From positions 1,118,138-1,182,137 of the forward strand of contig NW_015971543.1 in NCBI RefSeq assembly GCF_000182565.1: a stretch of DNA of 64,000 nt. The letters run 5' to 3'. Positions 1 to 64,000 of this stretch are shown here, in pieces. This DNA comes from Spizellomyces punctatus DAOM BR117. Its lineage: Eukaryota > Chytridiomycota > Chytridiomycetes > Spizellomycetales > Spizellomycetaceae. The notes below the pieces were generated by a model. The model had not been told where the DNA came from. It did no database searches and worked only from the letters and a program-made list of their open reading frames with translations. Both the position numbers and the translations under genes were made by a program. The first letter of the stretch is position 1, and every line of letters starts with the position of its first letter.

Positions 1-1529
1 CGCATGGCCAGACCCAGAGGCGATTGCCGGACTTGTGAACGATGGTGCGCACTCAAATGCTGACTGGTTTCAGATTCCATCATCCCTAAAATCTATTTTA
101 GATCCTGTTTTCTTGATTTTGTATAAGGAGTTGTACTACCGCCACATCTACTCAAAAATGACACCAACCATCGAAGACCGCATCGCGTCCTACAGCAACT
201 ACTGCGACCTATTTAACTACATTTTGAACTCATCGACGGAACCGAGTGATCTTGAGCTCCCTAACCAATGGCTGTGGGATATTATCGATGAATTCATCTA
301 CCAGTTTCAGTCCTTCTGCATGTACCGAAGCAAAGTGAAGAACAAGAGTGAGATCGAGATCGAGCTTTTGAAAGAGCGACCGGACGTCTGGAACGTCCAC
401 AATGTGCTGAATGTGCTCTATTCGTTGATTCAAAAGTCGCGCATCAACGAACAGTTGCTTGTTAGCAAGAACGGAGGGGATATGCTGGAGGCGGCTGGCG
501 ATTTTGGATCCCGTCCTTTGTACAGGCTTCTCGGCTATTTCTCAATCATCGGACTCCTGCGTGTGCATTGCTTGCTAGGAGACTATGTCCTTGCCTTGAA
601 GACCATGGAGAATGTCGAGCTCAACAAAAAGGTATTTTGGCTGGTATACTGTTAACTTCCACCTTATTGTTACTCATGCAACACCATAAAGGGTTTGTTT
701 GCTCGTGTTACGGCGTGCCATGTCACAACCTACTACTACGTTGGATTTGCGTATATGATGATGAGAAGATATTCGGATGCCATCAAGGCATTTGCCCATA
801 TCCTCCTCTTTGTTTCGCGAACGAAGCAGTACCACACCCGATCCTATCAGTTTGAAGCCATTTCAAAGAAAAGCGAACAAATGTACGCTCTTCTGGCGAT
901 GTGTGTGGCCCTCTCGCCCCAACGTATTGACGAAAATGTGCACACAACGATGAGGGAAAAATACGGTGAACAGTCGATGAAGATGCAACGAGGCGAAGAG
1001 GGTCTGCCAACCTTCGAAGAGCTCTTCAACTTTGCCTGCCCCAAATTCATCTCACCGGTCCCGCCGGACTACGAAGTTGCGGTCAATGCTTCGCACGAAC
1101 CAACCCGCCATCAGCAGAGGATCTTCATGGCGGAAGTCCGCACTCAACTCCTGGTGCCTACCATCCGATCATTCCTCAAGCTCTACACTACCCTCGGAGT
1201 TGAAAAGTTGGCGGCTTTCTTAGATCTCCCCGTCGATGAAGTACGGACACAACTCTTGGTATTCAAGCACAAGACGAGACAAAGGCGTTACGAAAGCGGA
1301 AGCGTGCTTGAAGGAGATTTTGGCCCTACAACCGATTTAGACTTTTATCTCAAACAAGATTTGATTTACATTGCGGAAAGCAAGCAAGGCCGCAGAGTGG
1401 GCGAGTGGTTTATCAGACATATTAACAAATTTGAAGGTATGTGTATTTGTTGGTGAGCATTTGTTTATATTATTGCTAACCTCATGCTGAACAGATATCG
1501 TATCGAACATGGAGAAACGGCACGAATAA
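1..1529 (+). CDS. eIF3l: Translation initiation factor eIF3 subunit L (5' partial)
   Basis: This is a subunit of the cytosolic eIF3 complex, which organises the 43S pre-initiation complex. The frame is already open at base 2, so the N-terminus lies outside the window. Three exons are visible: 1–631, 692–1436 and 1495–1529. Both introns are GT–AG and about 60 nt. The body carries typical eIF3l stretches such as ELYYRHIYSKM, LGYFSIIGLLRVH and the PCI-region segment KQDLIYIAESKQGRRVGEWF. The short last exon supplies the acidic/basic tail and the TAA stop. About 460 residues are visible, most of the family length. No frame problems are seen. Confidence 0.95.
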
Positions 1530-1743
1530 GTGATTCTGTATAAATGTAATTTTTAAAAAATGCATACCACTATAGCACCAAGTGTCGGTCTGTATATTGT
1601 TAGTGACCGACGTGTGGGCCGTAGTATGAAAAACGGCGTGTGTTAATGAGCAGCGCTGAACGCAGCTGCGAGGTGATCAAAGCGCTCTTTCGATCCTGCA
1701 GTTTCGTCGTCGGGCTAACGTAACCAAATCCGAAATAAATAAA

Positions 1744-2242
1744 TCAATGCGACAATGGAAGAACATCCTTGCGAAGGCCTGCGCAGCGCACCTCGACCTG
1801 AACCCCAAACGACAATCGCTCTAATAGTTCCGCATTGATGGCCAATTTTCGGTGCGTTTCCTCAACGAACCACTGGTGGCTTAGCGATCAGCTCATGCTG
1901 CCCCAAGGTGTCGTTGCAGGTGTTATTTACAATGCTGATCTGACATACCTTTTTTGCTTGTGTGACTTTTTCTGCGTTCGATTGTAATGCTACTATGTCT
2001 TTTTCCAGCCTTGACATACATAGGAATTAGAATGGCACATGGCATGATCTCATACAATGCTCAAGCTACCGCTCAATAGTTCGAAGTAGTTTGGTGGGAC
2101 TGGGTACATCCGCTGGTTGGCGTTGTCGAGAGGAACTACGAGCGGGTGCGGAGAACTCCGCGTCGAGCTTCCCTTCGAGAAAGGTCAAGTCCTCATCAAG
2201 TTTCTCGATGCCTCCTCGTAATGCGCGGACTACTGGTTCCAT
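1744..2242 (-). CDS. SKA2-like small coiled-coil protein (three exons)
   Basis: No single exon reaches 60 codons, but three exons join with matching phases: 2242–2070 (phase 2), 2009–1949 and 1872–1744, ending in TGA. The product is about 120 residues. It begins MEPVVRALRGG, has heptad-rich helices (LDEDLTFLEGKLDAEF, then LLRTIERLEKDIVALQ), and a charged C-terminal helix around WFVEETHRKLAINAELLERL. The layout matches SKA2, a subunit of the SKA kinetochore–microtubule complex, with a short N-terminal helix, a proline-containing linker and then an LLK-type helix. The resemblance is my reading of pattern and length, not a search result. A different short coiled-coil protein remains possible. 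The coding call is firmer than the name. Confidence 0.5.
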
Positions 2243-2503
2243 TGTGACAGATACATGCTGGTCGTGACATGCTGTGTGTGAATATTTACGCTACGTGTCC
2301 AGACGGTCGGACGTTGAATATGTATTGAAAGTGTATAAAAAAATGTTACAAAATAAAATTAAGCTACCGCCCTTGCGCAATTCTCAAAGCTTTCGTCTCT
2401 TGACAGCATACTCCTCATCTCCTTGAATGTCTATATGTTATCCCAACTTGGTGAGATTTTGGTGTTCCACCGACCCAATTAATCGTTGAATAGCCATGCA
2501 GCT

Positions 2504-4059
2504 TCACCCTTCACCGTGCAGTTGCAAGCCATCTATTCGTACCCATTCGTTGCTCTGTCTCGCAGCAGCAGGCTCAGTATAATCATTTAGGCACAAAGTT
2601 CGTGTTACTGAGGTCCTACGCTCATCATCGAAGAGCGATTCGTCACTCTCGTTCACCCCGTCAGTAGAAGTAGAGTCCTCCGAATCGGCAGATCGTCGTT
2701 CCCTATCCGCTACTTCTCGCTGCACCACATCATCCAATATTTTGATTGCTTTAGGCAAGTCTTTCGCGTTCACCTATATGTTTGACATCCTCTGCTTAGC
2801 AAAGGGCGAGCCCCTTCAACCAGGAAAACGGTACACTAACCAGAATGTTGGCTGTCATATATGTACTAAGATATAATAAATTAATGCCGCAGCTGGACAA
2901 CGGATCGGCCATAGAGTAGACAATCCCGTATCGGTCCAACCCATAATCAGTCAGATCAACTTGAATGCATTTCAGAGGTTTTGGTGTCGTGCTCATATTC
3001 AAAAAGTGCTCCGGAAACTCCGCAAGGACTTGGTCGTCAGCCACAATTGAGATACCCTCCTCAGTTGCAGTGTAGCTGAAGAATCTTTCAGTGCCTCCAG
3101 CAGATTGCTCTACGTTTTCTGCGTGTGGTATCAGGTCAGGGTAGAATATGATCCGAATCAATTTTATCGCCCACGCATCTACATATTCTCGGTTAAGGCC
3201 AACCAGCCGAAGGGTATATCGTGGGATGATTTTTCGAGCCAAGAATTTGCCATTGTTCAGATCATTGAAACAAGCATCCGCTCGAGTTGGTGATGACGAA
3301 ACAGAGTCCGCAGGGGGACTTGCTGCCACCTCGTCATTTGCAGGCGTCGTGCCATTAAATCCGTAGCTCGGGGTGGAAGGGGCTGTGACACTTGGGGTGG
3401 ATGGTGGAGAGTGATCAAAATGGAAAGATTCGAGGTCCATGAAGTCAAAGTCACTGGCTTGAAGGGTGGAGATAACGAGGGACATCCGTCGTTCTTTTAC
3501 CTGCAGGAAGGCAGTTCAGTGATTTATATCTTCAGCACCGATTTCCCACGCACGTGGCAGAAGGGAATGGCGTGATCAGCGACTTCCTTGTTGGGCACTC
3601 ACAAAGACGAAATCTGTCTGATAAGTTGATAAATAGAAGATGCTGACTCCCGCCTTCGCCAGAGGAGCCGATATTTCGTTGATTCGCTTCGCAGAGTTGT
3701 CTAGCCCTGTGTCGCTGTCGATTTGTAGTGCCCGAAAAGGATCTGGGCAAATGACCAGTCCGGGGCAAATGGCTGGAGTGGGGAAATCGTTGGCGGCTGT
3801 TTCGACATCTGCAACAATAGAAACTTCAAGAGAGTTCTCGGTATAGGAGAAGAAAGTATCCTTTCTAAGGCGAAAGTGTCGCAGCTTGGTCAGTCCTACA
3901 GTAGATCATTGGCAAAACCCATGACCCTTCTTGAACAGAAGGTAGAATTCTCTACCTTCGAAAGTACAGATTCTTGACCATGGCATGCATGACGCATGAC
4001 AGAGATTCTTTTGGCAGAGTCAGCAGCGTCAGCCGCATTGGGAGAATTGTAATGCTCAT
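2504..4059 (-). CDS. CASTOR/GATSL-type ACT-domain protein (arginine-sensor homologue)
   Basis: Four exons splice cleanly: 4059–3956, 3864–3603, 3500 to about 2837, and about 2784–2504. The order matches animal CASTOR proteins: an N-terminal strand segment (MSITILPMRLTLLTL), a first ACT module ending in VSIFYLSTYQTDFVFV, a Ser/Pro-rich linker, then a second ACT pair with ISIVADDQVLAEFP and CGINLLYLSTYMTANILV. In animals CASTOR1 binds arginine between ACT domains and relieves inhibition of GATOR2, so it acts in TORC1 nutrient sensing in the cytosol. Arginine binding here is inference, since I could not align the ligand residues. The C-terminal about 80 residues are acidic and Ser-rich. It is divergent to RanBP1. 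Confidence 0.8.
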
Positions 4060-5129
4060 GTTGGTGCCACGTTTCAGTTGACCACAATGATGCTCTTCAA
4101 AAGCCAGCTAGCCCCCTCGATATAGTTGAGAAAGAGGCGATCCTTCATCAGCTAGGAACTCAGCTGCTGTGCTTCCCCGGTCGCCCTTTGTCCGTCCTGC
4201 TTCACCGATCTTGGTGGGGAAGGAATCCCAAGGTCGGGGGGACGCTTTGATGGAACACGCGTTGATGTGGCTTGGCATAAGTGATGAGATAAGGAAGACC
4301 GAGAGATATCGGCTTGGGGCGAAGGTGCAGCACAAAAGATTCCATTTCACCGCCCTTTTGTACGTGCGATGGGGCCTGTGGTAAAGAGTTGAAAACCGTT
4401 CAGCCAAAACAGCCAAGGGGAACGCTTCGACAGCAATGCAATTGGATAGGGGTTGGCTGGCCGACCCGAGGAATATGGGCACATGGTTGTGACGCTGACA
4501 GCATATATCGTATTGTTGGCCAACTAAAGAGAGGGTTCATTTCGGCTCCAGTGCTGTCGTGCATTGGCCAAAGCAAAGTACATGCAACGATTTGAACACC
4601 TTGGAAGGGACCCAACAGAGTATCCAGAATAAGCAAGCATCCAGCCGTGAAACTTCTTGCCGAGATACATCCATTCTCTTATCAGTTAGCATCCATAATT
4701 TATCAGAGACGGGCCCTATGTATGTCGCAATGATGTTTGAGCCATGCTCTGCAGGTTTGCATTGCTTGCGTCGTCGTCTCAAGCAAAGTAGGGGAGCTAG
4801 ACCCACGGGTCACAAAGCGAGAAAAAGTGGAAGGAACTACATGTTGGATACAAGTTATATCCTATTTTGACAATCACTCTTTCGCCATCGACTATACAAA
4901 TTCCAAACCCATTGTGGGAAGCTGTATGATGAACATGCAGCAAGGAATGCTCTTCTCCGTTCCTTTGGTATGCTGAAAGGATGTGACGTGAAAGGTGGGC
5001 GATGAGTCATCCGTCCGTCTGCCGCGTTCAGAGGGTCGCATTTCGCAATAGCCATCCATCCATCCCATACATCCATCCATCCATCCGCAGCCAGCCCGTC
5101 GATAGACACAATATCAGTTATTAGCAGTT
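4060..5129. other. Divergent intergenic region
   Basis: This is about 1.07 kb between the CASTOR-like and RanBP1 starts. Open frames of up to 124 codons exist on both strands but look like chance: there is no family resemblance and I found no splice-consistent extension. A CATC-type simple repeat lies near the RanBP1 side. It probably holds both promoters. Confidence 0.5.
5050..5092. repeat. Imperfect (CATC)n simple repeat
   Basis: Roughly eight imperfect CATC/CATCC units lie about 40–80 bases upstream of the RanBP1 start codon. The run is interrupted by CCCATA in the middle. Confidence 0.7.
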
Positions 5130-6173
5130 ATGGCGGACCAAGAAAACCAACCCACCGTTGAGAAGAAGGTAGGAAAAATTCGCCAGAGATCCGGTTGGGG
5201 ATGGTACATGTGGATCATGGACGATGGCCGTACGAAGATTGCGTCCCTATGACATGGCGCGTGGCAGCGGGACGGGGATCGTGCCAGTATCGACGTACTG
5301 CTGCAACTGGCTACTGGCTGCATGAGACTGCCACGAGATCCGGGTTTATTTGGACGTGTTGCTCATAGCCTTCTTGTACTGTTAGGAAGAAGGTCAAGAG
5401 GGGGGAGAGGAAGAAGTTGCGCCCTCTACCGATGTGCACTTTGAGCCTGTTGTGAAATTGGAGCAGCTGGAGGAGATCAAGACTCTTGAGGAAGATGAGG
5501 AAACAACTTTTAAAATGTGAGTTGAGAGCAGCGTGGTGGGGAGCATAGCTTTGAGCTTATACACAGAATTGAAGTTGCCTACTTTGGTTTGGGTGAAAAT
5601 ATTCTTAGCATGCTTCCTTTTATTTAGGCGGTCAAAGCTCTTCCGTTTTGATAAAGCTGGCAATGAGTGGAAGGAGCGCGGTACGGGTGACGTGAAATTG
5701 TTGAAGCACAAGGAGAGCGGGAAGATCCGCATTCTCATGCGCCGCGAAAAGACCCATAAGATTTGTGCCAATCACTATAGTGAGTTAGACTGTCATCTCG
5801 CAAAATGAATGGCCGGGTCAAACATTTTGCTAACCGCAAGGTGTCGCCAGTCACCCCAGAGATGGAACTCAAGTCAAATGTCGGGTCAGATCGCTCATGG
5901 GTATGGAGTACTCTCGCGGACGTGTCGGAGGGAGAGCCGTCCCATGAGCTGCTGGCCATCCGGTTCGCCAACTCTGAAAGTAAGTTTTGACCTCACTGGC
6001 TCCTTTTTATATTTGCACTGGTTGACAGTGAATTTCTTTCAGACGCGAACAAGTTCAAGGAAGCATTTGAGGAGGCGCAAAAGATCAATGCCAGTCTAAA
6101 AGACGGGAGACCAAAGGAAGAGAAAGCCGAGGAGAAGAAGGAGGAGGAAAAGGAAGACGAGAAGTCGGCGTAA
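5130..6173 (+). CDS. YRB1: Ran-binding protein 1 (YRB1/RanBP1)
   Basis: RanBP1 binds Ran-GTP and stimulates GTP hydrolysis with RanGAP, releasing export complexes at the cytoplasmic face of the nuclear pore. There are five exons: 5130–5168, 5386–5516, 5628–5779, 5851–5979 and 6043–6173. The joins give the canonical Ran-binding domain: FEPVVKL…[47 protein letters not shown] and [16 protein letters not shown]. The third acceptor was chosen as GCCAG at 5850 because it alone restores HYITPE in frame. The tail is a Lys/Glu-rich low-complexity stretch. Length (about 190 aa) is normal. Confidence 0.96.
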
Positions 6174-6559
6174 TTGTCCAGCATTAGTTTTAGATGAAAG
6201 AATACTCCTGAAGCGGCCGGTTAAGGATCGGCCGGTTGTATTATAAAAGCTCCTGCATCCCTCGTCCCCCAATACACCCCTCTTGATCATTTAGATATTG
6301 TCGTCTATGAGGATGTCGTTCATGGTTATGAACTCTTGGCCAGCCAGATGTGAAGCGTTGGAAATTCCGCTCATTGTTGTGTAGCGCAGAAAGCTCTGAT
6401 CGCTTCGCGCGAACGTCCTACGCGAGCGCACAACTGCCATGGGCCAATACTCGGTGCGCTGTAAGGGCCATGCAGCCCGGATACCACAGCAATCAAATTG
6501 ATACACTGTATATTTGTCTTTCACTAGTCTATCTCTATACGCAACGCATCAGAACCCAT
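6174..6559. other. Convergent 3' intergenic region
   Basis: This is about 390 bp between two gene 3' ends. Only short overlapping open frames are present and nothing is recognisable. Confidence 0.5.
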
Positions 6560-7495
6560 CTAGGTATCTCCTCTACCCTTAAACGCATACTGCGGATTCC
6601 TCGTCCCAGTCAAGCGCCACTGCGCGACATCCAGCTTATTAACAGCCGGTCGTCCGGCTAATCTTTCCCATGCCACAATCATAGTATCAATATCGCCCTT
6701 TTTCATTCCAGGCCAATTGAAAGCATCGACGATGCGGAGAATGAATTTGCGCGAGGGATTGGCGGGGTCAATCACTTCTACTTCGAGGCCGCACCATTCC
6801 TTCCCATACTTTTCCCAAAGGGTTGTTTCAGTCGCATTGTTAACGTTCCAGTGCGGCTTCGTGCCTTCGCTCATTACCCCGAAGTCCTGGAACAAAAGGT
6901 GAGCTGCGAGTTTGGTTGGAAGCAGGCAAGAAAGATAGCTTACGGGGGCGAACCCTAAGGTGTAGTATTTGGGTCGTTTGCGCGGAAATAGGAAGCCGGG
7001 TTTGGGTTCCGGCAAATCCTGGTGCTGTGGTCGGGCTTGAAGTAGTTGTAGAGGTTTTGCTCGTTGAGGTTCTGGCGGTGGAAGTCGTCGTGGCGTTGGT
7101 GGTTGAAATTTTCGAATTCGAGGTGATCCGAGATGTTGATGTTGTTGTGATGCGTGTGATCGCACTCGTCCTACTGCTCGTGGAGGTCCAGCAATTTCCA
7201 AAGTTGAGCTGACAACCGGCAGCGCAGTGGTCAGCGCTCGTTCCGCACCAACCCCACCTTGAGCAACAAAAGCCCGGACGGGCATGTAGCTTTATTTAGT
7301 TGAACATTGGCCGTTGATGGATACCGCCGGCGCCCCACATGCTAAGACTGCAAATGATAGCGTTGCCAGCAGATACGTCGTATCGCTTCTCTTTTCCGAC
7401 GGCCACAAAGACCTGGGCCCAGCACAGCGAAGGCGTTCTGCCGTCACGGCGTGAGAGACCCTCTGCTGTTTGAACGCGTTTTCGCGTTGCCTCAC
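6560..7495 (-). pseudogene. Secreted CBM18 + expansin-like double-psi beta-barrel protein, frame disrupted
   Basis: Read from 7495 towards 6560, there is a hydrophobic leader (YLLATLSFAVLACGAPA, about 7370–7320). A chitin-binding CBM18 follows at about 7306–7186, with CCSRWGWCGTSADHCAAGC readable. A Ser/Thr-rich linker comes next, then a C-terminal barrel domain. That domain contains KYYTLGFAP, a normal intron, then CGLEVEV, ILRIVDAF and KKGDIDTMIVAWERL, in the style of RlpA/expansin DPBB folds, and stops at 6560. The CBM18 cannot be read in one frame: a TAA interrupts it just after NGQCSTK, and CPSG and CCS lie in different frames. The linker-to-barrel change could be an intron (acceptor CAAG near 7043) or another indel. 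Either the gene is decaying or the assembly has homopolymer errors. The likely role is cell-wall binding or loosening. The true start is uncertain. Confidence 0.55.
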
Positions 7496-8671
7496 GCGCG
7501 GAGCTTACGTAACCACATCCTGTTCAGCTTACGCAGTGGGACGTTTTGGGTCACCTTTCGGCCCTCATCGAGGACCAACCTTTGACGACCTGGACGTACG
7601 ATAGCTTTTTGTCCGCCCTGGCCTCTGATTGCAATGCATCGTTCCAAGGTCTCGCAACGCCGTTGCACCAAAATTGCGCGCGAAGGCTAACAATGAGACA
7701 TTCTTGAGCCAGCGCCGGGGAGTAATCGAGGCGTTGCTGGGAAGTTACCAAGAGGAGGCAGTCCTGGATCTCGATACTGGTTTGGGGAGACGCTGCGGAG
7801 GCAATGTTTCTGTCGCTTGGTCAGAAATAGTGTTATGGTGCGGATAGGTGGTGGATGGCAGGTAAACAAACGAGTACTTTTGGATTACTTTTCATAAGCA
7901 TTGTACTGAGTCTTTCTCTCGCACAGGAACTCAACATTTTCTTAACCGAACACACACATCTTGAACACCGAATTCCAACAGCGCGATCCTTTTCCACAGG
8001 GGGAGATAAACGGGCAACTCGTTTACGACTCTGAAAGAATGGAGTTGGATATTGGGAGTTATTTAGGGGTTATTGGGAAGGTATTGGGATGGTTTGGGTA
8101 TAGATTTTATACGGGGGTACGGCAATTGGGATGGAAGCGGTGGGTGGGGTGGTATGGGGACCAAGTCGGAGAAGAGATATTCCGAACGGGACTTGGACGG
8201 CATAACGATTATATTCAGGATGGGACACGGTCTTGGCGTTAGAAGTTCTTCCTGTCGATTACGCTACTGGAATATATTGTTGTGTGATAAAAGATTGTTT
8301 TAAGGGTTATCATATATCTTTCATTCATCCATTCATCTATCTGTCTGTGGTTTCTTGCATTTCCTCGAGGTTTTCCTCAGTTACCTAAATCTGCCGGTGT
8401 CACCTCTCGGTCTTGAAGCTGAGCGAGAACACACCAGACAACCGGAATCGGCTGAACCGCTAGTAGGTCTGTTCAGATATTTCCTCAAAAAGCGCCAAAA
8501 AACTCGAAAAGGCGATTCTTGGCACTTTGTGGTGCGGATATTGACGCTAGTATATACTTTCCTTCAAGAGTTTTGATTCCCGCACTTTGGCCACTCACAA
8601 ATATTATTATACCAGTAATATCCAATGAAAGATCAAAAATGTAAACAGTTCCCTAATCCTCTTTCACCCCA
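7496..8671. other. Intergenic region, nothing firm
   Basis: About 1.2 kb lies beyond the oxidase 3' end. G-rich plus-strand open frames at 7961–8242 and 8355–8576 lack a convincing start or homology. A TTCATCCATTCATC-like simple repeat sits near 8320. I do not call a gene here. Confidence 0.4.
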
Positions 8672-11600
8672 CTAAAGCAAGCTAAAAAAAGTCGCCACGA
8701 TGGTCCCCAAGATCCCAAGCCATGCGCCGACTTTCACATTGGCAGCACCGCTGACGCGCGCCATTTGTATGCGGCTTTCATCACCCCTTTTCACCCTGAG
8801 GATGGACCACATGCCTTCCACGACGTGGGACCTGAGATTGCAATAGAGTGCAAATAAGAAACCCAGGAAATCATCAGCATGTAAATGAGCATTGTTGACG
8901 AGCTTACCTTAAATTACCCGCCCTCACAGCCCAATCTCCGACCTCCTCTGCCCGGAAAAGAAAAGTCTCGGTCCTACCAGGGTTGATGGCATTGTCGACA
9001 CCGGTCGCAACCGCACCGGCATTTTCCAGTTCAGAAAACACATGTCCATGTACATGCAACGAAATTGCTCTGGGTTTATCATTCGAAGCGACCATATGGA
9101 ACAATTGAAGTCTTCCCCGAGTTGCATGGAAAATGGGAGTGGGCGGATTGTCAGGTGTAAGCCACACTGGATCAAACGTAGGAGCCGACCTGTAATTGAG
9201 TCCTTTCTGGCCCTGATCTTCGGGATCGATTCCATTGGGACTACCGCTCAAGGGTGACCGGACAAGATGGCAAATTTGGTCAATGTCTTTGTCTATTTCC
9301 CCGGCCTCCGATGGCCATTTACCATCCTTGAAGCCGTTGTTGTTACGGATGTCGCACCATTCCTCGAGCCAAGGATTAGTGCTCAGCGGGAAGGTGTTGA
9401 TGACATTGTGGAGGTGATCTTTGGGATATTGAGACGCGTCTAGTCTTCCGTTGGCGGTGTCGTTCATCACGTCCACCTCGTTCAGTCGTGGGGGTGTTGG
9501 GTCAAAGTCGGCGACCGGTTTTTCGGGGTCACCGTCATGGAACAGTCGTAGACCTAAAATATCGGCAATTGTACTAATTAACAACTTTGAACCACAGTAT
9601 TTTCCATGCATCCGCAATGCGTACTCACCGTCTTGAAGCATAACAACATGCTCATCCATCTCAAATATCTCATCATCTTCCAAAGACGGATGGAATCCCA
9701 TTGCTCCGCCGGTAGCTTGGAACCTAAGATCTTGATCGTGGAATTGTGGAGCGTCAAATGTCCTCGTCAGTGTCGCCTCCGCTCCATACCAAGTGCTGGG
9801 AATCCAGCCTTCCTTCTCCACCAGCAGCGCGCCGATGAGACCGTGATGCCGATGGTTACGGAAGTCTGCTTGATCTTGCAATAGAATGGGGCTGCCGTAG
9901 AACTATATTTTGCACACCGTGTCAGCAAGACGCTTTAGAAAACAAATGCGACTGGGGCACACATACCTGGTCAGCAAACCATGTAAAAGCGCGCGTCTCA
10001 CCATTTGCAACGGTTTGATCCCCGTTTTTGCCCACTAAAAGAGGCCCGCATCAGAGGAGATGTTGACTCTATTAACGGGTAAACAGACATGGTATTTACC
10101 GTTCGTCCCGTCATTCACTCTGGTATCGAAGAGGACTATGTCGGCGTGAATAGAAACCCGCGGGGATACTTCGCGATAACTCCTCAAATCAACGGGAACT
10201 GTAGGATATAACGACTTAGGTCCCGACGATATGCGAGTTGCGGTCGGAAGTCAGCATACCTTCCGGTCGGTTGGGCTCAGCTTTTAGATCAGGGTTAATA
10301 TTGTTCGTCAACCAAACCGTAATCCATTCCCCTTCGATCGCCCGAATAACCAAAGGCTCCGGATTCTTATCCTTGTCCGTTTTCACCTCGATCCATTTTG
10401 TGGTCCCAGGTTCCTTATATGCCTCCAGTCGATAAATCAATCCAAAGGGATCAATTCGATTTTGCCCCAGAAAGCCTTCCGTATAATCAATGCGCCGGCT
10501 TTCGGCCACTACACGATATTCCCTATGCTTTTTAGGGTCCGGTTTCTGTTGGCTGGGCAGTTGCTTCGCGAAGGGTCTCGGATTCGAAGGTAAGGTAGGG
10601 AGGTTTGGTACTTCCTTGTCGTGCACTCTCAGAAGTGACCAGCATCCGAGCCAGGTATCGTCAATTGCACGCCAATAGAGCATCTAGTACAAAGGGGTCG
10701 GTAACCTTGAAAACAACACGGCAGGCGGTGCAATCACATCCTTCACGGCTTACATGATCTCCTGGAGAATATACAGGTTCAACGATCTTTGTGAAAGCTT
10801 TTGAAATTCCGAGAATCTGTTGCTGAACAAGTCGGCTATTAGGGTCGGTGAAGAGATCGTGCCAGCTAAGAACGGGAAGAGATCTTAGAACTGAAGAATA
10901 AGAATAGATACGACCGCATATGGCGTACCGTAAACCGTAAGCATTGAAGCTATGCGACTCCTCATGCGATCCCTGGCCGATACGCAACCTTATAGTATCG
11001 TTCGGATACGATTGGTAAACCGTCGTGGAGGGATCACCAAAGGGATCAGATGAAAACAAAATGCTCGGGTCAGGATCTCGTCCGTTATTCTTCCTACGGA
11101 ACTCCTTGATTCTTTCTCGGAGTGGTTCGCTCTTGTAGTTAACGAGCATGATACCCTGATCTTGGTCCGAGCCTGGGAAGTTAGGTGGGTTCAGCGGCAG
11201 TCCGTGTCTGTTGAAGGCTGGATGGAAGTCTGCGACGAATTGGACAACTTCGCGGTACCAATCGCCTTCTCTTGTTTTGATGGCTGCTTGGACGCCAGTA
11301 ACAATAGGTCGGTTGAGATTGTCGTTGGCAAACCAGGTGGCTCCTAAAGGAATGCAGGGAGATCAATTAATCCTTCCGCTCCCCCCAACTCTTGAGGAGG
11401 TAGAATTTGTGTCCTTACCAAAAGGCTGAACCAAGTTCAGTGCATACAACCCCTTCTTTTGCCGAAAATTAGCAAAGAGATGATCGTGAAAAAATACTAG
11501 GAAAAGCAACCTGACATTAGAAGAGTCCTCATACTACCAAAACACGACTCTGAATGCAGAAATGCTCACCATGACCAAACTCTTCATCAGCCCACCACCT

Positions 11601-14418
11601 ATGGATAAGGAATTTTCCAAAGCGAGGACCGCTCAGATAGTTCCATCCAACGGAAGCGCCATCAGAAACCAGGACATCGAATTTGACCAGGTGTACATGG
11701 ATGCCGACTTCGCCTTCGGTCGGATGCGCCGGGCAGTCGGGAAAGGGCGGATCAAAGGCATTCCCGGGAATAAAAGTATCGAATTTGTTTTTCAAAGTAT
11801 TTCTCAAGACGTCACCCTTGTTCGATCGCATGATGAAGGGATCGTAGGGTGTCGGGGTGTTGCGATCGCCGAATTCTTCTTCTTCCAGCTGATAGAGATG
11901 ACCTGAGGGGTCTGCGACGAGAGATAATAAGTACGCAAACAAAGTACTGAAAGCCATGTCAGTACACGTCTTCCGCACCATGCCAGCCAAATCTATTGAA
12001 CAGAATATTTCGGTTCAGAGCAGATATGTTGCGGGCCACTTCCCGTACAGGGATGCCCCTGTCCACAAAATTCTGTCTAGGTGTCGGAATGAGAGTGAAG
12101 GTGCTTCCAGGTTGCGGATCTCTGTTCATGGCGTTAACTTCCTTCTCGGTCGCAGGTCGGAAGTCCTGAAAATTATGGAAGAGGTGAATTGCGAGATTGG
12201 TTGTGAGATTGGTTTTTGAAAATGGATAAGATAACTTACGGATCCTTCCGGTATGGGACCCCACATTTCCGTAGGCCAAGGGACTCGCGGCGACTTCTGG
12301 TGAATTTTACCAGCAATGAAATTGGGAAATCCGGGGCGGTCAAGTGTGGGGTTTGGCGGGGCTTGACGGTCCGGTAGAACCCGCAGAGGCAGAATTTGCT
12401 TTCCGTTGGGATAGGTCAAACTGCCGTCTTGTAGAGTATCAAAGGTACGGAAAATGCCCCACATTCCAAGAGTAAAGTGCGGATACAACTAGAGGAAGAG
12501 ATATGTATAAGTTCAAGAGTTTAAGCACCGGGAAGATACAACATGACATACGTGGCAATGGAAGATCGCATCGCCGATACTTTTCTAAAATTCAGACAGA
12601 GAGAGAGAGGCATTAGAAAAAGGAAAATCAGCAAAAGGAATCATCTGGTTTTCAACACACCAGGCGGGATCCTGCACCATATAAGGCCGTAAAGGTCGTT
12701 GCCCATTGCGGGGACAATGAGAAGGAATCAATGATCGGACTGTCCACTTTGCCATCGACGGCATACCATTGATGGACTATAAGAGGCAAAGTACATGAAT
12801 AATACATCGAAGTACGTTGACGCCGAGAAAGCATAAAACAAACCATGCCAGTGAAAAACTAGCACAGCAAAGCCGTATTAGTTATGAATGTTTTTTCTTC
12901 AAGCGTTTGCGTAATACTAGCTTACCATGCGTCTCTCTAACACCACCATGGACAACGCGGAACTTTACAGGATCGCCAGCATAGTTGAAGAAAACAAGGC
13001 CAGGATCACCATGCATCCACGAAGAATGATGCTGTTCTTCGCCGTACACGGGTACTTCCAGAGTTCCAGCTTTAATGCGATCGAAGACATCGCTTTGACG
13101 ATTACGAAGTGGTTCGGAACGATAGTCTACGGTGAAGCAGACAAAAGATTAAGTAACCGAAAATATTGGACTGGGTAATCCCGGATGCTTACTGATTGCA
13201 TGCACGGCGTCTTCCTCTTTGGCATTAATTTGGGCGTGGTTCGTTACAAATTTGTTGGGACCGCATGGGCTTTCCGTCAGGGTACGACCAAATCGAATCT
13301 CAGGCTCATCGTGAAAGATTGTCACATGCTCCCGAAACGAAGCGGTGGGGTGGTGAAGTTCCGGTTCTTCGTCAAAGAAGTTTGCCTTGAAGTTCTCGAA
13401 TCCACTGGAGGAGTTATAAACTGTTAGAGAATGAAGTTGAGGCGCCTTGCCACTTTTGGTACTTACGGGGGTTTAGGGGGATGGATATCGGCAGTTAACC
13501 CATCACGAATGGGTTCCCCAGTATGCGGATCTGTCCACCTGGAACCGTAAGGCTCCACGATGAGAGCGCCAAACAGTCCATGCAAATTGGTGTCATTCTC
13601 CGTGCCTGGAAAAACAATGTGATTGTTCAATTGAGTAAGAATCCGATCCTAGAAGCAATCGCAGCCCTTAAGACGTACCTCCGAGATTTCCGGCATCGCC
13701 GATGTGGAATACCCCTTGGTGACTGCATTTCCAGTGGTAAGTATATTTACCGCCAGGAGGAGCCAAAGACGGTGGATTGCGGCCGACTAATAATAAGAAA
13801 GGGTCAGCACGGGCTGCTGAGCGGGGAATTTTGAAAGTACTTACCCGCAGATCCATCAGATTTAACATCATGTCCATCTAATGCCACATGCATCCCTACA
13901 GGATGCTTCCTGATTTTGTTCTCCAGCACGATGGTGACGGTATCATGCAAGTTGCAGCGGAGCACAAGTGGGCGGACGAGGGGATTGAGTTCGACCCGCG
14001 GTGCTTTTGCTGAGGGAATCAACGGATCCGGCGAAACGAACGAATGAGCGTAGCGTTCAAGAGCGTCCTCGTTTTCTATTAAACAAGCGCTATAAGTTTC
14101 GCAGAATTGTGACTGGAATACCGGACTAGCAAAATTACCTTTGAGAGCGAACATTAAACCATTCGGGTCATGATCCCCGTATACATTATAAACGATCGGA
14201 ACTTCCAAGGCAACCACATCTAACGTACGAGACAATGAGCTCTAACTTGCATCACTTGATAGGAGGCAAATCTCACCATAGTGGCGATTTTGGCGTTTGA
14301 CAGCTACGGTGAAGTCAAACGAATCTACATCGTGGCCATGGACAAAGGCCGGAACTGCGAGCAACAAAGTGCCAAGTGACAGGCACTTTACAGCATGAAA
14401 TGAAGCCCCAAAGAGCAT
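8672..14418 (-). CDS. Giant multidomain multicopper oxidase, MnxG/McoA-like, with signal peptide and C-terminal hydrophobic tail
   Basis: About twenty exons spread over 5.7 kb give a product I estimate at about 1,500 aa. The ATG at 14418 opens a signal peptide (CLSLGTLLLAVPAFVHG). Repeated cupredoxin-like blocks follow, with histidine motifs GMHVALDGHDV, HWKCSHQGVFH, HVFHWHVHQW, IFHCHLYPHF…GMWGIF, GIHVHLVKFDV, FRNHRHHGLIGALLVE and ISLHVHGHVF. It ends GDWAVRAGNLRSHVVEGMW plus a hydrophobic tail (GAWLGILGTIVATFF), which suggests a GPI signal or membrane anchor. Checked exons include 14418–14277, 14219–14139, 12858–12844 (15 nt) and 12584–12552 (33 nt). MnxG and McoA are bacterial multidomain oxidases of Mn(II). 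The substrate here (Mn, Fe or organic) is unknown. The family is well supported by the motif set; the closest subfamily is inference. Confidence 0.85.
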
Positions 14419-14533
14419 GCCTCGAACGAAAAGGAATGTTGACAGGTTCCGGTGATTGATTGAGACAGTTGAAGGGAGAGAGGCCTTCGCATCCAGCGGA
14501 CTTTTATAGCGAGAAGGACTGCAGCCATCTTTA

Positions 14534-15217
14534 ACAGAGCACGATCGAGTGAAAGTAATCGTCTGATGTCTGTCGCAATCTGCATCCTACTCGGAAAGGC
14601 AACGATGCGCCTTGGAGCAAGGCTGAGGGCGAACCTAGGTGTATTCTGTAACGTCTTTTACTAAAAGCGAATGATGAGAAGCTGCGGCTCGCTGAGCTTG
14701 TCCTTTCAACCAGAAGATTACCACGAGGAGGGGGCAAAGAAATTGGTGGAAAATGAACGTAGCAACAAGTACGGACAGAGCACGATCGAGTGAAAGTAAT
14801 CGTTTGATGTCTGTCGCAAATCTGCATCCTACTCGGAAAGGCAACGATGCGCCTTGGAGCAAGGCTGAGGGCGAACCTAGGTGTATTCTGCAACGTCTTT
14901 TACCAAAAGCGAAGATGAGAGGCTGTCCTTTCAACCAGAAGATTACCACGAGGAGGGGGCAAAGAAATTGGTGGAAAACGAACGTAGCAACAAGTACGGA
15001 CAGAGCACAATCGAGTGAAAGTAATCGTTTGATGTCTGTCGCAAATCTGCATCCTACTCGGAAAGGCAACGATGCGCCTTGGAGGGCGAACCTAGGTGTA
15101 TTCTGCAACGTCTTTTACCAAAAGCGAAGATGAGAGTCTGACCTTTGAACCAGAAGATTACCTACCACGAGGAGCGGGCAAAGAAATTGGTGGAAAACGA
15201 AGTAGCAACAAGTACGG
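14534..15217. repeat. Tandem repeat, about three copies of a 217–241 bp unit
   Basis: Near-identical units begin at 14534, 14775 and 15000, each starting ACAGAGCACGATCGAGTGAA (one base changed in copy 3). They end after a shared AGCAACAAGTACGG-type stretch. Copy 1 has an extra segment (GCTGCGGCTCGCTGAGCTTG area) missing from later copies, and copy 3 lacks about ten bases in its middle. The array lies just upstream of the oxidase start and creates overlapping repetitive open frames on both strands that should not be taken as genes. Confidence 0.93.
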
Positions 15218-15544
15218 CAAGGCTGCTGGCTTCACATCAGACGACAAAATTGCGTTCGAGGAGCAATTTGAAAGATTGCTACTGCTGCTCCGCAACTCCG
15301 ATTGATGGGTCCATGAAGAATTCGTTCCACTTTGTATCCAATGCTCTGCGTTGTTTTCCACAACGAGCAGATTGGCGTACATTTCTACAGGTTCTTTTAT
15401 CTGTTGCGCCAACGTCCTCTTTGAACCCAATTTTCAAAAATCGTTACGGTCAAACCTATCCAGCGTGTTCAAATGCCCAAACTCCGCTGCTCCGCAGCTG
15501 TTACCCTTGGGGGATGACGCTATCACGGGACCTTGTGCTGACAT
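15158..15544 (-). pseudogene. Possible broken ORF with one in-frame TGA
   Basis: Starting from the ATG at 15544 there are 36 codons, then TGA near 15436–15434, and the same frame runs on to TAA at 15158. Both halves look compositionally like protein (CGAAEFGHLNTLDRFDRND, then LAQQIKEPVEMYANLLVVEN). The end runs into the tandem repeat. I recognise no family. A decayed gene is the simplest reading; chance is also possible. Confidence 0.25.
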
Positions 15545-16042
15545 AACAAAATGGTTGCTCGATTTCGAAAATGCAATATGATGGTATTGCATGCTCAACC
15601 ATCATGGTGTCAGAAGTAACTTTGCTAAACAATGCGTCAAATGTATCATTTGGTACATCGTACATGTAGTAATGTAGCCGTGAGTTGGTTCGGTAACCTT
15701 GTAGAAGAAGCGGTTCAGACTGAACCGAGGGGGCCTTGTGGGTTGCGGGCTTGGAGAGCCGAATCTGGTAAGTTTGGCTGAGCCGGAAGGTCACCGTAGA
15801 CCCATATAGGGGATGTAGTGAATTTCTATAAATTACCGGAAGCTTTGTAGACGAAGTAGTTAAAGTGGGAGGAGAAAAGAAAAAGTCTCGCTCAGCGTGT
15901 AAATTATGACGAGTATGTTGATCTCGAAAACGTGTCCGCAACAAAGTCGCTCCTTCTCTCCTCCTGGCATGCCCTCGCTGCTTTGCCGACGACACAACTC
16001 TCCCATTCTCGTGGTTGCTCCCGCATTCCCACCAACCTCCTA
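15545..16042. other. Region upstream of the GH5 gene
   Basis: A 200-codon open frame on the minus strand (16103–15501) overlaps the first GH5 exon antisense. It shows no recognisable domain, so I leave it uncalled. This stretch probably carries the GH5 promoter. Confidence 0.35.
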
Positions 16043-17883
16043 ATGAGACCACCGTCATCCAGCCCCGGAACGCTTCCCGCAAGGCCGCTGCAACAACCGG
16101 CATTTTCCAAGTAAGTATACTCGTATGTTCACCAGTTTGAATCGGATACTACGGATTTTCCCCGAAAGGTCTGCTGCCCTCTCTGCATGGAATTGGCCCA
16201 GAGGAATGCACACCAAGATTGCCAGAGTGAAGAAAGTGGATACACGCACCCACCAGCTTTTGGATGAGCATGGTCGGACCCGTTTTTTTCGCGGTGTCAA
16301 CGTCGTGTTCAAAAGGCCGCCTTGGCATCCAGTTCTGGACCGGTTTGACGCCGTCACGTCGTTCGCCGAGGAAGATGCTCGTCTGCTTTCGAGTCTCAAT
16401 ATAAATAGTATCCGTTTAGGTGTGCACTGGGCGGGTGTTGAGCCTACTCGTGGTGAATATTCGTCAACTTATATTGCTGCCATCCGCCAAATTGTACAAA
16501 CGTGTGCTCGTTATGGAATATATGTGCTATTGGAGTTCCATCAGGATGTACTAGCTCCTCAATTTCGGGGCCATGGGGTTCCAGATTGGTTTGTGAATGA
16601 GGACTGGCTAAGTGGATGGAAGAAATGGCTGCGATTTCCGGTACCGAATAGATTCATACCTGCTCGAAGAGATGCGGACGGTATGCCACTGGAGGACGAC
16701 TGCAAAGGACTAACTTGGTACTTGCGTGAGTACACTTACTCTGGCTCTTTGATAGTTCATGTTCGTCAAACTAACGTAGTATCCCATTGGTGGGTTGTGG
16801 TGGAAAGTGTATTTCACCTATGCTGTTGCTGATGCATTTGGACGATGTAAGGTTGTGGCGGTTGCTACTTGACGGAGCGGCCCAATGAAGTGATCCAACT
16901 CTGCTCTAGTATACAACAACCATGACGGCCTCCTAGACGCATTTGCTGGCTATTGGCAGCATGTGGTTGAAGAATTTAAAACCGAGGCAAACATTTTAGG
17001 TTACGAGATCATGAATGAGCCATGGTAAATTGATGACATTTCTTGCTTGTGATGGATTCGTCGCTCATGCCTTCAGTCGATCACCTCTGCAAGGCCCGGA
17101 AATCATTGGAAGAATCCGTTGCTCCTCCTTCCTGGTTATGCAAGCGGAACTACACTCCATACCATGCACACCCATGTCGCACAGGGGATCCGCCGAGCAG
17201 ACCCTAATGCCATCATTTATTTTGAAGGTGCAACGTGGGATGTAACAACGAAAGCGCCATGTGTGCCAGGAGGCATCGAGTATGCGGATCGTTCTGTATT
17301 GAGTTATCATTTCTATCGCCCTCCCCAACGAACAGACATTGATACCTACATGAAACGTCGAAAAGCCGATGCTGTAAAGCTTGGTGGGTGCGGCCTCTTC
17401 ATGACGGAATGGGAGATGTGGTACGGTAACGGGAGCGACAAGCGATTTCAGGAGATGTGGGATACTGTTACCGCCGCCGATCGACATCACCAAAATTGGA
17501 TGGGGTGGGCATATAAATCCTTCGCACAAGGTAAAGGCAGTACAGATGGATCACTATTTGACGATGAGACGGGTAATAGGCGGCGGCAATTTGAGGAGCT
17601 GTGGAGTAGAACATTTCCTACCGCAGTAAGCGGCAACGTGATTACAATGAAGTTTGAAAGAGATACTGGAAGATTTGAACTCGCATTCGAGTTCAAAGCC
17701 TCCGTCAAAGAGCCGACAGAGATTGGCATTTCGGCAGAGATATGGTATCCTCAAGGGTACCGAGTGGAAATCACACCAGTGGGAGTAGCTCTTTGGCATG
17801 GAGACGCAAGAACTATTGTGTTAGATATAGACAGGAGCACTGCAAATGGAACCCAGATAAACGTGGTGATTGAGCGCCAATGA
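16043..17883 (+). CDS. GH5 glycoside hydrolase, endoglycoceramidase/EGCrP-like
   Basis: This is a (beta/alpha)8 retaining hydrolase resembling fungal endoglycoceramidase-related glucosylceramidases, which cleave glucose from glucosylceramide or sterol glucosides. Five exons are proposed: 16043–16110, 16169–16725, 16808–16846, 16910–17024 and 17094–17883. All phases match. The strong GTAAGTAT donor at 16111 argues for the short 5' exon over a start at 16125. Family motifs are FFRGVNVVFK, SIRLGVHWAGVEP, LLEFHQDVLAPQF, the acid/base Glu in EIMNEPW, and the nucleophile Glu in LFMTEWEMW. A C-terminal beta-sandwich-like region follows. There is no clear signal peptide, so an intracellular enzyme is likely. 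The exact substrate is inferred from the family. Confidence 0.9.
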
Positions 17884-18028
17884 TGAGAAAATATGTACGA
17901 AGCCAGGTGTAACCAGCTCGACAGTATGTTGTGGTGAAAGGAGGCGTCGAAACAAAGGCGTCACTTGAGGGTAACGACGTACTATGATACCACATTTCTT
18001 TTGCAACGCATCTTGGCCCTTACGAGCA

Positions 18029-18356
18029 TCAAGAGTTGTGAAGCAAACAGAGCACCTGATCAATAAGGTAGAACACCTGCATGAACCAGAGAATGGCTGG
18101 GGAAAGGCCATACACGCTGTTTGCAACATTGCTTAGCGCTTGGTAGCGTCCTACAGAATGTACCAAAAGCTAAAAGCCGGATGGAAAGGAGCAAATTAGA
18201 TATCGTTTCCAGACGGCCATTCGCTTTTGAAATGGTGAGGAGGGTGATTCGCTGCAAAGCACAGGAGTGTTGAAATACTTTTGCTGTTACTATAGTTACG
18301 GAGTTCAATCACGTGTGTTCCCATTCGTCGGAGGTATCGGAGCTTTCCAGTCCCAT
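18029..18356 (-). CDS. Small unrecognised single-TM protein (three exons)
   Basis: Exons 18356–18313, 18251–18215 and 18169–18029 splice with consistent phases to about 73 residues. The sequence begins MGLESSDTSDEWEHT (acidic), continues SPFQKRMALLVHSVGRYQ, and has one hydrophobic segment (GLSPAILWFMQVFYLI) before a TGA. A final donor at 18055 could instead splice to a 3' exon near 17997–17961 (ending YVVTLK). I do not recognise a family. The acidic head plus tail-proximal TM segment would suit a tail-anchored membrane protein. The gene is convergent with the GH5 gene. Confidence 0.5.
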
Positions 18357-18696
18357 GGTTCACCACCCAACCTAAACCCATCGACATACTTAAGGGACCT
18401 GTGAAAAATGCAGGAGAGCTCTCACAGTCATAGCAAAAGGCTACATCTTTGAGAAACTGGTTGAATCCAGGTCATTAGGAGGGCAATCAAGTTTGGAAGA
18501 ACGTAGAGGATGGAGCTCCCAACGGGTTCCCCAGCTGGAAGCCAAAGGGTAATAGTTCCTACAGGTTTGCCTCGCAATAGTCATGTATGAGGCAAAAACG
18601 CAGGAAGGAGATGCTGAGAACGTGAAAATAATGATAAAAATGCATGCAAACTACGCTAAATAAATAAATGAACCCTACACAAGACTTTGCGATGAT
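18357..18696. other. Intergenic region
   Basis: About 340 bp, AT-leaning. It is the 3' flank of DSS1 and the presumed promoter of the small membrane protein. I see nothing else. Confidence 0.4.
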
Positions 18697-21600
18697 CTAA
18701 CCTTCCACTACCCGTACAGTGATATTACCTCTCTGGGGATCTACTCTTTCTACCCTAACCTTCACCTCCTTGCCGACAAGATCTGGGCCCCCGGACCCAG
18801 GAGTCAACCCCACACCTCTGCCGATAGCAACATTCGCTGCAACCCCACCCAAATCCGTCAAGATCACCCACATTGCTCCGCTTCTGGTGTCAATCCCTGT
18901 CACTAAGGCATTGTACACTTCACCCTCTGATTTCGAAAGCGCATTATACTGCCTGTCATCAATTTGTTCCCTAAAGTCAACATACGGCATTTTCCAGCCT
19001 GGCGCTTTGTCACGCTCCCCTCGGCGAGCGAGCACCTCTCGTCTTCTGATCCATTCGCACGCCCAAAACCTGTCCGTTCGATCGGTTAGAACCTTTGTTC
19101 GTTTTTCAATGTCGAGCATACGATCCGCTATGCTACCGACTGCGTCTAGGTTGAAGGGTATCTTTTCCTTCAACATGTGGGCCTTCATGTTCCAGTGCAC
19201 AACCATATCTTTAAATCTTCTCAGCGGGCTGGTGACTTTGACATATCCAGCTGAGCTTCCCACTCCAGGGATACCCATACTGTAATGGGCTACAGGTGTC
19301 ACGTCCATCACCGCACCCGGCATGTACGGTAGTAACTTTCGAAATTCACCGAAAGGAATGACACCCGACGTCGGATCCTGTGCCTTTAAAACATTGGAAA
19401 GGACTTTCTCTGCCGTGTGGAAAGGCAGGTTTTTCGAGCGCACATGATCCAGCAGGTTTGGTTGCCCCCGATACATTGCGGGCACCCCATTCTCGGTACA
19501 CCATTTTGCCGCTATGCGACCGGCCAGGATCATACATTCAGCAACCATGAGATGACTCGGACTCAAATGCCCTGCCCCATTGACGCTCAAGTTTATTGTA
19601 GGCCATGTTTCGTTCGGAGGGTAATACGGTTCTGTTGGGAGGAGGGGCGTGAAAGGTTGAGGATACGGCTCCAATCCTATTCGAAATTCTGGCTGATCGG
19701 ACAAAAAGCCACCGTTTTGTAGGCGAGAGCGGAAGGCTCTCTCCATCGTCTTCTGAAGCTTACGCAAATCCTCCACACCATTCTGGCTCACGTCCTTTGC
19801 CGAATCCCCCGACACGCCAGGTTTGACATTTCGTTTGGCGAGCACTTGTCGTACCCACGGTGTTCGCTGATGGTCATGGAGCTGTACTCCATAGACATTG
19901 CTCCAATCTAGCACTTCGTCCACATCATCGTAATGAATAATCTTCACATTGCGCACGATACTAGGTTTCACGTCGCAATCAAGAATTTCCCCATTTTCGC
20001 CAACACGAGCACTGAAGGTCATCGCACACTGTGAAACACCGAGGTTGAACCTTTCATTACTCAGGAAGTCCGGCATCATAGGATAATGCCTTTCAGGTAA
20101 ATAGACGCTGTTGCCCCTTAGCTGAGCAGTGAGTGACAGAGGATGGCTGGGCGGTATATACGCAGTCGGGTCGGCAATATGGACATGTACCCACAAGCCG
20201 TCGGGGGTCTCTTCTACTGACATCCCATCGTCCAACTCATGTGCGGTAGGGTCGTCAATTACATACACCGGAAGGTTACCAAAATCGCGACGAATCTGTG
20301 CACAGGGATCAGTCGCGTAAAAAGATATCTCAGTCGGATCCGTCGGGGCGATAATCATAGATTTGACAAGATCTAGGACTTTTTGATTTAGGCCTTCATT
20401 TGTCGACGCTTTCCCGTTAGACTGCTCCACTCTCAACTTGCCCTCGTCATCAAATTGGAACTCTCTTACAAGCATCTGCTTGCCAAGGAGCTGAGCCTGT
20501 TGAGCAACGTCTTCTGCATAAGTGCTCAGCCCATGGCCCTCCAACGTCACCATCTTCCCCTTCTCGCTCGTTTGGTACAATGATGTATTCTCCCAAGGAG
20601 TCCATATGCCTATCTCCTTGAGCATTTGCATCGCCTCGCGTGATCCTGGCTTGTTGCCGTACAGAGGATATAATGCCTTCAGGATGCCACCTAATGCCAC
20701 CTGCCGATAAGGACTCGGGAAAACATCTGGTTCAAGAGCAGCATCCTTCAGAGCTGCAATGAAACTATGATCCGTATCTGTGAATTTCACAGCCGGTCGT
20801 TTCTTGCTTGCAGTCTCTAAGTCATGTTTCGAGTCACGATGCCATTCGACAAGACGGCGAGCCTTTCTCAAAAACTCCCGCAGCTCGTTAGTTTTCTTCT
20901 GTTCGCCAGCTGCACCGGCTGCTCGTACTTGGTCCCACATCCATCGAATTCGCTCACTCTCCGCGGCTGATCGGAGTATGAACTCGCGATTTGTTCGCAT
21001 GTGCCGGGGTTTGACTGGCTTATACAACCGCACGTTTCTGAGCAGAAAATTATACGTGGCGTACAGTTCTGCGGGTGTCGGGTCTCCATCACCGTCCCCG
21101 TAGAACACCCATCTAGCAACAGAATCTACTGTGACAGAACGTGCCTTCTTTTGCTCTCCAAATATTCTGTACGCCGAGGCAAACCGCTGGCGCATTGTAT
21201 AAGCATATGTCTCAGCTGCCTCCCGGAAATTCTCAATGTGGGCAATAGCAGTAGTGGGTATACCGGCGGCAGTAAGTAGCGCGGCAGATTCTGGAGATAG
21301 GCCGGCAGTTGCAAAGCTATTAGAGATGGGTTTCTGTACCACACTGCTGTAGGCCCATTCTGGCGCCTGGAACGTAACATCGCCTGCCCTGTGCAGAAGG
21401 AAATGGCCGTTATAAAGGATAGTTCGATATTCTGCACCAAAGGTGTCGTATTCTGGAGTTTTTGCAAGACAACCGACGTATGTCTTGTCACCACGGCGAA
21501 TTTCCACGAAGTCTCCAGGAGCAAGATCTGGTACAACAATTCGGTCCTCCAAGTCGTCGGCTTCCTCAACAGCGCGTAGACTTGCAGTGCGATCCCCAGT

Positions 21601-21783
21601 ACTTATATCCTCCAGATCGACCTCCTTGAGCGGAAAGGCTGTAACTTGTAAAGAACGTTGTGTCGGGGACTGCACCTTTGGTCGACCGGTGCAAGGAAGG
21701 CGGGACCTAACAGCGCCCACCGGCAACCCCGGTATCCCCGACAGCAACCATGTTGCCCGTCGGGTACGGCAACATCGTATCAT
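18697..21783 (-). CDS. DSS1: Mitochondrial RNase II-family 3'-5' exoribonuclease (DSS1/CYT-4)
   Basis: An uninterrupted 1,028-codon frame encodes this protein, the longest exon in the window. Fungal DSS1 is the exonuclease of the mitochondrial degradosome with helicase SUV3 and degrades and processes mitochondrial RNA. The N-terminus is Arg-rich with no acidic residues (MIRCCRTRRATWLLSGIPG), as expected for a matrix targeting signal. The RNB catalytic block reads DPTAHELDDGMSVE and VHVHIADPTAYIPPSHPL, with LPERHYPMMPD following. A C-terminal SAGYVKVTSPLRRFKDMVVH and an S1-like beta-rich end complete the family layout. The start at 21783 faces the stomatin-like gene across a 220-bp divergent promoter. 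Confidence 0.94.
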   Translation of the reverse strand: MIRCCRTRRATWLLSGIPGLPVGAVRSRLPCTGRPKVQSPTQRSLQVTAFPLKEVDLEDISTGDRTASLRAVEEADDLEDRIVVPDLAPGDFVEIRRGDKTYVGCLAKTPEYDTFGAEYRTILYNGHFLLHRAGDVTFQAPEWAYSSVVQKPISNSFATAGLSPESAALLTAAGIPTTAIAHIENFREAAETYAYTMRQRFASAYRIFGEQKKARSVTVDSVARWVFYGDGDGDPTPAELYATYNFLLRNVRLYKPVKPRHMRTNREFILRSAAESERIRWMWDQVRAAGAAGEQKKTNELREFLRKARRLVEWHRDSKHDLETASKKRPAVKFTDTDHSFIAALKDAALEPDVFPSPYRQVALGGILKALYPLYGNKPGSREAMQMLKEIGIWTPWENTSLYQTSEKGKMVTLEGHGLSTYAEDVAQQAQLLGKQMLVREFQFDDEGKLRVEQSNGKASTNEGLNQKVLDLVKSMIIAPTDPTEISFYATDPCAQIRRDFGNLPVYVIDDPTAHELDDGMSVEETPDGLWVHVHIADPTAYIPPSHPLSLTAQLRGNSVYLPERHYPMMPDFLSNERFNLGVSQCAMTFSARVGENGEILDCDVKPSIVRNVKIIHYDDVDEVLDWSNVYGVQLHDHQRTPWVRQVLAKRNVKPGVSGDSAKDVSQNGVEDLRKLQKTMERAFRSRLQNGGFLSDQPEFRIGLEPYPQPFTPLLPTEPYYPPNETWPTINLSVNGAGHLSPSHLMVAECMILAGRIAAKWCTENGVPAMYRGQPNLLDHVRSKNLPFHTAEKVLSNVLKAQDPTSGVIPFGEFRKLLPYMPGAVMDVTPVAHYSMGIPGVGSSAGYVKVTSPLRRFKDMVVHWNMKAHMLKEKIPFNLDAVGSIADRMLDIEKRTKVLTDRTDRFWACEWIRRREVLARRGERDKAPGWKMPYVDFREQIDDRQYNALSKSEGEVYNALVTGIDTRSGAMWVILTDLGGVAANVAIGRGVGLTPGSGGPDLVGKEVKVRVERVDPQRGNITVRVVEG

Positions 21784-22004
21784 TGCAGCAGCCCAAAAAT
21801 TGCCTTACCAAACACGAGTAACGACAAGAGTCAGAATGGTGACCAGTCTTGCCAGGTGGTAAGCGTCCATTCGACAAACGTTGTCACGGCAACAGCCCCA
21901 ACTGCCGATCGGTTGAGTCATCAGAACTGAACTCACCTCGTCACAACCTTGCTTTAAAAGCGCTTCCCCCAATCACAACGTTTTCCGCATTCCTGCTTTC
22001 AATC

Positions 22005-23563
22005 ATGCTGGCTCCTAGAAATATGTCATATCCCCTCAGCCGCTGTGTGCGTGTCGTACCCAAACGATTGGAAGCGATTTGCGTATCTTCAAGCACGACA
22101 CTGCAGCGACGCACGTATCAGTATGGACCGGGAGGGTCGTTCGGCTCAGCGTCCAACTATTGGGGTGGGGCAGGAAGTGGTGGTGGTGGCTTCTCTTCCA
22201 CCAAGCGTTCCCGAAATCTACCAGCCAATACGGTACGGTTATGATGGAGCGACTCATCTTGTGCACGATTTTAACCCGCGTTCATGTATAGGTGGTCAAG
22301 TTTGTGCCGCAACAGGAAGCCTGGATAGTAGAGAGAATGGGCAAATTTCATCGGATTCTTGAGCCAGGATTGGCGATATTGGTCCCGGTTCTAGACCGTA
22401 TCAGATATGTGAAAAGCCTTAAGGAGGTGGCAGTGGAGATCCCATCCCAGAGCGCGATTACGCACGGTACTGCAAAGTCTTGTGGGACGAAAGTGGACAG
22501 TCCAAGATTCTGATCTCATTAACTATTGTAGACAATGTGACCCTTGAGCTGGATGGTGTTTTGTATTACAGAGTAGTGGATCCGTATAAGGTGGGATACG
22601 CATGATTGAGACTATTTACTGAAGTACTAACTGGGACGTCCAGGCGTCATACGGTGTTGAAGATGCAGAATTTGCTGTTGCACAGCTCGCACAAACGACA
22701 ATGGTATGAGATTTGAAGTCTGCTATGCGCAATTCTCGAGAGTTCAGGCACTGAATGATGTTGTCTAGCGTGCCGAAATTGGACAAATGACACTGGATCG
22801 CACATTGGCCGAACGTACACAGTTGAACTTCAACATTGTGAATGCCATTAACTCTGCCGCCGCTGACTGGGGTATCAAATGTCTACGTTACGAAATCCGC
22901 GATATACATCCTCCAGAAAACGTCGTCGTTGCCATGCATCAGCAAGTGAGTGCAGAACGTCGGAAACGTGCTGAAATCTTGGAATCTGAGGGAGCAAGGT
23001 ATGAAGGAAATCTGGTTAAACATGTCCTTGCTGTACCAAACTTCTGCTTTGGCCAGACAAGCATCGATTAACGTCGCCGAAGGACGAAAGCAATCTGCAA
23101 TCCTCGAATCCGAGGCAGTCAAAGCCCGACAAATCAACCATGCACAGGGTAGGTCGAATACTGACAGCGCATATGTAGCATGTGAAATAACGCTTCCCCG
23201 TTAGGTGAGGCTGAGGCTATTCTGCTGCGTGCTCAAGCCAATAGCCAGTCCATTGAACGCATTGCACAAGCCATTCAATCGCACGGAAACACGGGACAAG
23301 ACGCAGTGTCCCTATCTGTCGCTGAGAAGTACATCGAGGCCTTCGGTGCTCTCGCAAAGGAGGGAACAACAGTTGTTGTACCCAGCAACGTAAATGATAT
23401 CTCAGGAATGGTGACTCAGATGATGACAGTGTACAACGCAGTCAGGGACGGGCGACCAGGACCGCGCAGCGCACCAGCCATGCCATCGATATCTCAGCAT
23501 GTTCCGTCAGCCGAGCGAGTCTTACAAAAAACTGGAGCGCCAACTGATGGAAAGACAGCGTAG
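22005..23563 (+). CDS. Stomatin-like protein 2 (mitochondrial SPFH protein)
   Basis: SLP2-type SPFH proteins form ring-like scaffolds in the mitochondrial inner membrane and organise cardiolipin-rich domains and proteases. The N-terminus is a basic, Gly/Ser-rich presequence. The SPFH domain begins after a splice (ACG|GTACGG to GTATAG|GTG at about 22292) and reads FVPQQEAWIVERMGKFHRIL, LDGVLYYRVVDPYK, YGVEDAEFAVAQLAQTTM and AEIGQMTLDRTLAER. A coiled-coil Glu/Ala region (QQVSAERRKRAEILESEGAR) and a C-terminal segment with VSLSVAEKYIEAFGALAKEG follow. About seven exons are needed. The length (near 390 aa) suits the family. Confidence 0.93.
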
Positions 23564-23801
23564 AGAGACACGCCTTGTATTAAATTTTGTATCTAATATG
23601 AAGCATTGAAGTAGCAAATTGCGCCAGCCTCGTGAGCCTATGTATTGTAAACATCCTAAATTTCAATGTACACCGCGAACGGCTCTCGTCTCCATTGCAT
23701 ATCCTTCTTCAAACTTTTACTTTTTTGATGTGCCGAATCCACTGCAGAAGCATAAATTATCGTTAAAAAGACTTTTAGATGATACCGGATGCAGTTGCAA
23801 C

Positions 23802-24621
23802 CTACCCAAATCCCATCATGCTCGCAATATCTATATCGTCCGTTGCGGCCACCTCTGGCGGCGCTTCTTCCTTTCGTTTCTTTTTCCTTTCCTTCTTTTC
23901 CCTTTTTCTTGCTCGCTTTTCTTCTTCGTCTTCCTTCTGAGCCCGCTCTATTCTTGCATCAAAGTCTGACCGTTTCCAGTTAGAACTCGTCCGATAATCC
24001 GCAAATGCGCTCTTTAACTTTATTTACCAAGCTCGGGTTCATTTACTTTGCGTTTGAGTGCTTCTAATCGGGCGCGCACTTGATCGACGGTGCTACGTTC
24101 CACTCGCATCGACATCCCCATATTTCGCTGATCTACGGTACACCACTGTCATAACTTGGACAATATGCGTCGCTGGTCCAACAAAGAACTCACGGCTTCT
24201 CCCATTGATATGATCCAGATAGTTCACACTGTCTTTGACTACACAGTCGCATACTTCGCAGTAATAACCGGGTTGTCTTGAGGCGATGTTCGATGCCTGC
24301 ACAACAACCGTTTTGTTCAAGTTGGACGTCAGATCTATGGCCTCCTCGCGGGCTTTCAAAAGTTCTCGCTCTGACGAAGGCGGCTCGTCAGACTCCTTTG
24401 GCTTCCCACCTGTCGATGTACGTATACTTGAACTTTCGAAGTTCGAAGGAAGACCATTAGAACGCAGGCAAAATACCTTTGCGCTTCCGCTGATCGTCCT
24501 TGTCCAGAATCCCACGTTCTCTATCTTTTGCCCGCTGCTCGTATTCCGCACGGTCCCATTTTCGGCGGAAGTTCGTGTCCCCTGCACTACTGTCGTAATA
24601 GCCTCCTTTCTTTTCTGACAT
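23802..24621 (-). CDS. SNU23: U4/U6.U5 tri-snRNP zinc-finger protein SNU23/ZMAT2
   Basis: SNU23 is a spliceosomal B-complex protein with one U1-type C2H2 zinc finger. The start MSEKKGGYYDSSAGD at 24621 leads to FRRKWDRAEYEQRAKDRERG. The finger is YYCEVCDCVVKDSVNYLDH, spliced (donor near 24194) into SHQRNMGMSMRVERST, matching ZMAT2 closely. A final exon gives DFDARIERAQKEDEEEKRAR, a Lys-rich segment and the family-typical MMGFG end before TAG at 23802. The same frame is open further upstream through a hydrophobic stretch up to 24840, but that is unlike any ZMAT2 N-terminus and is taken as 5' UTR. Confidence 0.94.
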
Positions 24622-24870
24622 GATGGATTGCAATTGCTGTGGAATGCTAGAGATCAAACGCTTCCAGAGCTTGGGTTGACCAAGGTCACGTGTGGATGGT
24701 GTTGTGCCGAGCAAACTGGTATTCTCGGCCTCCCAAATAATGTACAGTACACATGCAGCAGCAAAGCTATAAATTATCCTATCCGATATCCACATCGAAG
24801 ACTCTAAGCAGCATAGTGTAGACTCCGTTCCATACACCATAAACCCTCTATGTGACCTATCGTCCCCCCT

Positions 24871-25487
24871 TCAGAATCCCCTCGCCGTAAGCCAATCACG
24901 CACTGCAAACAAATAATCCCCTTTCAATACAACATGCCGTTGTAATTCCTTTATCTCTATCCGATCAAATGGTACGAATTGGCGAAGGTCATCGGCCAGT
25001 TGCTACAAAATAGGATGAGTCAGGGATGGGTACCATCCAACAACATACAATGTACGTACTTTGACGTTCCCATCCACCCTTCGAATGATAGTCAAAGTCT
25101 GTGTCTTGCCATGTTTAAATTCTCTGTAGACTGGCAGCCATCCCGATTTTGATGTTCTCTTTACCAGATACGGAAGAGATTCTAAAATGATAACGTCATT
25201 ATTGTCAGTAAGATCATTGCCCTGATGCTAATCTCTTTTTATCAAGCCGCACCTTTTGTTTGAATGGCTGTCCCATCTGGCTTTACAGTTGCCGTAGGGT
25301 CCCCAACCAAGATAGTCTTTGGTTTAATGGGCGTTGGTCGTGATCCGAGAATCTCTCCACGATAACGACGAGAGTTGGTAAGGGCAGGACATGGGCTTGG
25401 CGAGAGATTTTGGAGACGGGGAAGACGTAGAGAGGGTTGGTATGGTATCCGAGCCGACGCCTGGAGTGTTCGCTGAAGGAGAGACAT
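24871..25487 (-). CDS. IMG2: Mitochondrial large-subunit ribosomal protein mL49 (IMG2)
   Basis: Three exons encode a short basic presequence (MSLLQRTLQASARIPYQPSL), then the mL49 core LPYLVKRTSKSGWLPVYREF and KTQTLTIIRRVDGNV. The end is ELQRHVVLKGDYLFAVRDWL and GF before the stop. This matches the IMG2 family, which ends in a VKG…WL..kGF motif. ATG 25487 was chosen because the frame upstream has only non-ATG starts. The gene is divergent to ERG10 with about 490 bp between the starts. Confidence 0.9.
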
Positions 25488-25981
25488 TGCAGATTGCAGC
25501 TGTGCGTTTTGCAATGGACACCTCGTTTTGCTCTAGTGAGGAATCTTGCGCGTTGCTAAGGTGAGTACCAGAAGTGGCACAGTTGAGTAAAGCTGAGCCA
25601 CTGACTCGATTGAATAAGCAATCGGCAAGTCAAGTCATCCAAAAAACATGCCATCAGGACGATGCACAACGGCCTCCGACCTGCTGCATGCAAGATGCAT
25701 GCGGCTCAGTTCTCCATATTCGTCTCATTCAGCTTTTGGGATATCTTTTACATGGGCCAGCCGAACGACATCCGAACGACTATCTGATCAGATGTATGTT
25801 GCATGACTGCGCCGCTTGGTGAACTGGTAAACAAGGCACGTCAGGCCACCATTAAGCTGCCACGTTCGTCGGACGATCTCACTCCTGCTTGTCTTGCGGT
25901 TCACTGTCGAAAATTCATATAAAGGAAGTCGCTGCGGTACCTCGTTCTTTTACGCTGCTCTTAACAAATACAGAATTCAAT
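25488..25981. other. Divergent promoter region of IMG2 and ERG10
   Basis: About 490 bp. It holds a TATA-like element at 25918–25925 and a short 5' leader for ERG10. No gene is seen. Confidence 0.5.
25918..25925 (+). promoter_or_regulatory. Probable TATA box of ERG10
   Basis: TATAAAGG lies 57 bases upstream of the ERG10 ATG. It is called from sequence and position only. Confidence 0.5.
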
Positions 25982-27258
<1,277 letters not shown>

Positions 27259-27421
27259 AGTTTTTCAGTGAATTAATGTTAACATATAGACTATTGTCAT
27301 GTTTTGCCCAACTTTATGAAGTTCAGCAACAGTAAACAAAAAAAAGCCGAAAATCTATTCAATAAATACAAAATGCGACATAACAATGCGAGAAGATACC
27401 ACGATCCCATGGAGGTAGCGC

Positions 27422-27972
27422 TCACGAACGAGCGTTTTGGACGATCTTAAAGGCTTCCTCCAATCCTGCAGCCACTGGACCTTCTTCTATCTCCTCGGCC
27501 CCGAACATCTTTGGTAGCGACAGGCCAACAGTGTTGGCGGTCCGCGTCAACTTCTCCTCATTGCTGAGGCCGGCAGCAGGCCAATACCTTTCAACGAGGT
27601 CCTGTAAGAGCACAAATTATAAAGTGTGTCAATTATAATAACAATGAGATGTCTGTTGAAAAAATCCAGGCAACGAACCCTATGTTCCCGATTGCTTCGC
27701 ATGAAAGTGAGAATATTCCTAGCATCCTTCACCGATTCTTCTATTGTAACTGGGTCCGACAAGGCGGCGCCAGCTCGAAATCGTGCCACGACTTCGTTAT
27801 GCCATACTCGGTTCTTATTGCGCAGAGTGTACTAGCCGACGACTATCAGTGACACGACACAAGATTCCTTGATGCTTTAAGAAATGACGAGAGAAATACA
27901 AACCTGCTTTGAGACCTCCCGAAGAATTCCACGGTAGGTGGAGAGGATATCGGATCGTGTTACTGCAGACAT
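27422..27972 (-). CDS. FMC1: FMC1-like LYR-type mitochondrial assembly factor
   Basis: Three exons give about 125 residues. The start MSAVTRSDILSTYRGILREV carries the LYR-like TYR tripeptide. Exon 2 reads NRVWHNEVVARFRAG and ESVKDARNILTFMRSNREH. Exon 3 reads DLVERYWPAAGLSNEEKLTR and TANTVGLSLPKMFG. The conserved YWPAxGLSxEEKlxRTAxxVGLxLP ending is diagnostic for FMC1, a small mitochondrial protein needed for F1-ATPase (ATP12-dependent) and complex III assembly. It is convergent with ERG10. Confidence 0.82.
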
Positions 27973-28023
27973 GTGGCAAAGAGGTCTGCAGGATAGCATC
28001 GGACGGTAGTTAGTAAAAGCCTA

Positions 28024-28795
28024 CATACTACTTTGAATTCTCATCAGAAACAGATCCAGTCAGGGGAATAAAAATATTCTTCGGCATTTCCCCCCGCACC
28101 ATGATTCCTTCATTGCCCTTGTCCTCTGGCCAACCTTTTTGCCAAACTCCTCGCCTTCTGCGAGTAAAAGTGAACGCTCGCAAAAGGCAGACAAACTCAG
28201 CTCCATATCTGGCTCCTGCAATCCGCCGATAAAGACCTTCTAACATTAAGATAGGTTCGGCTCATGGCAAAAGCTTGCAGGGTTAGCCCCCATTCCAGAT
28301 TGGAATAGAAGGCTCCGGTAATGTCGTGCTTCGCCTTTACCCGCCATTCCAATCACTCTGCGGATGCGGATCTATGAGAAGCACCAAGCCCACATCCTCC
28401 TGCCACTGCTCCCAAAGGACTGTAACAGGGAGTGAGCTCGCCCAGTTTTTCTTTGTCCGGCCTTACAATCACTAGGCAATTCTAGTCTAGCGACAAAGAA
28501 TTCGAACAGTTCCACCGCGAGGACAAGGCACAAACGAAGGTGGGATAGAAGGATATGACCTTTTACACAAACATCATACTGGACTGTGACCATCGTGGCC
28601 TATGTGATGTCTCAACTCACCTGAGAAAGTCGGTATGTGTCGCGGGATGACGGAGATCCAAGGGCATAACCGCAACTTGAACAGGTTTGGTCAACGCTGC
28701 ACGTGATTTCAAATAATTCTTGTTGCCCCGGCAATAATTCCAAGAGCCTTTCGACAAGTTGCAGCAAATATCCAGGACCAAAAGATCCCTAGTGC
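28024..28795 (-). CDS. Cryptic multi-exon gene, structure unresolved
   Basis: Several exon-like stretches lie on the minus strand. At 28790–28623 a helical stretch (LLQLVERLLELLPGQQELFE) precedes a Cys cluster (CSVDQTCSSCGY) and a GTGAGT donor. At about 28450–28350 there is TKKNWASSLPVTVLWEQWQE with VGLVLLIDPHPQ. The last exon, from about 28242, reads GLYRRIAGARYGAEF…PKNIFIPLTGSVSDENSK and stops at 28025. I could not find one splice pattern joining all parts, and the 5' end approaches the eIF3j start on the other strand. No family is recognised. It may be a real gene with unusual introns or a decayed one. Confidence 0.35.
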
Positions 28796-28829
28796 CGTCT
28801 CTAAGACCTCGTCAAACGTTGTGGTGAAC

Positions 28830-29926
28830 ATGTCCGATTGGGGTACCGTCGTACTTCTTGTGAACTGTTTTGAGTCAGATTGTAGATATGTGCTAAAAAG
28901 TGATCTCTTACCATCTTTCTCGCAGAGGCGGAAGATCAAGAATTTGCGATCCCTAGCATCCCGGTACTGAACAAGGGTGCTTGGGATGACGAAGACGTTG
29001 AAGAAGAGGACGAGGTGAAGGCATCATGGGAGGATTCAGATGAGGATGAGCCGAAGAAAGAAGAGAGCAAACCTGTTGTGGCTGCTCCAGTGAAAAAGAA
29101 GAAGAGCCTAACCCAAAAGCTCGCGGAGAAAAAGGCGGAGGAGGAGCGGAAGAAGGCCGAGCTTGCTGCCAAGCGGGTATGATCTGTAGTATGGTATTTA
29201 TAGTTCCCAGATGGAAGATGGCATTAACGCGTATCTGGAAATCAGGCGGAAAACAATGCAGAACAGGACAACGAGGAAACGCCAGAGGAACGAAAGGCGC
29301 GGCTGCAAAGGGCTGTGCTCGATTCTGACTTGGAAAATGCAAAAGATTTGTTTGGAGGCATAGCAGCACCAAGTACGTTCTGACACCTTAAAAGCTAGTT
29401 CGTGCGCATCAATATTACTCTATGGTTGACCTGCCGAGATTCTGTAGCGAGCGACACCAGCACATCTAAGATCGAGACCATGAACCCAAATTCCCGCGCC
29501 GAATTCGACGATTACGTGAAGGCTTGCATGGAGAAATTCTCTGCCTTCGATGTATGTCACATTGTGCTACCTTGGTTTTACTCGACATGTCTCACTCATG
29601 GCCTTACAGAAAAAGCCACATTACTCCTACTTTGTCGAGACTCTCATCCGCGATCTTCTAGTCCCCCTCAATGTCGATGATACTCGACGAATTTCTTCAT
29701 CTATCACCGCGATGATCAATGAAAAGCAGAAAGCACAGAAGGAAGTTGGAAAGAAAAAGAAGGGCAAAAAGGCCACCCTGAAGACTACACCATCTGGGGA
29801 CATGGATACGACAAATTATGACGGTACGATGGCGTTTTTGCGAAATCTACAGCTGAATGCATCTCCTGAATTGATCTTTTTGCGTGGGTTCTAGATGTGT
29901 ACGACGAGTTTGAGGATTTCATGTAG
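28830..29926 (+). CDS. HCR1: Translation initiation factor eIF3 subunit J
   Basis: eIF3j binds the 40S decoding centre and the eIF3b RRM and helps mRNA recruitment and recycling. Exon 1 is only MSDW (28830 to a GTACCG donor), joined in phase to EAEDQEFAIPSIPVLNKGAW. An acidic segment (EEEDEVKASWEDSDEDE) and a Lys-rich helix (KKKKSLTQKLAEKKAEEERK) follow. Then come LDSDLENAKDLFGG, the conserved SYFVETLIRDLLVPLN block, and a terminal exon encoding VYDEFEDFM before TAG. Six exons in all; the order fits eIF3j/HCR1. Confidence 0.92.
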
Positions 29927-30158
29927 TTGGCACAAGTCACGTTGAATTCTGGGACCTGCAGACGTACGTTCGAGCAGGTTGTCGATAGCACACAAGCAAG
30001 ACACCTATTGCTAGCTATCTGTTGGATACTGTTTACTGGCGTGCATACAATCATACGGCTGTCAGCTTTTCTGTCATGACAACCCTGCATAATTGATTAG
30101 ACTACAAATCTGGATGATACAAATATGAAAATATATAACATAAGTTCCCTTCAGCTCC

Positions 30159-31419
30159 CTACAATTCAACATCATCCTTCAACATGTTTCCAGCCAGGAC
30201 CACCTTTTCGCCTGGCTTGAAAGCAGGCATCCCAAGGTATGGACAGCTGCTGCATCGGAACGCATCGCCCAAGTAGCACTATGGAAAAAAAAGGAGTACA
30301 TCAGTCGTCAAGAGCATCGCGAAAAGAAAACTGATCATACAGCAACGTACGTTTCCACAAGAGGATGCCGGAGCAGTTGCAATCTTCTTCTTTGGTGTTA
30401 CCACCACCACCTTGGCTTGATCCTCATCAGCAGCCAGCTCTTCTTCCATTTCCGCTCGGCCACAAGTGCAATTTTTGCATGCCTTTCTCTTCCCTCCAAC
30501 AGGTTCGCAATCGTCCGGAACTGTAATAGCAAAGATATTAGGAGTCCGCTTACCCAGCACACCATGAAGCATACGCACCAATCAAGGTTGGAGCTTTCAA
30601 ATCTTCATCATCAAGCAACGCATCTTCATCTTCCAACTCTTCATCTTCGTCATCATCATCGTTTGCTGAAACCTTCCATACGGACTCTTTGGCAGGTGCT
30701 TTGGGTGCGGCCTTCTGGCCATTGTCAACCGATACAATTTTTTTTCTCGCAAATGGCAATGCAGCCGCGGCTCCAATCTCGTAGGCTGGCTTGCGGGCTG
30801 TCACTTCAACCATAAGCACCTTTCCTTTCAGATAATCTGCAACTCCTTGCACCTCGTTCGGTTGCACACCCCAACATTGCAACACATATCTGGCCACAGT
30901 TTCATCATCCAGTGAAACGCTAGACACAACCTTTACATCTACGAATCCTGCCAGCTTCAGTGCCGACAGAAGGGCGTTGGTGGTCCGAGTCGGGAGCCGG
31001 AGAGCATCTGTAGCTGTCGCCGTGGCAGCAGCTGCATAGTCTACTAATACGGGTTCGCGAATGTGAAGGGAGCCGTTCGGTAACAGGGATTTCAACAGTT
31101 TGGCAAGGACGGAATCGGAATGAGGGAAAGCACTGGGAGGGATATCTCCCGATATCACTGCATTGTACACAGAATTTGCCAAGGGAACTGTCGTCGCATG
31201 GAAGTCAGTCAACGCAATCATGCAAACATAGCAATATATCACATATCGTTTGCGGAACTTACTGTGCGGGATTCTATCCAACTGCTCAAAAACGACAGCA
31301 CCAGAGGACGTTACATGACTATTCAACTCCTGCTGTGCCTTTTGCAAATCTTCTGCTTGGGCCAAGGGATTGCCCACAAGTAGGACCTTTTGCCCTGCTG
31401 AAAGAACACCGACAACCAT
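30159..31419 (-). CDS. DRE2: Anamorsin/DRE2, cytosolic Fe-S assembly electron carrier
   Basis: DRE2 passes electrons from TAH18 to the cytosolic iron-sulfur assembly machinery. The N-terminal methyltransferase-like domain starts [20 protein letters not shown]; the ATG at 31419 was preferred over an open extension upstream. After an acidic linker, the two iron-sulfur motifs appear: [20 protein letters not shown], and SCGN spliced to [16 protein letters not shown] with CX2C pairs. It ends [19 protein letters not shown] at 30159. Four or five exons. The motifs and order are diagnostic. Confidence 0.95.
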
Positions 31420-31993
31420 GATACTGATGCTTGAAAATGTTAACGAGGCAAAAGCAACTGAAAGTTCAAAAAGAATAAACAAGGATTGGAAATACAGTTT
31501 GGAGAATTGGATAGATTGGTTAGGTTAGATTGATTCGAATGGATTATTGTGTTTTATCAGATATCCCTTATGTTTTCGGACTATATTTTGTAATTATAGT
31601 TAAGACATAAAACTGCAATGGTTTTACGCTAAAAGTCATGGAAGGAAGGCTTTGCATACCTTGCTGGGTATAAAATTGTAACATTGCTTTTTCCATCAAA
31701 ACAATATCTTCCGATTACTGTGACAGACCATAGATGCAGTTGACCGCCGATTTGTCGTGCGGCAGCAAGTTGAAGATCAGGAAATTGACGTTTATTCTCA
31801 GTCAGGTTAACCAACTCTTATGAAGGCGAACTCATTGATAAACTGCTAAAGTTGAAAGGTTATCGCTGACCATAGAGACAGGTTTCATTTTGTGATAGCC
31901 CAACGAGTTTTTATGAACGGACTTCCCGTGATTTGTTTGGTAGAGCCGTAACAATTCGATCATTTAAAAAGCGTGCAATTATATACAGGTTGA
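31420..31993. other. Intergenic, AT-rich
   Basis: About 570 bp between DRE2 and the SSF1 3' end. A minus-strand stretch at 31814–31650 reads like an exon (RQFPDLQLAAARQIGGQLHL) and ends at a GTATGC donor, but has no ATG or partner exon that I can find. Confidence 0.4.
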
Positions 31994-33483
31994 TTAAGAC
32001 TGGTCCTCGTGCATGTCATCTTCTTCTTCCTCCTCCAGCTCCTCGTCCTCCAATGAATAGTCATCAGAATCGCTCTTCTCATCTACATCCTCCCCTTCAG
32101 CGGCGCCTTTCGCTGCCTGCTTTTTCGCCACATTTTTCTCCTGCTCTGCCCTTCTCCGCGCTCTCTCCGCCTCTGACTTTTTCCGCCGTTGGTCTTGCTC
32201 CTTAATCTCCGCAGGCGTCTTTTGCACTATAGATGAGGAATGTGAGAAATGTGTCCAACTATTTCGGTTGAGAGCAACTAACATACCAAGCGAATGGTAG
32301 AGTACTTCTCCGTCGCACATTCCAGCCTGTATCTTCAGTAGGGACATTTGCATTCGGGGTCCCATCTCCACGAGACGGATGGCACGCTGCTCGGCTTGAC
32401 GATTGCCTTTCCCAATATACTTCTGTGGCAATGTGACAGTTGCTTCGCCATTGTCTTCAACATCGCTCTCAGATGCGAAGGCACCCCTAATACGGTCGCC
32501 GGGTGATGAGTCCGGCATCAACCAAGCTTCCCGAATCATCTGATTTATACCTCAAAATGTAGTCACTAATGTCATCGTAGCGCCTCAGGTCGGGTACATC
32601 GGTCTGGATGATAGTCTTGACACTTTTGCTAACACCAGTCACTTTCACTCTGATACAATAGTGGCGGAACTCTATCTCCCCCGTTTCGCTGTTCAGATTG
32701 AATAGAATCACTCGCCTGGCATCCGCTAGTTTCATCTACGAGAAAACCTCAGTGAAGGGGAAACTTGGAAAGCGTTGAGAAATTCATTTACCGTTTGGAC
32801 TTGAATTGGAGGAAATAAATTCTGGAACATTGTCGCCATCAACTTGACGTGCTTCGCATCTCCTCCAAAGTTGTTCAGAACCACCTAGACGATTACTTAG
32901 TTATCTGAACCGACGTGCGGAAGTTCTTTTTGTAGTAAAATTACCAACCAATGGGGCCGAGTTGAATTCGGTACCAGGCGACTTTGGCCGACTTTGCAGC
33001 GCTAATACATCGGGAGTCAAGGCATAAGAGTTCACTCTAAAAGTGAGGGTCGGCCCACGTGGGATACGTCCAATTCGCAGATTGATTCCGGCAGATGTCT
33101 TTGAGAAAATTAGTAGATGGGTGACAGATAGCTGTCCGGCGACGTGGAGAAAGTCCTTCAGTTTATTGCCTTTTCGTTCCTAGTTGCCACACAATTTATC
33201 AGTCTTGGGGGGTCAACGCAATAGCAAATTCATCACTGGCCGCTACCCGTAGTCTTAGAGCCGTATTCGGCTCCATAGTCTTGCGAACATCCTTCACCAG
33301 AAGTGACAGACTACGTCCGACCACACCTGATTTGATCACAAAAGATTTTGGGACCTTTGCGGCGGCGGCTTCATCCGTTTTTACGTGAGTTCTTCTCTTT
33401 CTCTAATAGACAGAGTGGGGACACTTGAGTGAGTTCGATTAGCTCCCATTCATGGCCAGGTGGAGACTTACCCTTCGCCCCAT
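31994..33483 (-). CDS. SSF1: Ribosome biogenesis Brix-domain protein SSF1/Peter Pan
   Basis: SSF1 acts in the nucleolus in 60S pre-ribosome maturation (27S/ITS2 processing). The start is MGRR followed at once by a GTAAGT donor, then THVKTDEAAAAKVPKSFVIK and DVRKTMEPNTALRLRERKGN. The Brix signature is seen as LLIFSKTSAGINLRIGRIPR and GPTLTFRV, then KSPGTEFNSAPLVVLNNFGG. The middle exons give FRHYCIRVKVTGVSKSVK. The C-terminal part is Lys/Glu-rich and ends in a very acidic tail. About eight exons. It is divergent to the tau55-like gene over only 140 bp. Confidence 0.94.
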
Positions 33484-33623
33484 GGTTGTTTTGATCTCAA
33501 AACAACTGCGAGAAAAGTTCAAGAAAGCTGTTCATCTTTCCAACTGCTGTGCCACACATATCACGTGGACCGAACCTTGCTGATGCCACTCAATGGTGAG
33601 GACGAGAACCATGACACGCGCCA

Positions 33624-34312
33624 ATGGACACCGAAGATATCAGTGACACTGACGCTGTAGGAGAAGAGGAAGAAGCAGACGCTCACGGCGATGAATCGGA
33701 CGAATGGGAAGAAGAGGTGTGGGTATACTGCATGGTCTTGCTTTCCACCTGCAACGCCAGCTCACACATCACCCTGCCAGACGACATATGTTGTCCTAGA
33801 TCTTGGGACGGATGTTACAGTAGATACTGTTAAAGCGGCGGCATCCGAATATGACGGTGTTTCACTCATAGTATGTTACTTGCATGGTCATGACGACGCG
33901 AAGCGTGGAGCTAAGCTGACTGATTTTAGGGACTGGACACACCCTCACCGTACTTGCGAGTGGGCAATCTCATGTTTAAAGGGGCTTTTGACCGGACCAT
34001 CGGCACCGATATGATCTTTGCAGCTTCAGCGCAAGATGAAAACAGACCCAAACGTAGGTGGTAAAGATTTCGTTTAGCGGAGGTGATGGGTCAGTAGTCA
34101 ACAACCTTCCGCTTGTAGGGCCGCCAACGGGCCCGCTTCCCCTCTCCACCGACCCAAACCGGCCAGATGTCAGCATGACCTACTTAGGGCAATCAACCAT
34201 GAAGACCAAATTTATGCGAGTGACTCTTGAACCCAAAGCACGCCCATCTAATGCATCAGATGAAGCAGAGATTACTGGGGCTTCGAAACAACCTGCCACT
34301 GAGGCAGACTAG
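33624..34312 (+). CDS. TFIIIC subunit tau55/GTF3C6-like
   Basis: TFIIIC binds the A and B boxes of tRNA genes and recruits TFIIIB. The acidic N-terminus (MDTEDISDTDAVGEEEEADA) is followed by the conserved TFIIIC_sub6 block: TTYVVLDLGTDV, SEYDGVSLIGLDTPSPYLRV and GNLMFKGAFDRTIGTDMIF. The last exon holds MTYLGQSTMKTKFMRVTLEP. The joint near 34053 is awkward. Reading through gives TAA at 34061. A donor at 34054 with acceptor GGTCAG near 34094 makes a 41-nt intron that keeps phase and the conserved C-terminal strand, so I prefer that. In yeast tau55 pairs with tau95, which lies 1.4 kb away here. Confidence 0.82.
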
Positions 34313-34654
34313 CTCGTGTCCCTCTGAAGCCCACATTATTATCTCTTATTCTAATCCAGCTGGCCCTGGTGACCTAAATAGATTGTGGCGAACCGTAAAT
34401 TGATGTGCCGTTTAAGCTCGTCTCTGTCAGTTGCCAATACTATCTCGCCCTCCATCCCAGATAGCTCTGGTGCCCTGTGTTTCAATTGAACAGTCTAGAA
34501 ATCAAATTGGCAAAAAGCCTTGGAAAGTCATGTATCGTGGTTATGGCCGATCTGCAACACGTAATCCAAGTAAATCACGAGCAGGACCCACAAGTCAGAG
34601 ATCGCACTTCACATTGCCGTGTCCAGAGTTCATCTTTCTTCAACTCTCCTCAAC
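34313..34654. other. Intergenic region before TBCB
   Basis: About 340 bp between two co-directional genes. Short open frames only, with no recognisable feature. Confidence 0.4.
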
Positions 34655-35665
34655 ATGCTTGTGAACACCAACTCAACCCCAATAGTCACCGTCTTTGTGA
34701 CGAGTGAAGGCGTATCCTCGGAAAGGCGCTTCGATAAGGCAATTACAATAAGTAAACTTAAGGTGGTAAACTGCCCGACATTTCGAATCGTAAAATCCGT
34801 CGATCTCAAACATATTCCTCTCTTTGATGCAAAAGGAACGTCTTGAGCCGATAACAGGTGTTCCAGTATCGACAATGAAGGTTCAGCTGTATACTGCCAC
34901 CGACCAACTGGTGGGCACACTTGACGACGACGAGAAGATGTTGGGCTACTATCCTGTGGCAGACTACATGCGATTGGAGGTATGTCGCTCGGTCAAGACC
35001 CTTATACTATACCTAGAGACTATATCAACAGACCATACTTGTTGAATGTTAATTTAGGTCATTGACTTGAACCAACGCCGAAGGAAGAACGAATTCCATG
35101 ATGTATCGCAAGTGGAAAAGTTTGAGATATCTGATGCAGAGTACGACAAGCGCAATGGTAGGGCTTTGGAGTATGCTTTATGTTTATCTAGAGTGGAATG
35201 AAACACGCCGGTTACCAGATTCTGTTCGAGCTTTTCTACAACGAAACAAGATGGGCAAGTTTGCGGAGAAAACAGACGCGGACCGGGAGTTGGAAGTACA
35301 ATACAAGGAAGAGGCAGATAAAACTAAAGTGGGAGATCGATGTGAGGTCGAGGCTGAAGGGGATGGGCTTGTAAAGCGGGGTACTGTCCGTTTTGTTGGT
35401 ACGGTACAATTTAAGCCTGGTTACTGGGTGGGAGTTCAGTATGATGAACCCCTGGGAAAGCATGACGGAACGTAAGTCAAGCATTGTCTGCTGTTATCTC
35501 ACGCAGACGTGGCCAATGATCATGCTTTCTTCGACTGTTTCCAGGGTCCAAGGTGTGTCTTATTTCACCTGCCCACCAAAATATGGTGCATTCGTCCGGC
35601 CGAACAAGGTAAAAGTAGGGGACTACCCGGAAGACGACCTTATGGATGAACTAGATGAGATGTAA
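34655..35665 (+). CDS. ALF1: Tubulin-folding cofactor B (ALF1/TBCB)
   Basis: TBCB binds alpha-tubulin released from chaperonin and passes it to cofactor E. The N-terminal ubiquitin-like domain spans several exons ([20 protein letters not shown], then [20 protein letters not shown] and [20 protein letters not shown]). A coiled-coil linker follows (KYD…[15 protein letters not shown]). The C-terminal CAP-Gly domain reads [20 protein letters not shown] with GKHDGT, then a splice into [20 protein letters not shown]. It ends DLMDELDEM, close to the EEY/DEM-like tail of the family. Six exons or so. Confidence 0.93.
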
Positions 35666-35726
35666 CATGATAGGTTGTATATATACACTGTATAGAAAGT
35701 TTTGATGAACGGATATCGGGGTTATG

Positions 35727-38042
35727 TTATTCGTCATCGTCGTCGTCCTCGCCAAAGACCTAAGATAACGCGGGTGAGGCGTCTTGCTAACTTATTCGCT
35801 AAAATGGAACCTACATCAAAATAATCGAACTCGGCCTCCTCCCCATCCTCTTGGGTTGGATTATCTTCATCTGCGCCAATTTCTGGTCGTCAGAACTGAC
35901 GAGCCGGTGAGACCATGAGAAGATTGCAGGACTTACCTTCCCCACGCTGTGCTGCTTGCAGGTTTCGCATCAGCTCGTCCACCTTTACAATTGCTGGCTA
36001 AGCTGATTTGCAGATAACTATAGTGCTGGTACATCCACCCACCTTGCTCTTGACTCTCTGCTCAATGTCGTTTCGTTCACTTACCGCAGCTGAAGCCTCA
36101 GCAGCGCGCTGCGATGCAACCGCCCTGGCCTGGGCCTGGGATGCTGCTTCCTGCTCATCCCACTCGAAGGACTCTTCAATGTCTTTCCCTTGCAGCTTAT
36201 ATATCTTCTTTTTCGTCATATCACGGATCGCATCATAATGTGATCGTTCAAACCACCCGTCACGATCCTAATGCAACAGTTTAGAAGACGCCGTGCCGAC
36301 TAATAATAAAGATCAATCTGTTTACACTAACGTCATAAGTAGATCGAATGAAGTGCTTGCTGTGAATCATTTTCACTAAATCCGGATCGGTAACGTCGCA
36401 CATCTGGAACAGCCCTGATTCTCTAAACGTTTCACCGTCGAATATATGTGAATCGTCCGATCTGGTGGATTTAACATAGAGCATCATGAGTGTTTGGGTC
36501 CTACGCCTGCCTGGGACCTGCACATGCTTACTGGTTGGCGTCTACTGATTGCGGCAATTCGGACTCGGAACTCGCCTCGCGGTCTTCCCCAGGATTGTAG
36601 GCCCTCCCTCGGACCAACTGAGCTGATTCCACCACTCCAATCAAGCGCTTGGCTCTAGCAAACGCCCTTGGCGTCTTGACAAATCGCACATCAATAATTT
36701 GATATAGTCTCGCCTCTCGGTCCCGTCTTGGATCATATCCGTATCTAATCCAGCAATCCCGCCATGGACCACTGGTCGCCACATATGCATGTATAGGCAT
36801 CAACCTCTTCATTAGGTTGCGATACGCAGGGGGCATTGAATTGTGCAGGGCAAGCCGTGTCCATATCGGACGCTCCTGAAAGAGTGCTCGCATACGAGCT
36901 AGAGCTTCGTTTGGTATATCCGCAAGGCTGACTCCTTCCGGTGGTCCTGAAGGAACTTCCTGGGTAGACTTGTTGAATGTGATGGCCGTAAATTTGATCC
37001 GGCGATACCGATTGATCAACTTCATTACTGGTGGCTAACATGCGAGAGCAGATCAGCTCCTCTAATCATCCACTCGTCTCACCACTAAGCATGGCATCGT
37101 ACCTCATTTCCTGTTTGTCGGACCAAAACTTTCACTACTGCAAAATTCTGTCGGTAGCTTGTACGTACGGTAGCGTTAGAGAGTGACTTGCGTAGCTCAA
37201 CGTGCATCGGAGGACTCTCACCCATAGTCTAAAGGCCATTCTATCCGGGAAAATGATGGTGGAGGCATATTGCGCAGATTCTCCTGTGGCCCTTTGTCAT
37301 TTGCCAAGCTAAAGTGCTCAATCCCGTCCGCTGTAGAACCAAGTCGTGAATCAACCTATCAGAACGCTACGTAAAGAACTCGTCGTACCTTCAAATGTGT
37401 GCATACTTCTTCGGAGCTGGACAATGGGATCGTTTTGGTCCGGTATCCACTGATAATCAGCAATTGCTAATATGAACAATATTAGCTGTTGATTGGACAG
37501 CTGGGTCTTGAAGTAACTTACCTCGAAAACGGCATGTTTTCGTTACAGTGCCGATTATCTGGGTTTTGACGTCTGCGGGGCTCTCTTCCATTGGCGGGGA
37601 ATGGGCTTTGGTACCCTTCCTTTTTTTTCTCCTCCGCGTGACCTTTAGCAGTAGATTGCCCGTATTGATAATGTCACCATTTATTGGATGTGAAAATGGA
37701 TCGGTCGGACGATATCTCAGCTCCAAAACGTTTAGTCCGTCGGTGAACGCCTAAAAAGGTTCAAGTGGGGCGAAGGAAATTGTTGAAACATGTCCATCAT
37801 TACCTGCCTAACATGCCTTTACCCTACACCATAGTGCGCCTTTCCGACAACATGCACTGACGCCTCCCATGTCTACGCACCTTTTCGATAGCTTCAATTC
37901 CACCCAGCGTCCTAAGGGCGTTTTCAGTATTCTTGATATAGCCTGGATACTCGACTACATGAAAAGTCCAGCCAGGTAGGGGTTGTGAAGGTGCGGGCTT
38001 ATATGTAGGTATATTTTGGTTTGTTGCTGGAACCGTAGCCAT
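35727..38042 (-). CDS. TFIIIC subunit tau95/GTF3C5 (SFC1)
   Basis: tau95 is part of the tauA lobe that contacts the A box. The start MATVPATNQNIPTYKPAPSQ leads to HVVEYPGYIKNTENALRTLG, then LELRYRPTDPFSHPINGDI and LLKVTRRRKKRKGT, the family's DNA-binding/triple-barrel entry. The central exon carries RPIWTRLALHNSMPP, YGYDPRRDREARLYQIIDVR and the conserved FKAITFN-like segment. The C-terminus is helical then strongly acidic (EDGEEAEFDYFDVFGEDDDD), ending at 35727. About eight exons. It is encoded on the opposite strand to its presumed partner, the tau55-like gene. Confidence 0.88.
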
Positions 38043-38453
38043 TGTGCGTCGATGGCGACAATGTTATCCGGTGATCTCTAGATCTACAGTACACAAGCTG
38101 CCCGTGTCTGGTAAGCAACGATCCCAGCAGAGTGACTCATCGACCGCGTTGTCAGCAACAGCACCACAAACTGAAGACCTCACCGCCAGAATCCTAGAGA
38201 TTCATCCTGTGCATTCACGTACGTCGCTGAGAGCGAGCCTGTTCTTTTTAGGCCGCAGATTGAGGTGGACGGCTCTAACTTACTGGTGAGCCAGTTGCCA
38301 GCTCGCATTTCCCTCGATTTTGAGCCAAGGCAATCAACGAGCATCCGACGTCTCCATTTGTCATTCCCCGTTCAATTTTGGCGTATCGAGCATTGTTGAG
38401 CTCTACCGACTGCAAGATTTCTCATTTTTCCATTGCTACTGCACATCTTGAAT
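38043..38453. other. Divergent promoter region, tau95/elongin C
   Basis: About 410 bp. One 81-codon plus-strand open frame starts two bases from the tau95 ATG and looks like chance. Nothing else is seen. Confidence 0.4.
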
Positions 38454-38943
38454 ATGTCTCGACAGTCTCTCAACGACGAAGTTATGGCAGAGACCGTCAA
38501 GCTTGTCAGCTCTGACGGTTTCGAGTTTGTCATCGATCGGAAATGCGCTATGGCGTCAGGGACCATCAAAAACATGCTTTCCAGTCCAGGTACATTTTGG
38601 GACTTTGCTATATTTGCGAAAACACACCGCTGCTGTCGGGGTGGAATCTGATAGTTGGGACTTATCAATGATTGTTTTAAAAAAAGGCCAATTCACCGAG
38701 TCCGTTCAAAACACGGTCAACTTTCGTGACATCAAGTAATGCCATAGACCAATGCTGTATAATTCCTTTTTACACCTCTCATTTCTTTTCTTTGATGCTA
38801 GGGCCGTCATATTGGAGAAGGTCTGCAAGTATCTTTATTACAAAGTCCGATACACAAACAGCACGTCAGAAATCCCAGACTTTGTCATTGAACCGGAGAT
38901 TGCATTAGAACTTTTGATGGCTGCGGATTTCTTGGATTGTTAG
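38454..38943 (+). CDS. ELC1: Elongin C
   Basis: Elongin C is a SKP1-like BTB-fold adaptor in cullin E3 ligases and in RNA polymerase II degradation. Three exons give about 105 aa: [29 protein letters not shown] spliced to [16 protein letters not shown], then [20 protein letters not shown] and [10 protein letters not shown]-like [17 protein letters not shown] at the end. The joins are phase-consistent, and the match to animal elongin C is strong along its length. Confidence 0.95.
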
Positions 38944-39460
38944 TTAGATTTGTGTTGGCAGTCACCACCTTGCCAAAACTATACCCGAGACTATGTACAT
39001 AGGTATTCTGCAATAAATGGAAGAACGTAGGGTTTCGTTGACGTCAAAGCCGTTGGAAGCACGCTGGCTGGTGAGACATTTGGCAATCTAATCGGGCGTT
39101 ACTAATGAGCTTAGTAAAACGTGGGAGCCATCTGAGTCATGTTTCAAGATATTGCTTGGGTGTGTTGTTTTCCATCATCGTTATCCGCCACCACATCATC
39201 TACAAAGGATTTGCTTGTCCTCCACCTGCCAAACAACACTTGATCGCGTCCACCAGCTTTGTCCCCAAATATAGGGCCTCGAAGCTCGTCGCGTTCTTGT
39301 CAAAATTCGGTCTCCCAAAGCTGTTCTTCGTTCTGTTAGGGCCTCCTTTGCGAGGGTCATCAGATGTATGTGATGTTCATAGAGCTCCTGTTTGTTGCTC
39401 ATATAGGGGAGCACTGTGGTTGACCCATTTTACCATGGTTTTGTAGACATTGTCTTTGAA
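38944..39460. other. Intergenic region before G6PD
   Basis: About 520 bp. Overlapping open frames occur on both strands at 39105–39446. The minus-strand one (TLAKEALTERRTALGDRI) looks somewhat protein-like, but no complete gene can be built. Confidence 0.35.
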
Positions 39461-41455
39461 ATGGCGGGCCCTGTCAGTCCCTCTGCTGAAGACAGCATGG
39501 TCGTGATTGGTGAGACTCGCTGTCTGCAGCTGTCGCTTTTTCCATAGATATTAAAAATACCTTGTTTTGCCACGGCCAGTATTGGGAGCCTCTGGTATGT
39601 AGGACCGGTGCAATTTGCAATGCCTTCGAGCCAAACTAACGCACCTTTTCGCCAGGCGACCTTGCATTCAAGAAGACATATCCTGCGCTCTTTGGCTTAT
39701 ACAAAAACAGCTTTCTTCCTCCGAACACCGACATTGTCGGCTATGCGCGATCCCATATCGAACTGGACGAGTTCCGGAAACGTATCTCTTCTCGCATCAA
39801 GGTCAACAACGAGAAGGAACAGCAGCAGTTGAAAGAGTTCCTTGCCAAGTGTACATATGTTTCTGGCAGTTACGATGATGCGAAATCGTTCAAAAAATTG
39901 AACGATGCAGTCGACGACATTCAAAAGCGGGTGGGCGGTTATAGGCACCGCGTCTTTTACATGGCGTTGCCCCCGTCAGTTTTCATCCCAGCCTCCAAAG
40001 GGCTGAGGGAACATGTATATACTAGAAAGGGAAACAATCGACTGATTGTCGAAAAACCATTTGGAAAAGACACCGAGTCTTCCAAAGAGCTTGGGCACGC
40101 ACTAGCCCAACACTGGCTGGAAGATGAGGTGAGAATAGGCCCTTTTTGCGCATAACATACTAAGCCTTGCTAATGCGCGATAACGTAGATTTATCGTATT
40201 GATCATTACCTCGGTAAAGAAATGGTCAAGAATCTTATGATTTTACGGTAAGATCAGCAAATACGAGCTATCTAGTCAAGGCTGACCATCTTTCAGCTTT
40301 GCCAACGTGTTTTTCGGTGCTGTCTGGAATCGGCAATATATTCACAATGTCCAGATCACATTCAAAGAGCCTATCGGAACCCAGGGGCGTGGAGGCTACT
40401 TTGATGAATTCGGCATCATTCGTGACGTACGTATCAACGGCTAGCAATGATTATTAGCATTATGCAGAATGAACCATTGAGACATCTTGATTGCATAGAT
40501 CATGCAAAACCATCTTCTCCAAATCCTATCTATTGTGGCCATGGAGAAACCGGTCACACTGGATGCGGAAGATGTCCGTAATGAGAAGGTCTGTTGATAT
40601 CGTGCAATGAAGGAATCGCTTATCTGGCAAATGATTGACACATGACTTTAGGTTAAAGTTCTCCGCGCCATTCAACCACTGACTGTGGACGACGTGCTAC
40701 TCGGTCAATACACAGGAAGTCCTGATGGCAAGGAACCTGGATATTTGGAAGACAAGGGTGTTCCGAAAGATTCGGTCACTCCGACTTTTGCTGCTGCGGT
40801 GTTTTACATTAAGAGCGAACGTTGGGACGGTGAGTCTGGATTGACTAGGATCAACTAGTGTGCACCGAGCGCTAAACGACTCTTTAATAACTTTCAGGGG
40901 TTCCCTTCATTTTGAAATGCGGAAAAGGTAACGAGAATGCTGGTGCCTTGTTCAAATCTGCGCCTTTAGAGCTTACACTGTTTTCCGTTCATAGCGTTGG
41001 ACCAACAAAAGACGGAAATTCGCGTCCAGTTCCAGGACGTTGCTGGTAACATTTACCCGAACATCGCTCGTAACGAACTAGTTGTCCGCGTGCAACCGGA
41101 AGAGGCTGTATACATGAAGTTCATGAACAAAAAGCCCGGGCTGTCGTCTGCTGCCGTCACGTCCGAGCTGGATCTGTCGTACGCTAAGCGTTATCAGGAC
41201 GTGAAGATTCCCGACGCTTACGAATCCCTGATTTTGGATGTCCTCAAGGGAGATAAGGCCAACTTTGTTCGAGACGACGAGTTGGATGCGGCATGGAAAA
41301 TCTTCACTCCACTCTTGCACCAGATCGAGCGCGAGAAGATCAAGCCAGAGCAGTACGCCTTTGGCTCACGTGGGCCCGCTGGGTTGAATGCCTTTGTGGA
41401 AAAGCACGGGTACAGGAGGGACGCCGGATACCAGTGGACGCCTCCAAAGATTTGA
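39461..41455 (+). CDS. ZWF1: Glucose-6-phosphate 1-dehydrogenase
   Basis: This enzyme oxidises glucose-6-phosphate with NADP+ to 6-phosphogluconolactone, starting the oxidative pentose phosphate pathway in the cytosol. After [16 protein letters not shown] an intron splits the GASGDLA nucleotide-binding motif. Exons then give [30 protein letters not shown] and [10 protein letters not shown]. The catalytic [14 protein letters not shown] sits in a short exon near 40190–40249. [19 protein letters not shown] and [17 protein letters not shown] follow. The C-terminal domain is one long exon to YQWTPPKI. About nine exons and normal length. Confidence 0.96.
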
Positions 41456-41760
41456 ATGTATAAATGCAGAAATCATGCAGGCATCTATTACCGACTTTCT
41501 GAGACTTATCATTGTAAACCTCTGGATATCACCATGTTCTTTATGTGCCATATATGAAGATATGTGGTTCTCATTTTTGAAAGGTAGTGGACAATATACA
41601 CTATCATATTTTGAATGGGTCTCATTGAGTGGGGGCTGCCGGTTGTGGCTTTGTTTGTGCAGCAGTAGGTATTTGCAGAGTCTCCACCGTGTTCTTTGCG
41701 GGAATGCTAAAAGTTGCCGAATTAGATCATGGTATAACCTGACATTATCTCATGAGATAC

Positions 41761-43370
41761 TTACTCTTTCAGCCACATTAGCGACGGTCGCAATCGGGAT
41801 GAAATGTAGAAATCTCCAGGTCCCCGTAATAGGTAATATCCCTATGAGGAACCAAGTTGCAGCCGGGATTATTACGCCCATGTTATAATACATTTCGCAC
41901 GTACCCTGTCACCAAACAACCACTGCTTGATATGCAAGAAAGTGAAACGAGTTACGCGCAAGGTTGCGTCCGCTGTCCGTTTTAGAAGCTTGCTGGCAAT
42001 CTCTTGCGCGGAATTTATTGTTGGAGCGACCTTTGGTGCATCATTCAAAGCCTTCTTTGTCTCTTTTGCTTCTCTTGCTCCCGGTGTTTGTACTAGCCGT
42101 TTCAATTTCTCCGAGATATTGAATTTCGGTATAGTGGACTTGACCGCTCGTTGGGCTTGATTGGCCGGCTTGGGATCAATGGAGGCATCCCATGCAATGA
42201 TATGGCTAAGAACATGAGTTCCGGACCTACTTTCCAGGAGCTTCCAAAAAGTGCATCCCACCTACCTAGGATCTACCCTGTATTCTTCTCCAGGTGCCAA
42301 TACCAGGCGATACAGTCCTCCATACGAGGTGATCGCTAATGTTCCTTTCCCTTTTACACGATAATTGAAGATTCCATCCACCCCCTATTACCAACGGTTC
42401 ATTAAAACATATTCAAATATAATTATAAACGACACGGGTGATGGTGAGCCTACCAATCCAAACCCCTTTGGTGAGCTGGACACGCCAAGTCCAGGACTTG
42501 CGGCTAGGAACGCCTTTTGACGCACGTAGTATTCTGATGTACCATCCATGGGGATAGCCGCGATATCTCCAATCTGCTTTGGAGCGATAATAACATCTCC
42601 TGGGGCACCGGTCGTCCAAAACTGTATTGCACCCGTCATGAGTACGCTGTGCTTGTTCATGAAACTGTGTAAAGATGTTTGTTATACCCGTTGCCAAAAC
42701 AAAGCTCCGCCTCCCAATTTCCGTGAGACGGCCTGTATGGGGCCGCCTTCAGTGGATAATCCCGTCTCGATCTGTTGTGATGGGAGTATGCATATTTGAT
42801 TAACGATTGATTGTCAACATACAACATTTTAAAAACGCACCCCGGAGGAGAATCCGATTGCCGTGTTCACCGTCGTGTAAAAGTGTGAAGAAGGAGGAAC
42901 CTTTGCCACAATCACAGACCCTGATACAGTCATTAGATCATCAAAGCAAATGAGTAACGAGATGTGACGGATCGTTACCCGGCCCAGTGCTGACCACCTC
43001 AAACACCGGCTCATCACGTAGAGGTACTTTAAGCCATTTGGTCGCACTCGTAAGACCTATGTAAAACAAAGTAAGTCTGGTATATAAACATAAAGACTCT
43101 ACAGCTTCTAGTACCTGCAGCTACTTCCACGCCCTCTCCTTTGCTGCTCTCCTCAGGTACACTCGCCTTGTTCTCCAACCCCGCGGTGATATCTATCCGT
43201 GGTTTGCGATTCAGGGTTTCAACGCCCTGTACGGAGGCGTCAGGTTGAGATGTCGGTGCATTGAACGCTAGACCCGCATATGCTCGCAGAGGAGTTACAG
43301 GACCGTATGCAACCCCCAACCTGCCAGATGGGGTTAGGCAGCGTGCCTGTAAAAGTCCACGCGAATGCAT
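41761..43370 (-). CDS. AIM24: AIM24-family mitochondrial inner-membrane protein
   Basis: AIM24 is linked in yeast to MICOS integrity and respiratory assembly. The start MHSRGLLQARCLTPSGRLGV is an Arg-containing presequence without acidic residues. The AIM24/TRAP-like barrel follows as WLKVPLRDEPVFEV, FYTTVNTAIGFSSGV, LMTGAIQFWTTGAPGDVIIA and GTSEYYVRQKAFLAASPGL. Later exons give TFEELPGT-type text only weakly but include HVLSHIIAWDASIDPK and HIKQWLFGDR. The last exon, spliced at CTCATAG, reads GPGDFYISSRLRPSLMWLKE, which matches the family's RGPG end. Stop TAA at 41761. Confidence 0.85.
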
Positions 43371-43748
43371 TCTAAAACCACCAGATGGAACAAGATACTA
43401 AACGTCCTTGCAAGTTGATCGGGAATTGCGAAAATGGATGAGTCATTATAGCCACGTGATGTAATTATATAAGCCGAAAGCCAGATCCCGTCCGATCGTC
43501 AATCAACCTAAAAACAAAAAACTCAAGCTTAAATATAGTAACCCCATGTTGACATGGATGTCATCGTTGATATACAATTACCCTTGTACCGTATCAATGA
43601 AGCTCCGGTTACCGGGAGAAACTTTAAGTACCAATGCATGCCTCCCGCAAGCTTTATTTCTCGAGTCCAACCTGGTCAGCCCAAAAAATTGGCAGCCTGC
43701 CTTGTGCACTAGTGTAGCTAGACCTATTCTTTACCTCCAACGATCGAC
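43371..43748. other. Divergent promoter region
   Basis: About 380 bp between AIM24 and the multi-TM gene. AT-rich near both starts, with no gene seen. Confidence 0.4.
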
Positions 43749-44886
43749 ATGGCCGATCAGAAAACCCCGTCAGCAGCCTTTCTGGGCGTTACAACGGCCA
43801 TAGAAAGCGTCGCATTTCTCTTCCAAACATATCATATGATACTAGCTATTCGGGTGGCCTGGTTCGAAAACCATGTGGTACCACCGTCAACAGATTCACC
43901 ATCGCAGACCACCCAAGTTGATCGCGGCGGAACATGGTTCGACCGAATCATTGCGATTATCATGATACTGCTGTGGCTTTATGGGGGGTTCAATATTGCT
44001 TTGGCGTTGTTGTCCGGACGTGACGGGCAACTTGCTTTTCAGTTTTGTGTTGCAACGGTGGATACGGTTTTCTTTAGTGGGGGTTCCATATATTTGTGGT
44101 TGGTGGTGAGACGATTTGGAGTCGTCTATGGTGCTGTGCGAGTTGGTATAAATCCCAAATGGTGAGTGAGACGGAGGAGTCTTTCGAATAACCATGATTT
44201 CCCATGGTTTTGTTTTATTTTGTTATCTAATACGGTGTCAAACCAGGTTCAAGGCATTTGAGATCCTAACCATTTGCTGTATGACGCTGTCGGCGGGTCC
44301 TGTCGTCCTCTTTGACTGGGTAGCTGTCTTTCAACGTCACGACATTCCCGAGTGGCAGCCGGACGGAAGCTCGACCAATGGCGTTGTTTTGACGTTTATT
44401 TACAACACTTTTGTTCTCCTTGTCGATTGCGCGGTGTCATTAATACTCTACGTGACGTTGAAAAAGGCCGTCGCGGAACTACGTGATGTCATGAAACCTG
44501 GGATACAGCCATGGAACGACCCGAGTAGCGCGCTCAAGCCCGCTTTGTCAAAAGAGATGGTGCAAGTTGAGCAACAACCCGCAACGATGTCTATCTTATC
44601 CCCACCACTCAGAACAAAGCACCATAATTTAAGTAACGTGAGCATGCTTCGAAGTACGGGAGTCGGTGTCACATGGCTAGTCAGCATCAGCATAGTCGGA
44701 GCCATACTCGCCATTGTGGACAATTTGCTCATTCAAGATCAGCTATCGCTTGCTCACGGTGTTTTATTACATTTGGCCTGGACGACGCCAATTTGGCATG
44801 CCCGATTTGCTTGGATATATTTAGCTTCTGTCAAAGATCTCGTTAAGGAGATGTCTAACCGACACCCTCAATCTTATAAGGACTGA
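43749..44886 (+). CDS. Unrecognised multi-spanning membrane protein
   Basis: Two exons (43749–44161 and 44247–44886) give about 350 aa. I count roughly seven hydrophobic segments, for example IESVAFLFQTYHMILAIRVA, IIAIIMILLWLYGGFNIALA, TVDTVFFSGGSIYLWLVV, LTICCMTLSAGPVVLFDWVA, TFIYNTFVLLVDCAVSLILY, WLVSISIVGAILAIVDNLLI and LLHLAWTTPIW. A cytosolic-type Pro/Ser-rich loop sits before the sixth. No signal peptide or known motif is seen. The topology would suit a seven-helix receptor-like protein, but no family is recognised. Confidence 0.8.
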
Positions 44887-45065
44887 CGAGGAGATATCTC
44901 GCGTCGTTCGCACGACAGCTGATGGTGTAATGCCGGAACTGATCCATAATTGGTTATGTATGCAACTTTTTCCGTCAGAATACCTTGTATTCAATTAATA
45001 GATATCTACTAGTATACACCTCCCGAACCAAAATATTCATAGACTAACTACAAAATACATCCCGT

Positions 45066-46303
45066 TTAGAAGCCCTTTGGATGCAATTGGTGGAACTTCC
45101 AAGCTGTAGCCACGATCTTATCAATGGAATCGTACTTTCGCTTCCAACCAAGAACTTTCTCGGCTTTGGTGGAAGATGCGACCAAGGTTGCTGGGTCGCC
45201 AGCACGTCTATAGGTCGACAATAGCATTTAGTATCACTCCCGAGCGTCATACATTGGGAGATTATCTTACCGTGGTTTGATTTCTGCGGGGATCGGGTGA
45301 CCAGTTACTCGCCGTGCGGCATCGATAATTTGTTTCACCGAGTATCCGTGCCCGCTGCCCAAGTTGAAGCGGTTGGACTCGTTGGTCTCCCCGAGATAGT
45401 CCAACGCCTACGCACGACAATGCATCCATTAGCAACGACTCCAAAACATATATCTCGCCCGTGCCCCAACGTACCTGAATGTGAGCAGAGGCTAAGTCGG
45501 TCACGTGAACGTAGTCCCTCACACAGGTTCCGTCCTCTGTATCATAGTCATCCCCGAAAATAAAGACCTTCTCTCGCTTACCCGCTGGTACTTGAAGTAC
45601 CAGGGGAATAAGATGCGATTCTGGCGTATGATCTTCTCCAATATCACCCGCTTCATCCGCCCCACATGCATTGAAATACCGCAAACAGACATACTTGAGG
45701 CCAAACGCTTGATCGCACCAATGTAAGATCTTTTCCACCGCAAGTTTGGTTTCCCCGTACGGGTTCACGGGTTTGGTGGTATCATCCGCTTCAATGGGGA
45801 TGCGATCCGGCATGCCAAAGAGCGCGGCGGTGGAGGAGAAGATAAAGTACTTTGATCCGTACTTTTGCATGATTTGAAGGAGGGTGACCGTTCCAGATAC
45901 ATTATTTTCGTAGTAAGATAGAGGATCCACGCAGCTTTGTGCCACTTCAATAGAAGCCGAGAGGTGGTACACTGCTACGGGCTTGTGCTTTGCAAAGACT
46001 TCATCCAAGCGTTGTTTATCGCGAATGTCGCCCTGTTCAAATGTGACCGCTTGCGGGATAGCGGCGGTATGACCTAGCCAGAAAACAAATCTTGGCACAA
46101 ATCAAAAACATTTCAAGACATACTCGCCCCTCACCAGTAGACAAATTATCCAGCACAATAATCTCGTGCTTTCCGAGTTTATGGAGCTCACGGACGAGAT
46201 GGGAACCAATGTAGCCCGCACCACCGGCAATAAGGATCTTTGAAAAAATTACCCATCAGTTCAGTAACCTCCCTACTCGGCTGTGAATGGAACTTACCTT
46301 CAT
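45066..46303 (-). CDS. UDP-glucose 4-epimerase
   Basis: It interconverts UDP-galactose and UDP-glucose in the Leloir pathway. Exon 1 is only MK, joined to [20 protein letters not shown] (NAD-binding GxxGxxG). The large exon holds the active-site pattern: Ser/Thr in [11 protein letters not shown], then the YGETKLAVE motif with catalytic Tyr and Lys, and [13 protein letters not shown]. Later exons read [34 protein letters not shown] and [20 protein letters not shown], ending HPKGF at 45066. It has only the epimerase domain, unlike the yeast GAL10 epimerase–mutarotase fusion. About five exons. Confidence 0.95.
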
Positions 46304-46542
46304 TATGACAAAAGATGGCGGAAATCTAGAGATTGAAAACCTCCAGGGCGTGATAAAGGCCGCAACCACTTGTACTTGGAATGCAATAAATACATTTTAT
46401 CCGGATCTTCAACCATAATTCTCACGCGGTACACAACGCTGGCCTCGGCCCAGGTCATTCGGAATGGCTGGAATGGCAGGTTTCCAATGGACTTGAATTC
46501 CTCCCTACTTTGAGTTATGACTGTGCCACATTTCTGAGTCAT
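46304..46542 (-). other. Upstream ORF overlapping the epimerase start
   Basis: A 79-codon ATG-initiated frame (from 46542) ends in TAATG, sharing bases with the epimerase ATG at 46303. It reads like protein (FRMTWAEASVVYRVRIMVED). It may be a uORF that limits or couples translation of the epimerase, or it may be chance. Confidence 0.3.
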
Positions 46543-46639
46543 GGAGGACGGTATTCATGGACTAATAGGACATTAGAGTTAGTAGCCCACATTCTCGGGT
46601 CTTTTCTGCCTCCCCCCAAACAGCCCACGCAACCTCCAC

Positions 46640-47023
46640 GGACATCTGGTCATCGACGTTACGACATTTTGATTTCTCGACGGCGCACTGCGAACGAAGG
46701 CGCAAGGATTGGACAGCGACATTTGCAACGAATCCCTTGGCGATATCCTGAACTGTGACACGGGAAGCTAAAGCCCTGTTTGAAACCTTTGACCGAGTTT
46801 TCTTGGCAGAAGAGCACGCGAATCGTGCGCTGACAGCAGAGTTAGATGGGCATTGTGCAAAATCTGTAAAGACCGCACGCTTGAAGCTGTTTTATCAAAT
46901 ATTTGGGACCGAGTTTCTATGGTCTTTGGTAAGCGCTTGTTCTGCTGTCATAAAGGGATGCTTTGCTGATCCATTGCCCAACAGTCTTTCAAAGTAGCCA
47001 TAAAGTGGATAAACCTATCTTGA
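46640..47023 (+). pseudogene. Relic of an ABCC (MRP-type) transporter N-terminal region
   Basis: A plus-strand stretch reads LDSDICNESLGDIL in one frame. After a one-base shift near 46764 it continues EAKALFETFDRVFLAEEH and LFYQIFGTEFLWSL. A GTAAGC…CAACAG intron then joins SFKVAIKWINLS and a TGA at 47021. The block resembles the segment just before TM helix 1 of MRP/ABCC transporters (L..LYKTFG..FL.S..FK.). There is no start codon in frame, no transport domain, and PBS2 follows at once, so it appears to be a fragment. The identification is by eye. Confidence 0.4.
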
Positions 47024-47089
47024 TCATATTGTGATATTGCATCGGAGCTTAATTTTATATCCTTTATATACTTCTACCCGAGAACTACG

Positions 47090-48610
47090 ATGAATCCACC
47101 AAATCTTGGTGGTCGCCGGATGCATCCCAAGTTTAAGCTGGCGAAACCAATGACGTTATCGCAATTGGGAACGTTCTCAAGTCCCTTTGCGAATTTTGCT
47201 AAATATGTGTAAGTTCCTGTGCCATCATCAGCAAAAGCAATGTTCTCATGTAATAAAAAATAGGGATCCGAGTGGGCGTCTCAACTTTCACGGGAAAGCA
47301 ATATTGCACGCATCAGGAGTTGATTTCACGAATGGGAATTCGTACAAGATCAATATGAATGAGTTGATGCTGTTGGAAGAGCTGGGGAAGGGACAGTACG
47401 GAGTTGTACAAAAAGTACATCACGTACCGACGAATGTCACCATGGGTATGTTACATGAGAGTGGAATGTCAGCATGTCTTGTATCTCCGACATTTGCACT
47501 GTTCATAGACACTTACCAACGTTTCCCTACGTAGCAATGAAAGAGATCCGTCTGGAGCTCGATCAAACGAAACTCAATCAGATTCTTATGGAGCTCGACG
47601 TTCTCCACAAATCCACGAGCCCATTCATTGTCGAATTCTACGGAGCGTTCTTTATCGATTGCGTATACTATTGTATGGAATACATGGACGCCGGGTCATT
47701 AGATAAGCTGTACGGTGATGGGGTGCCAGAATCTGTACTAGCAAAGATGGCATTGGCGGTATGTGCAGAGTGTTTCAAACATTTGACATTGATGAATTTT
47801 TCTAACCACGCCTTTGCGTACTTGCAGATGGTGAAGGGATTGAAATTCTTAAAGGATGAGCTATCCATCATTCACCGAGACGTCAAGCCAACGAATGTAT
47901 TGGTCAATACAAAGGGGGATGTAAAATTGTGCGATTTTGGGGTGAGCGGGCAACTAGAGCAGTCACTGGCCAAGACGAATATAGGATGTCAGAGTTACAT
48001 GGCGGTGGGTATCCAGTTTATTAAAGGGTCGTGCGACGTGGCGATTGATGATTGTTGCTGTATAGCCTGAGCGAATCACAACGGCAGAAGCGAGCACCTA
48101 CACGGTGCAATCCGATATCTGGTCCCTTGGTCTCTCATTGGTTGAGCTAGCGCTGGGAAGGTATCCATATGGTGGTGGAAAGTTTGACTCTGTGTTTGCA
48201 CAATTGTCTGCGATTGTCAGTGGAGAACCTCCCGAGCTCCCTGCGGATAAATTTTCGCAAGACTGCCGGGATTTTGTTGCAAAATGGTACGATTTCAAAT
48301 TGTTGTCTTTTTTTTGCAGACTAGTGTTGATTTGTGACGGTTGTCTTCCAGCTTGAACAAGGTGCCGACCGAGCGGCCAACATATGGTCAATTGCTGGTA
48401 CAGTTGATGCTTATCTATTGGTATTGATTGACAAAATTTTAACTGACTGCAAAACATGTTTAGGACACGCCATGGCTACAAAAGTACGAGACAGAAAAAG
48501 TGGATATGGCGGGGTGGGTACAGGATGCGCTGGATGCCAAGAACCAAAGAATACTGTTGCAGCAGCAGATGGAGCAGGCGCAGTTGGCGGAACAGCATCC
48601 GATGGCCTGA
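47090..48610 (+). CDS. PBS2: MAP kinase kinase, PBS2-like (HOG pathway)
   Basis: This dual-specificity kinase should phosphorylate a HOG1/p38-type MAPK in osmotic stress. The short N-terminus (MNPPNLGGRRMHPKFKLAKP) lacks the long regulatory region of yeast PBS2. Kinase motifs are LLEELGKGQYGVVQKV, AMKEIRLELDQTKLNQILME, HRDVKPTNVLVNTKGDVKLC with DFGVSGQ, and the activation loop LAKTNIGCQSYMAPERI with Ser/Thr sites. QSDIWSLGLSLVELALGRYP and LNKVPTERPTYGQLL complete the fold. The end is a Gln-rich helix (LLQQQMEQAQLAEQHPMA). About eight exons with short introns. Confidence 0.93.
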
Positions 48611-49265
48611 ACCGGAAGCGGAAACAGAGACGTCCTTTTGCTGGATGTGATGGTGTCTGCTGGATGGGGCATATCCTATTCTTTTGTTTCTTCACTTTTG
48701 TGTGTTTTTGTCGGCATATTTGCCGATTTTGTATCTAGTGTCAAAGGGAGATATTTGACGTCTGTAAAAGGGAAGAGTAGGGCGAGGGATGGCGACGAGA
48801 AGAGACATGAATACTATTGGGTTGTAATAGACAGAATGCAGTGATAATGGGTCATCTATTACATAATCTTTTTGATAGTGTTTAAAACGCGACTGGAGAG
48901 CTGTTTTGTTACACCGTGTTTCACGTGTCTCACGTGGCAGACTGGACTGGAGTCGGGTAATCCAACAGCAGTTGTGGTTTTTTAAATGGATCCGAACCAA
49001 TTGCCATTTTGAAGGATTTTGCATGAAAAATGGGCTTTACATTTTTGAGCGGCTCTCTTTGTTTTTTTGTGACTTGTTGGCGATCAGATGCATCGATGGA
49101 AAGAGACTAAATTTTACAATGTCTGCATGTTTGTTGTCTGCAAATGTCCTTTGAATGTTTGTTGATGTAAGTCTTGTTGGATATCATATTATGAGTTGCG
49201 ATAACACATTGCAAAACACTTTTCCAACACCAAACATTGCTTGCACTTTATGTTTTGAACCTTGC

Positions 49266-49274
49266 GTGTGTGTG

Positions 49275-49322
<48 letters not shown>

Positions 49323-49328
49323 TGTGTG
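49266..49328. repeat. (GT)n microsatellite
   Basis: About 30 GT dinucleotides with two interruptions (GC and AT). It creates Thr/His- and Cys/Val-repeat open frames on both strands that are artefacts. Confidence 0.97.
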
Positions 49329-49672
49329 AGAATGCATTCCCTGTGATAGTGTGTTGCCGTTTGCGATGCTGCAAAGTGTGAAATTGTCATGTAACTCTAA
49401 AAGGATACATGACATGCCAATTATGGGTAAATGACTCCAACATGCATAAAAATTGCGAGTAAAAAAGAACAAAAAGAGAAACAACTTGTTCTTTTACTTG
49501 CTTCCTTCCCAGTGAGAAACGCCAGACGGCCCTTTTGCAAAAGACAGAAACGGCCTGTGGGAAAAAAAAGGGCGGGGATACAGCGAGTTGTGGAGAAAAA
49601 CAAACGACGTGGGAAAAAAATGGTTGGGGACAAAGCCGCCAAGGACGGTCTTTTGGATAGCCCTTGTGATGG

Positions 49673-49680
49673 TATAAAAT
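49673..49680 (+). promoter_or_regulatory. Probable TATA box of the LPMO-like gene
   Basis: TATAAAAT lies about 120 bases upstream of the ATG at 49799. It is called on sequence and position only. Confidence 0.5.
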
Positions 49681-49798
49681 GGAAATGGAAAACGGTTGGG
49701 GGAACTCTGCATTGTTGAAAAATCCATCACAGTAAAATAGTTTAGCGCTGCTGGGTCAGCCAAACGAGATCGACGAGAACGACAACGACACGACAAGA

Positions 49799-50746
49799 AT
49801 GAAGAGTATTTTGATTGTTTTGGCAGCGGCCTCGACACTGGTGTCGTCCGTCTCTGCTCACGGTTTCGTGGCGGGTATCGGCAAGCTCACTTCAAAGGAC
49901 CGCGGTCAAGTCCGAAACTATGACTTGATTGACAAGCAGATTGACTCTCTGAGGAGCCCTACGCAAGGCGGGCTTTGCCGTGGTGCTCCTCGTGGGAAAG
50001 CTGTCCCTCTTTCTCTAAAGAATGGCCAACCTCTTACGCTTACTCAGGCATTCAGTCTGGGAGCTCAGCACGTTGGTCCTTGCACGGTTGAAATCTTTGA
50101 TGCAAAGAATCCCAACGACAAGGTCACCATCACTCAAGCCAACGGCGACAATGGATGTGCTCGTCCTGGCCTTTCCCAATTTGACACGGACAAGGGCGCG
50201 CCTGCAACAAAACAATGCCCTGGTGCCATTCCTGCCGGCTTGGTGACAAACGACATGTGTCTTCACTACTGGACCTTTAACGTGCAAAACGCTGACAAGA
50301 TTAAATGCAAGGACTGCGTCCTCCGATGGTCGTGGGAAGGAACACACATTTCAAAGACAAACCCAGAAAAGTATGAAAACTGTATCGATGTGTCCTTGAC
50401 AAATGGTGGCGTCGCCGTTCCCGAGGGCGGTGGTATCGGCCGTCTGCCCGTGGGAGATCCTGTCGCGGATCCTGTTGCCACTGAGGCACCTGCTCCTGTT
50501 GTCACTGAGGCACCTGCTCCTGTTGCCACTGAGGCACCTGCACCTGCTCCGGCACCTGCGCCCGCACCTGCACCTGCACCGGCTCCTCGTCCCGTTGCTG
50601 GCTGCGATGGAAACAAGTTGATGGCCTGCAATGGCGACGGCTTTCTGATCTGCTACCCCGAGGACCCCAACCGTGAGAGTGCGGAATTCGATTGCGCTCC
50701 AGGCACAACGTGCAAACAAATAGGACAATTCATTCAGTGTGCTTAG
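49799..50746 (+). CDS. Secreted LPMO-like protein with C-terminal CBM19-like chitin-binding module
   Basis: This is a single exon of 315 codons. A signal peptide (MKSILIVLAAASTLVSSVSA) is followed directly by His21–Gly. The mature N-terminus is therefore His, as required for the copper 'histidine brace' of lytic polysaccharide monooxygenases. A second candidate ligand is His91 in LGAQHVGPC. A Tyr-x-Asn-Cys motif (EKYENCIDV) resembles the AA11-type end of the fold. A (TEAPAP)n/(AP)n linker then leads to a Cys-rich tail (GCDGNKLMACNGDGFLICYP … FDCAPGTTCKQ) resembling CBM19. The likely role is oxidative attack on chitin, in this fungus's wall or its substrate. The AA family number is uncertain. 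Confidence 0.75.
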   Translation: MKSILIVLAAASTLVSSVSAHGFVAGIGKLTSKDRGQVRNYDLIDKQIDSLRSPTQGGLCRGAPRGKAVPLSLKNGQPLTLTQAFSLGAQHVGPCTVEIFDAKNPNDKVTITQANGDNGCARPGLSQFDTDKGAPATKQCPGAIPAGLVTNDMCLHYWTFNVQNADKIKCKDCVLRWSWEGTHISKTNPEKYENCIDVSLTNGGVAVPEGGGIGRLPVGDPVADPVATEAPAPVVTEAPAPVATEAPAPAPAPAPAPAPAPAPRPVAGCDGNKLMACNGDGFLICYPEDPNRESAEFDCAPGTTCKQIGQFIQCA

Positions 50747-51042
50747 AAGAGAACTGTGGCCCCCCTTTTTTCGTTTGCAGTGTCAGCTTGTATGTATGTA
50801 GTTTATTACACCCTAGAAAGATCCTGTCTGTGACTTATCAAGAAAAAAAAAGTGCAATAAAAAGAAAGAAAAACAACAAGATCCTGTAAACACCCCGATT
50901 CTACCGTCATATCTTTATCATTATACATTCAGAGAGTCGGAATGCCATAAAACGCTTGCTTCAACAATAAAATACAAAAAGAATATACATGGCAAAACAT
51001 TTCCGGAATATCTAGGTAAAAAAAAAGGTACAATTCCCACTA

Positions 51043-52674
51043 TCATCGCCCCTTATTCGAGGCCTTCCCTTTGGTCTTCTTTTTGACCAACCTCGTGGCA
51101 GCAGTCTCCTCATCATCTTTATCATCTCCTCCTTCCAGCGCCCCCATCCGCTTCCGTTTCCCTGCTTTGGCATTGGCATGTTCCTCTTTGAGCTGCATAT
51201 GCGCAAACCGGACCGCCTCTCCGACACGTTCCTGTAGCATGAGCACAGCAGACTTGTCTTTGCCCAGAGGATACTCGTCGAGTTTCTTGTCAATGGCATG
51301 TTCGATGCGCTGATACCATTCGATATCGTACCTAACCATCCATCACATCAGTAATGATACCACCACCGTTTCACTAGACACAATACTTACTGCGTGACCA
51401 ACGTAATCGACTTTCCGCTCCTCCCAGCCCGAGCAGTTCGTCCCACCCGATGAATATAGTCCTTGCTACTCTGCGGTACATCATAGTTGATGACAACATC
51501 CACACCCGGAATATCCAACCCCCGACTCGCCACATCCGTCGCAATCAAAATGTTTCTTCCACCGCTTTTAAACTTGTTCAAGGCGCCTAATCGTTTGGGT
51601 TGGGATAATTGGCCGTGTAAGGAGACGGCTTGGAACCCGAGATTTCGGAGCATGAGAGCAAGTTTTTGGGCGTTTGCGCATGTGAGTGTAAAGACGATAC
51701 AGGTTTGACCGGCGAGTTCGTTGAGGAGGTAGGTGAGGTAGGTTTCTTTGTGTTTGAATGGAAAAAAGAGATAGTATTGAAGGAGGGTCGATACGGTCGA
51801 GTACCTTTTGACAAAAAAAACAAACGAAACGTTAGGACACAGTCTTGTTGACAACTCACGTCGTCAATGCATTCAACATACTTTGTTGCAACCTCAACTT
51901 TTACGGGTTTCACAAGTGATGCCCGCTGAAGTTTTTCAACCTTACTCGTCATCGTAGCAGAAAACAGGAACGTATTCCGCTCCCGCGGTATAATCTTCAA
52001 CACTTTTTCAATCTCTGCTCCAAAATCCAAATCCAGCAACCGATCTGCCTCATCCATAACCAAATACTTTAATTGCTTCAAATTAAATCCTTTCGTGTTT
52101 TCCAAGTGATCTACCAATCGCCCGGGTGTGCAAATAACCACATGTGGCTTTTTGGATAATGCAATGGATTGCGCCATCATATCCATTCCACCAACAATAA
52201 CGGCACATCGAACACCAATAGTCGAACCGAGGGCTTCAAACTGCTCCGAGATTTGAAATGCGAGTTCTCGGGTTGGTGCCATGACGCAGGCGTAGAGGGG
52301 TTGCGGGTTTTGAAATAGGCGTTGAAGAATAGGGAGTGCAAAGGCTGCTGTTTTACCTGACCCCGTTTGGGCAAGGCCAATAATGTCTCTACCTACAAAA
52401 GACTCGTCCCGTCAAAAACACAAGTACTCTGTCACAAAAATAACAGGAAGAAACTGTACCTTCAAGCGCATCAGGAATAGCTGCCTGTTGAATCTCTGTA
52501 GGTTTCGTGAACCCAATTTTTTCACAGGCTTCACATAATTGTGGTATGAGACCCTGTCATTTTCAAAATGGTCAAATCAGTCAGTCCCATCACGAGACGA
52601 GACGTTCAGTTAAGAACAATGAGGAACCCTACCAAGCTCTCGAACGTCACAGGCTCCGAGTCTTCCGCAGTCAT
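51043..52674 (-). CDS. RRP3: DEAD-box RNA helicase RRP3/DDX47
   Basis: RRP3 is a nucleolar ATP-dependent helicase for 18S rRNA maturation. Exon 1 ([14 protein letters not shown]) and a second exon ([20 protein letters not shown], the Q motif) precede the motifs [16 protein letters not shown], the GG and TPGRL motifs, [15 protein letters not shown], then [28 protein letters not shown] and [15 protein letters not shown]. The C-terminal exon has [20 protein letters not shown] and a Lys/Gly-rich tail. The order and linker match DDX47/RRP3 rather than other DEAD proteins. About five exons. It is divergent to the ATP15 gene. Confidence 0.95.
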
Positions 52675-52949
52675 GGCTCTTGCAAACTACGAGCAACGCT
52701 GATAATCGTCAAAACTAACAAAAAACCCAGAAAGCGAAAAAGGTCGGAGTTGTCCCAGTTCGTCAAAAACAATAAACACGTGAACTTTTCAGATACCAAA
52801 TCACGTGTTACGACGTTACCATGTCAACACACACAGAGAGGAAACGCCGGAATCCGCCACGGTTCGTGAGTAGCTCAACAAGGCATTCCAGTCACCGTCC
52901 TCATCCCGATTGTTCAAAAGCACCCAAACACGCCCCACCTTTTACAACC

Positions 52950-53304
52950 ATGACGTTCTACTGGAGAGAAGCCGGCTTGACGTGCGTTTATTTTCAGATG
53001 ATTATGAAATGATTGGAGCAGGGTGTTGACAATCGGGTTTTTTTTGTAGGTACTTGCAATACGCCAACATCACTGCCAAAGCCCTCCGCAACGTCCTCAA
53101 GGAACAAGCCAAGGTTGTCGCTCTCCGTCGTGAGGAGCAGTACGTCAAAGTGCAGCTCTGGAGCCAAGGAAAGCAGGGAGACACTGTACGTGGTTATATT
53201 GGTTTACATGGTATATTTGGGAGATGTGTGTGTGTGTGTGTGCTTATGCTCTTATTCTTTTGTAGAGGGTGATTGACCCCTCTGGAAACAAACTTGGCCA
53301 CTAA
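52950..53304 (+). CDS. ATP15: F1-ATP synthase subunit epsilon (ATP15)
   Basis: This is a small stalk subunit of the mitochondrial F1 sector. Three exons give about 68 aa: MTFYWREAGLT, then YLQYANITAKALRNVLKEQA with KVVALRREEQYVKVQLWSQG, then RVIDPSGNKLGH. The MxFYWRxAGLxYLxYxxIxAKALR start is diagnostic. The second intron contains a short GT repeat (about 53225–53242). Confidence 0.93.
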
Positions 53305-53883
53305 ACTGCTCGCGAATCGATCCATTGATCCGATCTTCATAGATTTAATTTTGTTAAAAGATTGGAGAGAGAAACTGAGGATGGTCGAGTCGACTGTACC
53401 ATCGCTGTGGAGTATATAGTGGGAATAAAAATGATATCCTGCATGGAACCTCATTCTTGAAAATGTGCTTTGCGCGGGTTGGGCCACGGTTGGGCCGCGG
53501 CAGACGAGGTGTGACTTGACAAGTAGCAAAAGCATTGAGGGAATGAGTCGGCTGGACATCATTTTCGTGCTATTTACTTTGATTAACCAGTTGACGAAAT
53601 CACCAATGTTATCTCAAGTTCGGGAATCTTGATCATATCTATAATGCCATCAAGACAGCCAATGGAACAATAGTCAATCGACAGGTTGTCGAATGCCGCG
53701 ACATTACTAACTATATATCTCAGGAACTCGTACTATATCTGTGTCTTCGTCTATCACTAGTTTCTCAAGCCTGATCACAATTAGTATGCCTAGTCGAAGA
53801 GCTTCATGCGCCGCGGTAATAGCTGATGGAGCTCAATGATGAATACCGAGCGTTTATCCGACATTGCAAAACACTGGCTACAC
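53305..53883. other. Convergent intergenic region
   Basis: About 580 bp between ATP15 and the T-protein 3' end. A 122-codon antisense open frame overlaps the end of ATP15 and is probably chance. Nothing is recognised. Confidence 0.4.
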
Positions 53884-55327
53884 TTACTTTTGGGGCACAA
53901 ACGGCATTTTTGTAATCTTTGCTTTCTGCATCCTGTTGCGCACCTTTACTTGAAGTTCGGTACCCTGCTTATGGAATCCGTTCTTTACATAACCCATAGC
54001 AATGTTCTTTTTAAGAACAGGGGATGGGCAGCCGCTGGTAATTTTACCTGAAAAACGGAGCAAGCGGTGTCAGAGATGGAGCAAAACTGAAAAACTACAT
54101 GCAACCCTTCATACCAATGGACTCTCCCTCGGCATTGAAGATTTCCGCGCCTTCTCGCGCTGGAGCCCCTTCAACTACAAGACCAACTCGTCGTCTTGGG
54201 ACAGCCTTGCCGATTTGGGGGATGATCTTGTCAGCCCCAAGAAAACCGCCCTCCTCACGTCGTCGCTTGCCTAACTCATACATGTTACCCATGCTGTATC
54301 TAATTTGGCAGGCAAGTGAAAGAAAACACTTACCGATCGTCCAGGTCAAGCCACCCTCCACGGGAGTCACGGTGTCATCTAGGTCATGGCCGTACAGACA
54401 AAGACCTGCCTCCAACCGTAAACTATCACGCGCCCCAAGACCAGCGAGCTCCACATCTGGGTGATCCAAGAGCATCTCTGAAAAGCGTACGACCTCCTCA
54501 TGCGGCACTGAGATCTTCACACCTTGTCAGTGAGTGCAGTCAAGTACATGTGCATTGTTTCAGACCTACCTCAAATCCATCTTCACCAGTGTACCCACAC
54601 CTGGATATATACACAGGAATGCCCTTAATATCCATCCACCGACCACTCATAAAGCCAAACGACGCAAGATCCTGCCCACTCAACGCCGAAATAACCTGAG
54701 CAGCAGAAGGTCCTTGCAAAGCCACCAACGAGACGTCCTCCAACACCTTAACGTCCACATCTCCTCCACGGTCCTGAAACTTTTTCAAGTGTGCACGAAT
54801 GTGGGCAAGATCCTTTTCAGCACATCCTGCATTGGACACCACATAAAACCCCTTGTCATCTTGCTTGTTAACAACAGTATCATCAATAATCCCTCCATTC
54901 TCATTGGTAAAAAGGGAAAGCGTTGATGATCCGACGGGAAGGCCCTCTACATCGGCAACCACAAGAGATTCAAGGAACTTTGTCCGGTCCTTTCCGGTCC
55001 ACCTATTGTTTTCGCATTGTGTCAAGATTTGAGACCACATATTTTGAGCACTGTGATGAAAACTCACCGTGTTTGCAACATGTGGGAGACATCGAAAAGG
55101 GATGCCTTTTGACGGGTCCACATGTGCGAGGCTAGTACACCAAGGGAAGAGTACTGAACGGGCATGGCCCACCCAGCAAACTCAACCATCTTGCCTCCAT
55201 TCTTCACATGGAAGTCATGTAAAGCGGTTTGCTTGAGCGGCTGGGAAGACGTTGAAGATGCAAATGCGCGTCGGAGCATGCATCTTGCCGATGGTGCAGT
55301 GCGTGCAAGATTGTTTAAGACGAGCAT
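53884..55327 (-). CDS. GCV1: Glycine cleavage system T-protein (aminomethyltransferase)
   Basis: This is the mitochondrial T-protein, which transfers the aminomethyl carbon from H-protein to tetrahydrofolate. A presequence ([20 protein letters not shown]) is followed by [20 protein letters not shown] and GWAMPVQY, then [12 protein letters not shown]. Other family motifs are [54 protein letters not shown] and the C-terminal [17 protein letters not shown]. It ends in [11 protein letters not shown] at 53884. About six exons. The frame is also open to an ATG at 55369; 55327 gives the better targeting signal. Confidence 0.94.
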
Positions 55328-55893
55328 GGTTGCGCCGTTCTGATCTACAGCCAGCAGTGAGAATCCCATATTTATGGGGTTGCTAAGCCCTCGGATAGAT
55401 TGGATGTGGTAAGCAGAAGAGCCGCTCGTAGCTTTTCATCCCTCATTGCCTTCTGGAACCGTGGCGTGATTGAAAGTATATACAAGTAACTGCAAGATGC
55501 ATCCAAAGTATCCAACAGCGCCTTATCGATATGTTGCTTCATGGGTTATACTTTGACCCAACTCATCCTGGTGCAACCTATTGTTGGCGACAAGGCGCAT
55601 GTCAATGTGTAATGTTTCTGATTGTAAGAAACCGTAAATAAAATTAAAATGGAGGTCCCTTCAATATAAGATCGGAGATACCCTGTGGTCAATGGTTTTC
55701 TGGTCCATGGATGGGGCAAGCAAGCATGTGTCAATCCCGCCACCGTGGACGGTATTTAGGGTTCGCCCGAAACTATCACGGTTTTTTTTGTTTCTTACAT
55801 TTCACGACATGTCACATCTCTCGCGAGAATATTTCCTTCAGACCTCATTGCATTTATATGTGATCAAGGCCGAGTCTGGAGATTGTATGGAAG
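55328..55893. other. Divergent intergenic region
   Basis: About 570 bp. Only short open frames are present and no feature is recognised. Confidence 0.4.
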
Positions 55894-57240
55894 ATGACCA
55901 GCACAAATGCAACGGCCGCTTGCTTCACGGATCCTGTTGTTCTAAATTATATCGAAGCGACAGCTCAGTATGCTGCCGAGTCCTATAGCACCGCTGCAAT
56001 CATTACTGGCGCTGCCCTGCCTGTCGTAGCAGGAAATATTTGTTTATCTATTTGGCGGATCGTATGGAAGAAGCGCAATCCTCGCGCATATGTCCTTTTG
56101 CTCGGTTCGTTGGGGATTGCGGTCGGTGCAGTGATGCTGGTCAAGCCCGTGACGCATTATCGTGGTCGTACTCGTCTATCTGTGATCCTCGGGTTAATTG
56201 GCTCGATCGTTAGTCAGGTAGGATTTACTAGCAATTTGGCAACTTTCCAATGTCATTTTAGCTAAAGCAAGGGCTTTTCATTAGGTGGCATTAAATGTGG
56301 CGGGTGTCCTAAGGTAGCTTTTACACGCATACTTCATCACTATCAACGCAAATCGCTTCATCTTGGTTTTATCGTAGATTCTCTGTCCCTCTGTCTAATC
56401 GACCTGTGCGGATTGCGTATATTGTCATCACAGCCATGTTCACCGTATCATTTTGCGCTGCAAATCTTGTGATCGGATTGTCGGAAATTGATACATGGCA
56501 ATTCCCGTAAGTAGTTTGTGACGAAGAATGTGGCAAGGGATTTATGCATTCGATCATTCATCTTCTTTTCTACGAAACAGATCAGCTATTTCACAGGCAT
56601 TTTCCGTAAAGTTGGGAATCTTGTCCTTAATTCTTCCAATATTCTATGGAATTTCAGGTCTTGTCTGTTTTAGTTTTCAGGTGAGCGCCTGCCAAGTTCT
56701 TATTTTATTGATTTGCTGCTAAAATTCCTTCCGATTTCAGCTACGACGTTTTCTGCGATCAGTTCGCCATTGGTCCATGGGTGACGATAAGATCTACTCG
56801 GTCGAAGTTGCCAATCACATCATAATGGGTTTCTTGCTCACAATGATTATTATATACCTTTCATGTTTTCACCTGTTCGACAGTACGTATGCAGTGGCAA
56901 ACTTTTGTATTGGGAAATTACTGATGAAATGATTTGATACTCGTCACGGCAGATGATGCCAGGTTTGACTCACCCATGTCTTTGCTATTCAGCTCCGCGC
57001 TTCTTGGCTGTGAGAATATCTTTGAGACATTTACAGACTTCATTCATGAAGTACAGGTGACAAACATCAGCAGTGGGATGAGGTAGGTAGCGTCCCTGTT
57101 ATCCATTAAGGCATCTATATTAACAAATTCTGCTCTTCAGGTCCCCTGCATTGCAGGACGAGCTACCAAGTCCCTTGAGAGGGTTCAGTCTCGCTGTACC
57201 GACGCAACGGTCAGACGCCGGCAGCTCCGGAGCCGATTGA
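55894..57240 (+). CDS. Unrecognised seven-helix-type membrane protein
   Basis: About seven exons give roughly 360 aa with repeated hydrophobic segments: STAAIITGAALPVVAGNICL, AYVLLLGSLGIAVGAVMLV, LSVILGLIGSIVSQVALNVA, IAYIVITAMFTVSFCAANLV, KLGILSLILPIFYGISGLVC, IIMGFLLTMIIIYLSCFHLF and a final LLFSSALLGCENIFET. The N-terminus MTSTNATAACFTDP has a possible glycosylation site (NAT). The C-terminus is hydrophilic and Ser/Pro-rich. Topology suggests a GPCR-like protein, but no family motif is recognised. The start codon choice is tentative. Confidence 0.75.
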
Positions 57241-57998
57241 CGTTTACGGCTTTTTGCGGGTTAACCTTGTATATTTACCAATACCTTCGTTAGAAATACC
57301 CTCATTATTATGTTGGTTGTGTGTGTCAGAGTAGTCGACTAGAGATATCGTAATTGTAGCATTTGGATAAGATTCCAAAGGATAAGCGATTATGTAATCA
57401 ACGCTCGTGACTGCGCATGTGGGTTGGTCTGCTAAGCCGACTGGCCGCCCCGATATGACGGACCCACGTCACTTCCGGGACACTGCCGTGCTGTTCTCCC
57501 CGCCAGTTTTTGCAGAGATTGCCACGCTTTTATCTTGCAGTTTTCATTGCACTCGCGGATCTGCAGCAACGCTTGCAAGACTATCTGCTCACCTATTCGC
57601 TCGTCCGTTAACGCTTCCCAAAGACTGACACCTTTCGACTATTGCTCCGATTGTTTTTCTGCGCACTGCTTTGCTGTACGCAATAGCTGTACTGTATCCG
57701 TGTCGCCGATCGTTACCTACAGCAATCGGCGTTTAGACTATTGGGTTTTCTGATAGTCTTCGACAAATCTTTCCTCTTCATTTGGTGCGCCGTACTATGG
57801 CCTTTGGTTTCCTGGAACTACAAGGCAGAAGAACAATATTTGCTTACTGGAATATCTACTCTCCGAGACCGTCTCTTCGAATAGCCATAATAGACTGTCG
57901 TTGTCATTGTTGAGAAATCATTACCATCAATCGTGCTTTTCAGCAGAGCCATATCGCACAATTTTACGCAACTGTCTACCACCGACGAAACGCCTAAA
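57241..57998. other. Intergenic region before MAF1
   Basis: About 760 bp. It probably holds the MAF1 promoter and leader. Small open frames lack support. Confidence 0.4.
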
Positions 57999-59075
57999 AT
58001 GAAGTACCTGACAGATAACGAGTCCTTAGAGAACATCAATAACCAATTATCGTGTATAGACACGGGCGATTGCCGGATTTTTGGACGCATTGAAGCATAT
58101 TCCTGTATGTAGTCGCTGTTCAAGTAAAGAGGTGACGCGGGTTCTGAGTTTAGTGCTACAGGCAAAAATACCGATGATGACCGACGCCTCAAAAAACACG
58201 TTGATGAGAAATACCCAGTTCAGGAAGGCGGTGTCGAGATTGGCTCATGGCAGTCACCCCGCTCAATGAACAACAGCAGTCCCCTCAATGACCGCATATC
58301 GCGTCGAACTTTCTTTTACCTTCTTGCAACTCTCAACGCCGCATTTCCGGATTACGATTTCAGGTACGTTATCTACTTTCTGTAATGCTTCCGAAAGGCA
58401 CTCTGTTTTTAACTTTCTTTTTTATTCCATTTAGTGATTTGAATCCCGAATCATTCAGCAAGGTGCCTATCAGCATCGTAGCAAATACCGTCAACACAAC
58501 ACTACTGGTTCATCTGGGAATCGACAGTGTCGCTCATGCTGTTGGTGCCAAAATATGGGCAGCGATTGATGAGGTTATTGATCTCAATGAGTGCGACATG
58601 TACAGCTTCAATCCCGACGGGGACGTGGAACCAGATGCAGAGGAACAGGGAAACTTGTAAGTCCAAAGGGCGTGCCATATGTCGGGCTTTTCGCGTCTGA
58701 CTTTTTGCTATAGGTGGAGCTTTTACTATTTTTTCATGAATCGAAAACTGAAACGAATTGTGTTCTTTACAGCTCGCGCTGTGAGGTTGGTCTAGCAGTT
58801 TATTAAGTATTTATGGGTTGGAGGACTTTTATTGATTTTGTTTTATTTTAGCTGTCTCGCACCTATCCAACCCGAGGAGAAAAACGCGATATACATGCTG
58901 GATGACGCTGATCAAAGCATTGAGGATCTCCGGTTCTATAACGATACGGATGAGCGGTATGCATTGGATTCCTTTTTCGCTACATGACATTTTTATGTGT
59001 TCTTACTCGAGCTTTCTCTTGTGCATCAGGGGACTGTCGTACGAGCAATATACGATGGGTCAACTCGATTTGTGA
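57999..59075 (+). CDS. MAF1: RNA polymerase III repressor MAF1
   Basis: MAF1 binds Pol III and blocks TFIIIB-dependent initiation when TORC1 signalling falls. Exon 1 (57999–58104) reads MKYLTDNESLENINNQLSCI and FGRIEAYSC. The donor was set at T|GTATGT because it joins in phase to KNTDDDRRLKK at 58162. The next exon ends SRRTFFYLLATLNAAFPDYD. Further exons give SFSKVPISIVANTVNTTLL, AAIDEVIDLNECDMYSFNPD, LWSFYYFFMNRKLKRIVFFT and the tail SYEQYTMGQLDL. All three MAF1 boxes are present. Confidence 0.94.
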
Positions 59076-59359
59076 TCTGAACGGCCGTTCGACATGCATT
59101 AGAAATTCTTGGTATTGTTGTTGAGTCAAGCATACTTTTGGACATGCGAATGTCCGGTGGCATACACCACCGACTTTCGGACGCCACCATCTGCCTTCAT
59201 TGTGTAAATATTTCCCTGTTTTTCGTCGATGAATAAACTTGTTGAATGCATCAGATTCACTTGGGCAAGATCAGATTGATATGTCTAATGGTCATGATAT
59301 TAAATACAACACTTATGCTCAATATTACCACTACTCTCCACAACTGTAGTCCATGCCAT

Positions 59360-61279
59360 TCATTTTCCAGCTGGCGGCTGTTGACCAGGTGGCACTGGTG
59401 CTCCAGCGCCGTTAATGTAATCCCACAACTTCAATCCCTTGTTCTTGTTTTCCTCCATTTGCTTCTTGATAAACTCCTCCTGCTGCTTTTGCATGTCGTG
59501 CATCTGCTGGCTCATGGCCTCCGCGTCCTTGATAGCCAATTCCCTTTCTTCCCTCGCAATAGCCTCGATCTGATCGATCACATTCATTACTTGTGATTGC
59601 TGCTGCTGTGACGCCCCTCCACCCAAGAGAGTTGAAATCCAAGAGCGGGAGGGTTTTGCTGGTCCTTGTTGTTCTGCTTGCCGCTTCGCAAACTCTTCAC
59701 GCATAGTTTGCTTGTATGTAGTCCATGCAGCAGCAATGTCATTGGGGTTGATAGTGTTGACAATGTTCAAGATTGGTCGAACATCTTCGATGCCGTAGAC
59801 CGTCATAAATACGTAAAGCTCTGCCAGAGATCACGGATTGAAATCAGCTTGGCGAATCAAAACTCTCGAAGTCTCTTCCAACCACCCACCTTCGAAGAAT
59901 GTTTCAAGCTTCCTCAACTCCTTATCAGTTCGCTCACCCTTCCAAGGCTTCAGCTGCAGTCCATTCTCCGGCTGAAGCTTGTATGATTCGGGATGTATGT
60001 CCAAAATTATCGTCTTGCCCAAGTCCCGGTTCAATTGGCTCAAATCTTTAACATAGGTTCCATCAACCAGTTTGGTGTGATCTCGATAGAGACGGTACAT
60101 AGCGTAGAAGAAATGTGGATCGAGAGCCTGACATACCGGTTCGGCCAACTGCAAGGATGATGACAGGTCAGAATTTACGGTGTGAGACGGTCACCACTAC
60201 TTATACATACGTAGCCAGGGGAGTTTGTAAATATGACCACCTCGTAGTATCGGCTAAGATTCGCAAGGAATTGCTTCACTCCAGGACGCGTTGCTACACG
60301 CCAGCCCACAGCTTTCTGCATGACGCCGAAGATGAAACGCGTCAGAGACTAGTAACAGTGCAAATACCCAAGCATCTTTGTTTGCTGTCGCACTTACATC
60401 CCACTCCAGGTGTACCAAGGCTTCATTAAGTTCAATACAAAGTGTCAACGGACGCTGATATGGCACAGGCAGTGGATCTGGTAGCAACTTTTCTAGAGCA
60501 GGACTAGTGATATCCTGTATGTAACACAATGATGAGTTGTGCTGCTAGTATGAATGATGGAAGGCAGAAATGCTTACCGAACGCCACTTCTTCAGATTCG
60601 CCCATGCTCTTGAGTTGTGCGCCGCTAAAAGGCTTTCTCCCTCCTCGCGCTTCTGGTCTTCATCTGGTAGCCCTATTGACATGCCATAATACAGCGTTTA
60701 GAAAGGCACAACCTTTACAAAATTCGGAGCACACATACCAAGGTAAATATAACCTGCTAATCCAACTAAAAAAGCCGATCCAAGGAATACTCTCCCGCTC
60801 TTGATCATTTGTTTCTTTTCCTCCTCTTCGGCCGCCTCTCTCCACTTACGCAAGCGCTCTGCTTCCGCCGGATCGACAGCAGCGTCCTCTGTAGCTTCTG
60901 CATCTGTTTGCTCACCAGCTGCAGCTTTTCGGTTTTCAGCATCCCTCCGTTTCTGGTTTGCCATTGCCTGAGCGAACAAGTCTAATCCCTGTGCATCGGC
61001 TGTATCATCTTCAACAGAATCTGAAGGTTTCTGTTTCTCTGTAGCCTGTTTTTTGTCCTGGGCGTTCTCGGCATTAGGGGCTTTTATCCGGATGCCGGCA
61101 CTTTGTGACAAAAGGGAAGGTGACAGTGCAGGGAATCGGCGGTTGGAACGGATAAAACATGATAAAGTCGATGGAGCGGCCACATGCCGTGCGGAAAGGG
61201 AGGAGAAGGCTGCAGAGTGGCTCGCGGTCTTTGTTGCCGTCTGCAAGACGTTTCTCGCTATGGAAGTGAAGAATGACAT
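59360..61279 (-). CDS. TIM50: TIM50, presequence translocase receptor subunit
   Basis: TIM50 is the inner-membrane receptor of the TIM23 complex that takes up presequence proteins. The N-terminus [20 protein letters not shown] is a presequence. A Lys/Glu/Ala-rich matrix segment and one TM helix ([16 protein letters not shown]) follow. The FCP1/NIF-like domain reads [60 protein letters not shown] and [20 protein letters not shown]. The phosphatase DxDxT is replaced by ELNEA, as expected for a receptor. The C-terminal exon is a Gln-rich coiled coil ending in a Pro/Gly tail. About five exons. Confidence 0.95.
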
Positions 61280-61947
61280 GCCCCAACTCCTATATTACAA
61301 AAATGCAGAGAATGAAAGGTAACAGAGTATACGGAGAGACGAGCAGGTGGAAATGTCGTCCTTCTGTTGCCCTGCTTGCGCAGTTTGCCGTTTGCAGCTC
61401 GTAAACCCCGTCCTAATGCCAAACGAGCAGCTCGGAGCTGCAATGTTGTTGAAGGTTGTTAGGTTACTTTATTCCATGACTGTGCATGTAACCATGATCG
61501 TGATGCGTCATCAGGTCGTTCAAGCCACAATCACTTGAAGTTCAACTGTCCGACGACATCTCTGCCTTTAAAAGGTTTATTCAAAAGCAAATGGAACGAT
61601 AATGCATGGGAGTAACGGGCCAAAGTGAAGAAAGAGATGCTGAAAGGAAGGAGCTCCGATCCATATTAATGAGTACAGGAAAATGCCGTGTCAAGTCGTC
61701 CTTGGTGTCTTTGTTTTCCCCTTTTGACAAAGCAGACGACGGAGGAAAGAGGTTCTTCTGAAAGCCAGCAAGACGGCTTAATGTACTATATAGTCTTCCC
61801 GGGGGATGAACACAGGCGCAAGACGATGCTTGCAATTTTGGGCACTTGAATGGGTATCTGGCGTGATGAGTCATCATCCGACGCCTGTCTTCACCTCGCG
61901 GTTTACCTGTAACCACCAGCAGCAGTATTCCATCAAACACTAGCGTC
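61280..61947. other. Divergent intergenic region, TIM50/VPS25
   Basis: About 670 bp. A 122-codon minus-strand frame (61949–61581) overlaps the VPS25 ATG head to head. It has no recognisable domain and is not called. Confidence 0.4.
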
Positions 61948-62842
61948 ATGTCGAGATCCTCCTACACCTTTCCCTCCATACACGACTTTCCTCCATTTTA
62001 CACGTATGGCGTTCATAGTCTTTCCACTGGCGCGTCACGTAGCTCATGGGGTATATATAGACTCCAACCTACAGCCGCAACCCAGCAAAAACAAATTCAA
62101 TTGTGGTGTGACATACTTCTAGCATATTGCGCTGCAACGCGAACGTTTTCTATAGACTTGGGCGAGATAAAAGGAGCTGGTGCGAAGCCCAAAGGAGCCG
62201 CGGAGGTGTTTGTTAATGAGCGATTGCGACGTGAGTTTCCTGCCGAGGGACTATACGTCCGTGCATGAAAGGCTGACTGGTAAACCCTTATCCTGGTGGC
62301 TTGTGCAGGAAGTCTGAACCGAGAGGGTATACAGACCATCATTGATGCTCTGGTAAATCAAGGTATGCAATTATATCGAATTGATGTGTATCCCTTTGCT
62401 TCCTTACTTACCTGCATGCATTTTCGTGCATGTAAGGACATGCCGAGTGGGAAAGCTCGGCAAAAGAGCGATGTATTGTGCTATGGCGAAAGCCAGAAGA
62501 ATGGGCGTCGCTTATATACAAATGGGTTGGTGTAGTTGAGCGCGATGCTGTACGATTCCACTTGTTTAGCTCGCGTTTTCCAATTCAGGCATTTGATACG
62601 GGCAGTACCAACTCCATCTGTACGGTATATGAGTTAATTCATGGGGAGGGTACGGAAGGGCAAGGTAGGAATGTATGGCAGTCTAATTGTACAGCGTGAT
62701 TCTCATCAAAAGTTGGTGGATAGATTTTCATGATTTGGATGAGCGAACGATGATTAAAGCCTTGGAGGCCCTCTCGAAAACAGGCAAAGCGCAGCTGTTC
62801 ACAGGAGCGAGCCATAGTGAAATGGGCGTGAAATTCTTTTGA
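61948..62842 (+). CDS. VPS25: ESCRT-II subunit VPS25
   Basis: VPS25 links ESCRT-II to VPS20/ESCRT-III in multivesicular body formation. The start MSRSSYTFPSIHDFPPFYT carries the PPFY motif that contacts VPS22/VPS36. The winged-helix domains read SRSSWGIYRLQPTAATQQKQ, FVNERLRRSLNREGIQTIID and LWRKPEEWASLIYKWV. The last part is NSICTVYELIHGEGTEGQ spliced (about 62664–62725) to DFHDLDERTMIKALEALSKT and GKAQLFTG, ending MGVKFF, like animal VPS25. Five to six exons. Confidence 0.94.
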
Positions 62843-62984
62843 TAAGTCGAGATTCTTTGTGTTCTACTATATCTATTAATGACTATGAAAACAAAGCCGC
62901 ACTTCCCCTACCGGAAAGCCTACTGGTACCGAATTAACTAAATTTTAGAGTACATTCATTCCTTCCATCAGATACCATCATCCG

Positions 62985-64000
62985 TCATCGCGCCAGAATT
63001 CCGTCTCTCACCGCCACTGCCCTGAATTTCCTCCATAACTCGTCCATTTCCCGACGGACCGATCTTACTGCCTTTGAATCTTCTGCTGCTAATGTTAGCT
63101 CGCGGACATAGCGACGTCCGAGGGGTGATATGTCCGCATGGTAAAGCTTAGTCGGATCCAGGGCGGTAGGATTCTCCACTTCACATGCCAGATAAAAGGC
63201 GGAGGTGGCGCCATTGCGAGGTGTTATATTACATCCAGATATGAAGAGAAAGCGCATCTGTGTAAGGTGACGGCATTACTAAGTGTTCTACCAGGGCTTA
63301 AGTGTGAGCCTTGCTACTACGATCAGCTGGGACCTACCAGGTATAAAACACCAACCCAACAGGCGGCAATGATCCAACCTTGATCAAGCAAGCCGGTAAA
63401 GCAATTTCCAGGGCTGACTACGAATGAGTAAATATTTCGTTGTTTAAGCTCATCATGCATATCAATCGCAAGAAGTTCGCAAAGACGCTTGGAGGATTCA
63501 TAGGGATGGTCTCCGCGAACGCATTGGAAATCGGCCGCTGTAAAGAACTCTGGGCTTGCGGTAGTGGAACTGAACCAAAGGATACGAGGACATGGTGATC
63601 CACGCATGGATTCTTCGAGTTCCTTGATCTTTTTAGTCGTACGAGCTGGACGTTACCAATGGTCCCTTATATTCCATCATGAGCAAACCTACCATGATGT
63701 AATGGCCAAAAACATTCGCGGCAAACACTTCTCCCAGTCCTTCGGCGGTAACAGTTCCTTGTCGTTGAGAAAAGAAGTCACCTCCTGTTTTCGCGACATA
63801 CGCGGGTCGGGTGAACAGGTTTTTGAGGCCCTCTTTGATGTTCATGTGATCACAAGGGAGAATTCCTGCATTGAGGATAAGGTAGTCGAGGCGGGAAAAT
63901 CTGCAGACAGACATTAGAGGCAGAGTGAGGTTTGCTTCAACGTGTACTGTGGTTCAGGGAACTCGTCGATGTTGGGGACGCACCTACGCTTAAACTCCTC
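62985..64000 (-). CDS. ERG27: Short-chain dehydrogenase, ERG27-like 3-ketosteroid reductase (5' partial)
   Basis: ERG27 reduces the C-3 ketone during sterol C-4 demethylation. The 5' end lies beyond the window. Visible parts are LDYLILNAGILPCDHMNI (the NAG motif), VFAANVFGHYIM, RILWFSSTTASPEFF, the catalytic YESSK in DHPYESSKRLCELLA, and FVVSPGNCFTG. The C-terminal exon reads ATSAFYLACEVENPTALDPT and ends at 62985. The HPYESSK context and the long insert before it fit ERG27 better than generic SDRs, but an ERG27-like steroid or 17-beta reductase remains possible. Confidence 0.82.

What the first reader, a model, noticed from the sequence alone, without database searches (positions are those of the whole stretch)
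8672..14418. Giant MnxG/McoA-like multicopper oxidase in a fungal genome
Multidomain oxidases with this histidine-motif set (HVFHWHVHQW, IFHCHLYPHF…GMWGIF, GIHVHLVKFDV, ISLHVHGHVF, and the GDW…RSHVVEGMW end) are best known from bacterial Mn(II) oxidation. Normal fungal laccases and ferroxidases have three cupredoxin domains and about 500–600 aa. This one is about 1,500 aa with about twenty introns, a signal peptide and a hydrophobic C-terminal tail. It could be an ancient eukaryotic family or an old bacterial acquisition that gained introns. A surface-anchored manganese or iron oxidase in a chytrid-like fungus would be notable.
Basis: partly seen in the sequence, partly recalled or inferred. 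Interest (0 to 1): 0.85.

Follow-up and report, generated by a model that had tools for sequence, protein, structure and literature searches.

The report
MnxG-type giant copper oxidase in fungus
A chytrid fungus carries an intron-rich gene for a giant copper enzyme of the type some bacteria use to oxidise manganese, apparently taken from bacteria early in fungal history; its substrate is still unknown.

The parts
8672..14418 (-). Six-domain MnxG-type multicopper oxidase gene, 22 exons, 1443 aa (SPPG_09220 locus)
   Evidence: DP splice model; P0001 identical over 1175 columns but for one gap; P0002 69% over 1387 columns
14335..14418 (-). N-terminal signal-peptide-like stretch (about aa 1-28)
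   Evidence: hydropathy windows starting at aa 7-9 among the highest; pLDDT under 50 for aa 1-28; no signal-peptide predictor available
13017..13043 (-). Family signature GEEQHHSSW (aa 333-341), role unknown
   Evidence: E334, H337, H338, S339, W341 invariant in A3, 77 sequences; SEEVHHDSW in MnxG; position
12766..12932 (-). THVFHWHVHQW (aa 370-380), coding split by two introns: T1 His371, T2 His374, T3 His376 of domain 2
   Evidence: His in 77 of 77 rows at each; coordinates; ligand roles from the canonical HxxHxH motif (recalled)
12462..12560 (-). HCHLYPHFTLGM (aa 424-435): T3 His424 and His426, T1 Cys425 and His430, axial Met435 of domain 2
   Evidence: 77 of 77 rows at each; coordinates; roles from the canonical HCHxxxHxxxxM motif (recalled)
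11676..11705 (-). GIHVHLVKFD (aa 641-650): T2 His643, T3 His645 of domain 3
   Evidence: 77 of 77 rows; coordinates
11468..11494 (-). FFHDHLFAN (aa 687-695): T3 His689 and His691 of domain 3
   Evidence: 76 of 77 rows, one gap in P0006
8672..9553 (-). Last two exons (domain 6 and tail), absent from the public protein
   Evidence: public end VQLPIF-stop is reproduced by an acceptor 20 nt upstream; P0002 continues through these exons; weak match to MnxG 1065-1211, 23 bits
8675..8731 (-). C-terminal hydrophobic tail, GPI-signal-like (aa 1425-1443)
   Evidence: highest 19-residue hydropathy window of the protein, 1.97; no GPI predictor available
14577..15138 (.). Three direct-repeat copies (spacing 242 and 225 bp) in the 5' flank

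Best explanation
The gene encodes a secreted, probably membrane-anchored, six-cupredoxin MnxG-type multicopper oxidase derived from a bacterial gene that entered an early fungal lineage and later gained introns. Mechanism, inferred from the ligand set: one-electron oxidation of an extracellular reduced substrate at the type 1 copper of domain 2, electron transfer through the His-Cys-His link to the trinuclear cluster between domains 2 and 3, and four-electron reduction of O2 to water. The substrate is most likely a metal ion, Mn(II) the leading candidate and Fe(II) second. Shown here: gene structure (without RNA), family, ligand set, predicted fold of domains 1-5, fungal monophyly in the sampled trees. 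Inferred: secretion, anchoring, catalysis, substrate, direction and date of transfer.
For: Bacillus MnxG is the only strong solved relative by sequence. Model of P0001: pLDDT 88.2, pTM 0.86; Foldseek and VIA-align both rank 9bxa first by a wide margin. Of 12 ligand positions, 10 are kept in 77 of 77 aligned sequences and 2 in 76 of 77 with one gap. A T1 site in D2 only and a cluster in D2/D3 are reported for the bacterial six-domain MCOs analysed in PMC3600357 (section 5 read). Fungi are 14 of 14 in one clade at 100/99 among bacteria with a haloarchaeal outgroup, 13 of 13 at 100/99, and 12 of 12 at 100/100 without the long rows. A scan of prokaryote species genomes confirmed 587 loci encoding relatives. 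A separate Fet3-like MCO lies beside the one FTR1 match of the same genome.
Against: No activity or expression data. MnxG needs MnxE and MnxF for activity (PMC5622069, passages seen); one MnxF-like and one MnxE-like query found nothing in this genome, but that negative has no positive control. The relatives nearest the fungal clade are uncharacterised as far as I saw; 'manganese oxidase' among their names is a source's own label. The only solved six-domain relative of this type found is MnxG. Fox1-type ferroxidases share the D2/D3 cluster and were not compared here. The donor is unresolved, and fungus-to-fungus transfer to Basidiobolus is possible.
Confidence: 0.72

Rival explanations
1. It is a ferroxidase: same fold and copper path, but Fe(II) is the physiological substrate, for iron handling at the cell surface.
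Against: The genome has a Fet3-like MCO next to its one FTR1 match, and the MnxG-type gene is on another contig; ceruloplasmin does not appear by sequence at E up to 1.
Confidence: 0.25
2. It oxidises small organic substrates or Cu(I), as a laccase-like or copper-tolerance enzyme.
For: Two-domain laccases are the best partial folds; one bacterial relative on a Microvirga plasmid lies near a CusA/CzcA-type heavy-metal efflux gene, a single case.
Against: The closest characterised full-length relative is a metal oxidase; no copper-handling family was seen in the 10 of 62 long open frames of the window that I tested with Pfam, all in its first 31.5 kb.
Confidence: 0.2
3. The family was inherited vertically from the eukaryote ancestor and lost almost everywhere, rather than transferred.
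For: Fungal rows form one clade with deep internal splits (chytrid A type, B type, Basidiobolus), consistent with age; PMC3600357 argues for common ancestry of six-domain proteins rather than sporadic transfer.
Confidence: 0.1
4. The functional product is the 1180-aa public form without domain 6, or the locus is decaying.
For: The public protein SPPG_09220 ends at VQLPIF through another acceptor; whether RNA supports that model is not known to me.
Against: The exons after that point are open and align with Powellomyces through aa 1405; the C-terminal region is also present in the bacterial relatives aligned.
Confidence: 0.06

Closest known systems
MnxG of Bacillus sp. PL-12 (PDB 9bxa, 'Mnx H340A complex')
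   Same: Six cupredoxin domains; T1 in D2 and cluster in D2/D3; 39% identity over 999 structurally aligned residues
   Different: Bacterial; works as a complex with MnxE and MnxF (PMC5622069, passages); belongs to a separate Bacillota clade. Ala340 of 9bxa is the engineered H340A of the entry title
Bacterial 'multicopper oxidase domain-containing' proteins of Actinomycetota, Cyanobacteriota, Pseudomonadota, Bacteroidota and others
   Same: Sister to the fungal clade; identity 35-45% in the listing; same ligands
   Different: No introns; the termini of the fungal proteins differ; function not known to me
Chlamydomonas Fox1 and ceruloplasmin/hephaestin
   Same: Six-domain MCOs; Chlamydomonas and Dunaliella ferroxidases have the cluster in D2/D3 (PMC3600357)
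   Different: Ceruloplasmin: cluster between D1 and D6 and further T1 sites (PMC3600357); not matched by sequence at E up to 1. Fox1 was not compared here
Fungal Fet3 and laccases
   Same: Same copper chemistry and HxxHxH/HCH motifs (recalled)
   Different: Three domains; this genome has a separate Fet3-like gene beside FTR1

Membership tests
MnxG-type six-domain multicopper oxidases (broad family) | Six cupredoxin domains in one chain | tested here: met
   Model of P0001 (D1-D5) aligns to 9bxa 1-1076; D6 by sequence only: aligns with P0002 and weakly (23 bits) with 9bxa 1065-1211
MnxG-type six-domain multicopper oxidases (broad family) | T1 copper site only in D2, trinuclear cluster ligands in D2 and D3 | tested here: met
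   12 ligands in place; only one HCH, at aa 424. Distances not measured
MnxG-type six-domain multicopper oxidases (broad family) | Groups with the bacterial family in a tree | tested here: met
MnxG in the strict sense (Mn oxidase of the mnx operon) | Falls in the MnxG clade | tested here: not met
   MnxG groups with Bacillota loci, 100/98 with Domibacillus L059; fungi elsewhere
MnxG in the strict sense (Mn oxidase of the mnx operon) | NCBIfam NF041487 cut-off (3100 bits) | tested here: not met
   204.6 bits; the model has 1894 positions, so it may describe a longer relative than the 1217-1227 aa Bacillus protein
MnxG in the strict sense (Mn oxidase of the mnx operon) | MnxE and MnxF partners | tested here: inconclusive
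   no match in G000 for one MnxF-like and one MnxE-like query chosen by their place upstream of bacterial mnxG relatives; no positive control
MnxG in the strict sense (Mn oxidase of the mnx operon) | Oxidises Mn(II) | not testable with these tools
   needs biochemistry
Ceruloplasmin/hephaestin | Trinuclear cluster between D1 and D6 with T1 in D6 | tested here: not met
   only one HCH in the protein, in D2; D6 has GDWAVRAGNLRSHVVEGMW at that place
Fungal laccase/Fet3 (three-domain MCO) | Three cupredoxin domains, about 500-600 aa | tested here: not met
   1443 aa; fold like 9bxa over 999 residues
Fungal laccase/Fet3 (three-domain MCO) | Fet3 gene paired with FTR1 | tested here: not met
   the one FTR1 match is on C9 beside another MCO; this gene is on C7

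The most novel reading that the evidence does not exclude
A bacterial MnxG-type manganese oxidase entered the common ancestor of chytrids and Basidiobolus, split into A and B types, gained some twenty introns and surface anchors, and works without MnxE/MnxF, giving early-diverging fungi an enzyme that makes Mn(III/IV) oxide at the cell surface.
Probability: 0.22. Interest if true: 0.82.

Novelty: new member of a known kind. Interest (0 to 1): 0.6.

Why it matters
The paper I found on six-domain copper proteins states that eukaryotes have only three-domain forms (yeast, higher plants) or six-domain forms (animals, green algae), with MnxG relatives in bacteria and archaea (PMC3600357). A fungal MnxG-type clade widens that map. 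It also offers a testable candidate for manganese oxidation in fungi by an enzyme other than laccase or Mn-peroxidase. If it is active without MnxE/F, it could be a simpler system for MnxG chemistry.

Tried and rejected
Single-exon Pfam scans were nearly blank: 8 pieces, 2 weak hits below cut-off. The full protein passes Pfam cut-offs for Cu-oxidase_3 (27.3 vs 21) and Cu-oxidase_2 (24.9 vs 20.4). Bacterial contamination was rejected: 21 introns, GC near 0.48 like its surroundings, and neighbours with Paf67, anamorsin and cyt-4 winged-helix domains.

A lost T1 histidine in MnxG, suggested by Ala340 of 9bxa, was rejected: the entry is the H340A construct. The His is kept in 215 of 215 held homologues (135 proteins and 80 locus frames); this count is biased for the 80 loci, which were found partly with the HCHLYPHF pattern and whose frames I picked by the string HCHLYP.

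Long-branch trouble with the B-type row was checked by removing it and by adding a second B-type row; the fungal clade stayed. In one search the program warned that the Rubrobacter row and the haloarchaeal rows are long branches that meet; searches left Rubrobacter out. The B-type Borealophlyctis record P0136 is partial, and my patterns for the two D2 copper motifs did not match it. The listing cap (120 of 2681, 2463 and 1000 hits) means other eukaryotic members may be missed. Locus L107 was fetched but not used. Tandem Repeats Finder did not list the 5' repeats that the repeat finder showed. Intron positions could not be compared with other chytrids (no DNA held). The middle of the six-frame printout was cut; the splice model comes.

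Literature: nine searches of a CC-licensed PMC library listed no paper whose title or abstract start describes an MnxG-type protein in fungi. Of those listed I opened five: PMC3600357 (outline, passages, section 5), PMC5622069, PMC11291939, PMC7594830 and PMC7466969 (passages only). PMC11291939, on gene transfer in 44 early-diverging fungi, names S. punctatus once, for a trypsin, and has no 'copper' or 'oxidase'. PMC7594830 required IPR001117 among three domains, which would probably miss this family (inference). PMC7466969 has no 'copper' or 'oxidase'.
Full report
Observation. The minus strand of 8672-14418 carries one open spliced frame. A dynamic-programming splice model gives 22 exons and 21 GT..AG introns of 57-76 bp, encoding 1443 aa. 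A database search returned the Spizellomyces punctatus protein SPPG_09220 (P0001; 81% of my model covered), which aligns over 1175 columns with no mismatch and one 1-residue gap at an exon junction. So the window is S. punctatus or very near it. The public protein stops after 1180 aa; an acceptor 20 nt upstream of mine reproduces its end, VQLPIF-stop. Powellomyces hirtus P0002 (69% identity) continues through my last two exons to aa 1405, so I take the longer form as the main product. RNA evidence was not available.

Copper sites. Ligand roles are assigned from the canonical motifs (recalled): T1 His371, Cys425, His430, Met435; T2 His374, His643; T3 His376, His424, His426, His645, His689, His691. 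Ten positions are kept in 77 of 77 rows; His689 and His691 in 76 of 77, with one gap in the Fimicolochytrium protein P0006. The protein has only one HCH. A T1 site in D2 only and a cluster in D2/D3 is what Vasin et al. report for the bacterial six-domain enzymes they analysed, and they place the Chlamydomonas and Dunaliella ferroxidase cluster there too (PMC3600357, section 5 read). Hence the architecture fits the bacterial type, but by itself does not separate Mn from Fe oxidation.

Phylogeny. Trees used 804 columns of D1-D4, and rows were chosen by hand; 69 rows (13 fungi, 28 of the other 122 held proteins, 27 of 80 genome loci, MnxG); 47 rows (13 fungi, 17 proteins, 12 loci, MnxG, and four plasmid-borne rows: two haloarchaea, Rubrobacter, Microvirga); 45 rows, without Rubrobacter and the long Fimicolochytrium B row; 50 rows, with a second B-type fungal protein and three more bacterial ones, without Rubrobacter. 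In all four the fungi are one clade: SH-aLRT 98; bootstrap/SH-aLRT 100/99, 100/100 and 100/99. With the haloarchaeal root the fungi sit beside a clade with Actinomycetota, Cyanobacteriota, Pseudomonadota, Bacteroidota and others, with another Actinomycetota clade and then Bacillota (including MnxG) outside. The donor is not resolved.

Distribution. Fungal members seen: S. punctatus, Powellomyces hirtus, Fimicolochytrium jonesii (A and B types), Rhizophlyctis rosea (two records), Borealophlyctis nickersoniae (A and a partial B), Basidiobolus meristosporus (three) and B. ranarum (three) (lineages). Basidiobolus groups with the A type, so A and B diverged before that split, unless Basidiobolus received its copy from a chytrid. 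The lists are capped at 120 and most entries carry no name, so absence elsewhere in eukaryotes is not shown. A scan of the prokaryote species collection confirmed 587 of 594 pattern matches as relatives; 80 were kept.

Genome context. In the own-genome searches 16 of 16 matches to P0002 and 12 of 12 to P0020 fall in this locus, so a second copy was not seen; the tool calls its counts lower bounds. Elsewhere a Fet3-like MCO (best match Fet3, E 2e-38) lies divergently beside the one FTR1 match, and a third MCO lies near the start of C1. Iron uptake therefore seems to have its own standard pair. MnxE- and MnxF-like queries found nothing, which is weak evidence. Ten of the 62 open frames of at least 130 aa in the window were tested with Pfam (count): seven had hits (Paf67, CASTOR/ACT, two pieces of a GH5 glycosidase, RNase II-type, thiolase, anamorsin), none metal-oxidation related; the right half of the window was not tested.

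Termini. The S. punctatus protein has an N-terminal signal-like stretch and a C-terminal hydrophobic tail reaching the last residue. The Rhizophlyctis and Borealophlyctis A-type proteins instead have a strong N-terminal hydrophobic stretch (2.46-2.91) and no C-terminal one; Fimicolochytrium B has a C-terminal one (1.93). Different termini on a conserved catalytic body suggest cell-surface function (inference).

Mechanism and verdict. The ligand set is complete and conserved, so an O2-reducing multicopper oxidase is the expected activity. Mn(II) is favoured by the nearest characterised relative, with Fe(II) next; neither is shown. The finding is a new fungal branch of a known bacterial kind. 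The held literature searched did not show a description of it.

Noticed in passing
window 14577-15138: Three direct-repeat copies spaced 242 and 225 bp in the 5' flank of the oxidase gene, just upstream of its start; the third copy is shifted by a deletion.
   Followed up: partly
G000 C9:1010500-1015500 (L117): Fet3-like multicopper oxidase divergently beside FTR1, a standard reductive iron-uptake pair in this chytrid.
   Followed up: partly
G000 C1:2800-6500 (L118): A third multicopper oxidase, about 4 kb from the start of contig C1.
   Followed up: no
window 16047-17880: GH5 family glycosidase with a GH5 C-terminal domain on the plus strand, divergent from the oxidase gene.
   Followed up: no
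window 9554-9573: The public model of SPPG_09220 appears truncated by choice of an acceptor 20 nt upstream.
   Followed up: yes
P0020 and P0136: A second, B-type fungal copy in Fimicolochytrium and Borealophlyctis; none was seen in S. punctatus.
   Followed up: partly
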